From: Candidatus Aminicenantota bacterium
Lineage (GTDB): Bacteria > Acidobacteriota > Aminicenantia > Aminicenantales > Aminicenantaceae
Reading direction: 5' to 3'
Assembly (NCBI GenBank): GCA_020344415.1
Contig: CP070825.1
Location: 4,298,566-4,362,565 of the forward strand
Length of the DNA: 64,000 bases
Positions 1 to 64,000 of the stretch are shown here, piece after piece; position 1 is the stretch's first letter, and every line of letters begins with the position of its first letter. The notes under the pieces were generated by a model. It searched no databases and was not told the origin of the DNA. It saw nothing but the letters and a program-made list of their open reading frames with translations. The translations under genes were made by a program, and so were the position numbers.

Positions 1-60
1 TTTTTCCCCTTTTTTATCTCCTTTTTATTGCGTCCGCCTTTATAAAGGGTAGTACCTTGG

Positions 61-186
61 GGAACGGAAAAAGGGGACAATCCCCTTTACATATATGCAA
101 AAATAGAATAAATAAAAACACGGAACGGAAAAAGGGGACAGTCCCCTTTACATATATGCAAAAATAGAATAATAAAAACACGGAAC
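61..186. repeat. 60-bp tandem duplication carrying GGGGACAGTCCCC palindromes
   Basis: Positions 61-121 and 122-181 are two nearly identical 60-61 bp units that differ by one substitution and one indel, followed by the first bases of a third unit (GGAAC, 182-186). Each unit contains a palindrome of the AAAGGGGAC-(A/G)-TCCCCTTT type, which recurs at 3311-3361 and 55991-56069. The first 30 bases of the window resemble the T-rich flank of the 55.99-kb copy. Two units are too few and too A-rich for a CRISPR. The array lies directly upstream of the sigma-factor promoter. Confidence 0.85.
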
Positions 187-210
187 TTTTTGAACCGGAT
201 TTTCGTCTAT
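182..210 (+). promoter_or_regulatory. ECF-type (sigma-E-like) promoter of the sigma-factor operon
   Basis: GGAACTT at 182-188 is followed after 16 bases by GTCTAT at 205-210. This matches the GGAACTT-N16-GTCTAA pattern known for sigma-E-like ECF factors. Transcription would begin about 7 bases downstream, just before the GTG start at 224. It implies that the ECF factor encoded immediately downstream transcribes its own operon. The match is seen in the sequence; the autoregulation is inferred. Confidence 0.6.
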
Positions 211-223
211 GAAGGTGTGATAA

Positions 224-784
224 GTGCAAATAGAAAGGATATTAGAAGAATGCTTAGAAGGCAAAGAAGGAGCTTGGAAAATGCTCGTTGACTTTTATTC
301 CAAGAGGATATTCAACCTGGCTTATCAGTTCGCTGGAAGCTACGAAGAAGCTGAAGACCTGACACAAGAAGTCTTCCTCAAGCTTTACAATTCTCTATCC
401 AAATATGATCTTGAAAAAAACTTCAGTGCCTGGCTCCTTACTCTTGCCAGAAATTATATGATCGACCAGTATCGAAAGACGAAATGGGAAAAGAAAACAC
501 GCGATGAATTTGATGAGCACTATCTTGCCTCGGATGCCTTTGACAGCCCTGAGAATGGAATGGTTAGAGAAGAAAGCAAAAAAATAATCTGGGAAAGCCT
601 CAACCATCTCTCTACTGAAATCCGAATGGCAGTCATCCTCAGGGATATTCAAGGAAAAAAATACGAGGAGATAGCAGAAATCATCAATCTTCCTCTTGGT
701 ACAGTCAAATCGCGTGTTAACAGAGGCAGATTGCAGTTGGCGAAAATCCTCAAAGAAAAAAAGGAGAGTAAAAATGAAGTGTGA
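224..784 (+). CDS. ECF-subfamily RNA polymerase sigma factor
   Basis: This 186-aa protein has the two-domain layout of group 4 (ECF) sigma factors. Region 2 (about residues 20-88) includes DLTQEVFLKLY, the core-binding and -10 recognition helix. Region 4 (about 125-175) contains the helix-turn-helix YEEIAEIINLPLGTVKSRV, which reads the -35 element. It starts at GTG 224, after GAAGGTG at 211-217. Its 3' end overlaps the anti-sigma start by 11 bases, so the two are translationally coupled. With the ECF-type promoter at 182-210 and three downstream envelope proteins, it looks like an autoregulated envelope-stress sigma factor. The stress signal cannot be read from sequence. Confidence 0.93.
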   Translation: MQIERILEECLEGKEGAWKMLVDFYSKRIFNLAYQFAGSYEEAEDLTQEVFLKLYNSLSKYDLEKNFSAWLLTLARNYMIDQYRKTKWEKKTRDEFDEHYLASDAFDSPENGMVREESKKIIWESLNHLSTEIRMAVILRDIQGKKYEEIAEIINLPLGTVKSRVNRGRLQLAKILKEKKESKNEV

Positions 785-1265
785 AAAAGTAGAAGAACTT
801 TTATCTCCTTATTGTGAAGATGAGCTCAGCACAGAAGAAAGAAAAGCCGTAGATCGCCACCTGGAAACATGCGAAAACTGTTCTCTTCTCTTCTCCTCGA
901 TGGGAGAAACCATGGAATCTCTGACTGAGTTTCCGGAATTGAATGTGAGTGAAAGCTTGCTAGACAGAATCTACGCTATACCAAGTAAAAAGCGAAGGTT
1001 TAAACTCAGCTTTGATTTTATGCTTCGTCCATCCCTGCAGCCAATTCTAGCCGCAGCAACAATCCTGCTTATCGTTGTTTCTATTTATATGTTTCATCCC
1101 GAAAGGAACCGTATAAACAAATTCGTAGATCGCCAGATTCATCTTGGCTACAGCAAGGTCGAAAGGTTATATGCCAAGGCAGAATCTTTCGCGACTTCTC
1201 TGGGCGAACATAAAGAAAATATTCTCGTTTCTCTCAAGAACATAAATCCTTTAGGGAAAGATTAA
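774..1265 (+). CDS. Zinc-finger (zf-HC2) transmembrane anti-sigma factor
   Basis: The start chosen is ATG 774, preceded by AAGGAGA at 761-767; an in-frame ATG at 696 lies deep inside the sigma gene and is unlikely. The resulting 163-aa protein has an N-terminal cytoplasmic anti-sigma domain with the zinc motif H29-x3-C33-x2-C36, one membrane helix at about 89-107, and a short extracytoplasmic tail rich in charged residues. In this family the cytoplasmic domain sequesters the partner ECF factor and releases it after an envelope signal. The overlap with the sigma gene supports the pairing. No DUF3379-like or RsgI-like sensor domain is visible. Confidence 0.9.
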   Translation: MKCEKVEELLSPYCEDELSTEERKAVDRHLETCENCSLLFSSMGETMESLTEFPELNVSESLLDRIYAIPSKKRRFKLSFDFMLRPSLQPILAAATILLIVVSIYMFHPERNRINKFVDRQIHLGYSKVERLYAKAESFATSLGEHKENILVSLKNINPLGKD

Positions 1266-1297
1266 GATTAAAATTAACATAAATATGGAGGTATAAA

Positions 1298-1783
1298 ATG
1301 GAAGAAAAGGTCGTCGTAAAAAGCCCCCCCAAATCACCTGCTCTTGCAGGAATCCTTGCGTTCTTTTTCCCAGGGACTGGCGCCCTCTATAACCGCCAGG
1401 TTCTCAAAGGGATAATCTTCATCGTTATCCTTGCGGGCTTGATCACCATGCAGCCGAGGGGAGAAGCGCAGCCCTTTATTGCGATAATCCTGGGTGGGTT
1501 CTACTTCTTCCAGATCATTGATGCGATCCAGACTGCAAGCAGAATTAACCGCAAATTTCTCTTAGGAGAAGAAGTGGAAGAAGAGACAGTAGAAGAATTT
1601 CCCGAGATCATGAAAACAGGATCAATTTTCTGGGGAATCGTCTTGATTGCAATTGGAGGCATCTTACTTCTGGCCAATTTTGATGTCATAGATTATGACA
1701 CTGTGTTCGACTTCTGGCCCATAGTGATTGTTGTCATTGGAGGAAAACTTATTTTCGATTATTTCATGAAGGGCAAAGAATAG
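1298..1783 (+). CDS. Multipass membrane protein, TM2-like N-terminus plus LiaF/DUF5668-like C-terminus
   Basis: This 161-aa protein has a consensus ribosome site (GGAGGT, 1287-1292). The N-terminal half has a proline-rich start and hydrophobic segments at about 16-30, 37-51 and 60-77, with the FFFPGTGALYNRQ stretch typical of TM2/DUF5683-like small membrane proteins. An acidic linker (90-104) leads to a second hydrophobic pair (about 109-127 and 137-155) resembling the LiaI/LiaF-like region (DUF5668). The same two-helix pattern is repeated alone in the next gene. It sits inside the sigma/anti-sigma operon and so probably belongs to its envelope-stress regulon. No catalytic residues are evident. 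Confidence 0.75.
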   Translation: MEEKVVVKSPPKSPALAGILAFFFPGTGALYNRQVLKGIIFIVILAGLITMQPRGEAQPFIAIILGGFYFFQIIDAIQTASRINRKFLLGEEVEEETVEEFPEIMKTGSIFWGIVLIAIGGILLLANFDVIDYDTVFDFWPIVIVVIGGKLIFDYFMKGKE

Positions 1784-1800
1784 AGTCAGAGGAGGATAAA

Positions 1801-2007
1801 ATGGCAAAGCGAAGATCAAAAGACCCCCTTGCCTGGGGAATCATCCTCATCGTAGTAGGTATTATCCTACTGTTGGTCAACATCGATGTCGATGTTTGGG
1901 ATACCGTTGCACGCCTCTGGCCCTTGATACTCATAGTCTGGGGACTCTGGAAGCTCTACTTTGGAATAAAAGAAAAGATGGAAGAAGAAACACCTGAGCA
2001 GGGTTAA
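1801..2007 (+). CDS. Small LiaI/LiaF-like (DUF5668-type) two-helix membrane protein
   Basis: This 68-aa protein has membrane helices at about 11-27 and 37-54 separated by a short acidic turn (NIDVDVWD), and a charged C-terminus. The turn and the following WPLILIVWG segment closely match the C-terminal half of the protein just upstream, suggesting a shared domain or a split duplicate. GAGGAGG at 1789-1795 is a strong ribosome site. It stops two bases before the next ATG. LiaF-type proteins of Firmicutes modulate envelope-stress signalling; a like role here is inference from family and operon. Confidence 0.75.
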   Translation: MAKRRSKDPLAWGIILIVVGIILLLVNIDVDVWDTVARLWPLILIVWGLWKLYFGIKEKMEEETPEQG

Positions 2008-2009
2008 AA

Positions 2010-3308
2010 ATGAGAGCAAAAGAAATCGTCGTTCTGATTCTTATCATCGGTGCCGGCATAATCTTCTATCATGCGCAGACAGGAAAACTTCATATCGATT
2101 GGGATATTGAAGACCATATCTATTTTTCCCTTGAAGAATACATCTCTGAAGAATCACAAGAGATACAGCCACCATTTCCTGCCCTTATAGAAATCGACAA
2201 TTCCCACGGAGACATTGAAATCCATGGAACCGAAGAAGAAAAAATAACCGTCCGTTTCCAGAAAGTCATCTGGCGCAAAAATGAAGAAAAAGCCAAAGAA
2301 GTCTCGGATAAGCTCCGGATGATTGTCAATAGGGATGCCGACAAAATAACTCTCTCAACAAACCGCGATGAATTCAAAAGAAAAAACTTTGAAACGAATT
2401 TCAGAATCTCTTTACCCCAGGGCACGGATATTAGGCTGAGAAATTCTTACGGATTAGTTCAAATCTCGAAGACTGGAAACACAAACATCTATAATCGATA
2501 TGGAAAAGTTATCACATCAAGGATAAATGGAGAACTTTCTATTCAGAACAGCTACAGAGATGTTGAAGTTAGAGATGTTCAATTGGATTGTAAAATTGAC
2601 AGCAAATACTCAAAGGTGACCGTTGAAGATGTAAGAGGGGAGACAAGAATTGACCACAGAAACGGCAAAGTTCGCCTAGAAAACATCTCCCAGAAAGTTG
2701 AAGTATATGGTGATTATACTGAGATCTTTGGCCAGAATTTGACAGGAACCTCGGAATTTGAGACTTCTTATAGAAAAATCACTTTATACGAAATAGGACC
2801 CACAAAAATCAAAGGAAGCCATTCCTACGTGGAAGTTGATGGCGCGAAAGGAAATCTTGAGATATTGAACAAATACAACAAAGTGAATCTGAATAACATC
2901 CAAGGCAACCTCAAAGTCGAAGGAAAATCATTGGCAGTATACGGAAAAACAATAATCGGGGAAAGCATCGCTGTTTCTTCATCTTATCGGGATGTAGAGC
3001 TTATTGAATTCTCAGGAAAAACTACACTCATTCTATCTCACGGGAAAGCTGTTCTTGAACCTTCTCAGCTGACTCACCCGATAGAAGTACAAGGCAGCTA
3101 TTCAGATATAAATCTCTCTTGGCCGCTGGGAGGAAAATACCCTTTTGAAGCGCAGGCTAAAGGCGGCAAAATAAAGTGGGACCTCCCTGATGAACTGTCT
3201 TCTCAACAAGAAAATGGAGTGACTATAATAAAAGCCTTTCTCCAAGAGACAGGAAATCCTTCCATCTTTCTTTCCACGAGTTACGGGACCATCCGAGTCG
3301 AGCAATAA
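2010..3308 (+). CDS. DUF4097-type beta-repeat envelope protein
   Basis: This 432-aa protein begins with a hydrophobic segment at about 5-20 (signal anchor or uncleaved signal) and continues as about 20 short beta repeats with recurring SYR, NKYNK and SHG(K/D) turns. The pattern fits the DUF4097 right-handed beta-helix family, whose members sit beside LiaF- and PspC-type proteins and anti-sigma systems. There are no cysteines beyond one in the repeats and no catalytic signature. It is the last gene of the ECF operon and ends just before a double palindrome at 3311-3361. It is likely periplasmic and may sense or scaffold; that role is inferred. Confidence 0.8.
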   Translation: MRAKEIVVLILIIGAGIIFYHAQTGKLHIDWDIEDHIYFSLEEYISEESQEIQPPFPALIEIDNSHGDIEIHGTEEEKITVRFQKVIWRKNEEKAKEVSDKLRMIVNRDADKITLSTNRDEFKRKNFETNFRISLPQGTDIRLRNSYGLVQISKTGNTNIYNRYGKVITSRINGELSIQNSYRDVEVRDVQLDCKIDSKYSKVTVEDVRGETRIDHRNGKVRLENISQKVEVYGDYTEIFGQNLTGTSEFETSYRKITLYEIGPTKIKGSHSYVEVDGAKGNLEILNKYNKVNLNNIQGNLKVEGKSLAVYGKTIIGESIAVSSSYRDVELIEFSGKTTLILSHGKAVLEPSQLTHPIEVQGSYSDINLSWPLGGKYPFEAQAKGGKIKWDLPDELSSQQENGVTIIKAFLQETGNPSIFLSTSYGTIRVEQ

Positions 3309-3310
3309 TT

Positions 3311-3361
3311 AAAAAAGGGGATTGTCCCCATTTTTTGAAAAAGGGGACTGTCCCCTTTTTT
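3311..3361. repeat. Two back-to-back GGGGA(C/T)TGTCCCC palindromes, likely bidirectional terminator
   Basis: Two hairpins, GGGGATTGTCCCC and GGGGACTGTCCCC, each flanked by A-rich and T-rich arms, lie between the convergent ends of the ECF operon and the hypothetical gene below. The arms give strong stems ending in U-tracts on either strand, so they can act as intrinsic terminators. The core is the same dispersed family as at 61-181 and 55991-56069. Confidence 0.75.
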
Positions 3362-3368
3362 GCCCTTT

Positions 3369-4265
3369 TTAGTGCTTCTCTTTGAAATTATAGATTCTTT
3401 GGGCTATGCAACCATTGATCTTTATATTGAAGTAAGAAATGATGTTTGCCAGGTCTTTTTTGTATTTTGTCACATAACGGACAAAATCCTGTTCCTTCTT
3501 GAACCGCAGGAGATTCTCAAACTCTGCAACCTCATCTCTCAGTTCGATCAAATAATGATTGATTGTCCGGTATTGCGCGTTTATATCGATTAAATCCTGA
3601 CCTGTCAATTTTTTTAAATCCAAATAATGAGGAAGAGATTGAAGTATTTGAAGGCTCTCAGAGTGCAGCTCGTTTACATATTCCTTAATCTCCTGGAAGA
3701 AGGATTTATGTTCTAGAGGATTGTTCAGTTTTTCCTCTGCCTTATCGAGCACGACATCATATTGGTCTTTCACGGAGATTATTAAATCCTTAACACCCAT
3801 ATATTTTCTTTTGAAGTGAAAGAGGTCAATAAAATCTCTTCCGATATAAATTTTATCCGCATAGCGGGTCGTCAGTTCTAAAGCAGAATGTGTATAAAAT
3901 TTAATCTCATACCGCCTTCCCCCTGAATCCCTTTCTCTCAATCTGGCCAGGACGAGATAATTATTTGCCTCCACAAAATAGCTGTTCACTTCCAAGAGCA
4001 CGGAATAAACAGCCAGATTCTGCACAATATATTCTTTGACATAGTCGAGGAGGCTTTCATTATTATTGATAAAATCACTCATCGTCTCATTAGGCGTTGG
4101 ATTCACGACTGAATAAGAAGGCGAAAGAAGATAGAGGACAGGACCTGTGCCCATTTCAAGATAGAGATTATTCAAGACTTTATAGTGAAGGTCATCAAAG
4201 AGAATGGACTTTAACGCAGGCAGCTTCTTTGAATCAAGCCTTGAAAGCTCTTCAACTTCATTCAT
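3369..4265 (-). CDS. Hypothetical protein, alpha-helical C-terminal half
   Basis: I do not recognise a family. The 298-aa product has no signal peptide and no clear membrane segment. Residues 1-60 contain a short hydrophobic patch (GTGPVLYLLSPSYSVV). The middle (about 70-140) is a mixed alpha/beta stretch with many aromatic residues. From about 170 to 290 it is strongly helical with heptad-like Leu/Ile spacing and many Lys/Glu. It starts at ATG 4265 after AGGAAGGG and is monocistronic, convergent with the ECF operon. The N-terminal half loosely recalls profilin-like or roadblock-like folds, but that is only an impression. Confidence 0.7.
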   Translation of the reverse strand: MNEVEELSRLDSKKLPALKSILFDDLHYKVLNNLYLEMGTGPVLYLLSPSYSVVNPTPNETMSDFINNNESLLDYVKEYIVQNLAVYSVLLEVNSYFVEANNYLVLARLRERDSGGRRYEIKFYTHSALELTTRYADKIYIGRDFIDLFHFKRKYMGVKDLIISVKDQYDVVLDKAEEKLNNPLEHKSFFQEIKEYVNELHSESLQILQSLPHYLDLKKLTGQDLIDINAQYRTINHYLIELRDEVAEFENLLRFKKEQDFVRYVTKYKKDLANIISYFNIKINGCIAQRIYNFKEKH

Positions 4266-4404
4266 CCTGGTTAACCCTTCCTAGTGAACTGAATACTATC
4301 ATAAAAAAAATAAAAAAATCAATATCACTGGATTTTAGGATTATGGTCTATTAATTCATAATTACATTGGGAAAATACAGAATGGGGCTCCAAAGTTATG
4401 AAAG

Positions 4405-5238
4405 TTATGAAGGCCTGACCTCTTGAGGTTTTCTGAGATAGGTCCAGCCTTTTGCAGCGTACCGCTCTTTTTGAACTCTGAAGATCTCTACTTTTTCTGT
4501 GCTATCAAAAGTCTTTGACTTCATCTCTACATTGAAATATTCAGATATACCTTCGATTAAATGATTTACTACCCATTCAAAACTGACTTTCTTTCCTAAT
4601 TCCCTGGAAATCGAGGTCATCCGCACATCGCTATCTTTTCCTTCTGATAGAGAGACCGACCTCAATAGATTCTCATCCTTCTCAAGAGGAATGGATCCAT
4701 GTTGAATAAATCTTGAGCCCATCCTTTTCTGAGCGCTGCCGACGATCTTTTTTCCGTTGACCCCAATCTCATTCCTGGCAGGATAGGAAAAACAAGGAAG
4801 ATTTCCTTTCAAATAAGAATCTGGAGGCGCATCTGCAAGGAATGGCTCGAGTCCCATTTTCTCCAAGCCTTTCATCAGCGCCTCAGATATCAATCGGTAT
4901 GATCCGGAAAGTGTTGAAGTGAATACTTCTTCATCTAAAGAACACAAAGAATAGGTCACCTCCTTGTGGTGCAGGACCAGTTTCCCTCCAGTCATTCTTC
5001 TAACAATATCAATTCCATGCTTCTGGCAATATTCCACATCAACGACTCTCTCAACACTCTGAGAATATCCAAGAGAAACCGTCGGACTCTCCCACTGATA
5101 AAACCTGAGATAAGTTTGAGAATTCTCTCCTAGAGACTGAAAAAGAAAGTCATCAGTGGCCATGTTCAATGACCCACTCAGAGGTATCTTCTCTAGGATT
5201 AGCTTCCACTCTTTCATTTTCTTTGATGCGCCTATCAT
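4405..5238 (-). CDS. Lipoate/octanoate transfer protein of the BPL/LplA/LipB fold, LipM-like
   Basis: This 277-aa cytoplasmic protein transfers octanoyl or lipoyl groups to lipoyl domains. The family motif RRMTGGKLVLHH is at about 80-91, and the later KKIVGSAQKR motif, holding the acyl-adenylate/acyl-binding lysine, is at about 163-172. The stretch NLPCFSYPARNEI puts a cysteine at residue 149. This matches the catalytic cysteine (about 150) of octanoyltransferase LipM and argues against a pure LplA ligase. An in-frame ATG at codon 8 (5217) is an alternative start; neither has a strong ribosome site. It stands alone between a hypothetical gene and a tRNA. Confidence 0.82.
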   Translation of the reverse strand: MIGASKKMKEWKLILEKIPLSGSLNMATDDFLFQSLGENSQTYLRFYQWESPTVSLGYSQSVERVVDVEYCQKHGIDIVRRMTGGKLVLHHKEVTYSLCSLDEEVFTSTLSGSYRLISEALMKGLEKMGLEPFLADAPPDSYLKGNLPCFSYPARNEIGVNGKKIVGSAQKRMGSRFIQHGSIPLEKDENLLRSVSLSEGKDSDVRMTSISRELGKKVSFEWVVNHLIEGISEYFNVEMKSKTFDSTEKVEIFRVQKERYAAKGWTYLRKPQEVRPS

Positions 5239-5277
5239 TCATAATATAGGCATAGTGGAATAACAAAATCAAGAGAT

Positions 5278-5400
5278 GGGATCAGGTCTTGCTTTTTGAT
5301 TCTTGATTCTATCTTCCATAACAACATCCTGCAGGTGGGCTTGATGAATCAAGCCCCTACATTGTTTTTTTATTGAGGCAAAAAACAAGACCTGACCCCA
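5278..5400. repeat. Inverted pair of TCAGGTCTTGC-type repeats enclosing a GGGCTTGAT palindrome
   Basis: GGGATCAGGTCTTGCTTTTT at 5278-5297 faces its complement (GGCAAAAAACAAGACCTGAC core, 5376-5400). Between them lies the palindrome GGGCTTGATGAATCAAGCCC (5337-5356), also seen at about 60.95 and 61.04 kb. This BIME-like arrangement (two REP arms in opposite orientation) recurs at 9813-9893 and 43428-43560. The left arm overlaps no gene; the right arm ends next to the tRNA. Confidence 0.8.
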
Positions 5401-5417
5401 CCCCCAAACAAAGAGAG

Positions 5418-5489
5418 AGCGGACAACGGGATTCGAACCCGCGACCCCGAGCTTGGGAAGCTCGTACTCTACCACTGAGTTATGTCCGC
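5418..5489 (-). tRNA. tRNA-Gly (anticodon CCC)
   Basis: Read on the minus strand, the molecule folds into a complete cloverleaf. The acceptor stem is GCGGACA/TGTCCGC, the D arm ACTC-AGTGGTA-GAGT, and the anticodon stem CGAGC/GCTCG closes the loop TTCCCAA with anticodon CCC. A 5-base variable loop and the T arm GCGGG-TTCGAAT-CCCGT follow. The discriminator is U, usual for bacterial tRNA-Gly. No CCA is encoded. The acceptor helix is extended by 10 more perfect pairs in the flanks (5409-5418 with 5490-5499), giving a 17-bp stem in the precursor. Confidence 0.97.
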
Positions 5490-5616
5490 TCTCTCTTTGT
5501 GGGATCTAAATCTAAAAATAAATTTATAATTAACCTCTATCCTTGTCAATGCATACCCAAGGCTCCTCACCCCCTCTTAACAGTAATTTGAACAAGAAGG
5601 AGTTTCAGAATCGCAC

Positions 5617-7857
5617 TCAGGGCTTTGCCAGACTTTTCAGCTTTTCCAATAAATACTCTAGCCCCATTTTCTTGAGCAATTTTTTATACCTTGGATCGGA
5701 CCTGAGAGGATCAAATGGAGGTGGTACTGTAACATAGATCAGATTGCTGTCTCTTTCTTCATAGGCTTTATCGAACCATTCAAAAGTTTTATCCTTCTCA
5801 TCAAGGCCAAGGTAGATAACAGCCACCCAAAAGGAAGACACATAGCCTTTCTTGGACCGCTCTTCGAGTTCAGCGAGGAACTCGTATGCCTTGTTTTTAT
5901 TGCCTTGCTTGGCGGAAATATATCCCATATTGCCTATGTAAGCGACAGTAGGCGGGCCTAATTCCAACATTTTTTCTCCAGGAGCAAGCGCTTCATCATA
6001 CATTCCCTTCCACCCATAAACAGTCAGGAGCCCAAGGTGGCCCAATACGTAATTTGGCTCAAAGTCAATGATTTCTTTGAACTGATCCGCAGCGCGGTCC
6101 CAATCACGCAAAAAAAGAGACATAAATCCCAGGCGTACTTTAATCATAAGATTGAGCGGGTCCAGCTCCTGTGCGCGTTCGAGATGGGCAGTGGCCTCTT
6201 CGATATTTGCCTCTATGTATGTCCAGTAAATCTCGACCCACTGGTGCACGATTGCCGAATTTGGGTTGAGCTTGAGGGCTTTTTGGAAGTACTTTTTAGC
6301 AGAGCTGTGGTCCCAATCATAGGATAAAGCTACCAGGCCCAATGATCCATACGCTTCAGCCAGTGTCGGATCAAGCTCCAGAGCTTTTTGGGCCGCTTCC
6401 CTTGCTTTGGGCATGGCATCCTTACTTGGCAGAATATCAAAACCGATTGAGAGCATAGTATAGGCCTCTGCGATTGCCGCGTAAGCAAGCGCATAATCGG
6501 GATCCTTGTCTATGGCTTGTTTATAATAAGTTATCGCCTTGTCTATCGAGAGCTTATACCAATAATATCTTCCTTTGAGATACAAATCATAGGCCTCCAG
6601 ATTGGCAGGACGGTGTTCCTCTGGGGGTTTCTTACGCACCTCAAGGGCAGCCATCAATTTATCCATAATTTTTTCTGTGATTTCATCCTGGATGGCAAAC
6701 ACATCCTCCATATTCCGGTCATAGCGTTCTGACCAGAGATGATAGCCGTCCTCAACTTTGACCAGCTGGGCTGTGATTCGCACCCGGTTGCCCGCTTTTC
6801 TTACACTTCCCTCCAGCAGTGTTTTCACATTCAATCCCTGGCCGATCTCACGAATATCAGCTTTTTCACCCTTGAAGGCAAAGGAGGAAGTCCGGGCAAC
6901 AACGTGCAAATCTTGGATTTTTGTGAGTGCATTGATGAGTTCCTCGGCCAACCCATCGCTGAAATATTCATTCTCAGGATCAGCGCTCATATTAACAAAA
7001 GGCAGTACTGCTATTGAGGGTTTATCCGCAAACGATATAGATTTGGGTTTCAAGTTAATTGACTTCAACTCGGCCAGCAAAGCACCCATATCTCTATATC
7101 GGTTTTGCTGATCTTTCTCCAAAGACCTTTGTACGATCCGCTCCAGTTTTTTTGGGATATCCTTCCTTATATTTGTTATCGGCTCAGGGTCTTCATTTAT
7201 GATGGAATATATGACTGCCTGGTCACGGCGGCTTTTGAAGGGAAGCTTTCCGGTTAATATTTCGTAAAGCATAGCACCTAAAGACCAGATGTCTGTCCGG
7301 TGATCCACTTTCTCGCCTTTTGCCTGTTCTGGAGACATATAGGATGCTGTGCCCATGATTGTGGCGGTTTTGGTCAAATCGACTCCCCAGGTTAGCTTCG
7401 CCAAGCCAAAGTCGGTTATCTTAGCTTGAGCTTTCTCAGTCAGCAGAACATTGGCAGGTTTGATATCGCGATGAATTATGCCTTTTTCATGCGCTTCACC
7501 AAGACCTTCAGCAATTTGGATGGCAATATCCAGAGCTTTGTCTATTTTCATTGTCCCTGATGCGATCTTCTCCTTCAGGCTTTCACCTTTTATATAGGCC
7601 ATGGCTATAAAAGTTTTCCCTTCAGCTTCGTCAATTTCATGAACTGTGCAGATATTAGGGTGATCCAGAGCTGCGGCGGCTTGAGCTTCCTGGAAAAAAC
7701 GCTCTTTAGCCTCTTTATCTCGCGTCAATTCTTGCGGCAAAAACTTAAGAGCTACTGTGCGTTTAAGTTTCGTATCCTCTGCTTTATAAACCACGCCCAT
7801 CCCTCCCTCTCCAAGCTTATCGAGGATTTTGTAATGGGAGATCGTTTTGCCAATCAC
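5617..7857 (-). CDS. Ser/Thr protein kinase fused to FlgO/CyaD-like domain and TPR repeats
   Basis: This 746-aa protein has a eukaryote-like kinase domain at about 8-270. It includes the glycine loop GEGGMG (16-21), the VALK lysine K38, HRD at 129-131, DFG at 149-151 and a P+1-loop SPE at 175-177, so it should be active. A linker leads to a TolB/FlgO-like nucleotide-cyclase-associated domain (about 286-405, SIAVLPFVNMSADPENEYFS onward). The C-terminal half (about 425-740) is tetratricopeptide repeats for protein binding. No membrane helix is obvious, so it is probably cytoplasmic. The start is GTG 7857 with only a weak upstream GGGA. This architecture is common in Acidobacteriota-like genomes. 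Substrates are unknown. Confidence 0.93.
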   Translation of the reverse strand: MIGKTISHYKILDKLGEGGMGVVYKAEDTKLKRTVALKFLPQELTRDKEAKERFFQEAQAAAALDHPNICTVHEIDEAEGKTFIAMAYIKGESLKEKIASGTMKIDKALDIAIQIAEGLGEAHEKGIIHRDIKPANVLLTEKAQAKITDFGLAKLTWGVDLTKTATIMGTASYMSPEQAKGEKVDHRTDIWSLGAMLYEILTGKLPFKSRRDQAVIYSIINEDPEPITNIRKDIPKKLERIVQRSLEKDQQNRYRDMGALLAELKSINLKPKSISFADKPSIAVLPFVNMSADPENEYFSDGLAEELINALTKIQDLHVVARTSSFAFKGEKADIREIGQGLNVKTLLEGSVRKAGNRVRITAQLVKVEDGYHLWSERYDRNMEDVFAIQDEITEKIMDKLMAALEVRKKPPEEHRPANLEAYDLYLKGRYYWYKLSIDKAITYYKQAIDKDPDYALAYAAIAEAYTMLSIGFDILPSKDAMPKAREAAQKALELDPTLAEAYGSLGLVALSYDWDHSSAKKYFQKALKLNPNSAIVHQWVEIYWTYIEANIEEATAHLERAQELDPLNLMIKVRLGFMSLFLRDWDRAADQFKEIIDFEPNYVLGHLGLLTVYGWKGMYDEALAPGEKMLELGPPTVAYIGNMGYISAKQGNKNKAYEFLAELEERSKKGYVSSFWVAVIYLGLDEKDKTFEWFDKAYEERDSNLIYVTVPPPFDPLRSDPRYKKLLKKMGLEYLLEKLKSLAKP

Positions 7858-8037
7858 TTCATTAATCCCAAAATTGAGTACTTTGACTTATAGCAGAGGA
7901 AAAATATTAAGTCAATTGCACTGTAATAGGAATACAGATCCGTTCCCAAATTGTGCTCACCGCTATATACAAAATAATACTAAATTAAAAGTAATCTAGA
8001 ACAAAAACCCAAAAGAAGTTTTTCATTCTTTTTGTTT

Positions 8038-8067
8038 ATGTGTATAATATTCATAGATCATACACAT
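8038..8067 (+). promoter_or_regulatory. vapBC promoter with palindromic operator
   Basis: The arms ATGTGTAT (8038-8045) and ATACACAT (8060-8067) form a perfect inverted repeat with a 14-base spacer. A consensus -10 box TATAAT (8043-8048) sits inside it. The right arm ends 11 bases before the vapB start. VapBC complexes normally bind such repeats to repress their own operon, so this is the likely operator. No good -35 is visible. Confidence 0.6.
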
Positions 8068-8078
8068 AGGAGTTAGCA

Positions 8079-8273
8079 ATGAGAACAAATGTTGTAATAG
8101 ACGATCAATTAATGGATACCGCCCTCAAGCTATCTGGGCTTCGTACAAAAAAAGAAGCTATTGAAGCTGGATTGAGGCTTCTGGTGAAGTTCAACCGACA
8201 AGAAAAAATAAAGGAATATCGTGGTAGATTGAAATGGGTCGGCAATTTGGACAAGATGCGGACTGACAAATGA
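8079..8273 (+). CDS. vapB: VapB-type antitoxin
   Basis: This 64-aa protein begins MRTNVVIDDQLMDTALKLSG, the ribbon-helix-helix-like DNA-binding start of the VapB (DUF2191) group. A short basic C-terminus would wrap the toxin. The ribosome site is AGGAG just upstream. The stop overlaps the toxin start by 4 bases (ATGA), so the pair is translationally coupled. It is expected to neutralise the PIN toxin and, in complex, repress the promoter at 8038-8067. Confidence 0.9.
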   Translation: MRTNVVIDDQLMDTALKLSGLRTKKEAIEAGLRLLVKFNRQEKIKEYRGRLKWVGNLDKMRTDK

Positions 8274-8665
8274 TCTTGGTCGATTCTTCTGTTTGGATTG
8301 ATTATTTCAATGGGAAACTCACTCCAAAAACAGATTGGCTAGAGACCGCTTTTGGGAGAGAAGTCATTGTGATGGGGGACATTATTCTAACAGAGGTTCT
8401 GCAAGGCTTTCAAAGAGACAGAGATTTCAGAAAAGCAAAAGAATTGCTGTTAAATTTCCCTTTCATGGAGATGCTAGGCCAAGAGTTGGCAATAGAAAGC
8501 GCTGTTAACTATCGCTATCTCAGAAAGAAGGGTGTGACAATCCGAAAAACCATTGATGTAATCATAGGGACATTCTGCCTTCATCACGATTTTTCTCTGT
8601 TACATGACGATCAAGACTTCGATCCTCTTGAAAAACACCTAAAACTCAGAACTGTACAGACTTAA
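8270..8665 (+). CDS. vapC: VapC-type PIN-domain ribonuclease toxin
   Basis: This 131-aa PIN protein has the expected acidic active-site residues D5, E42, D96 and D113/D114 in the contexts LVDSSVWID, ILTEVLQG, KTIDVIIG and LLHDDQDF, so it looks catalytically intact. VapC toxins cleave specific RNAs, usually tRNA or the ribosomal sarcin-ricin loop. The target here cannot be told. It overlaps vapB by 4 bases. The pair stands alone between a kinase gene and a repeat-containing spacer. Confidence 0.92.
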   Translation: MILVDSSVWIDYFNGKLTPKTDWLETAFGREVIVMGDIILTEVLQGFQRDRDFRKAKELLLNFPFMEMLGQELAIESAVNYRYLRKKGVTIRKTIDVIIGTFCLHHDFSLLHDDQDFDPLEKHLKLRTVQT

Positions 8666-8730
8666 TCAATCACTTCACCTGGCTGCTAATTCGCTTCGCG
8701 GCACAGAAATTTAGAAAATTACAAATGTAA

Positions 8731-8754
8731 GGGGGTCAAGTCTTGTTATTTGTC
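8731..8754 (+). repeat. Solo copy of the TCAGGTCTTGC-type repeat
   Basis: GGGGGTCAAGTCTTGTTATT is a single degenerate arm of the family found in inverted pairs at 5278-5400 and 9813-9893. No opposing arm was seen within 100 bases. Another degenerate solo arm (GGGTCAGGCTTTGTCC) lies at about 10687-10702. Confidence 0.55.
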
Positions 8755-8834
8755 TTTCCTCCCATTTTTGCTGTACATGCTTTTTGCATAATTCACGCTA
8801 TGGTGATAAATAAATATAAGGTTAAGGAATAACA

Positions 8835-9680
8835 GTGGCAGGAATTGTTGAAATTGTATTGATTATCTTGACGATAGGTATCGCTTTAATTGCATTGTTC
8901 ACCTCCATCGGCAACATGACGTTCAAGCAAAAGGTAAAAAAAGAAGTAAAAGAAATTTTAATGAAAAGCCGCGGAGCAAGCAGAGATCTGGTAATTGAGG
9001 AAGATATTAAAGAATTGCCTGAGCCTGTTCAAAGATACTTGAGATATATACAGATCATAGGCAAAGAGAAAATAAGAACTGTCAGGTTAAAACAAAAAGG
9101 ATTTTTCAGACAAAAAGAGAATCAAAAATGGATGCCGTTCAAAGCAGAACAATACTATACAACAAATCCCCCCGCCTCTATCTGGTTTGGCAAAATCAAT
9201 CCTTTGCCCTTCTTTTCCATAAAAGCAAGAGATATGTACTTTGAGGGAAAGGGGAACATGCTTATTAAATTACAGTCCCTATTCACAATTGCAGATGCTA
9301 AGGGCAAAGAAATGGATGAGGCAACACTCGTAAGGTTTCTTAATGAAAGCTTCTGGTTTCCGACTGTATATTTAAACAATTATATTCGGTGGGAAACTAT
9401 AGATGCCAACTCTGCAAAAGCTATTATAACAGATCAAGGAGTAAGCGCTTCAGCTATTCTTTATTTTAATGAAAAGGGCGAAATGATAAATTTTGTCGCT
9501 GAAAGATTTATCACTACTGAAAAACAATACGCAAAGTGGTCAACACCTATTAAGAGATATAAGGAGTTGAACGGTATCAGGATTCCTACAGAAGGTGAAG
9601 GAATATGGCATCTAAGCTCGGGTGATTTCAGTTACATAAGATTAGAGATCACTGAAGTTGAATACAACCATCCTCTATAG
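8835..9680 (+). CDS. DUF6544/DUF6920-like protein with N-terminal membrane anchor
   Basis: This 281-aa protein starts at GTG 8835. It has one N-terminal hydrophobic helix (about 3-24) followed by a soluble domain of mixed beta strands. The sequence LPEPVQRYLRYI (about 60-71), then a run of aromatic-rich strands (WMPFKAEQYY, SIWFGKINPLP), matches what I recall of DUF6544/DUF6920 proteins, which have a LolA-like beta fold and unknown function. The domain is probably outside the cytoplasmic membrane. No operon partner is evident. An antisense gene remnant overlaps its last 49 bases. Confidence 0.7.
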   Translation: MAGIVEIVLIILTIGIALIALFTSIGNMTFKQKVKKEVKEILMKSRGASRDLVIEEDIKELPEPVQRYLRYIQIIGKEKIRTVRLKQKGFFRQKENQKWMPFKAEQYYTTNPPASIWFGKINPLPFFSIKARDMYFEGKGNMLIKLQSLFTIADAKGKEMDEATLVRFLNESFWFPTVYLNNYIRWETIDANSAKAIITDQGVSASAILYFNEKGEMINFVAERFITTEKQYAKWSTPIKRYKELNGIRIPTEGEGIWHLSSGDFSYIRLEITEVEYNHPL

Positions 9681-9763
9681 AAGGCGTCATTATATACACG
9701 TTTGGGAGCTTCTTTGTGAAAAGCTTGGAACGCTCTATCAATAGTAGGTTTTTTTTCATTCAT
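9632..9763 (-). pseudogene. 5' remnant of a carboxymuconolactone-decarboxylase-like gene
   Basis: A minus-strand ATG at 9763 has an excellent ribosome site (AAGGAGCAGAACT just upstream). It opens with MNEKKPTIDRAFQAFHKEAP, a start like that of AhpD/carboxymuconolactone decarboxylase family proteins. After about 22 codons the similarity ends. The frame then runs antisense into the end of the DUF6544-like gene and stops at 9632 (43 aa in all). The CxxC active site of the family is absent. It looks like the decayed head of a gene cut off by a deletion or rearrangement. Family assignment from so short a stretch is tentative. Confidence 0.4.
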
Positions 9764-9812
9764 AGTTCTGCTCCTTATTTTATTTCATCGCGATGAATGT
9801 CAAATGTCAAAC

Positions 9813-9893
9813 GGAATCAGGTCTTGTTTTTTGCCTCGACAAAAATGCATAATAAAATCGAGAATCAAAAGGCAAAAAGCAAGACCTGATCCC
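9813..9893. repeat. Inverted pair of TCAGGTCTTGC-type repeats
   Basis: GGAATCAGGTCTTG at 9813 onward and its complement CAAGACCTGATCCC ending at 9893 form a long imperfect stem, each arm with a run of T or A and GCC/GGC at the inner end. The left arm is preceded by GTCAAATGTCAA (9798-9810). The right arm ends 8 bases before the nuclease start codon, leaving CTAAGG as its ribosome site. Confidence 0.8.
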
Positions 9894-9901
9894 TAAGGCA
9901 A

Positions 9902-10684
9902 ATGACTGTATTTAGCCATTCTCGAATACTCTCCTATGAGTTATGTCCTCTTCGATACAAATACGCCTATATCGATAAGATTGAACCTGAGGCTGAAGAA
10001 AATGTAGAAACTTATCTTGGAAACAGAGTGCATGAAGCGATGGAGAAGCTTTACAGGAATCTGGACCTTGGATATTTAATGTCAGAGAAAGAAATTTTAA
10101 CTTTCTTCAACAGAGAATGGGAAAAAAACTGGACAGATTCAATACTTATCTTAAAAGAAAACAAGACAGCAGAAGATTTCCGAAAGATGGGAGAAAAGTA
10201 TATTTCTGATTATTACAGAAGATATAAGCCCTTCCAAATAGGTAAGGTTGCCCAACTGGAAATGACAGATTATCTACTGTTGGATGAGGAAGGAATCTAT
10301 AAGTACTTCATCCGGATCGAAAGGCTAATGGACATGGGGTATGGCCTGTATGAAGTGCATGATTACAAGACTTACCTAAAACTTCCCACTCAAGAGCAGC
10401 TGGATGAAGATCGCCAACTGGCCATGTACTCTCTATGGGTCAGGCGGGAGTACGAAGATTGTCGCGATGTAAGGATCGTTTGGCATTTATTGGCATTTGA
10501 TAAAGAGATGGAATCCTACCGAACAGAGCAGCAGCTAGAGGAACTGAGGCGTGAACTCCTTGAAAAAGTCAAGGCTATTGATGCTGCAAAGAAGTTTCCC
10601 GCGAAAGTTTCAAAGCTCTGTGTCTGGTGTTTATACAAAAGAAGCTGTCCACATTGGATAGAAGCTAAAATGGAAGAATTATGA
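9902..10684 (+). CDS. PD-(D/E)XK nuclease, RecB/Cas4-like, with Fe-S cysteines
   Basis: This 260-aa protein starts FSHSRILSYELCPLRYKYAY, the usual opening of RecB/Cas4-type exonuclease domains. Conserved residues in order are C15, H44 (GNRVHEAM), E140 in RIERL, D154-x-K156 in HDYKTY, Q172, then C240, C243 and C249 near the end. C15 with the last three cysteines fits the 4Fe-4S clamp of Cas4/AddB-type nucleases. The usual GxIDR aspartate is glutamate here. No cas genes or helicase are nearby, so it is a stand-alone nuclease of unknown pathway, probably DNA repair or recombination. Confidence 0.85.
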   Translation: MTVFSHSRILSYELCPLRYKYAYIDKIEPEAEENVETYLGNRVHEAMEKLYRNLDLGYLMSEKEILTFFNREWEKNWTDSILILKENKTAEDFRKMGEKYISDYYRRYKPFQIGKVAQLEMTDYLLLDEEGIYKYFIRIERLMDMGYGLYEVHDYKTYLKLPTQEQLDEDRQLAMYSLWVRREYEDCRDVRIVWHLLAFDKEMESYRTEQQLEELRRELLEKVKAIDAAKKFPAKVSKLCVWCLYKRSCPHWIEAKMEEL

Positions 10685-10756
10685 AATTGGGTCAGGCTTT
10701 GTCCTCATGATGAAAAGAGGATTGTGTCTCCTTTTTTGTTGTTTCTTTTTTTGCTT

Positions 10757-11725
10757 TTATAGAAGGCCAGATAACCAATGCATCACATTTAATAACAACT
10801 GTGCGTTATCTTTGGCGAGGGGATGATTCATGCCGAACCGAACTTTGCCTTGATTAAAAACCTGTGCCGTGAACATGGCTGCTTCGGAAAAAAAGCTGAT
10901 CCTACCTTTTCCGAACTCGGAAACAGCTCCTTGATACCAGCCAGCGACACTAATGCTTGGGGTATCTGGCGGAAACTTCTGTAATTCCTTTGGAATCCAA
11001 GATCTTCTTTCTGGACCAAAAACCATTATTGGCTGAAAATCCGGGCCAGCCTTAAAAGCGGAGCCAGTAAAAGTGGCAATCGATTGAACTTTTTCGGATG
11101 GGCTGCGTCCTTTAATTACAGGATGGTCAGAGAGGCTCCCATCTGACGTTTTGAAAACAAGCGGTCTTTCTCCTCCGGAAAAATATCCGTTTAACACATA
11201 ACCATTATTCACTTGAATCCCAAAGGAAAGTGCCAATCTTTTAATAGCTACTGGGTCGGGCATGTGATCGGTGATCAAAAAAAGTGAACCACCGCCTCGA
11301 ACCCAATTATTTAGGATATCGATCTCGAGCTGAGAAAAGGTGGGGGGATCTCCTTTTTCAAATGGGGGCTGCGCATCAGCTATCACATAAATGCGACAGG
11401 ATTGAAGAAGATCAAGAGTGATCTTTGTTTTCGCTCGTTTTACGACATATCCATCCCTTTTAAGTAATGTAGCAAAGGGTTTATAAGTACCTGTTGCTGT
11501 ATGAAAATTATTGTGCGCCTCATCTATCAGTACAACCGGCCCTTTTCCCAGAGGAAAAGCCGGATTTTCTATCTCAGGATGAAAAGATTCATCCGCTGTG
11601 CGCGGAGGTTCCACCTTGCTTGCAGTTTGTTGACCCGAACCGAAAGAAACCATAGAAAAGACAAGCACAAAGATTGCAAATCTTATCTTAAGGCTTTTAT
11701 TGAAAATTCCTTTTTGGGTGCGCAT
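10757..11725 (-). CDS. Secreted DUF4350/GATase-like protein
   Basis: This 322-aa protein has a signal peptide (basic n-region, hydrophobic core about 14-27, likely cut near SFGSGQ). The mature part contains GPVVLIDEAHNNFHT (about 63-77), then a Rossmann-like alternation with LLQSCRIYVIADAQPPF and GGGSLFLITDHMPDP, and near the end GKGRISFFSEAAMFTAQ. This pattern matches DUF4350-type domains with a class I glutamine-amidotransferase-like fold that lack the catalytic cysteine. It is probably periplasmic. The start is supported by GAGGAGA. It stands alone and its function is unknown. Confidence 0.75.
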   Translation of the reverse strand: MRTQKGIFNKSLKIRFAIFVLVFSMVSFGSGQQTASKVEPPRTADESFHPEIENPAFPLGKGPVVLIDEAHNNFHTATGTYKPFATLLKRDGYVVKRAKTKITLDLLQSCRIYVIADAQPPFEKGDPPTFSQLEIDILNNWVRGGGSLFLITDHMPDPVAIKRLALSFGIQVNNGYVLNGYFSGGERPLVFKTSDGSLSDHPVIKGRSPSEKVQSIATFTGSAFKAGPDFQPIMVFGPERRSWIPKELQKFPPDTPSISVAGWYQGAVSEFGKGRISFFSEAAMFTAQVFNQGKVRFGMNHPLAKDNAQLLLNVMHWLSGLL

Positions 11726-12186
11726 AAATTATCTCCTCTCATCCCATGATTATATAACGGGATTGTGTCGAAGATGAAAGAATATATTATGCAAAAAAAG
11801 AATGTCAATAGGAAAAAATTGGGAATTAGTTCACACAGAATTAGGTCATGTTTTTTATGCAGCTTACTCTGAAAAGAAATATCCAGTCCAGATATAAATG
11901 TGCCATGCTATCCATTTAAGATGCGACATTCAAGATTATGAAAATTCTTTGTGATAAATCGTTCATTTATGTAACACCTACTGGACGCTAGCAAACATCG
12001 AGTTAGTTTTCTAAAATAATAACCTCACTTGGCATAAGAGCCAATCCATGATAAAAATATACTTTCGCTACTTTCGCTAGACCCATGCACATATTAAAGT
12101 AATGTTGCATTCTTCAGTTATCAGGATATAAGGTCGCAGATTATAAAAAAGATAAAAACATAAATTAAAAACATGGAGAATTCAGC
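11726..12186. other. Intergenic region without recognisable gene
   Basis: This is 461 bases of AT-rich DNA between divergent genes. I see no coding frame with a ribosome site on either strand. Visible items are a degenerate repeat arm (AATTAGGTCATGTTTTTT, about 11841-11858) and a weak promoter-like pair, TTGCAT (12105) and TATAAG (12127), with 16-base spacing toward the SDR gene. Tandem CTTTCGCTA copies occur at 12062-12079. Confidence 0.5.
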
Positions 12187-13071
12187 ATGATAAACACAAA
12201 GCTTAAGGATAAAGTGGCATTGGTAACTGGAGCGAATCACGGCATCGGCGCTGCATCTGCCCTTGCCCTTGCCAAGGAAGGAGCCAAGGTTTTCATCGGT
12301 TACTTCAGGCTATCTCCATCTGAATATGGCGAAATCAGCGAGGAAGAAGCTGAAAAAGCCACTATTCCAGGCAGAGCTTACTACTACAAGATTCTGACAA
12401 AAACCGCGGATGAAGTTATCGATACTATTAAAGCCATTGGCGGCACATGTTATGCCCATGAGACAGATTTATCCGATTACAAGAACATACCTAAACTATT
12501 TGATCAAGCGGAAGAAAAAATCGGAGATGTGGACATACTCATTAACAATGCCGCCCATTGCAAATTGGACACCTTTATCCCTCAAAGCGAATTAAAAAAG
12601 AAATCACTCTTTTTAGATGAATATCCCATGAAAACCATAACTGCCAATACTCACGATGAACACTTTGCTGTGAACACGCGCGGTGTTGCTCTTATGATGG
12701 AAGAGTACACCCATCGGTTTATCTCACGAAAAGCAAAATGGGGGCGAATAATCAATATCAGCACTGATGGTGCTTATGCCCATCCAAGCGCGATATCATA
12801 CGGTGCAAGCAAGTTTGCCATTGAAAGCTACAGCAGAGCTGCTGCTGTGGAATTAGGGCCTTATGGAGTAACAGTAAATGTTATCTCTCCAGGAGCCGTT
12901 CAAACCGGTTACCTAACACCAGAAAACGAGAAAGAGCTTGCTAAAAGCTATCCTCTGAGAAGATTAGGCAGGCCTGAAGATATCGCAAACGCAGTCATTT
13001 TCTTTGCATCCGAACAGGCCGATTGGATAACAGGACAAGTTTTTCAAGTGGGAGGAGGAAATAGGATGTGA
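12187..13071 (+). CDS. Short-chain dehydrogenase/reductase (SDR, FabG-like)
   Basis: This 294-aa classical SDR has the nucleotide motif TGANHGIG at 14-21, NNAA at 120-123, catalytic Y205 and K209 in SYGASKFAIE, and the serine region IISTD near 191-194. The C-terminal LGRPEDIANAVIFFASEQADWITGQ stretch fits FabG/3-oxoacyl reductase-like members. It is about 45 residues longer than typical FabG because of an insert at 41-70 and another near 132-155. The NAD(P)H-dependent substrate is unknown. It ends just before a composite repeat and upstream of the MalT-like regulator, not clearly in one operon. Confidence 0.9.
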   Translation: MINTKLKDKVALVTGANHGIGAASALALAKEGAKVFIGYFRLSPSEYGEISEEEAEKATIPGRAYYYKILTKTADEVIDTIKAIGGTCYAHETDLSDYKNIPKLFDQAEEKIGDVDILINNAAHCKLDTFIPQSELKKKSLFLDEYPMKTITANTHDEHFAVNTRGVALMMEEYTHRFISRKAKWGRIINISTDGAYAHPSAISYGASKFAIESYSRAAAVELGPYGVTVNVISPGAVQTGYLTPENEKELAKSYPLRRLGRPEDIANAVIFFASEQADWITGQVFQVGGGNRM

Positions 13072-13075
13072 TAAA

Positions 13076-13290
13076 GGGGACAGGCTACTTTTTTCTATTG
13101 TCATTGCGAGGAATGAAATGACGAAGCAATCCGTCGTTGCGAGTAAAACGAAGCAATCTCATGTTAATAGCTAGGTATCATGAGATCACCACGCTGCGCT
13201 CGCAACAGAGGATTGCCGTGCTTCGCTCGCAATGACAATAAAAAGTAGTCTGTCCCATTTTTCTACTGTCCCTTTTTCTTATGTCCCCTT
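13076..13290. repeat. Composite nested repeat: GGGGACA arms enclosing CATTGCGAG-type arms
   Basis: An outer pair (GGGGACAGGCTACTTTTT at 13076 and AAAAAGTAGTCTGTCCC ending near 13258) encloses an inner pair (TGTCATTGCGAGGAATG near 13099 and TCGCTCGCAATGACAAT near 13223-13240). The centre holds further GCAATC/GATTGC arms. Two more degenerate TGTCCC arms follow to 13290. The inner sequence belongs to the widespread GTCATTGCGAGGAGCGAAGC-type family also present at about 60.77-61.02 kb. Confidence 0.8.
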
Positions 13291-13306
13291 TTCAAAGGAG
13301 CATAAA

Positions 13307-16069
13307 TTGACAAAAAGCAGACCTTCAAGAGGTAAGAAGCAACACCATTCTCTCCCTTTGACAACTAAGCTCTATGTCCCGACACCGCTGTCCACTCTTG
13401 TCTCCCGACCGCGTTTAATAGAACGATTGAACGAAGGGATAGCTTGTAAGCTAATATTAATCTCTGCTCCTGCCGGTTTTGGTAAGACCACGCTTGTGAG
13501 TGATTGGATTAGCCAGAGGAAAATGCCCGTTGCCTGGTTTTCGATTGACAAAAATGACAGCGACCCTGTGCTTTTTCTTACCTACATCATAGCTTCTCTT
13601 CAAACCATAGAGCCCAGCATTGGCAAAGCGGCTTTAAACATGCTGCAATCCCCTCAGCCACCACCTATCGAATCCATCTTGATAAGCTCAATTAACGATA
13701 TTACAAAAACGTCAAAAGACTTTGCGCTTGTTTTAGACGACTATCATCTTGTCGACGCTAAGCAGATTCAAAACCTGATGACAATCCTACTTAACCATCT
13801 ACCTAAGGAGATGCACCTCATCATCACTACTCGTTCTGATCCTCCTCTTCCGTTGGCCCGCCTGCGCAGCCAGAATCAACTGATAGAACTGCGGGCTGCG
13901 GACCTCTGTTTCACAACTGATGAAACTTCTGTATTCTTCAATAAGAAATTGAATTTGGGAATCTCTGATGATGACATTGAACTTCTCGAATCCCGTACTG
14001 AGGGGTGGATTGCCGGACTGCAATTAGTAGCCTTATCCTTACAAGGCCAGAAAGACGCTTCCGACTTCATCAAAGCTTTCAAAGTAGACAATCGATACAT
14101 TGTGGACTATCTAGCGGAAGAAGTGTTGAATCGTCAGAATGAGCCTGTCCGGAATTTCTTGCTGCAAACGTCCATTCTCGACCGCCTGTCTGGCCCTCTA
14201 TGTGATTCCGTCACGCAACAGAAGGATAGTCAAAAGATGCTGGATAAACTGGAAAAGTCCAATCTGTTCATCTTTCCTCTAGACAATGAGCGACACTGGT
14301 TTCGCTATCATCATCTCTTTTCGGATTTGCTCCAGCAACACCTTCGGGAAACACAAATTACGCTTGCCTCTAAGCTCCACAGACGGGCATGCGAGTGGTT
14401 TTCTCGGAATGGGCTGAAAGATGAGGCTATAAATCATGCTGTTGCCGCGCGAGATTTCAACCGTGCCGGAAAACTCCTTGAGGAGGTTTCTGAAGCCATT
14501 TGGGACAGAGGTCAGCAAATCAAATTGCTACAATGGTTTGGGGCATTGCCTGATGAACAGATTAGTTCCAGTGTTCAACTCTGCATCTTCCACGCCAGGG
14601 CACTCAATACCAGTGGCCATCAAAAGGAAGCAGAAACAAGGCTCCAAGCAGCTGAACGCCTGCTTGAATCCGCAGCCGATATACAAGTTAAAGCCGCTTC
14701 AACTGATTCAGCCCCTCCGTATAAGCTCGGAAAAGTGGAGCTCCAGGGAAGGATTGCTGTAATCCGGGCATTTATAGCCGCCTACCAAGGAAACATGCTT
14801 CGCGTTATGCAATACGCCCGCCAAGCTATTGAGTCTCTCCATGAAAAGGACCTAACATGGCGTGCTGTCGCGGCCACTACATTGGGATTTGTTCATGGAT
14901 GGAGTGGAGACGGTGATCTGATGTCAGCTCGCTTCGCCTTTGCTGAAGCAAAAGATGTCAGCCAAGCTGCAGGAAACACGTATTTTTACCTTTTTGCCAC
15001 CTCTTGCCTTGCCGGCATTGATGGTCTTCAAGGCCGGCTGAATCAGGCTGTAGAACTATACAATAGTTTATTGAAATTTGCTGACGAAAATGGCATGGAA
15101 CAGACAAGTATAGCAGGTTCGATACACACGGCTTTGGGAAGCATCCTCTATGAGAGAGATGATCTTGAAGCAGGAATCCGGCAAATGGAAAAAGGAATCA
15201 AGCTAGCTGAACAGGGACAAGATATTGCAACAATAGCAAGCTCTCGCCTCCATTTGGCCAGAGCATTACTATTGAAAAGCGATTTTGAAGGCGCCCAGAA
15301 ACATATCCTACAAATCGAGAAAACCGCAAGTAAGTATGGAATACCGCCATGGATAAGCCATGTGGCCTCTGCCTTGAAAGCAGAAATCTGGCTTGCCGGC
15401 GGCAACTTGGAGGCAGTCTCCCGATGGGCTGAAGAATGCGAGCTCACTGTAGAGGATGAACTCACGAATCGACGGGAAGCCGAACATTTAGTGTTGGCCC
15501 GTTTCCTCATGACGCAGGGTCAACTGGAAGAGGCTGAACAACTTCTCACACGTATGATCAATTGTGCACAAGCGGGGACTCGAGTTTATTCTCTTATCCA
15601 AATGCGGCTGCTGAAAGCATCGACTTTTTATGCGAAGAATAACACTACTGCAGCTTTGGAAGAGTTAAGACGGGCCCTGTATCTCGGAGAGCCTGGCGGT
15701 TTTATTCGCAGCTTTATTAAAGAAGGTCCTCGTGTAGCCGAATTGTTGGAAAAAATCCTCGATGAAGAGAAAAAGGGTCAAAGAGATGAAGGGATCGACA
15801 TATCACGGAAATATATAAAAAAGCTTATATTGAAATTTAAGACTAGTATTCCTAAAAAAAGAAAAATCGGCCTTGAAGAGCCTCTGAGCGAGCGTGAAAT
15901 CGAAGTTCTGCACCTCATTGCAGCCGGGCTATCAAATCAGGAGATCGCTCAAAAGCTATTCATTTCATTGAACACGGTCAGAACCCACACAAAGAATATT
16001 AACAGCAAACTCAACGTCCACAGCCGCACGCAGGCTACGGCTCGAGCAAAAGAGCTCAAACTAATCTAA
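13307..16069 (+). CDS. MalT-type LuxR-family ATP-dependent transcriptional regulator
   Basis: The start chosen is TTG 13307, six bases after AAAGGAG (13294-13300). An in-frame ATG at 13232 would translate the preceding repeat and is unlikely. The 920-aa product has an N-terminal STAND NTPase with Walker A AGFGKTT (about 56-62) and Walker B FALVLDDYHL, a long helical TPR-like sensor (about 330-830), and a C-terminal LuxR HTH (PLSEREIEVLHLIAAGLSNQ onward, last 60 residues). Such proteins bind an effector and ATP, oligomerise and activate transcription. Export module A follows directly downstream and is its likely target. Confidence 0.93.
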   Translation: MTKSRPSRGKKQHHSLPLTTKLYVPTPLSTLVSRPRLIERLNEGIACKLILISAPAGFGKTTLVSDWISQRKMPVAWFSIDKNDSDPVLFLTYIIASLQTIEPSIGKAALNMLQSPQPPPIESILISSINDITKTSKDFALVLDDYHLVDAKQIQNLMTILLNHLPKEMHLIITTRSDPPLPLARLRSQNQLIELRAADLCFTTDETSVFFNKKLNLGISDDDIELLESRTEGWIAGLQLVALSLQGQKDASDFIKAFKVDNRYIVDYLAEEVLNRQNEPVRNFLLQTSILDRLSGPLCDSVTQQKDSQKMLDKLEKSNLFIFPLDNERHWFRYHHLFSDLLQQHLRETQITLASKLHRRACEWFSRNGLKDEAINHAVAARDFNRAGKLLEEVSEAIWDRGQQIKLLQWFGALPDEQISSSVQLCIFHARALNTSGHQKEAETRLQAAERLLESAADIQVKAASTDSAPPYKLGKVELQGRIAVIRAFIAAYQGNMLRVMQYARQAIESLHEKDLTWRAVAATTLGFVHGWSGDGDLMSARFAFAEAKDVSQAAGNTYFYLFATSCLAGIDGLQGRLNQAVELYNSLLKFADENGMEQTSIAGSIHTALGSILYERDDLEAGIRQMEKGIKLAEQGQDIATIASSRLHLARALLLKSDFEGAQKHILQIEKTASKYGIPPWISHVASALKAEIWLAGGNLEAVSRWAEECELTVEDELTNRREAEHLVLARFLMTQGQLEEAEQLLTRMINCAQAGTRVYSLIQMRLLKASTFYAKNNTTAALEELRRALYLGEPGGFIRSFIKEGPRVAELLEKILDEEKKGQRDEGIDISRKYIKKLILKFKTSIPKKRKIGLEEPLSEREIEVLHLIAAGLSNQEIAQKLFISLNTVRTHTKNINSKLNVHSRTQATARAKELKLI

Positions 16070-16100
16070 GGAACGTCCCCTTTATTTTCTTTATTGAAAA

Positions 16101-16157
16101 TCACACCTTAAAATCGCATTTTTGTGTGATGACAAATTTTTTGCAGGTACGTATACT
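16101..16157 (+). promoter_or_regulatory. Promoter of export module A with adjoining inverted repeat
   Basis: ATGACA (16129-16134) and TATACT (16152-16157) with a 17-base spacer form a good sigma-70-type promoter 44 bases before the first gene of the module. Immediately upstream, and touching the -35, is the inverted repeat TCACAC (16101-16106)/GTGTGA (16124-16129). Its position suits an activator site for the LuxR-type protein encoded just upstream, though it could also be that gene's weak terminator. Confidence 0.5.
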
Positions 16158-16201
16158 CTAAGTGAAACAAAACTTGAAATGTTAGACCGAGAGCGAAGAA
16201 A

Positions 16202-16444
16202 ATGACACAATCACGATGCCACCAAAATCCAGCGGAATACAGAATCAGAGTAAAAGGACTCCTTGATAAGAAATGGAATAATTGGTTTAAAGAGATGACG
16301 ATAACTCATGAAGCCGAGGATACAATCCTTATAGGCCCTGTGGTTGATCAGGCCGCTTTGCATGGACTGCTTGTCCGGATACGCGACCTGAATCTGATAC
16401 TGATTTCATTGGAGCGCATTGAGCCAAAAGGAGGCAAAAAATGA
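16202..16444 (+). CDS. Small conserved protein next to LuxR-type regulator
   Basis: This 80-aa cytoplasmic protein of about 9 kDa has core sequence YRIRVKGLLDKKWNNWF, then ITHEAEDTILIGPVVDQAALHG and LVRIRDLNLILISLERIE. I recall near-identical small proteins beside MalT/LuxR regulators in Chloroflexota and other phyla, but no function. The predicted fold is a compact beta-alpha-beta unit. It is first in module A and overlaps the LolA-like gene by 4 bases (ATGA), so it is translationally coupled to it. It may regulate or assist the exporter; this is inference. Confidence 0.75.
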   Translation: MTQSRCHQNPAEYRIRVKGLLDKKWNNWFKEMTITHEAEDTILIGPVVDQAALHGLLVRIRDLNLILISLERIEPKGGKK

Positions 16445-17250
16445 GTGCCAATAGAAGTTTAATACTAAACATAAACAAAGGATATATCCTGAAAGAAATA
16501 ATGATCGCAGGCATAATCTTTTTGCTTGCGACTGCGGGTGCATTCAGCCAAGAACTCACTGGCGAAGAAATTGTCCAGAAAGTCAATGAGATATTCAGCC
16601 CCAATTCGAGTTATGGCAAGTCCAAAATGACCATAATGACTACCTCCGGTCAAAAACGGACATTTATCTCTGAATCATGGAGTAAGAATAAAGGCGAGAA
16701 AAATCTTGTGCGATACCTGGAACCTAGACGAGTCAAAGGACAAGCTGTATTGATGCTGAATAACGCGGATGACATTTGGATGTATTTCCCGCGAACCCAG
16801 CGCGTGCGAAAACTAGCCACTCACGCGAAAAAACAGAAAATGCAGGGAAGCGATTTTTCATACGAAGATATGGGGAGCGGGGACGCTTTTATCGAGGATT
16901 ATACTCCAAAAAGACTCAAAGATGAAAAAATGGAGGGCCACGACTGTTTTACACTGGAATTAACCCGCACTCCGGAAAGTGATATTTCCTATTCACGGTT
17001 GATTATGTGGGTGATCAAAGAAAATTTCCATCCCATAGTTGTTGATTATTACGATGAAGATGATTCTTCTCTTTTGCAAAAAAGATTAGTTTTGAGTGAT
17101 ATTCAAATTATCGATAACATCCCGACTGCGATGAAGATGGTCATGCACAACAAAAACGACAACACTCAAACAGAAATGGAACTTCTGGAAGTAAAATACA
17201 ATGTCAATTTGGATGATAGCATGTTTACAGAAAGGGCATTGAAAAAATGA
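16441..17250 (+). CDS. LolA-like outer-membrane lipoprotein-sorting family protein (module A)
   Basis: This 269-aa protein has a long N-terminal signal (hydrophobic core about 21-35, cleavage near AFSQ). The mature part is the LolA-like beta domain (PF17131 type) with TGEEIVQKVNE, SKMTIMTTSGQKR, DIWMYFPRTQRVRKL and GSDFSYEDMG, all typical of the group that accompanies MMPL exporters rather than of canonical LolA. It is periplasmic and probably shuttles a lipid or lipid-linked cargo. AAAGGAGG precedes the start. The stop overlaps the porin start by 4 bases. A paralogue is at 32107-32907. Confidence 0.9.
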   Translation: MSANRSLILNINKGYILKEIMIAGIIFLLATAGAFSQELTGEEIVQKVNEIFSPNSSYGKSKMTIMTTSGQKRTFISESWSKNKGEKNLVRYLEPRRVKGQAVLMLNNADDIWMYFPRTQRVRKLATHAKKQKMQGSDFSYEDMGSGDAFIEDYTPKRLKDEKMEGHDCFTLELTRTPESDISYSRLIMWVIKENFHPIVVDYYDEDDSSLLQKRLVLSDIQIIDNIPTAMKMVMHNKNDNTQTEMELLEVKYNVNLDDSMFTERALKK

Positions 17251-18443
17251 AAAAATGGATTTCTGGTCTTTTACTTATCTCTTTTTGCCTGGCGCCCGTT
17301 AGCGCTCAGGACGAGGATAAGGTTGAACTCTTCGGATACTTCGAGTCCCAGATAATGGGCACAGATGTCAAAAGCGAATTTTATCAGCTTTTTTCCAATA
17401 AGCTGCGGGTGGATTTAAAATCTAGTCTATCGGATAACATTACTTTTGCTGCGAACTTCGATTACATTACCTATCACGGCAAAACTACATGGAATATCCT
17501 GGATTATCTTGCACCCAATGTTGTTTCAGAAGTACCCGATGGAATGGAACCATTTTATGTGCTTCCATTTTCTGACCGACATTTCTTGGATAATGCCTAT
17601 GTAAAAATATCCTTTAAACGCTTTGATATAACAGTCGGCAAGCAACAGATTTCCCTGGGAACAGGGTATGCCTGGAATCCAACAGATGTGTTTAATATAA
17701 AAGACCTTCTTGATCCAACCTATGAGCAACCCGGGCATAATGCAATGCGGCTGGATGTAGATTTGGGAACTTCATATATACTTACAGCCCTCTTTTCACC
17801 CGAAGATACTTTGGGAAATTCAGCTAAACTGATTCAGTTCAAAGGGCGAATTTCTCATTTCGATTACCATCTGATCGCAATAGAAAAACTCTGGCGATTT
17901 CACGACTATACCCAGTTAGATTATGAAAACATGAGTTTCCTAGAATTACCAGAGAAGCGTCGGCTCTTGGGAGCAAGCACTGCAGGTGAGCTCTTGGGAC
18001 TCGGAGTATGGACAGAGTATGCCTATAACTGGATGGAGTTTTCCAAAGATTTTTATGAACTCGTCGTTGGCACAGATTACACCTTCGATTTTCAAACCTA
18101 CATCATGATCGAATATTACAGGAATACATTGGGGAAGACCCATCATGAACAATACGATCTCAACGACTGGATGCGGCTGATGGCAATGGAACAAAAAGCC
18201 ATCTCCCGCGATCAAGTCTATGTCTTCATCCAGCATCCTGCTACTGATTTGCTGAATGCCGGGCTTTCGGCTATTTACAACATTTCAGACGGCAGCATTG
18301 CTTTTGTCCCCACTCTGAATTACTCTCTTTCAGACAATATGGAGATATTTGCCTATCTCAATCTTAATTTTGGCAAAGAAGGAAAATTATTTTCCAAGAA
18401 TATGGGTAATGGGGGATTGATCAGAGCGCGCGTCTATTTCTAA
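17247..18443 (+). CDS. Outer-membrane beta-barrel (porin-like) protein (module A)
   Basis: This 398-aa protein has a signal peptide ending near VSAQ (residues 1-20) followed by alternating amphipathic strands, with aromatic girdle residues and a C-terminal strand ending in LIRARVYF, the terminal Phe that barrel insertion prefers. The segment FDITVGKQQISLGTGYAWNPTDVFN resembles the corresponding GxQxxxWGxxDGxNPTD stretch of DUF1302-like barrels, including the module-B porin. It overlaps the LolA-like gene upstream by 4 bases and is followed after 25 bases by the MMPL gene. It likely forms the outer-membrane exit of the exporter. Confidence 0.85.
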   Translation: MKKWISGLLLISFCLAPVSAQDEDKVELFGYFESQIMGTDVKSEFYQLFSNKLRVDLKSSLSDNITFAANFDYITYHGKTTWNILDYLAPNVVSEVPDGMEPFYVLPFSDRHFLDNAYVKISFKRFDITVGKQQISLGTGYAWNPTDVFNIKDLLDPTYEQPGHNAMRLDVDLGTSYILTALFSPEDTLGNSAKLIQFKGRISHFDYHLIAIEKLWRFHDYTQLDYENMSFLELPEKRRLLGASTAGELLGLGVWTEYAYNWMEFSKDFYELVVGTDYTFDFQTYIMIEYYRNTLGKTHHEQYDLNDWMRLMAMEQKAISRDQVYVFIQHPATDLLNAGLSAIYNISDGSIAFVPTLNYSLSDNMEIFAYLNLNFGKEGKLFSKNMGNGGLIRARVYF

Positions 18444-18468
18444 AGGACAATAGTAGAGGAGAAAGAAA

Positions 18469-21336
18469 ATGAGGGAACAGATACTTAAAAAACTGGCTCA
18501 ATGGCATGCTTCTCACCCCTGGAGAATGCTGTTGATAGTTTTAATTATAACTGTGATTCTTGGCGCTTTTGCAGGTCAATTGAGTATTTCTACGAGGACA
18601 TCAGACCTATTGCCAGAGCGTGATCCAAAAGTTGTTCAATTCAATAAAATCATTGATGAATTTGCCACGGCAACAAGCCTCATCGTGCTCGTACAGGGAG
18701 AAGAACAACGCATCAAAGAGTTTGCTGATCAACTCGCCCCCCAAATTTTAGAAGCAAAAGACACAAGCAGAAACGAATCACTCCAGAAAGATATCGACAA
18801 GCTTCAAAAAAAGATAGAGAAATTGAAGTCAAAAACGAATAAAGAATCCAAAATTGAAGAACTCGAGTCCGAAATCAAAACCCTCCAAGGCAAGATAAAT
18901 TACAAACTGTTTCAGCGCGTGGATTATGAAGCAAATATCGACTTTTTGAGAGAACACATGTTGATGCTTGTAAAAGAGGATGATTTAAAAAACATCAAAG
19001 ATACGTTTATGAACCCCAACTTGATCGGGCTGCTGACAAATCTCAACAATTCAATGGAGAAAGAATACATCGGGCAGGAAGAGTCCATTTCCACTCGGGA
19101 GAAAGAAGATGGAGCATGGGGATTTTTAGAAGGCATTCAAAATACAGTACTCAAATTGCAGAAAGCGGCCCGAGGAGACAATCTTTCAGATGAAGAAATG
19201 AAAGTGGCAGTGGATAAACTTCTTTTCGGTGAACCCTATTTTCTATCTTATGACAAAAAGGCCCTTATCCTGAATGCTATTCCTAGCTTTACCATAATGG
19301 ATAGAGATTATCTTATGATATCTACCGAAGTTGTTCAGTCTATTGTGGATGATCTGTTAAAGGATTTTCCGGATGTAGAAGCAGGCCTGTGTGGTGCAAT
19401 ACCCAAGGAACATGATGAACAGATCTACGCTCAGAAAAGTCTAGGTTATACTACTGCGATTGCTTTTGTAGCGATCTTGCTCCTTCTCATGATCTCCTTC
19501 AGGATGTGGGTCGCTCCGATTTTTGCCATTATCAATCTTCTTGTGGGTGTCTTATGGGCCCTTGGAAGCGCGGAAATGGTAGTAGGTCAGCTGAATTTAT
19601 TCACTTCAACGATGTCTGTGATCATTCTCGGGCTGGGCATAGATTTTTCTATCCATCTGATTTCTGGATTCACAGAAAGACGAGCAGCTGGAGACAGTAT
19701 AGCAGCGTCCATGGAGACCACGTTTTTAAAGAGCGGAAAAGGTATTGTGACTGGAGCAGTGACGACTGCTTGTGCTTTTTATGCTCTTGTCATTAGCTCT
19801 TCACGAGGCATGAAGGAAATGGGATTGGTCATGGGAACTGGCTTGCTGGCCATTCTATTGGCCACCATGATCTGTTTGCCAGTCATGCTGGTGTGGAGGG
19901 AACGACTCAAGGATAGAAAACGTGAGGAAAGAAAAGGGGCAGAAAAGTTCGTTCAACGGGATATCTCCTTTCGTTTCCTCGGCCGGATGGGTGAATGGCT
20001 CAGCAAAAAATATGCCTTCACTATTTTCGCCTCGGCTGCCCTAAGTGCCTTCTTGATTTGGACAGCATTCAAGATCAAATGGGACTATGACTTCAGGAAA
20101 ATGGAGCCGCAAGTTCCTTCGATCACCCTTTTGGATACGATCATGGAAAAGTTTGATCTGAGCATGGATTATGCTCTGGTGTTAGCCGATAACGTCAATG
20201 AATCCTATGAATTAGCAAAAAAATATCGTGACCTGGGTTCAGTAGCCATCACGGATGATATTTCAGTCTATGTCCCCTCTCGGGAGCAGCAACAAAAGAG
20301 AATTCCGCATATCAACGAAGTTCGAGAAAATATCAGCTCCGCTTCCTTAAAACAAGGTGTGCTCCCGGATGACTTGTCCACTCTGATCATGGAGATTGAG
20401 CGGCTGGAGATGAATATCATGGAAATGCAGGATATGGCTTTCATTGGCGGACAGGATAAAGTGGATAATAAATGCAAAGAGATCGTAGGAGATCCTGATG
20501 ATCCAAATTCCAAAAATCTCATTCAGGAATTACTGCAAATAGTAGAAGCGGATAATCCTTCATCAACTAAAGGATTGTCCAAATTTCAGCAGGATTTTGC
20601 TCCTTATTTCAAAAATTCTGTCATCAAAATGAGCTCGACTGAATCAATCCAATTGGATGATCTGCCCGTGACCATTCTGGACCGTTATAGCAATATCGCA
20701 AGGAATCAATTTCTGATCACTGTATATCCCGCCGGAACAATTTATGATGGCGAGTTTCTCAATCGGTTTGTGGATGATGTTGAGAGAATAAGCCCGAAGG
20801 CAACAGGAACACCTCCTTTATTTGTTGCTCTACTCAGAATATGGGGGCGTGATGGCCGTAATGCTGTGTTGTTAACTTTGACGGTTGTATTTTTGCTTTT
20901 GTGGGTGGATTTTAAAAAGCCATACTACTCCCTAATGGCTATGGTTCCCTTAGCTCTTGGTGCGTTCTGGATGGTCGGTCTCATGAACCTGACAGGTGTA
21001 CCGCTTTCCATGATGAGTGTTATGGGAATCCCTTTGATCATCGGCATCGGAATTGATGATGGAGTCCATATCATGCATCGTTGGAGACACGAAGGAAAAG
21101 GCAAAATCAGGATAATCTATTCCAGCACGGGAAAGGCCATCCTTCTTACTTCCTTGACAACAATGTTTGCCTTTGGTTCTCTGCTTTTTTCTGCCTTCCC
21201 TGCTTTTGGCCAATTTGGAGGAGCACTCTTTTTGGGTGTAGCAGCCTGTTTCTTGACCTCTGTCATTATTCTACCTGGGATTCTCGGGATAATCGAAAGA
21301 AAAAAAGATAAGAAAAAAGGGGGACACAATACTTAA
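18469..21336 (+). CDS. RND/MMPL-family transporter with periplasmic coiled coil (module A)
   Basis: This 955-aa inner-membrane protein is a duplicated RND of MMPL type. The first half has a TM helix (about 19-38), a large periplasmic loop and five helices with GLGIDFSIHLISGF. The second half repeats this with GIGIDDGVHIMHRW. The aspartates in these GxxxD motifs couple proton flow. The first loop carries an extra coiled coil (about 95-145, SLQKDIDKLQKKIEKLKS), which makes it about 200 residues longer than the module-B paralogue. The last residues (KKGGHNT) and stop are encoded inside a repeat arm. It probably exports a lipid-like substrate. Confidence 0.92.
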   Translation: MREQILKKLAQWHASHPWRMLLIVLIITVILGAFAGQLSISTRTSDLLPERDPKVVQFNKIIDEFATATSLIVLVQGEEQRIKEFADQLAPQILEAKDTSRNESLQKDIDKLQKKIEKLKSKTNKESKIEELESEIKTLQGKINYKLFQRVDYEANIDFLREHMLMLVKEDDLKNIKDTFMNPNLIGLLTNLNNSMEKEYIGQEESISTREKEDGAWGFLEGIQNTVLKLQKAARGDNLSDEEMKVAVDKLLFGEPYFLSYDKKALILNAIPSFTIMDRDYLMISTEVVQSIVDDLLKDFPDVEAGLCGAIPKEHDEQIYAQKSLGYTTAIAFVAILLLLMISFRMWVAPIFAIINLLVGVLWALGSAEMVVGQLNLFTSTMSVIILGLGIDFSIHLISGFTERRAAGDSIAASMETTFLKSGKGIVTGAVTTACAFYALVISSSRGMKEMGLVMGTGLLAILLATMICLPVMLVWRERLKDRKREERKGAEKFVQRDISFRFLGRMGEWLSKKYAFTIFASAALSAFLIWTAFKIKWDYDFRKMEPQVPSITLLDTIMEKFDLSMDYALVLADNVNESYELAKKYRDLGSVAITDDISVYVPSREQQQKRIPHINEVRENISSASLKQGVLPDDLSTLIMEIERLEMNIMEMQDMAFIGGQDKVDNKCKEIVGDPDDPNSKNLIQELLQIVEADNPSSTKGLSKFQQDFAPYFKNSVIKMSSTESIQLDDLPVTILDRYSNIARNQFLITVYPAGTIYDGEFLNRFVDDVERISPKATGTPPLFVALLRIWGRDGRNAVLLTLTVVFLLLWVDFKKPYYSLMAMVPLALGAFWMVGLMNLTGVPLSMMSVMGIPLIIGIGIDDGVHIMHRWRHEGKGKIRIIYSSTGKAILLTSLTTMFAFGSLLFSAFPAFGQFGGALFLGVAACFLTSVIILPGILGIIERKKDKKKGGHNT

Positions 21337-21402
21337 TTGTAATAAAGGCGATAAGGATTTTGAGTATCTCTTATAAACAAATAAGTATTGTGCCCCCTTT
21401 TT
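21314..21402. repeat. Inverted GGGGGACACAATACTTA repeat overlapping the MMPL 3' end; likely terminator
   Basis: AAAAAGGGGGACACAATACT at 21314-21333 pairs with AGTATTGTGCCCCCTTTTT ending at 21402, with a single-base bulge. The left arm encodes the last seven residues and stop of the MMPL gene. The right arm ends in a T-tract, so the stem can terminate transcription of module A. It is a variant of the GGGGACA family. Confidence 0.75.
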
Positions 21403-21500
21403 ATTGTTTCCCCTTTTTTAGAAACTCAAATTAAGCTTTTTTCGTATATATAATTGAATGCAAGCGGATGACGTGCATATACGGATACAATAGAATAACG

Positions 21501-21740
21501 AACCTGGATTATTCGCGAGTCAAGATTGCTGCAGCGGCGAGGAAGTAGCCCATGAAGCTGTAGTGAACTACCGCGAATGGGCTACAACGAAGCCGATGTT
21601 GTGAGATTGGCTCGCCCAGAGGGTAAAAAAGGCCGATGAATATTAAGAATTTATTAGGATTTAAAGCAATATCAGGAAAACTTCCTGATATTGCAGAAAT
21701 AATAAAAAGTATCGGCGTTTTTTACGAATAATTCAGGTAA
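21501..21740. repeat. MITE-like element with CCTG(A/G)ATTATTC terminal inverted repeats
   Basis: The left end ACCTGGATTATTCGCGAGTC and right end ACGAATAATTCAGGT (ending 21740) are inverted copies. Inside, GTAGCCCAT (21545-21553) pairs with ATGGGCTAC (21577-21585) and encloses a second hairpin GTAGT-GA-ACTAC (21560-21571). No coding frame fits. Related ends occur at 32027-32106 and 32940-33000. The remaining bases from 21403 to 21500 and 21741 to 21765 show nothing else except the ribosome site AAGGAAGG of the permease. Confidence 0.7.
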
Positions 21741-21765
21741 AACATAATTTTTAAGGAAGGATGCT

Positions 21766-24180
21766 ATGTTTAAAAATTATCTCATAATAACACTCAGGAA
21801 CATAAAGCGACACAAAGCGTATTCTCTTATCAATATCTTAGGACTGGCCATTGGCATGGCTCTTTGCATTCTGATACTGGTCTATGTTCAGGACGAGCTG
21901 AGTTATGATAATTTCCATGAAAAGGGAGATCGTATCTACCGGATTGCCGAGCTCGAAGACCACGATGGCGAACTTCTCCACTACATGAGAATAGGTCCCG
22001 GAGTCACAGAAAAATTGAAAATCGATTTCCCTAACGCTGTTGAAAATACTGTCCGGCTACTTCCAGCCGGTGATGTATGGACAAAATTCGAGGATAAGCT
22101 CTTTCAGGAAGATCACGTCTATGTAGTGGATGAGACATTCTTTAACATCTTCAGTTTTGAGTTCATCAGCGGTGATAAAGAGGCTGCTTTAAAGGAGCCA
22201 AATTCATTAGTTCTTAATAAGACAACCGCAGAAAAATATTTTGGCATCACAGAAGTAGCCGGAAAAATGGTTCAAGTCGATATTCCTGGCGTTCCCCTTT
22301 TAAAAGTAACTGCCGTTGTCAAAGATATCCCGTCGAATTCCCATTTCCATCCTGACTTGTTGATTTCTCTCTCCACCATTAGAAATGAACAAAATCAAGC
22401 TTTTTTTGATGAGAGAATGTATGGGAATACGGTATGGAGTTACATTCTGTTTAAAGAAGGTTATGCTGCTGGCGAGCTAGAAAGCCAACTTCCGGCGTTC
22501 TTGGAAAAACACCTGAACGAAGCAGAGAAAAAACGCGTCAAGGAGTTTTATCTTCAGCCTTTAAAAAATATCCATCTCCGCTCTTCCACAGATCCCTTTA
22601 CTGAAATCGAACCGGAAAACACCGGGAATATAACATACATCTATATTTTTTCTATCATCGCTTTTCTAATCTTACTCGTAGCTTGTATCAACTTCATGAA
22701 TCTTGCTACAGCCAGGTCAGCCAACCGGGCTCAAGAGGTTGGAATAAGAAAGGTCGTAGGGGCACCCAAGAAGCAGCTAATCAGACAGTTTATGGGAGAA
22801 TCACTGTTCCTCACATTCATAGCTTTACCGTTAGCTCTTGGAATAGCTCACCTATTTTTGCCGCTCTTCAATTCCCTTGCTGGTAAAGAGATGACCATTT
22901 CCTATTTCAACAATCTAATCTTGTTGCCCGCGCTGGTATTAATAGTATTATTTGTGGGTTTTGTTTCTGGAAGTTATCCAGCCTTTTTCCTTTCCTCTTT
23001 CCAGCCTGTGAATGTTTTAAAAGGAAAGCAGATTGCTAGCGGAGGCAGCAGTCCTTTGAGGAAGATACTTGTAGTTGGGCAGTTTGCTGTATCTATAGGT
23101 TTTGTAATAGGGGTACTGATCGTTCTGCAACAGTTGAATTTTATGCGGAACTCAGACCTCGGGTTTAATAAAGAGAATGTCGTTGTAGTGCCTGCCGTTC
23201 TGCCTGAGCCAGCGCTGCAAAGAGCAAGAAAAGTGGAAGTTCTGAAAAATGAATATCTCCGGCATCCTGGTGTTATTGAAGTAACTGCTGCTCAACGGGT
23301 GCCCAGTGATATCCGCGGCATTGTGAATTGCCGGGTGGAAGGTGCTTCTATGGATGAAGCCAAGATAGTAGCTCAGGTGGCAACGGATTATGAGTTCCTC
23401 AAAACATTGGAAATCGAACTCATAGAAGGAAGGAATTTCTCCAGAGAACACAGCACAGATATGAGGGAAGGATTCATCATTAACGAGGCTGCAGTAAAGA
23501 ATTTGGGCTTAGAATCGCCGATTGGAAAGCGGATTGTGCTCGCTAATCGAAAGGGTACAGTAATAGGAGTCTTTAAATCTCCACATTGGGAGCCGAAACG
23601 ACGGTTCATCGCCCCAATGGTATTCTTTATGCGTCCAATGAATTACATTAAATTGGCTGTCAAAATAAGTCCTAAAGATATTCCTGGAACCTTGGCTTTT
23701 CTAGAAAAGAAATGGGACGAAAATATTACCACGCGTCCTTTTCAATACGAATTTCTGGAAGACATGTACGACAGCCTTTATAAATCCGAACGGCAAATGA
23801 CTAGCGTGGTATTCTATTTCACTCTGTTGACAATATTTATTGCTTGCCTCGGACTGTTCGGCCTCGCGTCCTTTGCCACCGAGCAAAGAACAAAGGAAAT
23901 AGGAATCCGCAAAATACTCGGAGCATCGGTTCCCGGGGTAGTGATGCTTTTGTGGCAGCAGTTCGGCAAATTAGTCTTAATCGGCAACATTATCGCCATA
24001 CCTCTGGCTTATTACGTTCTTCATAGATGGCTCCAGAATTTTCATTACAGGATCTCAATCGGAGTGGAGGTATTTCTCCTCTCAACGGTTATGATTGTGG
24101 CTATTGCTGTTCTGTCTATCAGCTACCAATCTATCAAAGCAGCGGTGGCCAATCCTGTCGACTCGCTGAGATATGAATAG
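21766..24180 (+). CDS. MacB/FtsX-type ABC transporter permease
   Basis: This 804-aa protein opens with FKNYLIITLRNIKRHKAYSL, the hallmark start of large MacB_PCD-FtsX permeases of Acidobacteriota and Bacteroidota. Layout: TM helix (about 20-42), periplasmic MacB-like domain, an FtsX block of three helices (about 290-410), a second TM and periplasmic domain (about 430-660), and a final FtsX block ending in AAVANPVDSLRYE. No ATPase gene adjoins it, so the ATP-binding partner must be encoded elsewhere. Members handle peptides, lipoproteins or antibiotics rather than bulk nutrients. It is monocistronic, behind the MITE-like repeat. Confidence 0.92.
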   Translation: MFKNYLIITLRNIKRHKAYSLINILGLAIGMALCILILVYVQDELSYDNFHEKGDRIYRIAELEDHDGELLHYMRIGPGVTEKLKIDFPNAVENTVRLLPAGDVWTKFEDKLFQEDHVYVVDETFFNIFSFEFISGDKEAALKEPNSLVLNKTTAEKYFGITEVAGKMVQVDIPGVPLLKVTAVVKDIPSNSHFHPDLLISLSTIRNEQNQAFFDERMYGNTVWSYILFKEGYAAGELESQLPAFLEKHLNEAEKKRVKEFYLQPLKNIHLRSSTDPFTEIEPENTGNITYIYIFSIIAFLILLVACINFMNLATARSANRAQEVGIRKVVGAPKKQLIRQFMGESLFLTFIALPLALGIAHLFLPLFNSLAGKEMTISYFNNLILLPALVLIVLFVGFVSGSYPAFFLSSFQPVNVLKGKQIASGGSSPLRKILVVGQFAVSIGFVIGVLIVLQQLNFMRNSDLGFNKENVVVVPAVLPEPALQRARKVEVLKNEYLRHPGVIEVTAAQRVPSDIRGIVNCRVEGASMDEAKIVAQVATDYEFLKTLEIELIEGRNFSREHSTDMREGFIINEAAVKNLGLESPIGKRIVLANRKGTVIGVFKSPHWEPKRRFIAPMVFFMRPMNYIKLAVKISPKDIPGTLAFLEKKWDENITTRPFQYEFLEDMYDSLYKSERQMTSVVFYFTLLTIFIACLGLFGLASFATEQRTKEIGIRKILGASVPGVVMLLWQQFGKLVLIGNIIAIPLAYYVLHRWLQNFHYRISIGVEVFLLSTVMIVAIAVLSISYQSIKAAVANPVDSLRYE

Positions 24181-24214
24181 GAATCTGTAATAGTAAAAAG
24201 CATCCTGTCCTCAT

Positions 24215-24304
24215 TTACAATTTACGGGAAAAATGCCGGTAAAGATAAAACGTCAAGATAAAAGAAACGATTAGAATTGCCAGAGGAACTAAAACACCTA
24301 ACAT
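24215..24304 (-). CDS. 29-aa single-helix membrane microprotein in symporter operon
   Basis: The reading frame runs from ATG 24304 to TAA 24215. The peptide starts MLGVLVPLAILIVSFILTFY and ends with a basic tail (YRHFSRKL): one membrane helix with positive residues inside. GAGAGGA lies 6 bases upstream of the start, within the end of the 44-aa gene, whose stop is only 2 bases before this ATG. It is the last gene of the symporter operon. It resembles in size and form the small accessory subunits known for some sodium symporters; the match is structural, not by sequence. Confidence 0.6.
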   Translation of the reverse strand: MLGVLVPLAILIVSFILTFYLYRHFSRKL

Positions 24305-24306
24305 AG

Positions 24307-24441
24307 TTAATCCTCTCTTTCCGATTTTTCCTGGTTCTTCTTATGTTTTTTCCGATATGAAAAATAGGCGAGTAAAAGACCCAGGAAAGAGAATAAATAG
24401 GCTATGGACATCCCTATGACAACAGAAAGGCTTTGACTCAT
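24307..24441 (-). CDS. 44-aa single-helix membrane microprotein in symporter operon
   Basis: The reading frame runs from ATG 24441 to TAA 24307 and directly abuts the stop of the 96-aa gene. A near-perfect ribosome site (GGGAGGAG) sits inside the upstream gene. The peptide has one helix (about 5-28, VVIGMSIAYLFSFLGLLLAY) and a highly charged C-terminus (RKKHKKNQEKSEREDXX pattern, ending in Asp), so the tail is probably cytoplasmic. Tight packing with strong ribosome sites argues that it is a real translated gene rather than chance. Confidence 0.65.
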   Translation of the reverse strand: MSQSLSVVIGMSIAYLFSFLGLLLAYFSYRKKHKKNQEKSERED

Positions 24442-24732
24442 CTACTCCTCCCACCTGGCAATCTTTTCTAAATCCTCAAGATATTTCTTCTGTTTCATTT
24501 CGTAATCTTCTGATAGCGCTTTGAGTTTTGGATCGATAACCTTGATCATAATCACCAATAAAATTAAACTCACTCCCAGAATGACCCATCCATACCAGAG
24601 CAAGAGAAGACTGAAGGCCACTCCCAGAGCCAATAAGAAGTAGATCAGCGGAGAAATGATGAAGGTCAAATAATCCTCTTTTGTCCATCGATCAGCATCC
24701 TGAACTGTCCATCTCTTTTTTATCCAACCCAT
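24442..24732 (-). CDS. Two-helix membrane protein downstream of symporter
   Basis: This 96-aa protein has a charged N-terminus (MGWIKKRWTVQDADRWTKED), two membrane helices (about 23-43 and 46-66) and a long charged helical C-terminus with heptad-like spacing. Its ATG lies immediately after the symporter stop and GGAGGAG precedes it. I do not recognise a named family. Small two-helix proteins of this size (DUF485/DUF4212-like in shape) accompany sodium:solute symporters, so an accessory-subunit role is a fair inference. Confidence 0.75.
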   Translation of the reverse strand: MGWIKKRWTVQDADRWTKEDYLTFIISPLIYFLLALGVAFSLLLLWYGWVILGVSLILLVIMIKVIDPKLKALSEDYEMKQKKYLEDLEKIARWEE

Positions 24733-26331
24733 CTAATCTCCTCCTCCATTTTGATCACCATCCACCTTCAGCAATCCCCTCCTCTCTGCTTCTTCACGCA
24801 CCGGCTTCCACCAGCCTAAAGGCTTGGACATCATATAATATTTAACCAGACGGTCCATATCTTCTGGCTTGGTCAAAAAAGTAAGAGGAAGGTAAACCAA
24901 GGCTCCTAAAATCATCATTATCCAGAACTGAAAATGTCGAGGTAAAGGCGGAAAAACATTCAGTTCGGGTAAAACCCAGACAATGAGCCAGCTCAGCCCT
25001 AGATTGGCAATCCATGAGGAAAGATATCCCCAGGAGTTAAAGCGCCACCAGATAACCTGAAGAATTGAAGGAAGCCAAATGCCTGCAGTCATAATCCAAA
25101 TGGCAAAAATGAGCCATTCGGTTATTTCCTGCATCATTAAACCATAAAAGAAAGACCCAAGAAGCAGGATAAGAGTCGAGATCCTCCCAACCCAGACGAG
25201 CTCCTTTTCACTCGCTTTTGGCTTGAAATAGTGGTGGTAGAGGTCCCTAGTTGCATATGCAGCACCGAGATTGAGATGAGAGGAGATTGTCGAAAGGTGG
25301 ATGGCGACGATTGCTGCAAAGAAAAATCCTACCAAACCCACTGGTAAAAATTCAAATCCTAGACGATACCAGCCCATCTCGTATTCAGCAGTAGACTGAA
25401 TGTTGGGATAAAGTGAAAAAAAGGCTAGGATAGCTATAGCCCAGAGAGAATTTCGAACAACGATTAAAGCAGAGCCTGCCCAGATACTATAGCTGGCATC
25501 ACGGACTGTACGGGCAGACTGAATGCGCTGAGCCTCAGGATACCAATCAATGGAAGTCCCCATGCCAAATCCGCCAATAACAGCTATGACCAGTATGGTC
25601 AGAAACCAAATCAATGGAAACTCGCCAGATGCCACTCCGGTGAAGGCAAAGGGATTCAGCCGCCAACTCTGTCCTAATGATTCTAATTTATTCATGATTC
25701 CCTGAGGTCCTCCAGCAGCCACAATCCCCCATATAGAAACAAGTATAATGACGGAAAAAGCTATTACACCCTGCTGGAAGTCAGCCATGACCACTCCCCA
25801 GTAGCCCGCTGTCAAAACGTATACTGCACAGAGTGAAGAAAAAAGCACTAAACCCAGCCATTCAGGCCAGCTAAAAAGATAATTACAGATCTTCCCCATG
25901 GCTATTCCTACCCAGCCCAAGACAAACATATTCATGAATACTTGCCAGCCTGCAATCCATCCTCTTAGAAGCTCGGCTCCTAAGCCAGAGAAACGAAGAG
26001 TTTGCCATTCAGCCTGTGTATAAGCTAGAGAGCGGCGAAAAATCCTTGTCGATGCAAAAGCAGATATAGCACACCAGGCGGAGAAAAAAGTGTACCAGAT
26101 GCCTCGGAGTCCATCTTGATAGATGACTCCACTGACCCACATCGGCGTATCTGTTGCTGAATGTGTGGCATAGACTGATGAAGCAGGCAGCCACCAGGGC
26201 AAACCCCGGCCAGCCAGAAAAAAATCCGACATTGACCTCTTCCCTAGCCTGTAGAATAGAGTGCCACAGAAGACCATGAGAGCAATAAATATCACAAGCC
26301 AAAACCAGTCTAAGAAGCCAAAATTGATCAT
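24733..26331 (-). CDS. Sodium:solute symporter (SSS family), first of a four-gene operon
   Basis: This 532-aa membrane protein of the LeuT-fold SSS family has about 13 helices. Family signs are RSMSDFFLAGRGLPWWLPAS near 33-52, WVSGVIYQDG in the unwound TM1-TM2 region, and the later block VGFFFAAIVAIHLSTISSHL, where Ser/Thr residues usually shape the Na2 site. It likely imports an organic solute with sodium; the substrate is not readable. It is transcribed divergently from a second SSS gene 156 bases away and is followed without gaps by three small membrane proteins. The C-terminus is short and soluble. Confidence 0.92.
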   Translation of the reverse strand: MINFGFLDWFWLVIFIALMVFCGTLFYRLGKRSMSDFFLAGRGLPWWLPASSVYATHSATDTPMWVSGVIYQDGLRGIWYTFFSAWCAISAFASTRIFRRSLAYTQAEWQTLRFSGLGAELLRGWIAGWQVFMNMFVLGWVGIAMGKICNYLFSWPEWLGLVLFSSLCAVYVLTAGYWGVVMADFQQGVIAFSVIILVSIWGIVAAGGPQGIMNKLESLGQSWRLNPFAFTGVASGEFPLIWFLTILVIAVIGGFGMGTSIDWYPEAQRIQSARTVRDASYSIWAGSALIVVRNSLWAIAILAFFSLYPNIQSTAEYEMGWYRLGFEFLPVGLVGFFFAAIVAIHLSTISSHLNLGAAYATRDLYHHYFKPKASEKELVWVGRISTLILLLGSFFYGLMMQEITEWLIFAIWIMTAGIWLPSILQVIWWRFNSWGYLSSWIANLGLSWLIVWVLPELNVFPPLPRHFQFWIMMILGALVYLPLTFLTKPEDMDRLVKYYMMSKPLGWWKPVREEAERRGLLKVDGDQNGGGD

Positions 26332-26487
26332 GAGTTATCTCTTTCAGTGTTCAAATAATCCATGTTCCCTTCAGTTGCCTGGAATGTTTTTCTCACAGGA
26401 AAACTCTTTCGCATTATCGTAATATATAATATCGATGTCAATGGGTTGATTTATGGTCCGAACAAACTTAATATAGGTTAATAAAAA

Positions 26488-28218
26488 ATGAACCTTCCTT
26501 TTATTGATTGGAGCATAATAGTCGCCTATTTCATCTTCGCCCTTGGAGTGGGCATCTATTTCTCAAGAAAAGCAGGAAAAAATATAGAAAGTTACTTCAT
26601 TTCAGGACGCACCTTGCCCTGGTGGATCGCTGGAACTTCGATGGTGGCAACAACATTTGCCGCTGATACTCCTCTTGCAGTGACAGAAATTGTGGCAAAA
26701 AATGGAATCGCTGGCAACTGGCTCTGGTGGAACTTTGTCCTTGGCGGGATGCTTACAGTATTTCTTTTCGCCAAACTCTGGAGAAGGTCTGAAGTCATAA
26801 CTGATGTAGAGTTTACCGAAGCGAGATACTCGGGAAAACCTGCAGCCATTCTCAGAGGATTCCGAGCGTTGTATCTTGGGCTTCCTATCAATTGCATCAT
26901 CATGGGCTGGATCATAATAGCCATGGCATCTATAATGGAAGTCACTTTTGCTTTCCCAAAATGGCAGGCCATCGTTGTCTCTCTCATCGTTGCAGTCTTT
27001 TACTCGGTTCTATCCGGGTTGTGGGGGGTTGTCTTCACCGACATGCTACAGTTTATCATAGCCATGGTTGGATCGATATCCCTGGCAGTGATATCTGTCC
27101 AGCATGTGGGTGGGATAGAAGCACTTAAATCGAAAGTTACCTCTATCCACCCCGATGCTCTAAACTTTTTCCCCGAAATTGGCTCTGCCACCATGCCAAT
27201 CTTAACTTTCTTTGTCTATGTGGCTGTTCAATGGTGGTCAACCTGGTATCCAGGAGCAGAACCCGGCGGTGGAGGGTATATCGCACAGAGGATGTTTGCC
27301 ACTAAAAATGAGAAACATGCTATGTTCTCTACATTATGGTTTAATATTGCTCACTATGCACTGAGGCCCTGGCCATGGATCCTTGTGGCGCTTGTCTCAC
27401 TTGTTGTTTACCCAGAGCTAGCAGACCCGAAGATCGGCTATCCAAAGATGATGATGGATTTCCTGCCCATTGGACTAAAAGGCCTGATGATCGCTTCCTT
27501 TTTTGCTGCCTTTATGTCGACCATTGATACGCAGCTCAACTGGGGGGCATCATACATCGTCAATGACTTTTACAGACGGTTTATTAAACGAAATGCAAAA
27601 TCATCTCATTATGTACTGGTCTCCAGGATTACAGTGGTTCTCATCATGGTCTTAGCGGGATTTACTGCCTACTGGATGGAGAGCATCAAGGGAGCATGGG
27701 AACTCCTCTTGGCAATCGGTGCAGGAACGGGTCTGGTGTATATCCTGAGATGGTACTGGTGGAGAATCAATGCCTGGAGTGAAATTGCGGCAATGACATC
27801 TTCCCTTCTTGTGGCTGTTTTTTTATTGAAATTCACACGGCTCGGCGAAGAGGGAGACCTTAACTGGGCTTACAGGATGCTCATAACCGTAGGTATAACC
27901 ACGCTTATCTGGCTGGTCATAACATTTTTAACTCGCCCAGTACAAAGGGAACATCTTATTCAGTTTTATAAAAAGATTGTACCTGGGGGCCTATGGAAAC
28001 CAGTTAGAGCGGAAATCAAAGAAGAATTGAAAGAAAAAGTCACGATTTCCGCAGACATATTGAACTGGTTAGTAGGAACGATTCTTGTCTACAGTGCTCT
28101 ATTTGGTGTGGGAAAAATTATTCTGCGAGAGTTGGAAACAGGCATCCTTTTCCTGGCAATCTCTTTCGTCTCAGGTTTTGCCCTTTATAAAAATATCGTA
28201 AGGAAACGAGTAGACTAA
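26488..28218 (+). CDS. Sodium:solute symporter (SSS family), divergent partner
   Basis: This 576-aa SSS protein begins NLPFIDWSIIVAYFIFALGV. It has SGRTLPWWIAGTSMVATTFA near 38-57 and the Na2-site-like block SFFAAFMSTIDTQLNWG near 330-348, and two additional C-terminal helices. It is clearly homologous to the symporter on the other strand but not close, so this is not a recent duplication. The start ATG 26488 has only a weak ribosome site (TAGGTTAATA). Its stop codon overlaps that of the convergent DUF5916 gene by 3 bases (28216-28217 shared). No small accessory gene follows it. Confidence 0.92.
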   Translation: MNLPFIDWSIIVAYFIFALGVGIYFSRKAGKNIESYFISGRTLPWWIAGTSMVATTFAADTPLAVTEIVAKNGIAGNWLWWNFVLGGMLTVFLFAKLWRRSEVITDVEFTEARYSGKPAAILRGFRALYLGLPINCIIMGWIIIAMASIMEVTFAFPKWQAIVVSLIVAVFYSVLSGLWGVVFTDMLQFIIAMVGSISLAVISVQHVGGIEALKSKVTSIHPDALNFFPEIGSATMPILTFFVYVAVQWWSTWYPGAEPGGGGYIAQRMFATKNEKHAMFSTLWFNIAHYALRPWPWILVALVSLVVYPELADPKIGYPKMMMDFLPIGLKGLMIASFFAAFMSTIDTQLNWGASYIVNDFYRRFIKRNAKSSHYVLVSRITVVLIMVLAGFTAYWMESIKGAWELLLAIGAGTGLVYILRWYWWRINAWSEIAAMTSSLLVAVFLLKFTRLGEEGDLNWAYRMLITVGITTLIWLVITFLTRPVQREHLIQFYKKIVPGGLWKPVRAEIKEELKEKVTISADILNWLVGTILVYSALFGVGKIILRELETGILFLAISFVSGFALYKNIVRKRVD

Positions 28219-30413
28219 ATTCTCCACAAGAAAGAAGCTTTAAAAAAGAACCCCCTTTTTGTCTCGAGGAAACTATCCGAAGTCCTATATTCGCCATCCA
28301 CCCATTTAATCTTTTCATAAAGCGATCCATAGCCGATATGGATCACAGTTCCTGGGATGTAGGTGAAGGAAGCTAGCAAATCGGTTATCAGTCGTTTGTA
28401 AAAAGAATTGTACTCGACAATTCCCCGGAAAAATAAGTATTTGTTCACCTGGTAAGTATTTCTGCTGCGGATAATCGTGTAGTCATATTCTTTTTTCGAA
28501 TCAAAATCCCGGTAAAAATCAGAATAGACAAGACTCAGGTCTGCATGAAGATTCTCAGATGGCTGATACACAATCCTTGCCGAAGCATCGTTCCCTTTTC
28601 CCTGGTATGGATTACTTATATAACGAATTTTTTTTCCATAATTGTAATTCAAGGAGAAATATATCTTCTTTGTAAACTGACTGCTCCCGCTAACTCTAAC
28701 ATAACTTCTACTAAACTTCTCGTCCAAAAAAACCTCGGTCGCATAGGTATAACCAAAGCTCATATTCGAGCTCCTCCCTAAAATAAACCTCAAATCAAAA
28801 GCATTCGATGTTTCATACAGGCCGCTGAATTTATCCCTGATTTGGTTGCTGTGGATCACCGGATCAATTCTCTGGATAATCTTTGATTTCGTATGAAACA
28901 TCTTTAATATCCCTGACCTGAATCGGGTGATACCTGTTCGAGTTATATAACCAGTCTCGGTCTGAAAATTCTTTCCGATATCCTGTAATCCGAACATCAG
29001 GATCATGTCTCTATTGCCGAATAAATAGTGAAGATTCAATGCATGTCCGTCTTCTCTCGCAGATCCCTCCTCCATCTTTGTCTGAGACATAAAAGCGTGA
29101 TATCCAAATATGCTCGGTTGATTTATCCTAATCTGCCCATCAAACCCAAAAACTCTGTTGAAACCACTCTCCCGCTCCCTTCCAGTATAAAATCCGCCGA
29201 TAAAACTATCTTTAGTGAGCGCCCGTTTATAACGAAAAATTGTGAAATGTGCATAATCATCTTTTGCCTCTTCAGGCAATTCATCCATAGCATAGATGGA
29301 AGCAATTGTATTCTTGTCACCGACTTTACCGTTCAATTTCACTCCCACTATGGGATCAACTATCATTCTTGTATGGACTATGGCACTGAGAGGATCGTAT
29401 GCGTGATAGCCACCAAAATTGAATTTTTCTCTCCCCTCCAGAAAAAAAGGCCTTTTTTCAGGGAAAAAGAGTGCATACCTAAGGTTGAAATCAACCTGTC
29501 CGGCGTCTGCCTCAACTTGGCTGAAATCGGGATTGAATGTCCCATCAAGGATCAAACGGGAGGTGACCCCATACTTGGCAGTTAAACTAATATCTCCCTC
29601 TCCGCCGCCAGAAGCTAATTTATCTCCATCTATTGAACTTCTCTTGCTGTAGGTAACACCGGGAAGCACCTCAAAAAGCGTGTAATGTTTGACATCAGGA
29701 AAAATAAGAGTTCTTGTCTGGGTTAAAAAATTGGCTCCCTGGGCAGGATCTAATGGAGGATATGTATTCATTTCTGACAGATGTGTTATCTTGCGTTCAG
29801 ATACAACTCCCATTTTGACTATGTCCTTATGAGAAAAACGAAGGCTTTTAAAGGGAAGTTTAACTTCGACAGTGTATCCCTTATCATCTATTCTCCCTGC
29901 ACTGTACCATACAATGTCGACGCTAAAATCCTCGTTTCCTCCCTCAAACGTTGCATCTGTTTGAATACCCAACGGATTAATATAAAAGCAAGACATGGAT
30001 TGTTGGTCATTAAAAGGATCTAGATTGATAGCTACCCAGTCATCAGGTCGTATGCTATCCCGCCTGGATATAGAAGCTTTTATTTTTTCAGGCTGGCTGT
30101 CAAAACATCGGAAGGCGAAATAGATGTTCTCCCTGTCATAAGCGTAATAAACCACAGTCTGCTCGCCCGCGTCCTTTCCGAAATCCGGATACCAAGTTTT
30201 GAATCCGGTTTCACTCGGTGCTTTTTGCCAGACGGGGTCATCCAAAACTCCATCAATAACAGGTGGAATTTCTGTTTTCAATGGTTTGAGCGGTTCAAGC
30301 TTCTCCTGAGCCGCAGCATTATCAGCGGATAAAGCCACATAAAAAAATACAGAAATTATAATGATACAGTGTGCTTTCTTCCTAATTACTTTTCTCTCCT
30401 GCTTGCTTTTCAT
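28215..30413 (-). CDS. Outer-membrane CBM9-like/DUF5916 beta-barrel protein
   Basis: This 732-aa protein has a signal peptide ending near ADNAAAQ (residue 36). Residues about 48-225 form a carbohydrate-binding module 9-like beta sandwich (IPPVIDGVLDDPVWQKAP, FAFRCFDSQPEKIKAS). The remainder (about 235-732) is a DUF5916-type barrel with ALFFPEKRPFFLEGREKF and a run of amphipathic strands ending in KASFLWRI. These proteins are common in Bacteroidota and Acidobacteriota and sit in the outer membrane. The ligand is unknown, with sugars or peptides suggested. It may serve the adjacent symporters, which is only contextual inference. Confidence 0.88.
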   Translation of the reverse strand: MKSKQERKVIRKKAHCIIIISVFFYVALSADNAAAQEKLEPLKPLKTEIPPVIDGVLDDPVWQKAPSETGFKTWYPDFGKDAGEQTVVYYAYDRENIYFAFRCFDSQPEKIKASISRRDSIRPDDWVAINLDPFNDQQSMSCFYINPLGIQTDATFEGGNEDFSVDIVWYSAGRIDDKGYTVEVKLPFKSLRFSHKDIVKMGVVSERKITHLSEMNTYPPLDPAQGANFLTQTRTLIFPDVKHYTLFEVLPGVTYSKRSSIDGDKLASGGGEGDISLTAKYGVTSRLILDGTFNPDFSQVEADAGQVDFNLRYALFFPEKRPFFLEGREKFNFGGYHAYDPLSAIVHTRMIVDPIVGVKLNGKVGDKNTIASIYAMDELPEEAKDDYAHFTIFRYKRALTKDSFIGGFYTGRERESGFNRVFGFDGQIRINQPSIFGYHAFMSQTKMEEGSAREDGHALNLHYLFGNRDMILMFGLQDIGKNFQTETGYITRTGITRFRSGILKMFHTKSKIIQRIDPVIHSNQIRDKFSGLYETSNAFDLRFILGRSSNMSFGYTYATEVFLDEKFSRSYVRVSGSSQFTKKIYFSLNYNYGKKIRYISNPYQGKGNDASARIVYQPSENLHADLSLVYSDFYRDFDSKKEYDYTIIRSRNTYQVNKYLFFRGIVEYNSFYKRLITDLLASFTYIPGTVIHIGYGSLYEKIKWVDGEYRTSDSFLETKRGFFFKASFLWRI

Positions 30414-30521
30414 TTAATTAACCCTCAATAAAATAAATGTTGATACCATAATGGAAATTTCTAAATCAAAGCAAAAAGATTCGCCTCATTCAGCGTATTT
30501 TTAATGGTTGTATTGCTATGA

Positions 30522-31943
30522 CTACATAACAATATCGACTCGTTTCTTAATCCAATCGGTTATGTAATCCAGAAATCCGGGTACAAACTCCTTTGGCAAC
30601 TTGGCGTATTTTGAGGGGCTTCCTGTTTTAGCACTTTGAAAAAGGTGATTGGCTTTTGGGAATATTTTTGCAGTGAAGTCTTTGTTTCCACCCTTTCTTA
30701 AAGCCTTCACCATCGCTTTATTATTCATCTCGGCCGGGACCTGCAGATCGAGTTCTCCGAATAACAACAAGACTGAACAAGCAACTTTCTCAAGAGTGGG
30801 CGCGGGGTCATATTCGAGAAAAAACTCAAACCATGGACTGGAAAATTGTTTATACATCCCTTCAACTTGATTTTTTAAGTAAGCATCAACATCCTCGATG
30901 TCCTTTTTTTGCTCTTCTGTCATAGTCTCGAGTTGTTTGCTGACAATATCCATAAACACAGATTTCACCTTGTCCTCATCTGGCTCTTTTTTAATCATTT
31001 CCAGTGCGGTTCTTACATCTTCAATATATTTCTTTGTCTCTTGCTCTGGTGTGCCATCAGCACGTGCGATCAATTCCATCTGGGTTAACAATACTTCTTT
31101 ACCTATTATCCCTGTCCCTGAAAGGCAGATGATAAATGCCACATCTTTTGATTGTGACGCACTAAGGGGCGCAACAATTCCTCCTTCACTGTGTCCACAG
31201 AGACCGACCCGGCTTGGATTAATATCGCTGCGAGCGCGCAAAAATTTAACAGCGGACAGAACATCAGCGGCAAAATCTTCTGAAGTTGCATCGAAAACGT
31301 TTCCGGTGGAACCGCCTACTCCACGGTCATCATAGCGCAAAACCGCAATATCATTGCGAGTAAGATGGTCGGCGATATCACGAAAAATTTTCCAGCCGAA
31401 CAGCTCCTCATCACGATTCTGCGGACCACTGCCAGTTATCATTATGACTGCAGGATGCCTGCCGCTCTTTTTCGGAAGTGTCAATGTGCCAGTAAGTTTT
31501 ATATCACCATTCTCAAAAGTGACCTCCTCCTCATTGTAAGGTAGCGGTTCTGAAGGCTCAGGCTCTTCTTCTTCTTTTCCAGGCGCTAAATGAAATTTCC
31601 CTTTAATACCGGATTGCTTGAATTCTCCTGTTATATTTTCCCCTTCGATAATACCTTCAAAATACGCAACTGCGGCTGGAGTCTTCAACACAAAAGATAT
31701 CTTCGGGTGCTCATACAAAATTTCCTGGAGAGCCATCCTTTTGATACCCTGCTGCGGGAAATCAATATAGGCTTTGAGCTCTCCCTCTTCTTTTTCAAAG
31801 TGAACCCTCATATCCAGTTTCTGCCCCATCACTTCAACGACACCTTCCCAAGTCCCTTCGATCTTCGTTTGAGTTACTGCAGGCTTAACACATAAAGACA
31901 AAAGAACGAAAAAGCATAAGAAAAAAAAGATTTGTTTTTTCAT
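30522..31943 (-). CDS. Secreted alpha/beta hydrolase with N-terminal beta domain
   Basis: The start chosen is ATG 31943, nine bases after AAAGGAG. An in-frame ATG at 31952 touches the ribosome site and is unlikely. The 473-aa product has a signal peptide (about 1-25), a beta-rich domain (28-122, EGTWEGVVEVMGQ...) seen in many Bacteroidota and Acidobacteriota hydrolases, an acidic linker, and an alpha/beta hydrolase fold (about 145-470). The nucleophile is S252 in GHSEGG, the acid probably D399 in GELDLQV, and the base H433 in KANHLF. It is most likely an esterase or peptidase acting in the periplasm. Confidence 0.88.
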   Translation of the reverse strand: MKKQIFFFLCFFVLLSLCVKPAVTQTKIEGTWEGVVEVMGQKLDMRVHFEKEEGELKAYIDFPQQGIKRMALQEILYEHPKISFVLKTPAAVAYFEGIIEGENITGEFKQSGIKGKFHLAPGKEEEEPEPSEPLPYNEEEVTFENGDIKLTGTLTLPKKSGRHPAVIMITGSGPQNRDEELFGWKIFRDIADHLTRNDIAVLRYDDRGVGGSTGNVFDATSEDFAADVLSAVKFLRARSDINPSRVGLCGHSEGGIVAPLSASQSKDVAFIICLSGTGIIGKEVLLTQMELIARADGTPEQETKKYIEDVRTALEMIKKEPDEDKVKSVFMDIVSKQLETMTEEQKKDIEDVDAYLKNQVEGMYKQFSSPWFEFFLEYDPAPTLEKVACSVLLLFGELDLQVPAEMNNKAMVKALRKGGNKDFTAKIFPKANHLFQSAKTGSPSKYAKLPKEFVPGFLDYITDWIKKRVDIVM

Positions 31944-32026
31944 AATCTTCATCTCCTTTAAGTATTTATACGTATGGTGATAATATTACGTTTTCAAAAA
32001 CCTGTTTAATATTTAATACTAATATT

Positions 32027-32106
32027 TAACCTGGTTTATTCACAAGTCATTTTTTGAATAATTTAGATTCACCTGAATTATTCATAATTCAAGATTACTT
32101 CATAGG
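32027..32106. repeat. Ends of the CCTGAATTATTC repeat family
   Basis: ACCTGGTTTATTCACAAGTC (about 32030) with TTTTTTGAATAATTTAG (to about 32065) forms a miniature palindrome. It is followed by a second left-type end, ACCTGAATTATTCATAATTC (32069 onward), which has an inverted partner at 32983-33000 on the far side of the LolA-like gene. Both resemble the ends of the element at 21501-21740. Confidence 0.6.
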
Positions 32107-32907
32107 TTAATATCTTTCTAGATATCTTGTTGTAAAATATTCGTCTTTGATATTAGGGTTGAACTGTATTTCATTGACTATGAGAATGGACTTCCGCTCG
32201 TTCTGTATATTGACCATAATCATGTGCATGGGTCGGTATTTATGATTTTTAGAGTCCACTTCTCTTACCTCTTTAACTGCAAGCTCTTTATGAAGCTCAC
32301 CGTCTAAATCATAATAAATAGCTTTCCTTATCACAAAATCTTTCTTGGCGATAAAGCCTATTCTTTTCGAAAATCCATTCCCATCGGCAATATCATCGTC
32401 CTTCGGTACCATCTCTATCTTCCAGCAAAGCACGCCTCCTACTTCTTCTTCTCCCAAAATTTTATATGCGAAATCCTCTAATGTGGGCGGTGTCATATCT
32501 GCATAGGAAAATTCTGATCCCATGAAGTTTTTTGACTTTTCACTGCTGACGATACGTCTTGTCTTCCTGAGGGCAGGCATGAACAACCACATATCATCAT
32601 CCTCTTTCTCGTAATCAAAAGTGAGAAGTCCCGTACCTTTGACATCTGCCGGGGAAAGGAAACGAATAAGCCTTTTTTCCGTAGCACCGTTATCAAAAAG
32701 CTTGGTAACCAAGGCAATCTTTCTTACTCTTTCCCTGCCTTTTTTGTCCATGATGGTCATGGTTGAAGTGGCTTCAGAGCCGTCCAATTTTGTGGCTTTG
32801 AATGACCTATCAACTATCTGCTCAGCAGTAAGATCTCCTTGAGCATCTATCACAGAAAAAACTATAAGTATTCCTATAATCATCATTAATGATTTGATTT
32901 TTATCAT
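32107..32907 (-). CDS. LolA-like outer-membrane lipoprotein-sorting family protein (module B)
   Basis: This 266-aa protein has a signal peptide (about 1-22, VFSVIDAQ). The mature domain is of the same PF17131-like type as the module-A protein, with STMTIMDKKGRERVRK, DDMWLFMPALRKTRRIVSS and GSEFSYADMTPP. A strong AGGAGG precedes the start. It is the last gene of the porin-TetR-MMPL-LolA operon and is bracketed by inverted repeat ends at 32069 and 33000. It is probably the periplasmic carrier for cargo handled by the MMPL protein upstream. Confidence 0.9.
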   Translation of the reverse strand: MIKIKSLMMIIGILIVFSVIDAQGDLTAEQIVDRSFKATKLDGSEATSTMTIMDKKGRERVRKIALVTKLFDNGATEKRLIRFLSPADVKGTGLLTFDYEKEDDDMWLFMPALRKTRRIVSSEKSKNFMGSEFSYADMTPPTLEDFAYKILGEEEVGGVLCWKIEMVPKDDDIADGNGFSKRIGFIAKKDFVIRKAIYYDLDGELHKELAVKEVREVDSKNHKYRPMHMIMVNIQNERKSILIVNEIQFNPNIKDEYFTTRYLERY

Positions 32908-32939
32908 TCTTTTCCTCCTTTTAACTTTTTGACTATTGA

Positions 32940-33000
32940 CGTTGATTATTCACGAGCTGTAATTATAGAACACATCGGCATTTTTTATGAATAATTCAGG
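32940..33000. repeat. Short copy of the CCTGAATTATTC repeat, overlapping the MMPL stop
   Basis: GTTGATTATTCACGAGCTGT at the left and ATTTTTTATGAATAATTCAGG ending at 33000 are the two ends of the family element with almost no interior; the CATCGGCATTTTTTATGAAT part matches 21714-21735. On the minus strand the right end supplies the final GCC codon and TGA stop of the MMPL gene. Confidence 0.65.
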
Positions 33001-35269
33001 CTTTTTTTGGCTCTAGAAATTCAGGTTTCAGCACTAAACAAAGAGCTGGGATGAGGATCAAAGCTCCTATAAGGCATGAAAAAATGGATACAATCACAAG
33101 AAAACCGAAAAACCTGACTGGCATAAAGCTGGAAATCAGCAAAGCAACAAATCCAATAATCACAGAAAAAGCGTTGAAGACAATGCCTCTGCCTGTTGTG
33201 GTAAGAGAGGTTTTTACTGCCTTTTGAGCGACAAGTCCGTTTCTTCTTTCCTGTCTATATCTCCAGAGAAAATGAATCGTATAATCCACTCCGACACCGA
33301 TCATAATCGATGAAAGCATAGCTGTAGCCACATTAAGCTCTATGTGAAAAATTCCCATAAGGCCAAAAAGAATTGTTATTGAAAGAGCAAGCGGAATAGC
33401 TGAGATGAGTCCTGCAGTCACAGAACGGAAGAGAATCATAATGAGAATCCCTACGACTAAAATGGCCAAAGCTAAAGAAAGAAATTGTCCGTTTACGATA
33501 CGGTGAGCTATCTCTGAAAGGATCAGTCCAAAACCGCCCACAAGCCTTACATCTTCATCATTTTTAACCATTGCTCCTATCTGGCCTATGAGTTTGTTGA
33601 GTTTTTTTGTGCTTATGGTCTTCAAACGGGCAGTTATCATCGCATTTTCATAAGGGAAATCAACGAGTTTCTCAAAATCGTCAGGATCTCCGCTCATAGA
33701 GTAAAGTTCGAAATACTGTGCAATCGCATTTCGAGCGTTGGGAATGACATCATAAAATTCATCTCCTTCGTCATTCAGTGCCCGGCTCATCTGCCGGACC
33801 ACTCGGGCAATCGATGTAGTATTGCCGACTTCGGGCATTTTTTGAAGCTCACTCTCCATGCTATCCATTTTCTTCATGATCCTTGGATCTTTGATATCTC
33901 CTTGGTAGACAACAGAGATGTTTTGTGCACCTCCCAGTTCATTATTAACCAGGTCTGCTGCGTAGACTACTGGATGATCTTTTGGAAAGTATTCATTTGG
34001 ATCGGTATCTACAACTATGAAAAATATGCCCACAGAAGTAAGGACGGCAAAAATCAGTGCTCCGACAATAATAACTTTTGGTCTATTCGATACAACAGCT
34101 CCAAAAAAGCCAAGCAGGCTCTCAAGGAGAGGTTTTTTCTTGCCTTCGCTATTTACCCGAATAACAGGTTTTGCCTTGGGGAGTAAAGAAATAACAGCAG
34201 GAATAAAAAGAAGGCTTGCAGCCAGCGCAAACAGAATACCGGAAGATGCGAGGATGCTGAGCTGGCGCGCTGCGACAATGAAATGTCCAAAAAGACAGAG
34301 CATCCCAGCCGTTGTCGTCAGCCCGGTGAGTAATACTGGTTTGCTGAGGCTGCTGAATATTTTCTTAGCCAATTCTTTTTTTGAATATGTATTTCCTTCG
34401 ACATTATACTCCTGATACCTGGCAATCAGATGTATGCCGTAGTCATTAGCAATGGCAATGAGCATGACCGGAAGAACGATGGTAAGAACCTGTATCTTCC
34501 ATCCAAGGAGCGGAATCAAGCCCATTGAAAAAAGGATGGACATAATGACCACTAAAAATGGTAAGATCACTCCACGCAGCTGTTTGAAGCAGAGAAAAAG
34601 GAAAACGAGCATGACGAATATGCCCAAAGGCAATAGGCGCCGCAAATCTCCTTGTATATTCTTAGTCACATGAAACCTCGTGTACGGCAATCCACCGACG
34701 ACAATCTCTTCTTCGCCCGGATTATCCTCCACCAGCTCGTTTATTTCTCCAATTATATAATTATCCGAAACATCGGTCTTAAGGAGAGCAATCACAGCCG
34801 TCAGGGAGAAATCCTCAGAAACGACACTCCCATAAATAATATCATTCTCTATGATTTCTCTTCTCAAACTTTCTTTCTGTTCATCAGTTCTGGGTATGCG
34901 CCTCACTGCAGGGTTAACAATCATAGTGCCTTCTTCGCCTTTGATATTTTTCAATTCGAAGAGGGACAACACTTTATCTACTCCCTTAATTCTTTTCATC
35001 TTTTTGGAAATATTTTTAACACGATTCAATGTTTCTGGATTGAGCACATCATCTGTCTTAATTATAACCATAAGCATATCTGTCCCGCCGAAGAGTTCAT
35101 CAATCTTATCTGTATTGACTCTTGACTCCATATCACGAGGGAGCATGGCTTTCATATCAGATTCTATCTCAGCCCTGCGGATCTGGCTGCCAAAGAGCAG
35201 GGTTACAGCAATAAAAGCAAATATAATTATCCAACGAAACCGGACGATTTTATCGGCTATTTCTTTCAT
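32996..35269 (-). CDS. RND/MMPL-family transporter (module B)
   Basis: This 757-aa inner-membrane transporter has the standard duplicated layout: TM1 (about 13-28), periplasmic domain, five helices with IAIANDYGIHLIARY, then a second set with GVGVDYTIHFLWRYR. The aspartates in these motifs are the likely proton relay. It is shorter than the module-A paralogue and lacks its coiled coil. Its start lies 8 bases after the TetR stop, and its own stop is inside a repeat. It is probably an exporter of hydrophobic or lipid-linked molecules acting with the LolA-like and porin proteins of this operon. Confidence 0.93.
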   Translation of the reverse strand: MKEIADKIVRFRWIIIFAFIAVTLLFGSQIRRAEIESDMKAMLPRDMESRVNTDKIDELFGGTDMLMVIIKTDDVLNPETLNRVKNISKKMKRIKGVDKVLSLFELKNIKGEEGTMIVNPAVRRIPRTDEQKESLRREIIENDIIYGSVVSEDFSLTAVIALLKTDVSDNYIIGEINELVEDNPGEEEIVVGGLPYTRFHVTKNIQGDLRRLLPLGIFVMLVFLFLCFKQLRGVILPFLVVIMSILFSMGLIPLLGWKIQVLTIVLPVMLIAIANDYGIHLIARYQEYNVEGNTYSKKELAKKIFSSLSKPVLLTGLTTTAGMLCLFGHFIVAARQLSILASSGILFALAASLLFIPAVISLLPKAKPVIRVNSEGKKKPLLESLLGFFGAVVSNRPKVIIVGALIFAVLTSVGIFFIVVDTDPNEYFPKDHPVVYAADLVNNELGGAQNISVVYQGDIKDPRIMKKMDSMESELQKMPEVGNTTSIARVVRQMSRALNDEGDEFYDVIPNARNAIAQYFELYSMSGDPDDFEKLVDFPYENAMITARLKTISTKKLNKLIGQIGAMVKNDEDVRLVGGFGLILSEIAHRIVNGQFLSLALAILVVGILIMILFRSVTAGLISAIPLALSITILFGLMGIFHIELNVATAMLSSIMIGVGVDYTIHFLWRYRQERRNGLVAQKAVKTSLTTTGRGIVFNAFSVIIGFVALLISSFMPVRFFGFLVIVSIFSCLIGALILIPALCLVLKPEFLEPKKA

Positions 35270-35277
35270 TGTTATCT

Positions 35278-35910
35278 CTACTTTCTGCGCTTTCGTTTCT
35301 GGGCTGCTATACCATGCACTCCGAACAAAAACAGCGCAGAGATAGTCTCTATGAGTCTTTCATGATAGGCGTCGTTAAATTCAACTTTGATGATACGTTT
35401 CAAGACGGGCCGAAACCTAAAATTAGTGAGTATCGATGCTATAAGACTTGGACCGATAACTGCAATATGGAATGTATCACTTGGATCTAGTCCAAAGCGT
35501 CGAATAAGCCCGCTTATCCTTTGTATCAATTCCTTTATTTTCTCGGCCTTCATCTCAGCAATCTCTGGCGAATCAAGCGGAAGCTCGTTATAGGTCACCA
35601 TGGCGAGTTCTGTGTTTTTCTTAACGAAATTCACGAGTCTTTGGACCATTAACCTCACACACTCTTCCGGAGACTTGCTTTGGTCATCAATATCACTCAG
35701 AATTTCAGAATAGTGGCAAAAAAACTCTTCTATAATGGCCTTCAATATCCCTAATTTTCCTTCAAAATAATAGGATATCATTGCGATATTAACATCTGCT
35801 TCACTGGCAATCTCTCTTACTCCAACTCCTGCATATCCTTTTTGCGCAAAAAGCGAGATAGCCACATCCATTATTCTTTGTTTGGGCTCTTTGCTCTTTC
35901 TGGCTGCCAT
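35278..35910 (-). CDS. TetR/AcrR-family repressor (module B)
   Basis: The start chosen is ATG 35910, five bases after AAAGGAGG, in preference to an in-frame codon at 35931 inside the porin end. The 210-aa protein has the N-terminal TetR helix-turn-helix (about 11-56; VREIASEADVNIAMISYYF) and a helical C-terminal ligand domain with a DUF1956/CecR-like look. It lies between the porin and MMPL genes of the operon it probably controls; two perfect palindromes flank the operon promoter at 37301-37351. The inducer is likely a substrate of the exporter. Confidence 0.92.
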   Translation of the reverse strand: MAARKSKEPKQRIMDVAISLFAQKGYAGVGVREIASEADVNIAMISYYFEGKLGILKAIIEEFFCHYSEILSDIDDQSKSPEECVRLMVQRLVNFVKKNTELAMVTYNELPLDSPEIAEMKAEKIKELIQRISGLIRRFGLDPSDTFHIAVIGPSLIASILTNFRFRPVLKRIIKVEFNDAYHERLIETISALFLFGVHGIAAQKRKRRK

Positions 35911-35927
35911 CGTATCCTCCTTTATGA

Positions 35928-37271
35928 TCAAAATGAAACTTTTAGTTCTGTAAAAAAGGCACTCAAATGGGAATCTATGGCCCCAAACAGAGTGTCATCA
36001 GGACCCGAGTAGAGTTCTCCCCCAAGAATAAATGTTATTCCATCAGCAATGTCGTAAGTGAGCTTCGGCCTCAGGAGAAACTCCTCTGATGTCAAATTGA
36101 GCATGCCCAAGACCTCAATTTTTAGCGTTTCATGAAGAAGCTTCTTCTCAGCCCGGCATGAAACAGAATGACCTAATTTGTACTGCTGGGAAGTTATCAT
36201 CCTGTTTTTAAGCTCAAGTTCATAAAGAGGGAATTCAAAGGGGCTATCTGGTTCTTCTAAACCAGTGAAGTCAAAAACATATCTTCCTATGTATTGTAGA
36301 ATCACATTAAAGTTGCCAGGAAATTCCTTATCAATTCCTACAACGTATTGGAGATCTGGATTTGGAATAGATATATTACTTTCATAATCTCCATGAGGTC
36401 TTCTGTAACCGACCTCCCCCCTAAGCCCGAAAGAGCCTGCTACAGTTGTCGAAAAATCGGCGCCAAAAACATGCATTCTGTAGGACTTCAGGAAAATATC
36501 TAATGAGATGACATCAAGAATAGAGCTCGGGAGGTTGGCTGTAATACCTGGAAAAGGATTATGCCCATTAAAATAGGACAGAGAACCATCGAAGGATGGT
36601 TGTTCCAGATTCAATCTGAGGGCAAAAGTGCTGTTTTTCAGGTTCGCCCCAGGATAATCAGAGTCGATGAGAGTAATTCCAGAGGGAAACGGAAGAAGGT
36701 TTGTGGGAACTACAGACGATCTGAAGAATGGTATCCATATAGCTTCAAACCTGACTGGATTAAGATTGTAATAGGATCGAATAAGGAAATTCCCTTCCCT
36801 TCTGTCGTCTTCATCTTGTGAGCGAGACAGCATATTTTTGGGAGTGATATTGTCAGTGGGATTAAAGCCGTCTGCTCTTCCCCAGGCTACAATCTGATGT
36901 CCAATCCTGAAGTCAAAAGGACCGACATAGGCATTGACATAGGCTTCGCGGAGATTCAATTCGGATATGGATTCATTGAATTCATAGCCTCGGCGGAATC
37001 GCATCTCGGCAAAAGCATCACCAAACATCCCCTTGCGAACTCTAAGTTTTAAGGATGCCTCTCCATATCCGCTCTTTATTTCTCCCTCGCTTTTGTACGG
37101 AACCTTTCCTATAAAAAGAGTGCTCCGCAGATAACCGTTCAATTCGTAGGATATATCTTTATCCTTGCTTCCTGCTTCAGCCTTATCAAAGAGACTCTGC
37201 GCAGAAAGAGAATTGCATAAGAAAAAGAACATAAAAAACACAAATACAAAAAGCGTTGTTTCGCTCTTCAT
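35928..37271 (-). CDS. Outer-membrane porin-like, DUF1302-like barrel (module B)
   Basis: The start chosen is ATG 37271, after TTGGAG; a TTG at 37283 in frame overlaps that ribosome site. The 447-aa product has a signal peptide (to about residue 26, NSLSAQ) and alternating strands. The segment DFRIGHQIVAWGRADGFNPT is the signature seen in DUF1302-type barrels that accompany MMPL exporters. It is first in the operon, directly downstream of the operator-promoter. The module-A porin has the same landmark segment, so the two modules share this component. Confidence 0.88.
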   Translation of the reverse strand: MKSETTLFVFVFFMFFFLCNSLSAQSLFDKAEAGSKDKDISYELNGYLRSTLFIGKVPYKSEGEIKSGYGEASLKLRVRKGMFGDAFAEMRFRRGYEFNESISELNLREAYVNAYVGPFDFRIGHQIVAWGRADGFNPTDNITPKNMLSRSQDEDDRREGNFLIRSYYNLNPVRFEAIWIPFFRSSVVPTNLLPFPSGITLIDSDYPGANLKNSTFALRLNLEQPSFDGSLSYFNGHNPFPGITANLPSSILDVISLDIFLKSYRMHVFGADFSTTVAGSFGLRGEVGYRRPHGDYESNISIPNPDLQYVVGIDKEFPGNFNVILQYIGRYVFDFTGLEEPDSPFEFPLYELELKNRMITSQQYKLGHSVSCRAEKKLLHETLKIEVLGMLNLTSEEFLLRPKLTYDIADGITFILGGELYSGPDDTLFGAIDSHLSAFFTELKVSF

Positions 37272-37300
37272 TAGAGACTCCAAAAAACATATAATTTAAT

Positions 37301-37351
37301 CAAACGTTTGTTCATTATGTATAGCATAATAATTAAACAAACGTTTGTCAA
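37301..37351 (-). promoter_or_regulatory. Module-B promoter flanked by two TetR-type palindromes
   Basis: On the minus strand, TTGACA (37351-37346) and TATGCT (37328-37323) with a 17-base spacer form the promoter. A 12-base perfect palindrome ACAAACGTTTGT (37337-37348) overlaps the -35. A 10-base copy of its core, CAAACGTTTG (37301-37310), lies just past the expected start point. The centres are 37 bases apart. The position suits repression by the TetR protein of the operon. Confidence 0.75.
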
Positions 37352-37367
37352 TATTTTTGTTTTTTTC

Positions 37368-39494
37368 CTACTTCTCACCTGGATGATAGGAACGCTCAAG
37401 GTTGGCTTTGATCTCATCCAGAGTGAACCAGGCCGGTTTGAACTGGCCTTTGACATAGAGCGGTGCCTGGTCATTGTAATGGGGTGATTCAGGATCAGAA
37501 CTCTGCCCGAAGGGTATGACCGATTTCACCTTAATCTCCTTCCCAAACTCGATAACGCTCACATAGGAGTGTCCAGCGACGCCATAACGCCGTTTTGTCC
37601 CTTCAATCGGACGGGAACCGAAGCTAAATACCATTCCAACCGTACCTGAAGCTCCGGGACAAGGCAGACTCTCTCGCTCATCATTGAACAACTCATTTGT
37701 ACGCATATCCCTCCGCTGATGCCGGTTGATATCTCCCCAGGGGACTTGCCATGTGCCGAAATCCTTTTCAAGTTTTTTCATCACTTCTTCCAGCTTTCGA
37801 ATCTTTCGCCATGCTTTTGTATCGGGTTTGCTCTCTCGAGCAAGATACGTTCTTTCGTACCAGTGAATGAACAGCGTAGCAGGAACGGATTCAACCGTGC
37901 TTCTCCGATTCCAAGAGGAAAGCTCGGAGATCGCTTCGTTCAAAGCTTCAGCTCGGGAGGCATCAGCTTTTTTCAGTCTTTCCCATTCCTTCACAAGCTC
38001 AGAAATTCTCTTTTCGGCTTCAAAAACATAGGTATCAAACGCTGCCTGAGTCCAATCCTCATAGGTAAAAGTTTCCCTAGAGGAGAGTAATTGCCGCGAT
38101 GCCTTAGCCCGCGCATTATCTCCCTCTCGCACCATGTAAGTTGGATAATCAGATCTAGTCGGATTTCCGTCTGATGTCGTCTTAAAGGGAGTTGTATTAC
38201 AATTTTGAATCCATCCGCTTTTCGGATTCAAGACTTGAGGAAGTTCATCCAGCGTATGATACCCTTCCCATTCTGTCTCTGGGCTGGAACCGTCAACTGA
38301 GTTTGACCAGTTTAAGCTGGGATTGCGCCTTGGGATTGCCCCATTATAGATATAGTAGATATTGCCTTCTCGGTCTGCATACATGATATTGTGGTAGACG
38401 ATTCCGAATATTGAGACCGCCTTCTTGAACTCTTCGAGGTTCCGCGCCTTAGCCATGGCCATCGTCTGTTGAAACAGGCGGCTCTTCTCCAATTTTGCCA
38501 GCTTAACAGCAAGGTATTTGCCATCCTGTTTAGCAACAATAGGACCGTGATGGGTTCTGCGCAGCGTAACGATTCGCTCCTCTATTTCGTCTTTAGCTTT
38601 GACCTTAATGATATCCTTCCATTCAGTTGCTGTGCGATAGCCATCTCCATATCGGTAGGCTAGTGGATTATTTGGATCATCAAAGCTCTCTTCATATATA
38701 TCTCCTATATCTGGACGATTAACAGTCAGGGCCCATCCAAGATGTTCATTATGGCCCATCACTAGAAAAATACCCATTCCATACCCTATCATGCCCGAAA
38801 AATTCAAACCTTCTTTACTGTGGAGATGGGCTTCATATGGCTCATGCAGCGGGATGTGCGGGTTTAAAAACAACATGGCGTTGCCAGTCGCGCTTTTACT
38901 GGGCGCCACTGCCCACATGTTGGACCCTTTTTCTGATTCAGTCTCTTTGTGTAATGCCATTTTAAGTAATTCCTTTGTGTCAATGCTGGCTCCGCTCAAG
39001 CTAAAAATGCGCCCGGTCATGAATGCATACCAGGGTTCGAAGTGTGCTAGGAGTTTCGGCTTTACTTCAGGGTTTTTCAATAGAAAGTAATTGAGGCCGT
39101 CAGCGAATGCATCGCATATAGCCTTAACTTCAGGGGGCGCATCCTCATATTCTTCCTTGGAGCGCCTTTCAAGCTCCATTGCCCGCATCAATACGTCGGC
39201 CTCCAAAGCCTCTTCTCCATTTACCTCAGCATTTCTCCCCAGCAGATTAATATAATTATCTTCGATTCGAAAGAAACGATCCTCTGCTCGGGCATACATG
39301 AATCCAAAAATCACACTGGTATCTGTCGGACCATAAATATGCGGAACCCCGTATGTATCACGGTAGATCGTGATAGAGCGAGCCAGCCGCTCTATCCGCT
39401 CATGATCAGAGATCTCTCCCTGACCGCAGAAAACAAGAGAAAACAGTAAAAAGCTAATCAGGAAAAAACGAAATATTGATTGACTGCGCATCAT
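37368..39494 (-). CDS. Penicillin-acylase-family (Ntn hydrolase) lipoprotein
   Basis: This 708-aa protein has a lipobox (LVFC, C23), so it is anchored as a lipoprotein, and a penicillin G/aculeacin acylase fold. Family signs are [17 protein letters not shown] (41-57), the autocleavage site before S191 in [14 protein letters not shown], and [11 protein letters not shown] (His-x-x-His/Asn region). After removal of a spacer peptide S191 becomes the N-terminal nucleophile. Such enzymes cleave amide bonds of N-acyl compounds, including acyl-homoserine lactones. GTAGGAGG is upstream; ATG 39491 is an alternative start. It ends just upstream of the module-B promoter. Confidence 0.93.
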
Positions 39495-39587
39495 ATACCT
39501 CCTACCATAGAAGACTTTATTCCCTTCACTCTGGTTTTAAAGTTCGCCTTTAATCTATATGAATATGATATGAATTTCTTTTGTGTG

Positions 39588-40328
39588 TTATCTCTTTTGC
39601 ATAATAAAAAACACTGAACCATACCACTTAGAATACTTTTTGAACATCTCTATCTCCAGTTGTTCCTCATCAAGTACCGCCAGAGCTTTAGGATTATCTG
39701 TATACTTTATACGCAGCTTCTGGATTCGTTTTTCCAGAGGGCCGTAATACTCCAACCACCAAGCGTCCTCGGGCAACGTGAAATGTCCGATGAGGCTATA
39801 GCCACAGCCAGAGACCACCTCCAGATTTTCTGGAACAGTCATTATCCCCGCATAAAGCTTCTTCCAGTAATCATCGATCTCCTGCGGGGGATCTGGCTGT
39901 AGCCAGGCCATCTCATGAACCACCAGGAACTTATTAGGTTTAATGAAACGCCGCCACTCTTTGAGGCCTCTCTCAAAGCCAATTATAAATATAGATCCCT
40001 CTGCCCAAATGATATCGAAGCTTTCATCCAGGAAATTCATCTTGAACATGGAAGAGTTCATAGCTTTGACCCGATCAGAAAGCCCTGCCTGTTCGATCTT
40101 TCTTGAAAATTTGTCTAAGTAAGGCTGATGTATGTCGACTCCGACGACCTCCCCCTGACTCAACCTAGCAAGTTCCAGAGTTGGTCCCCCCGTGCCGCAG
40201 CCCACATCCAAGATGCGGGGCTTGTCCAATTTGGGAAGTATATGAAATGCCTTTCTCGTGTATTTATTCCTTCCAGGTCCTTCTCTTGGAAGGTCCTGAT
40301 GAATCTCGAAGAATATATCAGCAGTCAT
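39588..40328 (-). CDS. Class I SAM-dependent methyltransferase
   Basis: This 246-aa cytoplasmic protein has the SAM-binding motif I ILDVGCGTGGPTLELA at 39-54, the acidic residue of motif II at D65 (VVGVDIHQPY), and the FDIIWAEGSIF motif IV region. The N-terminus (FFEIHQDLPREGPG) and central EWRRFIKPNKFLVVHE match a common family of small-molecule methyltransferases without assigned substrate. It starts at ATG 40328 after AGGG. It is not clearly in an operon with the acylase (93 bases) or the cupin. Confidence 0.88.
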   Translation of the reverse strand: MTADIFFEIHQDLPREGPGRNKYTRKAFHILPKLDKPRILDVGCGTGGPTLELARLSQGEVVGVDIHQPYLDKFSRKIEQAGLSDRVKAMNSSMFKMNFLDESFDIIWAEGSIFIIGFERGLKEWRRFIKPNKFLVVHEMAWLQPDPPQEIDDYWKKLYAGIMTVPENLEVVSGCGYSLIGHFTLPEDAWWLEYYGPLEKRIQKLRIKYTDNPKALAVLDEEQLEIEMFKKYSKWYGSVFFIMQKR

Positions 40329-40505
40329 TAATCCCTAGCCTAAAAGTCGGTTTTCATAATTAATCTTTAATAGCTGATTTGAAAATTACGGGGACATCAT
40401 ACTTAACTAAGGCTGGCAATACAATAAGGGCTTCTTGGAATACAATTCCATTTATTTGAGTGGCCGCCAAATTTCTTAGGACCCATTCAAATAATAGCGG
40501 ATAAC

Positions 40506-40838
40506 TTAATCCACGATAAAGACCTTTGCTCCCTTTTCAGTAACGGCTAAATGTGGATTGGATTCATCGTCTCCGACTTGAAAGCTGACACCAGAACTCA
40601 ATCTGAATTCCTTGCCATCTCTGAGTTGAATCACAAGTTCTCCTTCTAAAACCAGCAGAATATGCCCACGGCTGCACCAGTGATCAGATTTGAATCCTGG
40701 GGAATATTCAACCATACGAACGCGGATATGTCCTTCTTCAAAAGTTCGCCAGAAAGAAGTCCCTCTCTCTCCCTTATATTCAACAGGCTCCAGCTTACCC
40801 CACTCTGTAATTCTAAAGGGCACATCCTGAATTTTCAT
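40506..40838 (-). CDS. DHCW-motif cupin-fold protein
   Basis: The start chosen is ATG 40838, directly downstream of GGAGGAGA; an in-frame ATG at 40850 overlaps that site. The 110-aa product is a single cupin with the motif DHWC at 52-55 and H59 in the GHILLVLEGEL strand pair, which defines the small DHCW cupin family of unknown function. Only part of the usual metal-binding triad is present. It is probably a cytoplasmic dimer. It is monocistronic. Confidence 0.85.
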   Translation of the reverse strand: MKIQDVPFRITEWGKLEPVEYKGERGTSFWRTFEEGHIRVRMVEYSPGFKSDHWCSRGHILLVLEGELVIQLRDGKEFRLSSGVSFQVGDDESNPHLAVTEKGAKVFIVD

Positions 40839-40905
40839 ATTCTCCTCCATTCAGAGTATGATCCTGATGAATTACCTGATTTATGAGAATAGAACGCCTC
40901 ACCCC

Positions 40906-41787
40906 TCACTTCTTCATGTTGTTTTGGTAGAAAAATCTATCTCCCTTTCTTTCTACGCAAAAGAATCTAGTCTTGGCTCCCTTATCTGCAGCTTCTTGGG
41001 CAAATTTCTTGTAAACGCGTTCCCCCCCTCCTCTATGCATAGGAAAGGTAACTTTTGGCTTAAGCTGTTCTATGGTATAGAGATCACCTTTATTCACTTC
41101 ACCTCCGCCCTTACTGCCGAATTGCGAAATAAAAGCCATGTCAATTCCATTGGAATTTTTTGACAGAAAATCTATATTGTCTTTAAATAAGGGGTTGAGG
41201 ATTTCCCCTGTGCTTCCATGGTCTCCTGCATGGAAAATCACCAGACCATCCACTTTGACAAGATATGCCACCTCTGGAATTCCATCGAATTCATGATATA
41301 TGGTCAAGATTTCCATGCCGTCCATATATTTCTTTGTTCTAGGCTCTGTTATATGTAAATTATGGCTCTTGTTCTTCTCTGGCTGCCACCCAAATATAAA
41401 GGTGACACTGTCTATGGATTTTTCCAATTTCCATATCTCTGGGTCATAATGGTCGCCGTGCGCATGGGAAACAAAGATAAATACATTCTGGTATTTCATC
41501 TCAAAGGGTTCTATATGCCCGTTTGAAATAGAGAGTTCAGCAGGTATGGAACCCATCGGCGAGTAGTCAAATATAAGAAAGTGATTTTTTGTTTTCACTG
41601 CCCAACCGCTATGGCCTAGGTACCAAACATATGCCTCACCTTCTCTAATATTTCCATTTAAGAGAGAATTATTGATATATTTGTTTCCTGCTGGATAAGC
41701 TTCCCCCGAGAAAAGAGGACTAAAAAGAAGAAAAAGGACCACCAATACTATGACCAGGACAATCACAGTTTTTTTACAGAAAATCAT
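40906..41787 (-). CDS. MBL-fold metal-dependent hydrolase with N-terminal membrane anchor
   Basis: This 293-aa protein has an N-terminal hydrophobic helix (about 7-27), so it is exported or anchored. Its metallo-beta-lactamase core has SHAHGDH (H108, H110, D112, H113), a further histidine in HAGDHGS (near 197), and FPMHRGGGE near 262. This is the L-ascorbate-6-phosphate-lactonase/UlaG-like branch with a conserved GHSGWAVKT start strand. Substrate is unknown. GGGAG lies before the start. A 25-aa microprotein gene lies 50 bases upstream on the same strand. Confidence 0.88.
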   Translation of the reverse strand: MIFCKKTVIVLVIVLVVLFLLFSPLFSGEAYPAGNKYINNSLLNGNIREGEAYVWYLGHSGWAVKTKNHFLIFDYSPMGSIPAELSISNGHIEPFEMKYQNVFIFVSHAHGDHYDPEIWKLEKSIDSVTFIFGWQPEKNKSHNLHITEPRTKKYMDGMEILTIYHEFDGIPEVAYLVKVDGLVIFHAGDHGSTGEILNPLFKDNIDFLSKNSNGIDMAFISQFGSKGGGEVNKGDLYTIEQLKPKVTFPMHRGGGERVYKKFAQEAADKGAKTRFFCVERKGDRFFYQNNMKK

Positions 41788-41837
41788 GATGATTCTCCCT
41801 TTTCCAGTCTGGCGCCAGGCCCGACAGTTCTATCCCG

Positions 41838-41915
41838 TCACAATGGAATAAAAAATTTAAACAAAATCAGGAGTAAGAGGATCAGTATGATTGTAATCAG
41901 TTTACCGGTTATCAT
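41838..41915 (-). CDS. Possible 25-aa membrane microprotein upstream of MBL gene
   Basis: ATG 41915 follows GAGGGAG by 7 bases and opens a 25-codon frame ending at TGA 41838. The peptide begins MITGKLITIILILLLLILFK and is essentially one hydrophobic helix. It could be a leader or small membrane protein cotranscribed with the MBL gene. Hydrophobic 25-codon frames also arise by chance in AT-rich DNA, so confidence is low. Confidence 0.35.
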   Translation of the reverse strand: MITGKLITIILILLLLILFKFFIPL

Positions 41916-42272
41916 TGCATTTCTCCCTCGATTAGAATTCTCTGCAATAATTGTGCCATTTATACTTTCTGAACAGGCAATACAAAGGCCCCGAAAATAG
42001 TGTCCGATAATAAGACAAATAGTGCACGGAAACGAACAATTTCATGGCTCCCGGTAAGCATTGAAATTCCGGAGGTTTGGCAGAAATCCTAATCACTATC
42101 ACACAAATTGCTTCCGACCAAGAGAACAACCGGAAACTCAACGAGAATGAACCCCCAATTAAGCAGAACAATAACAAAAAATGAAAAATCTTGTTGAATT
42201 AAGACGGGGAATCAAACATAAGAGATTGTATCTTCTAAATTAGAACTAAGAGTCTTCTGAAATCACTGTTTC
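41916..42272. other. Intergenic region without recognisable gene
   Basis: I see 357 bases with no convincing frame. An 81-codon minus frame starting at 42177 lacks a ribosome site, has an odd composition (many Cys, Trp and Phe) and no family resemblance. No repeat of the dispersed families was found here. Confidence 0.5.
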
Positions 42273-43232
42273 TTATACAACATAATCATCTTTTTCCATC
42301 ATGCGAAGCTCCTCTTCGATGGCCTCTCTGATTCTTTCGGGCATTTCACCTTCCCTTTTCAACATCGGCCTCAAACCTTTTCCCACACCGTCATCTATAA
42401 AATAAGGTTTAACAAAATTCGAATTCCAGGTTCTCTCTTCAAATGGACGGCTTTCTATCTTCTCAAAGAAACTTTTAATCCCCTTCTCCGGGTCTCCTTC
42501 TATTTCACGGAAGTAAGACCCATAAATATGAAGAGAGTCACTGATATCCACATAGCGGCCCATGCGCACGGGTTTTGAAATCCTTTGTGATATTTCTTCT
42601 GCAATCTTTCTCATAAGCGTTGTCAAGGCGACGACATTTTCAAACCAAGCCTTGAATAGGTCTCGACTCCTCCAGTGAGTGTTCATATTAAAAATATATC
42701 CTCCTTCCCTATCTTCACAGAGCCGGCCCCAAATCCGTTGAAGACATGGTGGGTCATCTGTGGGTGGATCAAGCTTTGGATTCCAGGTAATGGCCTGGGC
42801 TCTTCGAGTATATCCGGTCTTGGACAGCCTCTCTATCATGAGGACAATCTGATCTATTACTTCATCCTCAACCCTGTATTCAAAGAGGCGCCCATGGTAT
42901 GTATAGGTCCAACGCGTGTCCTTACTTTCTGTGCCTTTCAAAATCTCTTCTAGCGGCTTTACCCAGTAATCATGTGCACCGTGGACAACCTCCATAACAT
43001 ACTCAGCCAACCCACCGAGACCGTCGGCAAAGGAGCGGTGAAACCTGGGCTGACCAAATGGCTGACGAACAGTAATCACAACTGTTGCATCCCGACTTGC
43101 GGGATCGTCTGCCCGATCATACTCTGTCCGGATGCTCGCACCCTTCTCCCAGACTTCCTTGATGGCCTTCTCATAAGCCTTGGGAATTGTATCCTCATTG
43201 ACACTCAAAACAGGAATATTTCCTGAATCCAT
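42273..43232 (-). CDS. Divergent thymidylate-synthase-family protein
   Basis: This 319-aa protein carries a full set of thymidylate synthase landmarks. C163 in DPPCLQRI corresponds to the catalytic cysteine, and WRSRD at 187-191 corresponds to the QRSCD phosphate-binding motif. N199 lies 8 residues after the Asp, exactly as in ThyA. H235 and Y237 in DSLHIYG match the dUMP-binding HIY. Yet the N-terminal third and the C-terminus are unlike ThyA, and the C-terminal Val-Val may mimic its mobile tail. It may make dTMP or another 5-substituted pyrimidine nucleotide. AGGAGG precedes ATG 43232. Gene standing alone. Confidence 0.75.
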   Translation of the reverse strand: MDSGNIPVLSVNEDTIPKAYEKAIKEVWEKGASIRTEYDRADDPASRDATVVITVRQPFGQPRFHRSFADGLGGLAEYVMEVVHGAHDYWVKPLEEILKGTESKDTRWTYTYHGRLFEYRVEDEVIDQIVLMIERLSKTGYTRRAQAITWNPKLDPPTDDPPCLQRIWGRLCEDREGGYIFNMNTHWRSRDLFKAWFENVVALTTLMRKIAEEISQRISKPVRMGRYVDISDSLHIYGSYFREIEGDPEKGIKSFFEKIESRPFEERTWNSNFVKPYFIDDGVGKGLRPMLKREGEMPERIREAIEEELRMMEKDDYVV

Positions 43233-43427
43233 TAGTCCTCCTAGGATTATAAATCATTCAAAATCAGACTCGAAATTGTTTTATTAGATAGCCGCTCGTG
43301 CTGAGGAAAAAATCCGAATCTCTATAATCCTGAATAGTCTAGTCAATTTAAAACTCATTAAAAGGTCTTCAATTTTATTTAACCATTAAACAATAATCAA
43401 TAGCAATATGGTTCTATGGAAGAAATG
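43233..43427. other. Upstream region of the thymidylate-synthase-like gene
   Basis: These are 195 AT-rich bases with the ribosome site of the minus-strand gene (AGGAGG) at its left end. No gene is seen; the rest of the gap up to 43627 is the repeat pair described next and a short leader for the bactofilin gene. Confidence 0.4.
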
Positions 43428-43560
43428 GGATTCGGCCTTGCTTTTTACCCTTAATTGAAGAAATGGCCTCGATTCGTGTTCTTTAATTTTCTTTCGAAAA
43501 AAAACGGGTATCCTGTGAGGCCACAAGAATATAAAAAGGCAAAAAGCAAGATCTGACCCC
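43428..43560. repeat. Widely spaced inverted pair of TCAGGTCTTGC-type repeats
   Basis: GGGATTCGGCCTTGCTTTTT at 43428-43447 faces GGCAAAAAGCAAGATCTGAC ending near 43557. The arms are about 90 bases apart, farther than in the 5.3- and 9.8-kb copies. A secondary pair GGCCTC (43467)/GAGGCC (43517) lies between them. Confidence 0.7.
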
Positions 43561-43627
43561 AGTGAACTGAATTGTTGACTTCATTCAGGGTGCAATTTAT
43601 AATCTAACCATAATTCCTAGGGAAAAA

Positions 43628-44113
43628 TTGAGATACACAATGCTGGAATTTAATCCAGAAACAAAAGATAAAAACGAAAAGAAAATTCTGAGAGAACACC
43701 CACCGCAGAATACAGCACGCCTTGGACCGTCTCTGCTCCTGAAAGGCGAGTTATCTGGTAATGAGGACTTGATTATTGACGGCCAATTTCAGGGAAAAAT
43801 AGAATTAAAAAATCACACTCTTATAATTGGACGCGAGGGAAAAGTTGAAGCTGATATCCAAGCCAAAAATATAACAATCAACGGAAACATGAAAGGAAAT
43901 ATCTTTGCCTCAGGAAAAGTATATATTTCTGAGGAAGCTCAGATGGATGGCAACATCAGTGCCTCTGTAATCTCAATCATGGACGGAGCACAATTCAAAG
44001 GAAGTGTAAAAATGGAAAAAGGAGGCCAAATAATCGCACGTCCTGAAGAAAAAAGCCAAGGAATCCTCGCACTAGAAGAAAAAGAAACTAAAGATAATAC
44101 AACCTCCGAATAG
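43628..44113 (+). CDS. Bactofilin-family polymer-forming cytoskeletal protein
   Basis: This 161-aa protein has a central bactofilin beta-helix (about 33-135) made of short repeats such as GELSGNEDLIIDGQFQGKIE and GNMKGNIFASGKVYIS, with unstructured charged tails at both ends. Bactofilins polymerise without nucleotide on the inner face of the membrane and organise cell-wall or morphology factors. The start is TTG 43628 with AGGGA five bases upstream; ATG 43640 is an alternative without a spaced ribosome site. No M23 peptidase neighbour, a common partner, is present; uvrB follows after 176 bases. Confidence 0.88.
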   Translation: MRYTMLEFNPETKDKNEKKILREHPPQNTARLGPSLLLKGELSGNEDLIIDGQFQGKIELKNHTLIIGREGKVEADIQAKNITINGNMKGNIFASGKVYISEEAQMDGNISASVISIMDGAQFKGSVKMEKGGQIIARPEEKSQGILALEEKETKDNTTSE

Positions 44114-44276
44114 AGTCATCTCTATCAGTCTTAAATTCTAAGATTCTTATAATTTACGCGAACGCCTGTTTTGCTTAATAAACCAAGTCTTCAAAACCTG
44201 ACTTCCTTGAATTCACTTTATCCACATTTTTCGTTACAGAGCCTCATCTGAAGGGGGATTTTAGAGGTGAATTTGC

Positions 44277-44282
44277 TATAAT
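44277..44282 (+). promoter_or_regulatory. -10 box of uvrB, seven bases from the start codon
   Basis: A perfect TATAAT ends 7 bases before ATG 44290, so transcription should begin at or next to the start codon. No ribosome site is placed properly in that gap, suggesting a leaderless uvrB mRNA. No good -35 is seen at 17 bases. Confidence 0.45.
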
Positions 44283-44289
44283 AGGTCCG

Positions 44290-46284
44290 ATGAGAAAATT
44301 CAAGCTCTACTCTGAATTCAGTCCAAAAGGAGACCAGACAAAAGCAATCGAGGAGCTTTATGAGGGGATGAGGAAAAAGGCCAAGCATCAGGTCTTAATG
44401 GGAGTCACTGGTTCTGGAAAAACGTTTACTATAGCTAACATCATAGAAAAAGCCAACAGACCTGTTCTTGTGATTTCTCATAACAAAACCCTGGCCGCAC
44501 AGCTTTATCAAGAATTCCGGCGTTTCTTCCCCAGGAGCGCCATCGAATATTTTGTCAGCTATTATGACTATTACCAGCCTGAGGCCTTCATCCCCGCTAC
44601 AAACATGTACATTGCTAAAGAGGCAACGATAAACGATGAAATCGACCGCCTAAGGCTTTGCGCTTCAAACGCTCTGTTCCAGAGAAAAGATGTTATCATT
44701 GTTGCTTCTGTATCATGTATTTATGGTATAGGTTCTCCCCAGACTTATTATTCTATGAGCTTTCTTCTCGAAAAAGGCCAGGCTATCCCGAGAAAAAAAA
44801 TCCTTGAAAGCCTTGTTGATATCCAATATGAAAGGGAGGAAGCTGATTTTAAGAGAGGGACATTTCGGGTAAGAGGGGATGTGGTCGAAATTTTTCCCTC
44901 CTATGAAGATTTTGCCTACCGGATTGAACTCGACGAAAAAAAAATAACAAAAATTTCCTCTATAGACCCGCTTCTAGGAAAAACCTTAGATTCATTTGAT
45001 AAAATCATTATCTATCCCAGAACATTTTTTTCTACCCCCCGGGATGTCCTCGATTACACTATCCAGAGCGTTGAAAAGGAGCTGGAAGAGAGAATTGCAT
45101 TCTTCAACAATCAGGGAAAATTCATCGAAGCAGAAAGGATTGAAGAAAGGACTCTATTTGACATTGAAATGCTAAGGGAGTTCGGTTACTGCCCAGGAAT
45201 AGAAAATTACTCTCTCTATCTCAGCCTTCGAAAGCCTGGAGAGCCACCTTATACTCTTCTCGATTACTTCCCTCCTGACTTTCTGACTATCATTGATGAA
45301 TCCCATGTGACAGTGCCACAGATCGGGGGGATGTATAACGGAGATCGCTCTCGGAAAACAACTCTCGTCGAACACGGCTTCCGTCTTCCTTCTGCATTGG
45401 ACAATCGACCTTTGAATTTCAAAGAATTTGAGAGCCGCCTCAATCAAGTCCTTTATGTCTCAGCAACCCCGAGTTCCTATGAGAAAAGAAAAGCAGGAAA
45501 AAGAGTGGTGGAGCAGATCATAAGGCCAACAGGCCTAACAGACCCTGAGATTGAGGTTCGCCCGATAAAAGGTCAGATCGATGATCTGATGGCTGAGATT
45601 GAAAAAAGAGCTAATAAAAAAGAGAGAACCTTGGTCACAACTCTTACAAAAAAAATGGCGGAAGACCTCTCCCGTTATTACCATGAACTTGGACTCCGGG
45701 TTCGATACCTCCACTCAGAAATAGAAACTCTGGACAGGGTAAAAATATTGAGAGACTTGAGAAAAGGAAAGTTTGACGCTCTCATCGGCATAAATCTCCT
45801 GAGAGAGGGCCTTGATCTGCCAGAGGTTTCTCTTGTGGCCATACTGGATGCTGACAAAGAGGGGTTTCTTCGCTCTACAACTTCTCTCATCCAGACATTC
45901 GGACGGGCTGCTCGAAATATCTCCAGTAAGGCTATCCTATATGCGGATACAAATACAGACTCCATGAACAATGCTATCGCTGAGACAAACAGGAGGCGGA
46001 GAATCCAAGAAGAGTACAATCAAAAAAATAATATCACTCCTCAATCCATCAAAAAAAGAATAGACGAAGTGTTAACCAGCATTTACGAGAGAGATTATTT
46101 TGACTACACTCGAATCTCTGAAGATAAAGACATTTATTTTTCTCCTCAAAAGAGGATACAGAAAATGGAAAAATTGGAGAAGCTGATGAAAGAAGCTGCA
46201 CGAAATTTGGAGTTCGAAAAGGCCGCAAAGCTGCGCGATGAATTGACAAAGTTGAAAAAAAGGGAATTGGAGCTGGGTCTTTGA
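44290..46284 (+). CDS. uvrB: UvrABC excinuclease subunit B
   Basis: This 664-aa protein is the DNA-damage verification helicase-like subunit of nucleotide excision repair. It has Walker A GVTGSGKT at 38-45, the beta-hairpin [12 protein letters not shown] at 91-102 that inserts between strands, DESHV (Walker B region), helicase motifs V and VI ([22 protein letters not shown]), and the C-terminal UVR motif (about 627-660) that docks to UvrC. Length and motif set are normal. The uvrC gene follows with a one-base gap, so the two are co-translated. Cytoplasmic. Confidence 0.98.
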
Positions 46285-46285
46285 A

Positions 46286-48058
46286 ATGAAAAGCCACCTA
46301 AAAACAAAAACCAACTATCTCCCTCAAAAGCCTGGCATTTATTTTTTAAAAAACAAGAAAAACGAGATTATATATATCGGCAAGGCTCGGTCCTTAAGGC
46401 ACAGGGTGAAATCCTATTTTCAGCCGACATCTGATCGGAAAATAAAAAACATCCTCTCTGAAGCCTCAGATGTGGATTATATCCTGACCGAATCTGAGAA
46501 AGAAGCCAGTTTCCTTGAAAATAATTTTATCCAACAACACCAACCAAAATTCAATCTAAAGCTCAAGGATGATAAGACTTTCCCTTATCTAAAACTGACG
46601 ACCCAGGAAAAATTCCCTGGAATTTACTTCACACGAAGTGTCGAATCTGACGGCGCCAGATATTTTGGTCCATTCAGCAAAGCCCATCAGGCTCGTAAGA
46701 CTATCCATATCATCACTAAATACTTCGGCATCAGAACCTGTCAGGAAGCTGTCCCTGGAAAAAGAAAAAGGCCTTGTCTCGAATACGATATGAAGTTGTG
46801 TTCGGCTCCTTGTGTGGCTCACATTTCAGAAGCTGCTTACAGGGAAAGCACTGAAAATGCACTCCTGTTCTTGGAGGGAAAAACAGAAAAACTCTTAAAG
46901 ATAATAAATCAAAAAATGAAGGATGCTGCAGTCTGTCAAGGATACGAACAGGCTGCCCACTGGAGAGACCTTATATTTGCTATCGAGCAGATTAAAGAGA
47001 AACCGAAGTTTATATCGATTAAAAAAGAAAACCAGGATATCTATGGATTCTCAAGACAAAAAGAAAAAGTGGCCATTTATACCTTCCTCATGAGAGAAGG
47101 GAAAGTTCGGGAATCTAAAGGCATTTACATTCAAGAAAGAGCAGGGCTATCAAACGAAGCGATCCTCCATACTCACTTGAAGAGATTTTACGAAAAACGG
47201 AAAGATGTGCCGGATAGGATTCTTCTGCCCTTTATGACAGACCAGAAAGAGCTATTTTTAAAAAAATTCTCTCCTCAAAAAGGAGAAAAGGTCAAAATCA
47301 TTGTTCCTCTCAAAGGAAAAAATAAAAAACTGGTTGAGTTGGCAAACACAAATGCAGAGATTCTGCTTCGGGCAAAATCTGAGACGTTATCGCCGCTGGC
47401 AGAGATTAAAGAGATTCTCGGTCTGAGGTCAACGCCTAATCGGATAGAGGGATTTGACATCTCTAACATTGGCGGGGAAGATTCCGTAGGTTCTCTGGTT
47501 ATCTTCGAGGATGGTCGACCTTTAAAAAGAGACTACAGGAAATTCAAAATCAAAACAGTTCGAGGCCCAGATGATGTTGCCAGCCTGAAGGAAATCATCC
47601 GACGAAGATATTCCAGCGTTCTTGAGAAAAAGGAAAAATTGCCGGATTTGATTCTGGTGGATGGAGGAAAGGGTCAGCTCAACGCTTCAAGGGGAGTCCT
47701 CAAGAATTTAGGGTTGAGTCGTGTTCCATTAGTATCTCTTGCAAAAAAAGAAGAAATTCTCTTTACCGCCACACAAAAAGATGGAATAAGTCTGGAAAGA
47801 ACCTCTCCAGCCTTAAAACTCTTTCAAAGGATAAGAGATGAAGCCCACCGTTTTGCCATCTCCTTTCATCGCCAGAGGAGAGAAAAGAGAAGCTTCGTGT
47901 CCCTTCTTGACGGAATTCGCGGCATCGGGCAAAAGAGAAAGACTGCTCTCTTGGCCAACTACAAGGGCATAAAAGAAATAAAGAATGCTCCACTTAAGGA
48001 GCTTACAAAGATTGTTGGCGCAAGAGCCGCAAAAGCCCTCCATGATAAATTGAAATAA
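46286..48058 (+). CDS. uvrC: UvrABC excinuclease subunit C
   Basis: This 590-aa dual-incision endonuclease has an N-terminal GIY-YIG nuclease domain (PGIYFLKNKKNEIIYIGKA, about 11-30) for the 3' cut, a UVR motif near 190-225, and a C-terminal RNase H-like domain (EGFDISNIGGEDSVGS, LILVDGGKGQLNA) for the 5' cut. It ends with a helix-hairpin-helix region (LLDGIRGIGQKRKTALL), where the C-terminal HhH pair is somewhat short. It starts one base after uvrB. It works with UvrA, not in this window. Confidence 0.98.
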   Translation: MKSHLKTKTNYLPQKPGIYFLKNKKNEIIYIGKARSLRHRVKSYFQPTSDRKIKNILSEASDVDYILTESEKEASFLENNFIQQHQPKFNLKLKDDKTFPYLKLTTQEKFPGIYFTRSVESDGARYFGPFSKAHQARKTIHIITKYFGIRTCQEAVPGKRKRPCLEYDMKLCSAPCVAHISEAAYRESTENALLFLEGKTEKLLKIINQKMKDAAVCQGYEQAAHWRDLIFAIEQIKEKPKFISIKKENQDIYGFSRQKEKVAIYTFLMREGKVRESKGIYIQERAGLSNEAILHTHLKRFYEKRKDVPDRILLPFMTDQKELFLKKFSPQKGEKVKIIVPLKGKNKKLVELANTNAEILLRAKSETLSPLAEIKEILGLRSTPNRIEGFDISNIGGEDSVGSLVIFEDGRPLKRDYRKFKIKTVRGPDDVASLKEIIRRRYSSVLEKKEKLPDLILVDGGKGQLNASRGVLKNLGLSRVPLVSLAKKEEILFTATQKDGISLERTSPALKLFQRIRDEAHRFAISFHRQRREKRSFVSLLDGIRGIGQKRKTALLANYKGIKEIKNAPLKELTKIVGARAAKALHDKLK

Positions 48059-48168
48059 CGGACCAAATTGATAAAGTCTAGAATTGAAGGTAAAATGGTT
48101 AAAATTTTTTCTAGATCGATACAGAAATATGAGTAAAAAATGGAGATTGAAAAAAGAGGAAAACCTCC

Positions 48169-48516
48169 ATGGTAAAAGGCATTGGCATCGATATCATTGA
48201 AGTCGAGAGAGTTAAAAAACTAGCGGAGAAAAACTCACGATTTCTAGAAAGAGTTTTTACTGACCGCGAGATCAGCTATTGTTCGGAAAAAATAAATAAA
48301 TACCAGCACTATGCGGCTCGTTTCGCAGCTAAAGAAGCATTTATTAAAGCAATAGGAAGAAGAATAGGCTGGAGAGAAGTCGAATTGATTAACCTTGCTT
48401 CAGGAAAACCTCAGCTGGAGATAAAGTCAAAAGAACAATTCTCTTTTAAAGAGGCTCATGTTTCTATCTCACACCTAGCAGAATACGCTGTGGCAACAGT
48501 TATCCTAGTAAAATAA
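48169..48516 (+). CDS. acpS: Holo-[acyl-carrier-protein] synthase
   Basis: This 115-aa 4'-phosphopantetheinyl transferase loads CoA-derived phosphopantetheine onto ACP. Magnesium-binding D8 in GIGIDIIEVERV and E56 in RFAAKEAFIKA are both present, and the C-terminal VSISHLAEYAVATVIL strand is typical. Length is normal for the trimeric AcpS type. GAGGA precedes the start. It lies downstream of uvrC by 110 bases and ends before a strong hairpin repeat. Confidence 0.95.
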   Translation: MVKGIGIDIIEVERVKKLAEKNSRFLERVFTDREISYCSEKINKYQHYAARFAAKEAFIKAIGRRIGWREVELINLASGKPQLEIKSKEQFSFKEAHVSISHLAEYAVATVILVK

Positions 48517-48571
48517 GGAGTCAGGCTTGAATAACTTAATTAACTTTTGAAGCCAGGCTTCACATAAATAG

Positions 48572-48625
48572 GGGGTCAGGCTTTCATAAGTTTTATAATT
48601 GTAAAACTTATTAAAGCCTGACCCC
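48572..48625. terminator. Long GGGGTCAGGCTTT hairpin between convergent acpS and feoB
   Basis: The arm starting GGGGTCAGGCTTTCATAAGT (48572) pairs with ACTTATTAAAGCCTGACCCC ending at 48625, over about 24 bases with one mismatch and a 6-base loop. It ends two bases before the feoB stop. A further degenerate arm (GGAGTCAGGCTTGAATAACT) lies at 48518. It belongs to the TCAGG-type repeat family and probably serves as a two-way terminator. Confidence 0.7.
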
Positions 48626-48627
48626 AA

Positions 48628-50568
48628 TTAGCCTCCTATTATAGCTCTTATTATAAGGCTCATAACAACAGCCACTCCTGTGTTTAAGGCCATCGAAAGA
48701 AGGGCCACTTTCCTTCCAATCTCTTTCCAGAGTATGGCAACAGTGGAAACACAAGGGATAAAAAAACTTATGAAAACAGTAAAAACAATGAGCTGCTGCC
48801 TGGTAATAATAGTCATCAAATCGGCGTAACCGACACCAAGAGCCTGGAGCATCATGATCAAGGACAGTTCTTTCCTTAGAAAGCCGAACACCAGAGTCAC
48901 TCCAAGCTCCTGGGGTAAACCCAGCGCTTTTTCAACTAAAGGAGAAAGGATTATGTTTACGTATCTATCAAAATGAAAAAATTGGATCAAACCTAATACA
49001 ATGCTTCCGACGATAAGGATAGGCCATGCAAACTTTAAAAATGATTTGAGCTCGAAAAATGTCTTTCTCCACATATTTTTCAAGGAAGGAACCTTCAAAG
49101 AAGGAATTTCAAGGATTAACCCTGGCGAGGGGGCCTTGAAAAAGAGGGAAATCACCCGCCCGAGCACACCCAATAAAAGGATATTGAACAAATAGAATCC
49201 CAGGGCCCACAGCGGCCCCAAATAAAAGGCAACCAGAGCCAGGATGATTGTTGTCCGGGCTGAGCAGGGAATAAAAGGAATCATAAGAGCCGTAATAATT
49301 CGATCTCTGCGGGATTCCAATATTCGGGTGGAAACAACTGCGGGAACATTGCAACCGAAACCCAGTATAAATGGCGATATAGATCTCCCGTGGAGTCCGA
49401 TCCGGTGCATGAATGTATCCATTAAGAAACTCGCCCGGGCCAGATATCCTATGTCTTCCAGGAATGACATGAGAAAAAGGAGGGGCATAAAATATGGTAA
49501 AACGATGGCCACTCCTCCGCCAACGCCCTGCAAGAAACCATCCACCAAGTAAAAAAACACTCCTTCCCCTAACTTAAGCGAGAGAGCGGCCCTCATACTA
49601 TCCAAGGGCCCCAGAAGTAATTCCTCTAAGGGATTTCCGATTTTGAAAATAACGAAGAAAAAGCCGAGAAAAACGAGCATCAAAATGACATAGCCAAGAA
49701 GAGGATGCATGACGATATCATCTATTTTTTCCAGGGGGCTAAGCCTCTTTCCTCTCTCTACTTTGCAGCTTTCTTCAAAAATCTTCAGTGCCAAGTGATG
49801 CCTTTCGGCAGCAATGACCTCATAAGCAGGAGCATCATGCATGAGCTCAAGTTCTCGCCTCACTTTATCCAGGGATTTTTTGAGTGGACGATCTATATCC
49901 TTCAGCATATCATCAAAAAGCAATTTTCCTGCCTCGATCATCTTAACTGCTGTGAATCTCTTGTTTCCGACTAAAGGAAAATCTTCAGGGATACGCCTTA
50001 TCAATTCTTCAACTTTCTCTTCCACATCCCTTGACCACGCTATTTGAAAACCGATCCATCCTTTCTCCAAAGCGTTCAGGGCTGCATGGAGTAGTTCTTT
50101 AATCCCCCGGCCATGGCTAGCAACCGTTGGAATTACAGGAACGCCAAGAAGTGTTTCTAGTTTTTTGCAGTCAATCTCCATACCCTTCTTTTCTGCTAAA
50201 TCAACCATATTTAAGGCGACGACCATAGGGAATTCCAGCTCGATGAGCTCGAGGGTTAGCTCGAGGCTCCTTCCAAGCGTCGAAGCATCCAAAACATTGA
50301 TTACTAAATCTGGCTTTTCCTTGAATAGATGGGTAAGCGGAACGCGCTCAGATGGATCTGAAGGGTTGAGGGAATAGGTTCCGGGTAAGTCGATTATGTT
50401 TAAGACCTGTCCCTCAACATTGACCTCGCTGTGGGTGTGGGCAACCGTAGTCCCTGGGAAATTCGACGTTTGAGCTTTCAGGCCAGCGATTGCGTTGAAC
50501 AGTGTGCTCTTGCCGGAATTTGGCTGCCCGATGAATATAAGATCAGGGTAATTATTTTTTTTCGCCAA
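48628..50568 (-). CDS. feoB: Ferrous iron transport protein B
   Basis: This 646-aa inner-membrane Fe(II) transporter has a G-protein domain with G1 GQPNSGKST (14-22), G3 DLPG (60-63) and G4 NMVD, a helical GDI linker, then the FeoB core with two Gate motifs (about 290-640) and helices including GFGCNVPAV. The first G1 asparagine usual in FeoB (GNPN) is Gln here. The gene follows feoA with a 17-base overlap. It lacks the long soluble C-terminal domain of E. coli FeoB. Confidence 0.97.
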   Translation of the reverse strand: MAKKNNYPDLIFIGQPNSGKSTLFNAIAGLKAQTSNFPGTTVAHTHSEVNVEGQVLNIIDLPGTYSLNPSDPSERVPLTHLFKEKPDLVINVLDASTLGRSLELTLELIELEFPMVVALNMVDLAEKKGMEIDCKKLETLLGVPVIPTVASHGRGIKELLHAALNALEKGWIGFQIAWSRDVEEKVEELIRRIPEDFPLVGNKRFTAVKMIEAGKLLFDDMLKDIDRPLKKSLDKVRRELELMHDAPAYEVIAAERHHLALKIFEESCKVERGKRLSPLEKIDDIVMHPLLGYVILMLVFLGFFFVIFKIGNPLEELLLGPLDSMRAALSLKLGEGVFFYLVDGFLQGVGGGVAIVLPYFMPLLFLMSFLEDIGYLARASFLMDTFMHRIGLHGRSISPFILGFGCNVPAVVSTRILESRRDRIITALMIPFIPCSARTTIILALVAFYLGPLWALGFYLFNILLLGVLGRVISLFFKAPSPGLILEIPSLKVPSLKNMWRKTFFELKSFLKFAWPILIVGSIVLGLIQFFHFDRYVNIILSPLVEKALGLPQELGVTLVFGFLRKELSLIMMLQALGVGYADLMTIITRQQLIVFTVFISFFIPCVSTVAILWKEIGRKVALLSMALNTGVAVVMSLIIRAIIGG

Positions 50569-50797
50569 CTATCTCTACCATAATTTTTTGAGCAATTCCC
50601 CGCCCCAGGGCAACAGAGGTATCTGATGTCACATCTTTTATAAGCACTGGACCTTTGAAGATACTCCGGGAATCCAGCTCAACTATATGGTTTTTATGAA
50701 GGCCCAACGCCAGAAGCCTTCTGCGTACTCCATGGCCCCCCTTGAAATCTATAATCCTCAGAGGCGTATCATGCGGTGCCTGTATTAAACTTATCAT
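50552..50797 (-). CDS. feoA: Ferrous iron transport protein A
   Basis: This 81-aa SH3-like cytoplasmic protein contains LRIIDFKGGHGVRRRLLALGLHKN and RGIAQKIMVEIV, typical of FeoA, which supports FeoB activity. Its coding end overlaps the feoB start by 17 bases. An inverted repeat at 50833-50861 lies in its promoter region and may be a metal-regulator site. Confidence 0.93.
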   Translation of the reverse strand: MISLIQAPHDTPLRIIDFKGGHGVRRRLLALGLHKNHIVELDSRSIFKGPVLIKDVTSDTSVALGRGIAQKIMVEIVGEKK

Positions 50798-50832
50798 TCT
50801 TTATTTAAAATATCCCTTTATTATTTTAAGAG

Positions 50833-50861
50833 GTAATATTGTTTAGGAATAAGAATATTAC
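50833..50861 (-). promoter_or_regulatory. Inverted repeat upstream of feoAB, candidate metal-responsive operator
   Basis: GTAATATT (50833-50840) and AATATTAC (50854-50861) form a perfect 8-base inverted repeat with a 13-base spacer, 36 bases upstream of feoA. The location suits a Fur- or DtxR/MntR-like repressor, but the sequence does not match the E. coli Fur or DtxR consensus. Confidence 0.4.
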
Positions 50862-50915
50862 AGGTGATAATAAAAGAAGCCAGGAAAAAAATCAATAGTC
50901 AATATGCGCACGAAA

Positions 50916-50944
50916 TTGACAATGGTAGGGGTTTCTGTTACAAA
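50916..50944 (+). promoter_or_regulatory. secA promoter at the start codon
   Basis: TTGACA (50916-50921) and TACAAA (50939-50944) with a 17-base spacer lie so close to ATG 50953 that the transcript would begin about 2 bases before it. No ribosome site is visible, so secA mRNA may be leaderless. Confidence 0.5.
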
Positions 50945-50952
50945 ATATTAAA

Positions 50953-53559
50953 ATGTATAAGTGGCTGATTCAAAAAATATTTGGAACTAAAAACGAGAGA
51001 GATCTCAGAAAGCTCCAGCCCTATGTTTCTGCAATCAATGAACTTGAGCCAAAAATCCAAAAATTCACTGACGAGCAGCTCCGCGCCAAAACCGCAGAAT
51101 ATAAAGAAAAGGTGAGCCAGGGAGCCCCTCTTGACGGCCTCCTGATTGAATCCTTTGCAGTAGTTAGAGAAGTTGCAAAGCGAACGCTTAACATGCGTCA
51201 CTTCGATGTTCAGCTTATAGGAGGGGTCGTTCTTCATCAAGGAAAAATCGCTGAAATGAAAACAGGAGAAGGGAAGACATTGGTTGCAACCCTCCCTGCT
51301 TACCTTAATGCCTTGGAAGGAAAAGGCGTGCATATTGTAACGGTTAACGATTATCTCGCCAAAAGGGACACCGAGTGGATGGGGCCAATCTTTAATTTTC
51401 TCGGATTGGAGGTCGGTACGATTCAACACGAGATGGACGACAGGGAAAGATATGAGGCCTATCGAAAAGATATTACTTACGGTACCAACAACGAGTTTGG
51501 CTTCGATTACCTGCGAGACAATATGAAATTCCGCCTCGCCGACCTTGTTCAACCAGAACATCATTATGCCATAGTGGATGAAGTCGACAGCATTCTTGTC
51601 GATGAAGCCCGAACGCCTCTTATCATATCAGGCCCCACGGAAGAATCGACCTCTCTTTATTATAAAGTGGACAATCTTGTCCGCCGTTTGGACAAAAATA
51701 AAGATTTTCAGGTCGATGAAAAGACAAGAACAGTGGCCATTTTAGAAGATGGTGTAGCTGCCGCTGAAAAATCCTTGAATATCAAGAACCTGTACGACCT
51801 TAACCACATGGATATAGTCCATCATATCAATCAATCGTTAAAAGCCCATCACATGTTTAAAAGAGATGTTGATTACATGGTCAAAGAAGGCAAAGTGATC
51901 ATTGTGGATGAATTCACGGGCCGCCTCATGCCTGGTCGGCGCTATAGCGATGGCCTGCACCAGGCACTGGAAGCAAAGGAAAGAGTACGGATTGAAGAAG
52001 AATATCAAACATTAGCCTCTATTACTTTTCAAAATTACTTCAGGATGTATGACAAGCTGGCAGGCATGACAGGAACAGCTGTAACTGAAGCCACAGAATT
52101 TCACTCCATCTATAAGCTGGATGTCGTGGAAATTCCCACCAACAAACCTCTCATTCGCTACGAATACCCGGACGTAATTTACCGAACCTCCAAAGAAAAA
52201 TGGGGTGCTGTCGTCGAAGAAATTGTGGAACTCTATAATAATGGACATCCTGTTCTAGTGGGAACGATTTCGATAGAAAATTCAGAACACCTGAGCTCCC
52301 TTCTGAGGAAAAAAGGTATCAAGCATGTGGTATTAAATGCTAAATACCACGAGATGGAAGCCAACATAATTGCCCAAGCCGGAAGAATTGGATCTGTCAC
52401 TATTGCCACTAACATGGCTGGCAGAGGAGTAGACATCCTGCTAGGCGGAAATCCAGAGTTCCTGGCAACAGAGCAGTTAAGAAAAAAGGGAATCGATCCT
52501 TCAAAAGCTTCTCAGGAAGAGTGGGAGAAAGCCCTTGCTGAAGTAAACGCCATCACTCTAACAGAACATGATAAAGTCATCGCGATGAACGGCCTGCATA
52601 TACTAGGGACCGAACGTCATGAAGCCCGCCGAATCGATAACCAGCTCAGAGGAAGGGCAGGAAGGCAGGGTGACCCAGGCTCTTCCCGCTTCTATCTCTC
52701 GTTAGAAGATGACTTGATGCGCATATTTGGAAGCGAAAGAATATCAGGTTTGATGGCTAGGATTGGCATGGCCGAAGGGACTCCTATTGAACACAGAATG
52801 GTTACGCGGGCCATAGAGAAAGCTCAAAAACAGGTAGAGGGCCAAAACTTCTCTATACGCAAACATTTGCTGGAATACGATGATGTGATGAATAAACAAA
52901 GAGAATCCATCTATAAGTTGAGGAGAGATACCCTCAGTGGAAAAAACATGAAGGAGTATGTCCTGGAATTACTGGAAACGCTTGTAGATTGGATAATGGA
53001 TAGCCACACAAATAAAAGCCAGTCTCCTGAAGATTGGGACGTGGATAGTTTCGGGAAAGCTATCGCCTCTCAATTCGGCTTTGATGTAGAGAAGTTATCC
53101 ATAGACTGGGAAACAATAATCTATGATGAACTCCGAGAAAAGACCCTAAACACGCTAAAGAATCTCTACGAAGAGAAAGAAAAAATCATCGGCACATCTC
53201 ACATGAGAGAATTCGAAAGGATCATCATGCTCCAAATCATCGATTCCCAGTGGAAAGATCATCTTTTAGGGATGGACTATCTCAAGGAAGGAATAGGTCT
53301 TAGGGGTTATGGACAGAGAGATCCCCTAGTTGAATATAAGAAAGAAAGCTATGACATGTTTCAGAGTATGATGGATAGAATCGAAGAAGAGACGATTCGA
53401 TATCTCTATCTCTTTCAACCGATTATGGAAGAAGAAATACCCGAAAGGAAAGAGCAGCCCATGTACTATCAACGTCCTCAGGGGTCATCCATACCAAGAG
53501 CCAAACAGGCAAGGTCAACAATCCCTAAAAAGAGAAAAAAGAAAAAGAAGAAGAGATGA
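50953..53559 (+). CDS. secA: Preprotein translocase ATPase SecA
   Basis: This 868-aa motor drives preproteins through SecYEG. It has Walker [10 protein letters not shown] (102-110), [19 protein letters not shown], the preprotein-crosslinking domain, the second nucleotide fold with [13 protein letters not shown], and [20 protein letters not shown]. The C-terminus lacks the CxCxSGx8CH zinc motif that binds SecB and ribosome; instead it ends in a short linker and a lysine-arginine tail ([10 protein letters not shown]). The start has no ribosome site. guaB follows after 10 bases, whose ribosome site GAAGGAGG overlaps the secA end. Confidence 0.98.
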
Positions 53560-53569
53560 AGGAGGAAAC

Positions 53570-55033
53570 ATGCTAGAACAAAAAATAAAGGAAGGACTGA
53601 CATTTGATGATGTGCTCGTACTGCCTGCCAAATCCAAAGTAATCCCCACTCAAACAAATGTCTCCACAAAGCTAAGCCAGAATATAGACCTCAACATTCC
53701 GATCGTGAGCTCAGCCATGGATACAGTGACCGAATCAAAGATGGCCATTGCCTTGGCTCAACAGGGAGGGATTGGATTCATCCATCGGAACATGTCCATC
53801 GCTGAGCAGGTTGAAGAAGTGGATAAAGTCAAACGGCATGAGAGCGGAATGATAGTCGATCCTATCACGATGAGGCCCAAAAACAAGATCTATGAAGCTA
53901 AAGAGGCCATGAATAAATATGGGATATCTGGTCTCCCTATCACTGATGAGAGTAATAAATTGCTGGGAATTTTGACCAATCGAGACATCAGATTTGAAAC
54001 CCGCCTCAGTCTATCCATAGATAAAGTCATGACCAAGGATTTAATTACTGTCCCATTAGGAACATCACTTGAAGAGGCGGAGAAACTCTTTCATAAACAC
54101 AAGATAGAAAAAATAATGATGGTGGATGAGGATTACCACCTGAAGGGCTTGATCACCTATAAGGATATCCTCAAAAGAATCCAGTATCCCCATGCATCCA
54201 AAGACGAGTTCGGCCGCCTGAGAGTCGGAGCTGCGGTGGGTGTTGGCAAGGAAACACTGGAAAGAGCAAAAGCCTTAATCGAGGCAAAAGCTGACGTTTT
54301 AGTGGTCGATACAGCTCACGGACATTCCCAGAAAGTATTAGACACAGTAAAAAAAATGAAAAAAGAATTCCCTGAACAGGAACTGATCGCCGGCAATATT
54401 GGAACATCAGAAGCGGCCAAAGAGCTTATAGAGTTGGGAGTGAATGCAGTTAAGGTAGGAGTCGGACCAGGCTCTATCTGCACGACCAGGGTTGTCACGG
54501 GCGCTGGCATCCCTCAGATAACTGCAATTGCTGATGTTTTCAAGGTAACCGGAGAAAAGAATATTCCACTCATTGCTGATGGCGGAATAAAATACTCAGG
54601 AGACATCACCAAAGCCGTCGTCGCCGGGGCAAGTTCTGTCATGCTCGGAAATGTACTCGCAGGAACGGACGAATCTCCTGGAGAGGTAGTCATCTATCAA
54701 GGGCGTTCATATAAAACCTATCGAGGCATGGGCTCTATGCAAGTCATGAGACAGGGAAGCCGAGATAGATATTTTCAGGATTCCCTCACAAGCGAAGACA
54801 AGCTCGTTCCCGAAGGGATAGAAGGAAGGGTGCCCTACAAAGGAAGTGCGTCCAATATCGTTCTTATGATGGTTGGAGGATTGAAGTCCGGAATGGGCTA
54901 TGCAGGATGCAAGAACATAGAAGAACTTCAGAACAAAGCAAAATTCATAAAAATTACAGCGCCCGGAATCAGGGAGAGCCATGTCCATGATGTCATCATA
55001 ACAAAAGAGGCTCCCAACTACCGATTGGAGTAA
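53570..55033 (+). CDS. guaB: Inosine-5'-monophosphate dehydrogenase
   Basis: This 487-aa cytoplasmic enzyme oxidises IMP to XMP with NAD+, the committed step of GMP synthesis. The TIM barrel is interrupted by a CBS pair (about 95-205). The catalytic loop [11 protein letters not shown] contains C304, the flap has the Arg-Tyr in RDRYFQ, and [13 protein letters not shown] forms the phosphate site. Length and motif set are normal. It lies 10 bases downstream of secA with a strong GGAGG, so they are likely cotranscribed. Confidence 0.98.
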
Positions 55034-55087
55034 CTATTTCTAAACATGATCAATCCAGGTTAATTAATCAGGCAGAAGAAGAATCAA

Positions 55088-55804
55088 ATGTCACTTTTTC
55101 TATTTAAATCTATTCTTGCCACATTTTTTCTTTTGGCGGGATTGATTGCAGTCATCAGCATGTTGACCCTGATGGGAAGGCAGGGGAGGAAAATCAGCGC
55201 AAATTTCCTGAGAAAAGCACATAAAATATCTGGATTTATTTTTTGTGTACTTCTCATCGTAATAAGCTATTTCTGCATCAAGTATTGGGTCACAGCCGGG
55301 GATCAAATCTCTGCAAGAGCCATTGCCCATAGTGTCCTAGCTCTGGCTCTTTTTATTATATTTATTCTGAAGATCTTAATAGTCCAATTTTACAAACAAT
55401 TCCTCAAATATGTGCCGGTACTGGGGATGATTGTATTCGCTTTGAGTTTCATAGTATTTAGCACTTCAGCGGGCTTTTTCTTCTTAAGAACCTTTTGCGA
55501 AAAAGGCGAAACAGTAGAAGCAGCCGTCACTCCAAGGACAGACCTTCAAGGAAACGTCGAAAAGGGCGCTCTGCTCTACAATAACAAATGCGGTGCCTGT
55601 CATTATGCTAACAAGGAAGATAAGAAGCTCGGGCCAGGGCTTAAAAACATATTGAGGAAAGAAAGGCTTCCTCACAGCGGCAGACCCGCAAATATTGAAA
55701 ACATTAAAAGTCAGCTTATAAAACCGGTCCTGACCATGCCATCGTTTTCCAATCTCACAGAACAAGAACTTGCAGATTTGTTGGCATATCTAGAAACCCT
55801 GTAA
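55088..55804 (+). CDS. Membrane-anchored cytochrome c with four-helix N-terminal domain
   Basis: This 238-aa protein has four membrane helices (about 6-26, 46-66, 80-100, 109-134) and then a periplasmic cytochrome c domain with one heme motif CGACH (168-172) and a likely Met ligand M217 in VLTMPSF. H45 and H81 lie at the start of helices 2 and 3 and could hold a heme b, which would make it a b/c fusion. I do not recognise a named family for the N-terminal part. It may pass electrons from quinol to a periplasmic acceptor. Gene lies 54 bases after guaB. Confidence 0.82.
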   Translation: MSLFLFKSILATFFLLAGLIAVISMLTLMGRQGRKISANFLRKAHKISGFIFCVLLIVISYFCIKYWVTAGDQISARAIAHSVLALALFIIFILKILIVQFYKQFLKYVPVLGMIVFALSFIVFSTSAGFFFLRTFCEKGETVEAAVTPRTDLQGNVEKGALLYNNKCGACHYANKEDKKLGPGLKNILRKERLPHSGRPANIENIKSQLIKPVLTMPSFSNLTEQELADLLAYLETL

Positions 55805-55906
55805 TTTTCTCATTCTTATTCAATCCTCTCTCTCTTCTAGTTCATTAATTATCACATTGGTCTTTTCATTTAAAAGCATCTCTTTCTCTATTAAAAGGGC
55901 TCTCCA

Positions 55907-56069
55907 TCAGGATGGCTGATGAGGAAAGCCCTCCGCAGGCGGAGCGGGCATGGTTCCTCGAAGAGGAGAGCGAAGCCGAGGACCGCGAAGAAAAAGGGGA
56001 CAGTCCCCTTTTTTTTATCTCCTTTATTTGCACCTCTTTTCCCGCAAAAAAGGGGACTGTCCCCTTTTT
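55907..56069. repeat. GGGGACAGTCCCC palindromes with adjoining GC-rich hairpin DNA
   Basis: Two palindromes of the dispersed family (55991-56012 and 56046-56069, cores GGGGACAGTCCCC and GGGGACTGTCCCC) follow an 80-base GC-rich stretch (55907-55990) with short internal inverted repeats (GGCGGAGC, GAGGAGAGCGAAGCC). The whole stretch opens a 64-codon frame, but it is repeat DNA. Confidence 0.75.
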
Positions 56070-56217
56070 CTTGAATGCTGACGATTCAGCCAGCCTGATG
56101 GACTAATAGATACATCAAGTAAAAAGAGATGCTTTCTTCCCAAATGGAGGAGTTGACATCACTTTCATTTTTCTTTTAGAATAAGTCCACAACCACAAAA
56201 AATGGGAGGAGGGACCC

Positions 56218-56679
56218 ATGAAAAGAAGAGATTTCTTTGAAAAAAGCGGCTGCGGTCTTTTTACAACAATGCTGGCGTATTTTAGTCTAACTTCCTGCAA
56301 AAAAGAAGAAGAAGCTCCAGCAGTTGAGGAGCAAGCTCCTGCTCCAAAGGAAGAGATAAGCCAAAAAGAGATGGTTAAAAAGATGTTAATGGAAAAACAA
56401 GGAATGACCGAAGAAGAAGCTAATGCCAAAATTGCTGAGTTTGAAGAGAAACTCCCAATGGTCAAGAACGCATGCATCTGCAAGGCCTGCCCCACTTTTG
56501 TCGCAGAAGAGACAGAGCTCGCCTTTTGTCATCCCCTTATTGGAAAAAGCAAAATAATTACTGAAGAAAAGGGCTGTGATTGCCCCAAGTGCCCCGTATA
56601 CCAGCAAATGGGAATGAAGAATGGCTATTACTGCACCAGAAAGTCAGAGATGGAACAGGAAATGGCCAAGATTACCTAG
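56218..56679 (+). CDS. Tat-exported DUF2769-type lipoprotein with eight-cysteine domain
   Basis: This 153-aa protein starts KRRDFFEKSG, a twin-arginine-like signal, and has the lipobox LTSC with C27, so it is probably a folded-exported lipoprotein. A Pro/Glu-rich linker and a helical stretch lead to a domain with cysteines 86, 88, 91, 104, 120, 122, 125 and 139 (CICKAC, CDCPKCPVY). Eight cysteines in this spacing fit DUF2769, where two iron-sulfur clusters are plausible. GGAGGAGGG precedes the start. It is first of a three-gene redox cassette. Confidence 0.8.
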   Translation: MKRRDFFEKSGCGLFTTMLAYFSLTSCKKEEEAPAVEEQAPAPKEEISQKEMVKKMLMEKQGMTEEEANAKIAEFEEKLPMVKNACICKACPTFVAEETELAFCHPLIGKSKIITEEKGCDCPKCPVYQQMGMKNGYYCTRKSEMEQEMAKIT

Positions 56680-56802
56680 TGTCATTAATTTTCTACCAGA
56701 TTCAAAAATTTCTCAAGCTTTTAAAGTTAAATACGTTTAAACAAACAGGAAAGGAAGAAGTGGATTTACAAACAAAAATCGATATAATGAGAGCATAAAA
56801 AA

Positions 56803-57228
56803 ATGAAAAAATTTTGGCGGTGTTTTGTCTGCAACGATATCCATTACGGAGTGAACCCACCGGAAATATGTCCAACCTGTATGGCAAAGAATGCCTATGT
56901 AGAAATTTCCTCGGCAGAAGCCCAAAAGATAAGCGGAATGACAAAGGGCGACTTTAATAAACAAAAATTTCATGAGGCCATTGAAAAATTCACAGAGAAT
57001 AATGAATTCCAGGTGAATCCAGATAAGGAAAGAGTCACGATGCTCCTGGATGGAATATTCAACAACGAAAAGAATCATGGCTTAAAATACTGCCCGTGCA
57101 GACTGATCATGAAGGACTTTGAGGAAGATTTAAAGCTTGTCTGCCCATGTAACTTTCTTATTCATGAAACTTATAAAGATAAGGGAGAGTGTTGGTGCGG
57201 CCTTTTCGTAAGGAGGGAAAAGATATGA
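56803..57228 (+). CDS. Rubredoxin-like domain fused to ferredoxin:thioredoxin reductase catalytic domain
   Basis: This 141-aa protein has an N-terminal zinc-ribbon/rubredoxin-like unit with C7-x2-C10 and C23-x2-C26 in the order of rubrerythrin tails. From about 48 to 137 it is an FTR beta-type domain with CPC (97-99), CPC (114-116) and CWC (130-132), where plant FTR has CPC, CPC and CHC. These ligate a 4Fe-4S cluster and the active-site disulfide. It should reduce disulfides with one-electron donors; the fused rubredoxin-like part could be the donor. It overlaps the next gene by 4 bases. A TATAAT box is at 56783-56788. Confidence 0.88.
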   Translation: MKKFWRCFVCNDIHYGVNPPEICPTCMAKNAYVEISSAEAQKISGMTKGDFNKQKFHEAIEKFTENNEFQVNPDKERVTMLLDGIFNNEKNHGLKYCPCRLIMKDFEEDLKLVCPCNFLIHETYKDKGECWCGLFVRREKI

Positions 57229-57503
57229 GCAAACTGATAATGTTCCATGCGAGGGAATGCCCCCACTGCCAGAGGATGATGCCTTATGTCGACAAACTGG
57301 AAAAAGAGACTGGTATTAAATTTGAAAGACTAGAGATCTGGCACAATGAAGAAAACGCAGATCTGATGAGATCTTACAGGGATATCATTGCCCCCAAGTG
57401 CGGAGGCCAGCTTAAGACACCCGCCTTTTTGAACACAGAGACCAAGGATGCTTTCTGTGGGGAGGTGGAATACGAAACGCTCAAAGAATGGGCATTAAAA
57501 TAA
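57225..57503 (+). CDS. Glutaredoxin/thioredoxin-fold protein with CPHC site
   Basis: The start chosen is ATG 57225, preceded by AAGGAGGG and overlapping the FTR stop as ATGA; a longer frame from 57189 runs inside the FTR gene. The 92-aa product has the redox motif C12-P-H-C15, the cis-proline in KTPAF (P66) and two extra cysteines (C59, C78). The size and fold fit a glutaredoxin/NrdH-like or thioredoxin-like protein. The coupled FTR-like protein is the natural reductant, forming a small ferredoxin- or rubredoxin-driven thiol system. Confidence 0.88.
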   Translation: MSKLIMFHARECPHCQRMMPYVDKLEKETGIKFERLEIWHNEENADLMRSYRDIIAPKCGGQLKTPAFLNTETKDAFCGEVEYETLKEWALK

Positions 57504-57508
57504 TGGCC

Positions 57509-57530
57509 ATCTGATTTATTACTATCAGAT
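57509..57530 (+). terminator. Weak hairpin after the redox cassette
   Basis: ATCTGAT (57509-57515) pairs with ATCAGAT (57524-57530) around an 8-base loop and is followed by a poor T-tract. It lies between the convergent glutaredoxin-like gene and the small gene at 57550. Confidence 0.35.
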
Positions 57531-57549
57531 TTGACTTGTTCCGGGTTTG

Positions 57550-57735
57550 CTACTTCTTTTTTGAATCATCCAAATTCTTTTCGAGCCTTTCCAAGAAAGA
57601 GGCTATGCTGCGAAGCATTTCATTTTCTTTTCTGAGAGAATCAATCAATTTATCAAAATCCACATCAACCGCAGGTTTTTCCTTCCTTATTCTTTCTTGT
57701 TTCTTCTTGGATATTAGCCGGGATTTTTTCGGCAT
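57550..57735 (-). CDS. Small basic coiled-coil protein downstream of panD
   Basis: This 61-aa protein has a basic N-terminus (MPKKSRLISKKKQERIRKEK) and an amphipathic helix from about 27 to 58 with leucine spacing (FDKLIDSLRKENEMLRSIAS). It starts 11 bases after the panD stop on the same strand, so it is likely cotranscribed. AGAGG lies rather far upstream. I do not recognise a family. It may be a nucleic-acid-binding or dimerising protein, or a chance frame. Confidence 0.5.
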   Translation of the reverse strand: MPKKSRLISKKKQERIRKEKPAVDVDFDKLIDSLRKENEMLRSIASFLERLEKNLDDSKKK

Positions 57736-57746
57736 ATCATATAAAT

Positions 57747-58103
57747 CTACGTTGCCTCTTTTATCGCGTTTCTCTCATCCACAATTAATATTTTTGGCAT
57801 AAAATAGTCACTCTCTCCTTTTTCCAATATTACATATGAAGCAACAATTAATTTATCTCCGACCTTGGCCCTGTGGACGGCTGCTCCATTAACTCCGACA
57901 ACTCCTGAGTCTTTCTCGCCTTTAATCAAATAAGTAATAAACCTTTCACCGTTTGAAATATTATACACATGGATCTGTTCAAAGGGCATCATATCAGCAG
58001 CTTTCATCAAACTTTCATCCAGAGTGAGACTGCCTTCATAATCCATATTGGTTTCTGAAACTGTCAACTTCTGAACTTTTGCTTTTAGCATTATCCTCTT
58101 CAT
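57747..58103 (-). CDS. panD: Aspartate 1-decarboxylase (pyruvoyl enzyme)
   Basis: This 118-aa proenzyme self-cleaves between G24 and S25 in YEGSLTLD to make the pyruvoyl group, then decarboxylates aspartate to beta-alanine for pantothenate. The NGERFITYLIKG and GVNGAAVHRAKVGDKLIVASY blocks are typical. AAAGGAG is upstream. It follows panC by 7 bases in the panB-panC-panD order, a complete set for joining beta-alanine and pantoate. Confidence 0.95.
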   Translation of the reverse strand: MKRIMLKAKVQKLTVSETNMDYEGSLTLDESLMKAADMMPFEQIHVYNISNGERFITYLIKGEKDSGVVGVNGAAVHRAKVGDKLIVASYVILEKGESDYFMPKILIVDERNAIKEAT

Positions 58104-58110
58104 CTTGTCT

Positions 58111-58962
58111 TTACTCCTTTATATGGATAATAACATTATCAATGAGCCTGACTTTCTTTATAAAAACAGCAAGGGCAATCAAAGTTTTATTCTCTATCTT
58201 TGTAAGAGGATTTAGATTATCTATATCCACAATCTCGATATAATCTATTTTTGCCAGAGGCTCTCCGTTTAGAATCTCTTTCATTCTCCTGATTAATGAC
58301 TCCGAGTCCCTTTCACCTTTTTCTATCATTCCCTGAGCTGCGTTCAAGCTTTTCGACAAAACAAGTGCGGCTTTTCTCTCTTCTGGGCTTAAATAAGTAT
58401 TTCGGGAGCTGAGGGCAAGGCCATCCTCTTCTCTTATTATGGGCAGGACTTCAATCTTTACCTCTAGATCAAGGTCTTGAACCATTTTCTCCAGGACGAT
58501 AGCCTGCTGGGCATCTTTCTGTCCAAAGAAAGAAATATCCGGGTCGACGATATTAAAAAGCTTCAGGACCACGGTACAAACTCCTCTGAAGTGCCCGGGG
58601 CGGGAGCGACCACACAGCCTATCCTGGAAGTCAGAGACCTCCACATAAGTCTTATAGCCTTCCGGATACATTTCTTCAGCTTCAGGAGCAAATAAATAAT
58701 CGACTCCTTCTTTTTCTAGGATTCCAATATCTTGTCTCATCTCCCGAGGGTATTCTTTAAAATCCTCGGCCGGCCCAAATTGAGTCGGGTTGATGAATAT
58801 GCTGACTACCGTAGAATCAGCTTTCTTGACGGATTCCCTGATGAGGCTCAGGTGGCCCTCATGAAGACATCCCATAGTCGGAACTAATCCAATAGTCTTT
58901 CCCTGGGATCTTAAATCTCTGACGACACTTCGCATATCTTTGATCGCTGCAATAATCTTCAT
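58111..58962 (-). CDS. panC: Pantothenate synthetase
   Basis: This 283-aa enzyme joins pantoate and beta-alanine with ATP. Motifs are MGCLHEGHLSLI (HxGH-type ATP site, 30-41), FINPTQFGPAEDF (pantoate site), DISFFGQKDAQQAIV and the KMSKS-like LSSRNTYLSPEER. Length is normal. It lies between panB (48-base gap) and panD (7-base gap) on the same strand. Confidence 0.97.
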   Translation of the reverse strand: MKIIAAIKDMRSVVRDLRSQGKTIGLVPTMGCLHEGHLSLIRESVKKADSTVVSIFINPTQFGPAEDFKEYPREMRQDIGILEKEGVDYLFAPEAEEMYPEGYKTYVEVSDFQDRLCGRSRPGHFRGVCTVVLKLFNIVDPDISFFGQKDAQQAIVLEKMVQDLDLEVKIEVLPIIREEDGLALSSRNTYLSPEERKAALVLSKSLNAAQGMIEKGERDSESLIRRMKEILNGEPLAKIDYIEIVDIDNLNPLTKIENKTLIALAVFIKKVRLIDNVIIHIKE

Positions 58963-59010
58963 AGCTGTTATTAATTCTAATCTTCCATCTCTAATGCAGA
59001 TACGAATTTA

Positions 59011-59904
59011 TCATTTCCCTCTCTTCTTTTTCTTGCCAAGCGTTTCAGCCTCTTTCTTGGCCAGCTCTGCTGCTTCTTTTTCGTTTAGATGGTAGGAATA
59101 TTTATCCTCTGGAAATTTTCCTCCCTTGACATCATCGATATAATCTTTCACAGCTCCGCTTATAAGCTCATGGAGGTCAGCGTATCTTTTAACAAATTTA
59201 GGAAGATATCCATTTGAAAACCCAACAAGATCATGAAAAACAAGAATCTGCCCATCACAGTAAGGGCCTGCTCCAATCCCGATTGTCGGAATTTTAAGTT
59301 TTTCAGTAATGATCCGGGCCACCTCCATGGGAATACACTCTAAAACCACGGAAAAAACTCCGGCCTCCTCCAGATTTATAGCATCTGTGATGATTCTTTC
59401 GGCCTCATCCACTTCCTTTCCTTTTACTTTGAATTGACCGAAATGATGTATAGACTGTGGGGTAAGACCCACATGCCCCATAACTGGAATCTCAGCATCG
59501 ATCAATGCTTCAATCAATTTCAATCTTTTTTTAGACGCTCCTTCAATCTTAACGGCTTTCGTACCTGCTTCCTTAAGAAAACGGGAAGCGTTCACAACCG
59601 ATTCCTCGATTGATAGATGGAAGGAAAAATAAGGCATGTCTCCTACCACTAATGCTCTTTTTGAAGCCCTGCCTACAGGTTTCGCATGATGGATCATCTC
59701 TTCCATGGTCACTGGAATAGTGTTTTCATAACCCAGGACCACCATTCCCAGCGAATCTCCAACTAGGATTAAATCGATCCCGCATTCATCCACGATCTTT
59801 GCTACAGGAAAATCATAGGCCGTCACAGCCACGATTTTTTCTTTTTGCTTTTTTTTGTCTTGAAGTAAGGGAATTGTTACTTTTTGGTTTTTTTCTTCAG
59901 GCAT
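59011..59904 (-). CDS. panB: 3-methyl-2-oxobutanoate hydroxymethyltransferase
   Basis: This 297-aa TIM-barrel enzyme adds a methylene-THF-derived hydroxymethyl group to 2-oxoisovalerate to make ketopantoate. Motifs are VTAYDFPVAKIVDECGIDLI, LVGDSLGMVVLGYENT (metal-binding Asp), KIEGA and PVMGHVGLTPQSIH. The extra C-terminal lysine-rich tail (KKEAETLGKKKKRGK) is longer than usual. It begins the pan cluster, with GAAAGGA before the ATG. panE/ilvC for the next step is not in the window. Confidence 0.97.
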   Translation of the reverse strand: MPEEKNQKVTIPLLQDKKKQKEKIVAVTAYDFPVAKIVDECGIDLILVGDSLGMVVLGYENTIPVTMEEMIHHAKPVGRASKRALVVGDMPYFSFHLSIEESVVNASRFLKEAGTKAVKIEGASKKRLKLIEALIDAEIPVMGHVGLTPQSIHHFGQFKVKGKEVDEAERIITDAINLEEAGVFSVVLECIPMEVARIITEKLKIPTIGIGAGPYCDGQILVFHDLVGFSNGYLPKFVKRYADLHELISGAVKDYIDDVKGGKFPEDKYSYHLNEKEAAELAKKEAETLGKKKKRGK

Positions 59905-60001
59905 GATAGATCCTTTCTCCCCACCTCGCCCTTAAGCGTCGAGATTGAGGTAAAGTCACAAATATCTGTCAGAGACGATTATTGCTAAAAATAACTTAAC
60001 G

Positions 60002-60676
60002 CTATTTTTCTCTTTTAGAATCCTTGTCTTCTTTACTAAGAGGCACGTAATACAAAGGACTTTTTTTCATTTCCTTAATCTTATCTACAATATCCAGTAT
60101 ATCTTCTTCCCTACTAAAATTCAAATCGTCTGCCTTAACCACCAGGAGTGGCGCTGCCTGATAATTAAAGAAGAAATAATCAAGGGCTTCAAGAATATCC
60201 TCTAGATATTTTTCGGAAATATTCTTTTCCAGAGCACTCCCCTCTTTGGCTATCCTTTTTAGGAGACTTGGTAATGAAATCTGAAGATAAATGACTAAAT
60301 CAGGTCTGGCAACTCTGTCAGCAAGAATGCTGTAGATCCTTTCATAGACAATAAGTTCATCATCAGTAAGAGTTTGATAGGCATATATCTTGTCTTTTTC
60401 AATTATATAATCGCAGATAACTCTCTCTTCGAATAGATCCCGCTGCATAAGCCTGGACTGCTGGTAATATCTATTAACCAAAAATACAAGCTGAGCAAGA
60501 AAAGCAGCTCCCTCCTTTTCATCATAAAAATCCTTGAGATAAGGATTCTCAGGTCTATCAAAAATAACCCTCCCTCCTATTTTTTGAGCTAGACTATTGG
60601 CTAATTTAGCTTTTCCAGATTTCAGAACTCCTTCTATAGCGATATGCTTGAAAATTATCTCACCCTTTTCCAACAT
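60002..60676 (-). CDS. Deoxynucleoside-kinase-family protein with altered P-loop
   Basis: Numbered from ATG 60676 (a TTG at 60688 is in frame), this 224-aa protein has the dNK fold: an N-terminal strand-loop, a lid region, and ERVICDY resembling the ERS motif of dNKs. The P-loop reads G16-VLKS-G21-K22-A23: the Ser/Thr after the Lys is Ala. That residue normally binds the Mg-ATP, so kinase activity is uncertain. A TATAAT box is about 15 bases upstream on this strand. It stands upstream of panB. Confidence 0.75.
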   Translation of the reverse strand: MLEKGEIIFKHIAIEGVLKSGKAKLANSLAQKIGGRVIFDRPENPYLKDFYDEKEGAAFLAQLVFLVNRYYQQSRLMQRDLFEERVICDYIIEKDKIYAYQTLTDDELIVYERIYSILADRVARPDLVIYLQISLPSLLKRIAKEGSALEKNISEKYLEDILEALDYFFFNYQAAPLLVVKADDLNFSREEDILDIVDKIKEMKKSPLYYVPLSKEDKDSKREK

Positions 60677-60766
60677 CTCTGAGTCCAAAAAAAATTATAG
60701 CTTAAAAAATAACGTATAAAATGAGATAAGTCAATCAAAACGTAGGAGCATGATTTATTAGGCCAT

Positions 60767-61065
60767 TATTGTCATTGTGAGGCATTAAACACCGCGGCAA
60801 TCCTCTGTTGCGAGCGCAGCGTGGCAATCCTCTGTCACGAGCGTAGCGTGGTGATCCCTACCTTTCCATGAGATTGTGCAGCCCGTTCCGAGCAACGCGA
60901 GGAATCTCTTCCAATCCTCGCAATGACATGCTTTTTTTGTAGGCGCTCGATTCATCTGATGTAGGAGCTTGATTCATCAAGCCCACCTTTTCATTGCGAG
61001 GAGCGAAGCGATGCGGCAATCTCATCATTTCATGTTGTGGATTTGATGAATCAAGCCCCTATGTT
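60767..61065. repeat. Array of CATTGCGAG-type and GGGCTTGAT-type repeats
   Basis: This 300-base stretch between the kinase-like gene and pspC holds several inverted arms: GTCATTGTGAGGCATT (60770), GAGCGCAGCGTGGCAATCC, CGCGAGGAATC, CCTCGCAATGACATG (60918) and TCATTGCGAGGAGCGAAGCG (60991). Two GCTTGATTCATCAAGCCC-type palindromes lie at about 60966-60984 and 61038-61054. All are known-style intergenic repeats seen elsewhere in the window (5337, 13099). No gene is seen from 60689 to 61172. Confidence 0.8.
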
Positions 61066-61172
61066 ATGAATAACGTGTGGGCTTAATAAATTACACCCCT
61101 GCCCTAATACACATGAACCCTCTACAATAACATACAGAGGAACATACAGGTAGGGTAAAAGGACTGTGGATT

Positions 61173-61373
61173 CTACTTAGATTCTACTCCCTCAGGCAGA
61201 ATAATCCAGGCGATGATGTAGAAGATTGCCATCGGTAGTAAAGCTGTCATCAACCAAAGAGCCACAAAAAGAAGACGCACAAGGTTCACATCGATATCAA
61301 AATACTCTCCCAAACCTCCACAGATGCCCCCAATCATTTTCTGGGTCTGAGAACGATGCAGTTTCTTTGCCAT
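61173..61373 (-). CDS. PspC-domain membrane protein
   Basis: The start chosen is ATG 61373, nine bases after TTGGAG; a TTG at 61388 in frame overlaps that ribosome site. The 66-aa product has the PspC core (KKLHRSQTQKMIGGICGGL, then a two-part helix AALWLMTALLPMAIFYIIAW and ILPE). PspC proteins are small inner-membrane envelope-stress components. Here pspC stands alone, about 58 kb from the LiaF/DUF4097 operon with which this family often sits. Confidence 0.92.
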   Translation of the reverse strand: MAKKLHRSQTQKMIGGICGGLGEYFDIDVNLVRLLFVALWLMTALLPMAIFYIIAWIILPEGVESK

Positions 61374-61494
61374 CTCACTTTTCTCCAATAAATTCTTTTT
61401 TTACTCTAATGATGACTCTATATAAAAATACGAAAAGCTAGTCTAAAAAGTTTCACCTTTGATTCACCGCAAAGGAAGTTCCTTTAAATATTCT

Positions 61495-62220
61495 TCAAGG
61501 AGCACAATAGGTGCAGCTGGGATTCTTTTCTATCTCTACAATATCGAATGTGAGATGTTGGCTATCATATATCAATAGACTACCTGCGAGAGTCTTCTCA
61601 ACGCCCATTATGAATTTGAGCGCCTCTGTTGCCTGAATTATGCCGATTACACCAGGGAGAACACCCGGAATCGGTATCGTATCCGGAGTTTGAGCCTCTT
61701 TCGGCAAGATACAGGCGAGGCAGGCAGTATGAGGTGGATGAAAAAGACTAACATACCCCTGCCATCCCTGAACAGCTCCATACACATAGGGAATTTGCAT
61801 TTTAACAGACTGTTCATTCAGCAAAAAACGGGATTCAATACTATCCAGGCCGTCAACAATTATATCGCAGCCTTTCGTCAACTCGTCAGCATTCTGACTA
61901 CCAATAGACTCTGACACAGCTTCTATCTCGACATTGGGATTGAGTGCCGCAAGCCTCTTCTTCGCTTCTTCAACCTTGATCTTGCCTATCGATTCTTCGA
62001 AGTAGAGGACCTGCCTGTTTAAGTTAGAACGTTCTACCTTATCTTCATCACATAGGCGAAGCTTGCCCACTCCAGCAGCTGTAAAGTAGAGAGCGGAAGC
62101 AGAGCCAAGTCCGCCTATTCCTACGATTAAAACCTTTGCCGACTTAAGCCTTTCTTGGTTCCAATCTCGCACAGAAAGCTGTTTGAAGTAGCGTTCCTTT
62201 TCAAGATCTGAAAGGCTCAT
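61495..62220 (-). CDS. ThiF/MoeB-family adenylyltransferase
   Basis: This 241-aa E1-like enzyme adenylates the C-terminal Gly-Gly of a ubiquitin-like sulfur carrier. It has VGIGGLGSAS (33-42), the ATP and Mg site DEDKVERSNLNRQ (58-70), D126 in DGLDS, and zinc cysteine pairs C167/C170 and C236/C239. MoeB and ThiF cannot be told apart by sequence alone. The MoaD-like gene upstream and the AOR gene beyond it favour a MoeB-like role in pterin cofactor synthesis. It lies 84 bases downstream of the MoaD-like gene with GAGGAGG before the start. Confidence 0.93.
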   Translation of the reverse strand: MSLSDLEKERYFKQLSVRDWNQERLKSAKVLIVGIGGLGSASALYFTAAGVGKLRLCDEDKVERSNLNRQVLYFEESIGKIKVEEAKKRLAALNPNVEIEAVSESIGSQNADELTKGCDIIVDGLDSIESRFLLNEQSVKMQIPYVYGAVQGWQGYVSLFHPPHTACLACILPKEAQTPDTIPIPGVLPGVIGIIQATEALKFIMGVEKTLAGSLLIYDSQHLTFDIVEIEKNPSCTYCAP

Positions 62221-62304
62221 CGTTCCTCCTCAGAAGACCGGTTACCGACAAGTCTTAATAACCAAGCTAAAAAATAAAAATGACATCTTGAATCTCAACA
62301 GCAA

Positions 62305-62544
62305 CTATCCGCCTGATACAGGAGGCTGCAGTGTTATACTTTGACCGTCAGATGGAATATAGTCCAAGTCTTTTACCTTCCCCTCTATGTATACAAAAGC
62401 CACGAATGCAGGATTCACACCAATATCTGCTAATATTTCCTTTATGCTTTTCCCCTCCTCTGATTCTACACGGCGAGTGTAATAATCGACATCCGGTTTC
62501 AGCCTGAGGCGCAATTCACTTCCTGCTTTAAGATAAATAACCAT
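62305..62544 (-). CDS. MoaD/ThiS-family sulfur-carrier protein
   Basis: This 79-aa ubiquitin-fold protein ends in PPVSGG, the Gly-Gly tail that is adenylated and thiocarboxylated. KSIKEILADIGVNPAFVAFVYIEG is the usual central part. With the E1-like enzyme downstream and a tungsten/molybdenum-pterin AOR upstream on the same strand, it is probably the small subunit of a molybdopterin synthase, though ThiS-type thiazole synthesis is possible. No MoaE is visible. Confidence 0.85.
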   Translation of the reverse strand: MVIYLKAGSELRLRLKPDVDYYTRRVESEEGKSIKEILADIGVNPAFVAFVYIEGKVKDLDYIPSDGQSITLQPPVSGG

Positions 62545-62627
62545 AACTACATTTCTCTTTTATTATTACCAAATAATTGGATTTTCTTCCATACTGTGTG
62601 TGCAATACATTTTTCAAGGAAGTAAAA

Positions 62628-62815
62628 GAGAATATTCGTGGATGGATGAAGCGACCATTGAAGATTTAGCCTTCACGAATCGCTCTTCGAGGGCACCTGA
62701 TTTTATTAGGCGGCGAAGATGTTTGAGCGCAGCGAGTTCCGCAGCCGCTGAGAAGAGCGATGAGGGAATGGCGTTAAAAATCTGAATGAGAGCGAAGCCA
62801 TTCACGAATATTCTC
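62628..62815. repeat. 188-bp element with GAGAATATTCGTG terminal inverted repeats
   Basis: GAGAATATTCGTG (62628-62640) and CACGAATATTCTC (62803-62815) are perfect inverted ends. Inside, ATCGCTCTTC (near 62680) pairs with GAAGAGCGAT (near 62752), and the middle has GAGCGCAGCGAGTTCCGCAGC, a sequence type I recall from intergenic repeats of other bacteria. It separates the AOR gene from moaD. No coding frame in it is credible. The rest of the gap 62545-62855 holds no gene. Confidence 0.8.
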
Positions 62816-62855
62816 ACATCATAATTCATACAGGATGGAAGAGAACCAACAAACA

Positions 62856-64000
62856 TTAGAATGCTTTGGGTTTATATTTCTCTCCTCGTACAGGAGGAAT
62901 TCCTCCCGGAATAGGCTCCCCTAGAAAACCGAGCTTTTTCAAATTCTCAGCAGCGAAATCGAGCCCCAGGTCCTTTAGAACTTCACTAGTGGGATTGCCA
63001 TCTTTATCCCATCCGCGCGCCGCGTAATACTCATCCAGCATTTGCTCAACCTGCTCCTTGGTAACCCCCTTTCCCTTTCCAGGACCACTGGGTATTTTAT
63101 CCTCCCAGGAACGAGCAGGAGGATAGTCAAAAGCACGGCCACGATCCTTATTGCGCTCTATATAATGACAGCGAGTCAGGTTCCAAATCATCTCAGATGC
63201 ATGTAGGGCTTCAGATACGGTAATTCCCCATCCAGTTATGTGGTTGAGCGATTCGACAATCTCCTCTGGTGTGATATCCAGTTCCCCCCAAAACAGGCGG
63301 CAAATACACCAAGTATCGAAAAGAGGCCGTATATGTTGAAGGTAGACGATTATTTTCGCGCGGCCTTCGACCGAGTCGCGTCCTTCCGCCATATCCACAG
63401 TTATTGTCCAAGAACGATTATGGTGAGCTCCGATGTCCGCCGTCATGTAAGAAAGGAGCATTCCAGGTGCCCAGCGGCCATCATATCCGGACATCTCTTG
63501 GCCCTTTACCTGCATTGCAAACTTCTCACTGCCTTGTCCTATTTTCCCGGCTGCTCGTTTGCTACCTCCAGCAAACCACTCGCCTACTCCTCGTTTGTAG
63601 GCCACCATATCTAGGAAATGTTCAACATCATCCACCGATCCCCAATCAAGTGTGTGCCCTTCGAGGTCTTCTTTGGTGATAAATCCTCGTTCAAAGCACT
63701 CCATGGCAAAAGCAACAACTCCACCGCCAGACATCGAGTCCATTCCTAAATTATCCAGCATCCAATTGACATAGGCGACATGGTTGATGTCCTTCATCCC
63801 GAGATTTGAGCCGCAGGTCGCGCCCGTTTCATATTCCGGACCCTCAACATGAACAACTGGCTTTCCAGGGATAACCGCCTTTGAGAACTTCCCACAGTTC
63901 ATCCAGCAGCCAAAGCATGCCTTATGGGTGATAAGGCATTGTTCAATTAGCTGGTCACCGTCGATCTTGCCGACATCTTCGTAATAAGTTGTTTGAAAGT
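62856..64000 (-). CDS. Aldehyde:ferredoxin oxidoreductase, C-terminal part (runs past window end)
   Basis: The open frame continues to base 64000, so only the last about 381 codons are here; an internal ATG at 63902 is not the start. The visible protein has CFGCWMNC, three cysteine ligands of the 4Fe-4S cluster, and later WCICR with the fourth. YETGATCGSNLGM, NWMLDNLGMDSMS and NRSWTI are AOR domain 2/3 signatures. AORs are tungsten-bispterin enzymes that oxidise aldehydes to acids with ferredoxin in strict anaerobes. The downstream MoaD-like and MoeB/ThiF-like genes fit cofactor supply. Stop TAA at 62856. Confidence 0.95.
   Translation of the reverse strand, partial: FQTTYYEDVGKIDGDQLIEQCLITHKACFGCWMNCGKFSKAVIPGKPVVHVEGPEYETGATCGSNLGMKDINHVAYVNWMLDNLGMDSMSGGGVVAFAMECFERGFITKEDLEGHTLDWGSVDDVEHFLDMVAYKRGVGEWFAGGSKRAAGKIGQGSEKFAMQVKGQEMSGYDGRWAPGMLLSYMTADIGAHHNRSWTITVDMAEGRDSVEGRAKIIVYLQHIRPLFDTWCICRLFWGELDITPEEIVESLNHITGWGITVSEALHASEMIWNLTRCHYIERNKDRGRAFDYPPARSWEDKIPSGPGKGKGVTKEQVEQMLDEYYAARGWDKDGNPTSEVLKDLGLDFAAENLKKLGFLGEPIPGGIPPVRGEKYKPKAF

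Follow-up and report, generated by a model that had tools for sequence, protein, structure and literature searches.

Ferredoxin:disulfide reductases (FDRs) are described in two papers (PMC7278568, PMC6262447) as iron-sulfur enzymes, archaeal as well as bacterial, that reduce disulfides; the second paper refers to Prakash 2018, Kumar 2015, Wei 2015 and Balsera 2013. In one chain reported in the FDR literature, electrons pass from ferredoxin through the FDR and a small redoxin to a client enzyme, there ribonucleotide reductase. Two solved structures are the nearest to the protein reported here, both by sequence and by model: the FDR of Methanosarcina acetivorans (4TPU), in which a CPC/CPC/CxC catalytic domain of the ferredoxin thioredoxin reductase (FTR) type and a rubredoxin share one chain, and the glutaredoxin (Grx)-FDR fusion of Desulfotalea psychrophila (7PWE), in which a redoxin and an FTR-type catalytic domain form one functional unit and in which sequence comparison gave no rubredoxin match.

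Plant FTR has a separate variable chain and carries a His in its CxC motif, and active-site roles are attributed to this His and to the Tyr found at the same position in M. acetivorans FDR. Substrates of the latter enzyme reportedly include a Trx and methanoredoxin, a glutaredoxin-like protein (Prakash 2018). Here we describe a related rubredoxin-FTR protein (Rub-FTR) and its partner redoxin from a stretch of 64,000 nucleotides (the window) of a Candidatus Aminicenantota genome, and compare the locus with its relatives in bacteria and archaea.

Genes of the locus

The three open reading frames (ORFs) claimed in an earlier note on this DNA are all present on the forward strand, and the four-base overlap that it described is the ATGA at 57225-57228, where the redoxin ATG overlaps the Rub-FTR stop. 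The features of the locus are as follows.

55088..55804, + strand: DUF6529-cytochrome c, a membrane protein with a DUF6529 transmembrane part and then a C-terminal mono-heme c domain (PF20139 E=3.2e-13, PF00034 E=4.7e-10)
55988..56067, no strand: palindrome pair GGGGACTGTCCCC separating the cytochrome c and DUF2769 genes, the first closed by a T run (terminator-like)
56153..56182, + strand: sigma70-like promoter TTGACA-N18-TAGAAT, 5' of the DUF2769 gene, with 11/12 consensus matches (consensus match only; the region has 5 such sites against 5.3 in shuffles, i.e. chance level)
56218..56679, + strand: Tat-type DUF2769 protein, probable lipoprotein (PF10967 E=2e-14)
56803..57228, + strand: Rub-FTR, a rubredoxin-like domain plus a ferredoxin:thioredoxin/disulfide reductase catalytic domain
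56815..56898, + strand: rubredoxin-like domain of Rub-FTR, residues 5-32, with Cys 7, 10, 23 and 26
56962..57219, + strand: FTR catalytic domain of Rub-FTR, residues 54-139, with CPC, CPC and CWC
57225..57503, + strand: 92-aa CPHC redoxin of glutaredoxin/thioredoxin-like type, its translation coupled to that of Rub-FTR
57258..57269, + strand: CPHC active-site motif of the redoxin, residues 12-15, assigned from sequence

Rub-FTR is the single FTR gene of the 4.43-Mb genome. The nearest named relatives by locus are Candidatus Aminicenantes MAGs (best locus 84% identity), and the housekeeping genes around the locus (secA, guaB, panBCD) are common to many relatives.

Domains, fold and clade of Rub-FTR

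Domain searches placed both halves of the protein above their family cut-offs, the N-terminal part in RUBY_RBDX (PF21349, residues 5-32, E=1.7e-8) and the catalytic part in FeThRed_B (PF02943, residues 54-139, E=5.4e-18). The reported CPC, CPC and CWC motifs were confirmed at residues 97-99, 114-116 and 130-132, and the rubredoxin-like four-Cys domain that the FTR had been said to carry was found and is conserved among homologues. An AlphaFold2 model (mean pLDDT 78.7, pTM 0.58) is usable for the fold and weak near the cluster (block mean pLDDT 53-62, residues 91-120). Its best structural match was 7PWE (Z 8.9, rmsd 3.8, 90 aligned), followed by 4TPU (Z 8.2), while the plant and cyanobacterial FTR catalytic chains (1DJ7, 2PU9), which share the catalytic-chain fold, gave Z 5.7. 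The rubredoxin part of the model (first 38 residues) matched the C-terminal domain of rubrerythrin (Z 5.7, rmsd 1.5).

The window protein is thus FDR-like in architecture and probably in action; it differs from each known form in specific ways. The rubredoxin is N-terminal, whereas in 4TPU it is C-terminal; the CxC residue is Trp in place of Tyr, and the spacing from the second CPC to CxC is longer than in 4TPU. Plant-type FTR has CHC and lacks the rubredoxin domain. The redoxin and catalytic domain fused in 7PWE are encoded here by two genes, and the N-terminal part of 7PWE resembles a methanoredoxin-type Grx, whereas the CPHC redoxin belongs to a different, divergent family. The Grx comparison comes from the C-rubredoxin FDRs (FTR then rubredoxin) of the same order, which sit behind a Grx gene of their own (L039, L040), that of L039 resembling methanoredoxin-type Grx structures as well as 7PWE; because this Grx gene precedes the C-rubredoxin FDRs, the redoxin-FDR partnership recurs with another redoxin family. 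Five distinct C-rubredoxin FDR genes were found in the phylum, with CYC in three and CFC in two, and an FTR-domain tree (built from 94 columns and rooted at the midpoint, with bootstrap values that had not settled) split the N-rubredoxin sequences from these five at 100/100. Judged from sequence, the separate clade, the reversed domain order and the invariant Trp in CxC make Rub-FTR a distinct FDR-like subfamily.

That an FTR with a fused donor domain in a non-photosynthetic bacterium seemed little described was overstated, since the rubredoxin-FTR of 4TPU and the Grx-FDR of 7PWE are known. Searches of the open-licence literature found no paper on DUF2769, none with 'ferredoxin thioredoxin reductase' together with 'rubredoxin domain', and none joining three of FTR, rubredoxin, dihydrolipoamide, Aminicenantes and Methanomassiliicoccus. 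The Trp that replaces His or Tyr, together with the natural split and fused forms described below, makes the role of rubredoxin in FDR directly testable.

The partner redoxin starts at the ATG at 57225 (92 aa) and not at the start of the longer GTG ORF. Its matches to Trx and Grx profiles were weak, the best Pfam hit being Thioredoxin (E=8.8e-5, 22.9 bits against a cut-off of 23.5), and an archaeal homologue passed the same cut-off at 24.3 bits. Cys 12, 15, 59 and 78 were invariant in 8/8 aligned sequences and P66 was conserved; PDB matches were weak, and the protein represents a divergent family.

Conservation of the Rub-FTR/redoxin pair

The full rubredoxin-FTR fusion was found in 7 genomes of the same order within a phylum sample of 297 genomes, with the redoxin gene directly after the fusion in each. 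Scanning of genome contigs with an eight-row alignment, with loci picked by the peptide patterns WRCFVCND and GECWCGLF, yielded 74 loci: 45 of Aminicenantes type (L041-L083, L107, L112; one labelled Clostridiales), 25 archaeal, from Methanomassiliicoccales and others labelled Thermoplasmatota, Euryarchaeota or Methanomicrobia (L084-L106, L109, L113), and four outside both groups (L108, L110, L111, L114). The redoxin gene directly followed Rub-FTR in 70 of the 74; three DPANN loci and one locus cut off by the end of its contig were the exceptions.

The ten cysteines, four in the rubredoxin and six in the FTR domain, were invariant in 64/64 aligned homologues (an alignment that leaves out six rows having stops or frame breaks), an invariance that is in part selected for because the loci were picked by peptide patterns. 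The counts were therefore repeated on 60 loci found by HMM, namely the best 30 from a set of 94 genomes searched (47 with a match spanning both domains) and the best 30 from a set of 120 (37 taken as carriers). Among these best 30 plus best 30 loci the redoxin adjoined Rub-FTR in 60/60 (tblastn), CWC was present in 60/60 and the N-terminal rubredoxin spacing was kept in 59/60, so that the loss of rubredoxin cysteines among homologues, which the earlier note had raised against itself, did not occur. The association it had claimed between the FTR and the glutaredoxin-like gene proved near-inseparable (70/74, and 60/60 of the best 30 plus best 30). Within the cassette, it is the pair of Rub-FTR and redoxin that holds together robustly.

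Rubredoxin and FTR are encoded as separate adjacent ORFs in three loci (L108, L110, L111), and L106 carries two rubredoxin units; the split ORFs and the doubled unit indicate that rubredoxin is a functional partner of the FTR rather than a chance extension. A ferredoxin-like ORF lies directly after the FTR in L111 and further downstream in L108. These two loci, from DPANN archaea, have a rubredoxin ORF and a CWC-type FTR ORF, and no CPHC redoxin was seen at either locus; a rubrerythrin-like ORF is also present at L111. The third split form (L110 4525-5277), on an actinobacterial MAG contig, does have a CPHC redoxin, and its isolated placement could reflect transfer or mis-binning. Viral contigs gave no match to a single-sequence query.

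The cytochrome c/DUF2769 module

DUF2769 (PF10967) was assigned to residues 86-140 of the exported protein at 54.3 bits against a cut-off of 22.8, with the eight Cys (86, 88, 91, 104, 120, 122, 125 and 139) arranged as two CxCxxCP...C halves and invariant in 19/19 aligned sequences. The N-terminus has an RR-x-F-F-E-K-S signal followed by an LTSC lipobox. Among 10 long forms aligned, the RR motif was present in 10/10 and the lipobox Cys in 6/10, for which reason export appears better supported than lipidation; of the likely Tat-exported lipoprotein proposed earlier, the eight cysteines and the RR signal stand and lipidation is the less supported part. The predicted structure (pLDDT 48.6) was too low to use. 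In the upstream cytochrome c, His45, His81, C168xxC171H172 and Met217 were invariant in 18/18 aligned sequences, and the two membrane-part His together with CxxCH and the distal Met would fit heme b plus heme c.

DUF6529-cytochrome c lies upstream of Rub-FTR in 18/74 loci; the exported DUF2769 lies between the two in 10/74, the arrangement of the window, and 8 loci among the 74 have a short cytosolic-type DUF2769 before cytochrome c. Some form of DUF2769 occurs in 15/45 Aminicenantes-type loci, all 15 of which also have cytochrome c, so that DUF2769 tracks cytochrome c. The suggestion that the upstream cytochrome c might be functionally related gains from the recurrence of the cytochrome c and DUF2769 genes in order in relatives. 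Across 93 Aminicenantales genomes, 17/33 DUF2769 matches lay no more than 3 kb from Rub-FTR, where random placement would give 0.08, and 16/33 fell away from it. Co-occurrence elsewhere, in the absence of which the earlier reading would have been in difficulty, thus holds almost without exception for the FTR/redoxin pair and is partial for DUF2769; no DUF2769 was found in the fetched neighbourhoods of the seven first relatives. The link is real but partial, and local to part of the lineage.

DUF2769 as a core cassette member was rejected, given the 16/33 matches not near Rub-FTR and the stand-alone copies of L208 and L213. Those two copies (4687-5106 in L208 and 4679-5098 in L213) are Tat-type and lie far from Rub-FTR or any such cytochrome c. 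Of the three-gene cassette as first drawn, therefore, the FTR/redoxin pair holds and DUF2769 does not belong to the core, its exported form being present in 10/74 loci, all with cytochrome c.

A further gene of such loci, rubTPP, encodes a 589-aa fusion in which a pyruvate-oxidase-like TPP enzyme carries a rubredoxin domain (seen at L042 1217-2986 and at nine loci besides). It was found in 13/93 Aminicenantales genomes, near Rub-FTR in 10/13, and was not found in the window's genome at a threshold of E 1e-150. In G325, rubTPP, a short DUF2769, cytochrome c and an exported DUF2769 stand in a row in the absence of any Rub-FTR; because this set occurs on its own, the locus contains two modules that often share a site, and cytochrome c with the exported DUF2769 is best taken as a membrane/periplasmic electron-transfer module of its own, separable from the pair. 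In the genome without Rub-FTR, a CDGSH-like ORF (L203 5983-6621, motif by eye) lies directly after the cytochrome c-DUF2769 genes.

Lipoyl-enzyme genes and E3

The most informative functional context of the pair, the genes of lipoyl enzymes of the pyruvate-dehydrogenase type, lies outside the window. Strong matches to E2 (over 200 bits) were found in 13/93 Aminicenantales and 30/120 Methanomassiliicoccales genomes, and the E2 gene was within 6 kb of Rub-FTR for 12/13 of the former and 28/30 of the latter; the remaining bacterial E2 is on another contig and the two remaining archaeal ones are in genomes without a Rub-FTR match. Fisher tests of E2/Rub-FTR genome co-occurrence, in which shared ancestry is ignored, gave p=1e-4 (Aminicenantales) and 2.5e-17 (Methanomassiliicoccales). 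No strong E2 match was found in the window's own genome, which explains why this 2-oxoacid dehydrogenase/lipoate context had been missed earlier. Lipoyl-E2 cannot be the sole client, since 35/48 Aminicenantales (that of the window included) and 9/37 Methanomassiliicoccales genomes with Rub-FTR have no strong E2.

The layout of these genes differs between the two lineages. In 12 Aminicenantes-type loci E1a-E1b-E2 follow on the same strand directly 3' of the redoxin, with E1a only visible in two more. In the archaeal loci the gene for lipoate-protein ligase (LplA) is next in 22, and a convergent E2 is present in 20, accompanied by E1b and E1a as far as the contig extends; 14 of these also have LipA, recognised from its sequence. 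Domain searches identified E1 alpha, an LplA-type ligase with its small subunit, and an E2 in which a lipoyl, an E3-binding and a catalytic domain are all present; the bacterial and archaeal sets (one of each compared) showed 50-65% identity, and the E3-binding domain is kept in both E2 proteins examined. L052 holds rubTPP, cytochrome c, DUF2769, Rub-FTR, redoxin, E1a, E1b and E2 together. The linked enzymes are thus 2-oxoacid dehydrogenase E1/E2 and lipoate genes, in contrast to the ribonucleotide reductase of the known FDR chain, and no description of a link between the pair and lipoyl enzymes was found in titles or abstract starts of the open-licence literature.

No motif of Lpd, the dihydrolipoamide dehydrogenase (E3), was found in any of the 74 loci. 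Elsewhere in the genomes, Lpd above the TIGR01350 cut-off was present in 77/93 Aminicenantales, including 13/13 with E2; this cut-off was passed by 0/18 archaeal genomes. An NF004947-type Lpd homologue (called at E 1e-60 or better; the family's own cut-off was passed in 16/46) was found in 46/120 Methanomassiliicoccales, including 30/30 with E2 against 16/90 without. The flavoprotein E3 accompanies E2 as well as Rub-FTR does. Replacement of E3 by the pair was rejected, being unsupported where every E2 genome, 13/13 bacterial and 30/30 archaeal, has Lpd elsewhere; an additional electron route beside E3 is possible.

Proposed mechanism and alternative readings

We consider it fairly probable that the pair forms a two-protein, FDR-like thiol relay that links dithiols to a one-electron carrier, lipoyl-E2 being the likeliest client where a 2-oxoacid dehydrogenase exists. 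Ferredoxin or another low-potential one-electron carrier would exchange electrons with the fused rubredoxin iron, from which they would pass, by homology, to the [4Fe-4S]-linked CPC/CPC/CWC site; this site would reduce the disulfide in the CPHC motif of the redoxin translated along with it, a step suggested by the adjacency of the genes and by the existence of a natural Grx-FDR fusion. The redoxin would then act on a client disulfide, most likely that of lipoyl-E2 where the dehydrogenase exists, as the linkage of the genes in both bacteria and archaea suggests. Reduction of the client appears the likelier direction. Rubredoxin potentials lie near 0 V, which makes delivery from ferredoxin through rubredoxin to a disulfide energetically awkward. 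Of the disulfide-reduction line with an extracytoplasmic arm put forward in the earlier note, the relay is a plausible reading that fits the known FDR kind, and the cytochrome c/DUF2769 arm is separable.

If the pair does serve lipoyl enzymes, electrons could enter or leave the 2-oxoacid dehydrogenase, a central carbon complex so far known to pass them via the flavoprotein E3, one at a time through an iron-sulfur route, and the FDR family would gain a defined metabolic client in hard-to-culture bacteria and archaea. A bolder form, which we regard as rather doubtful, is that the pair acts as a gate that needs no flavin and connects the lipoyl arm (or another dithiol) with one-electron carriers, a gate common to Aminicenantes and Methanomassiliicoccales. 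Electrons from 2-oxoacid oxidation would then reach rubredoxin without NAD and, in Aminicenantes, continue to the membrane cytochrome c/DUF2769 chain; in the alternative sense, ferredoxin would charge the lipoyl groups.

The relay might instead be a further reductase line for general thiol homeostasis with no special client, the adjacency to E1/E2 or cytochrome c being inherited synteny, and the 35/48 Aminicenantales carriers that lack E2, the position of the locus amid housekeeping genes (secA, guaB, panBCD) common to relatives, and the presence of thioredoxin reductase and Lpd in the window's genome all agree with this. Inherited synteny nevertheless fails to explain the E2 linkage, because the bacterial and archaeal loci have two different layouts: archaeal arrangement and neighbours differ, yet E2 is within 6 kb in 28/30. 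We judge general homeostasis unlikely, and if it alone applied, Rub-FTR would add a subfamily to an enzyme kind already known.

Less probable again is a reversal of the flow, in which the redoxin would take electrons from dihydrolipoyl-E2 or another dithiol and Rub-FTR would pass them through rubredoxin to one-electron carriers, a path that involves no flavin and would work alongside E3 or in its place. Dithiols have a potential of about -0.29 V, so that transfer to rubredoxin at about 0 V would run downhill; E2 linkage in two lineages with E3 absent from the loci (Lpd motif 0/74), and the electron-transfer genes (cytochrome c, DUF2769, rubTPP) of the same locus, all present in L052, point the same way. 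Against it, Lpd in all 30 archaeal and 13 bacterial E2 genomes means that E3 replacement is not needed, and neither of the two E2 proteins examined has lost its E3-binding domain. Lastly, and least probable of these readings, the rubredoxin-like domain might bind zinc in a structural role and serve to dock a partner, instead of being an electron-transfer iron site: the model does match small four-Cys ribbons, of which MCM zinc-ribbon proteins bind zinc, besides rubrerythrin-type rubredoxin, but the MCM proteins rank below rubrerythrins and the nearest sequence matches are the rubredoxin domains of rubrerythrin and FDR.

Other features of the window

The palindrome AAAGGGGACTGTCCCCTTT has 13 strand matches in the window against 0.02 expected and a REP-type look. 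It forms three close pairs (70-88/131-149, 3314-3332/3340-3358 and 55993-56011/56049-56067), the last of which lies between the cytochrome c and DUF2769 genes. Downstream, positions 60002-60688 encode a deoxynucleoside-kinase family protein (PF01712 E=1.7e-27) within a conserved pan-gene neighbourhood.
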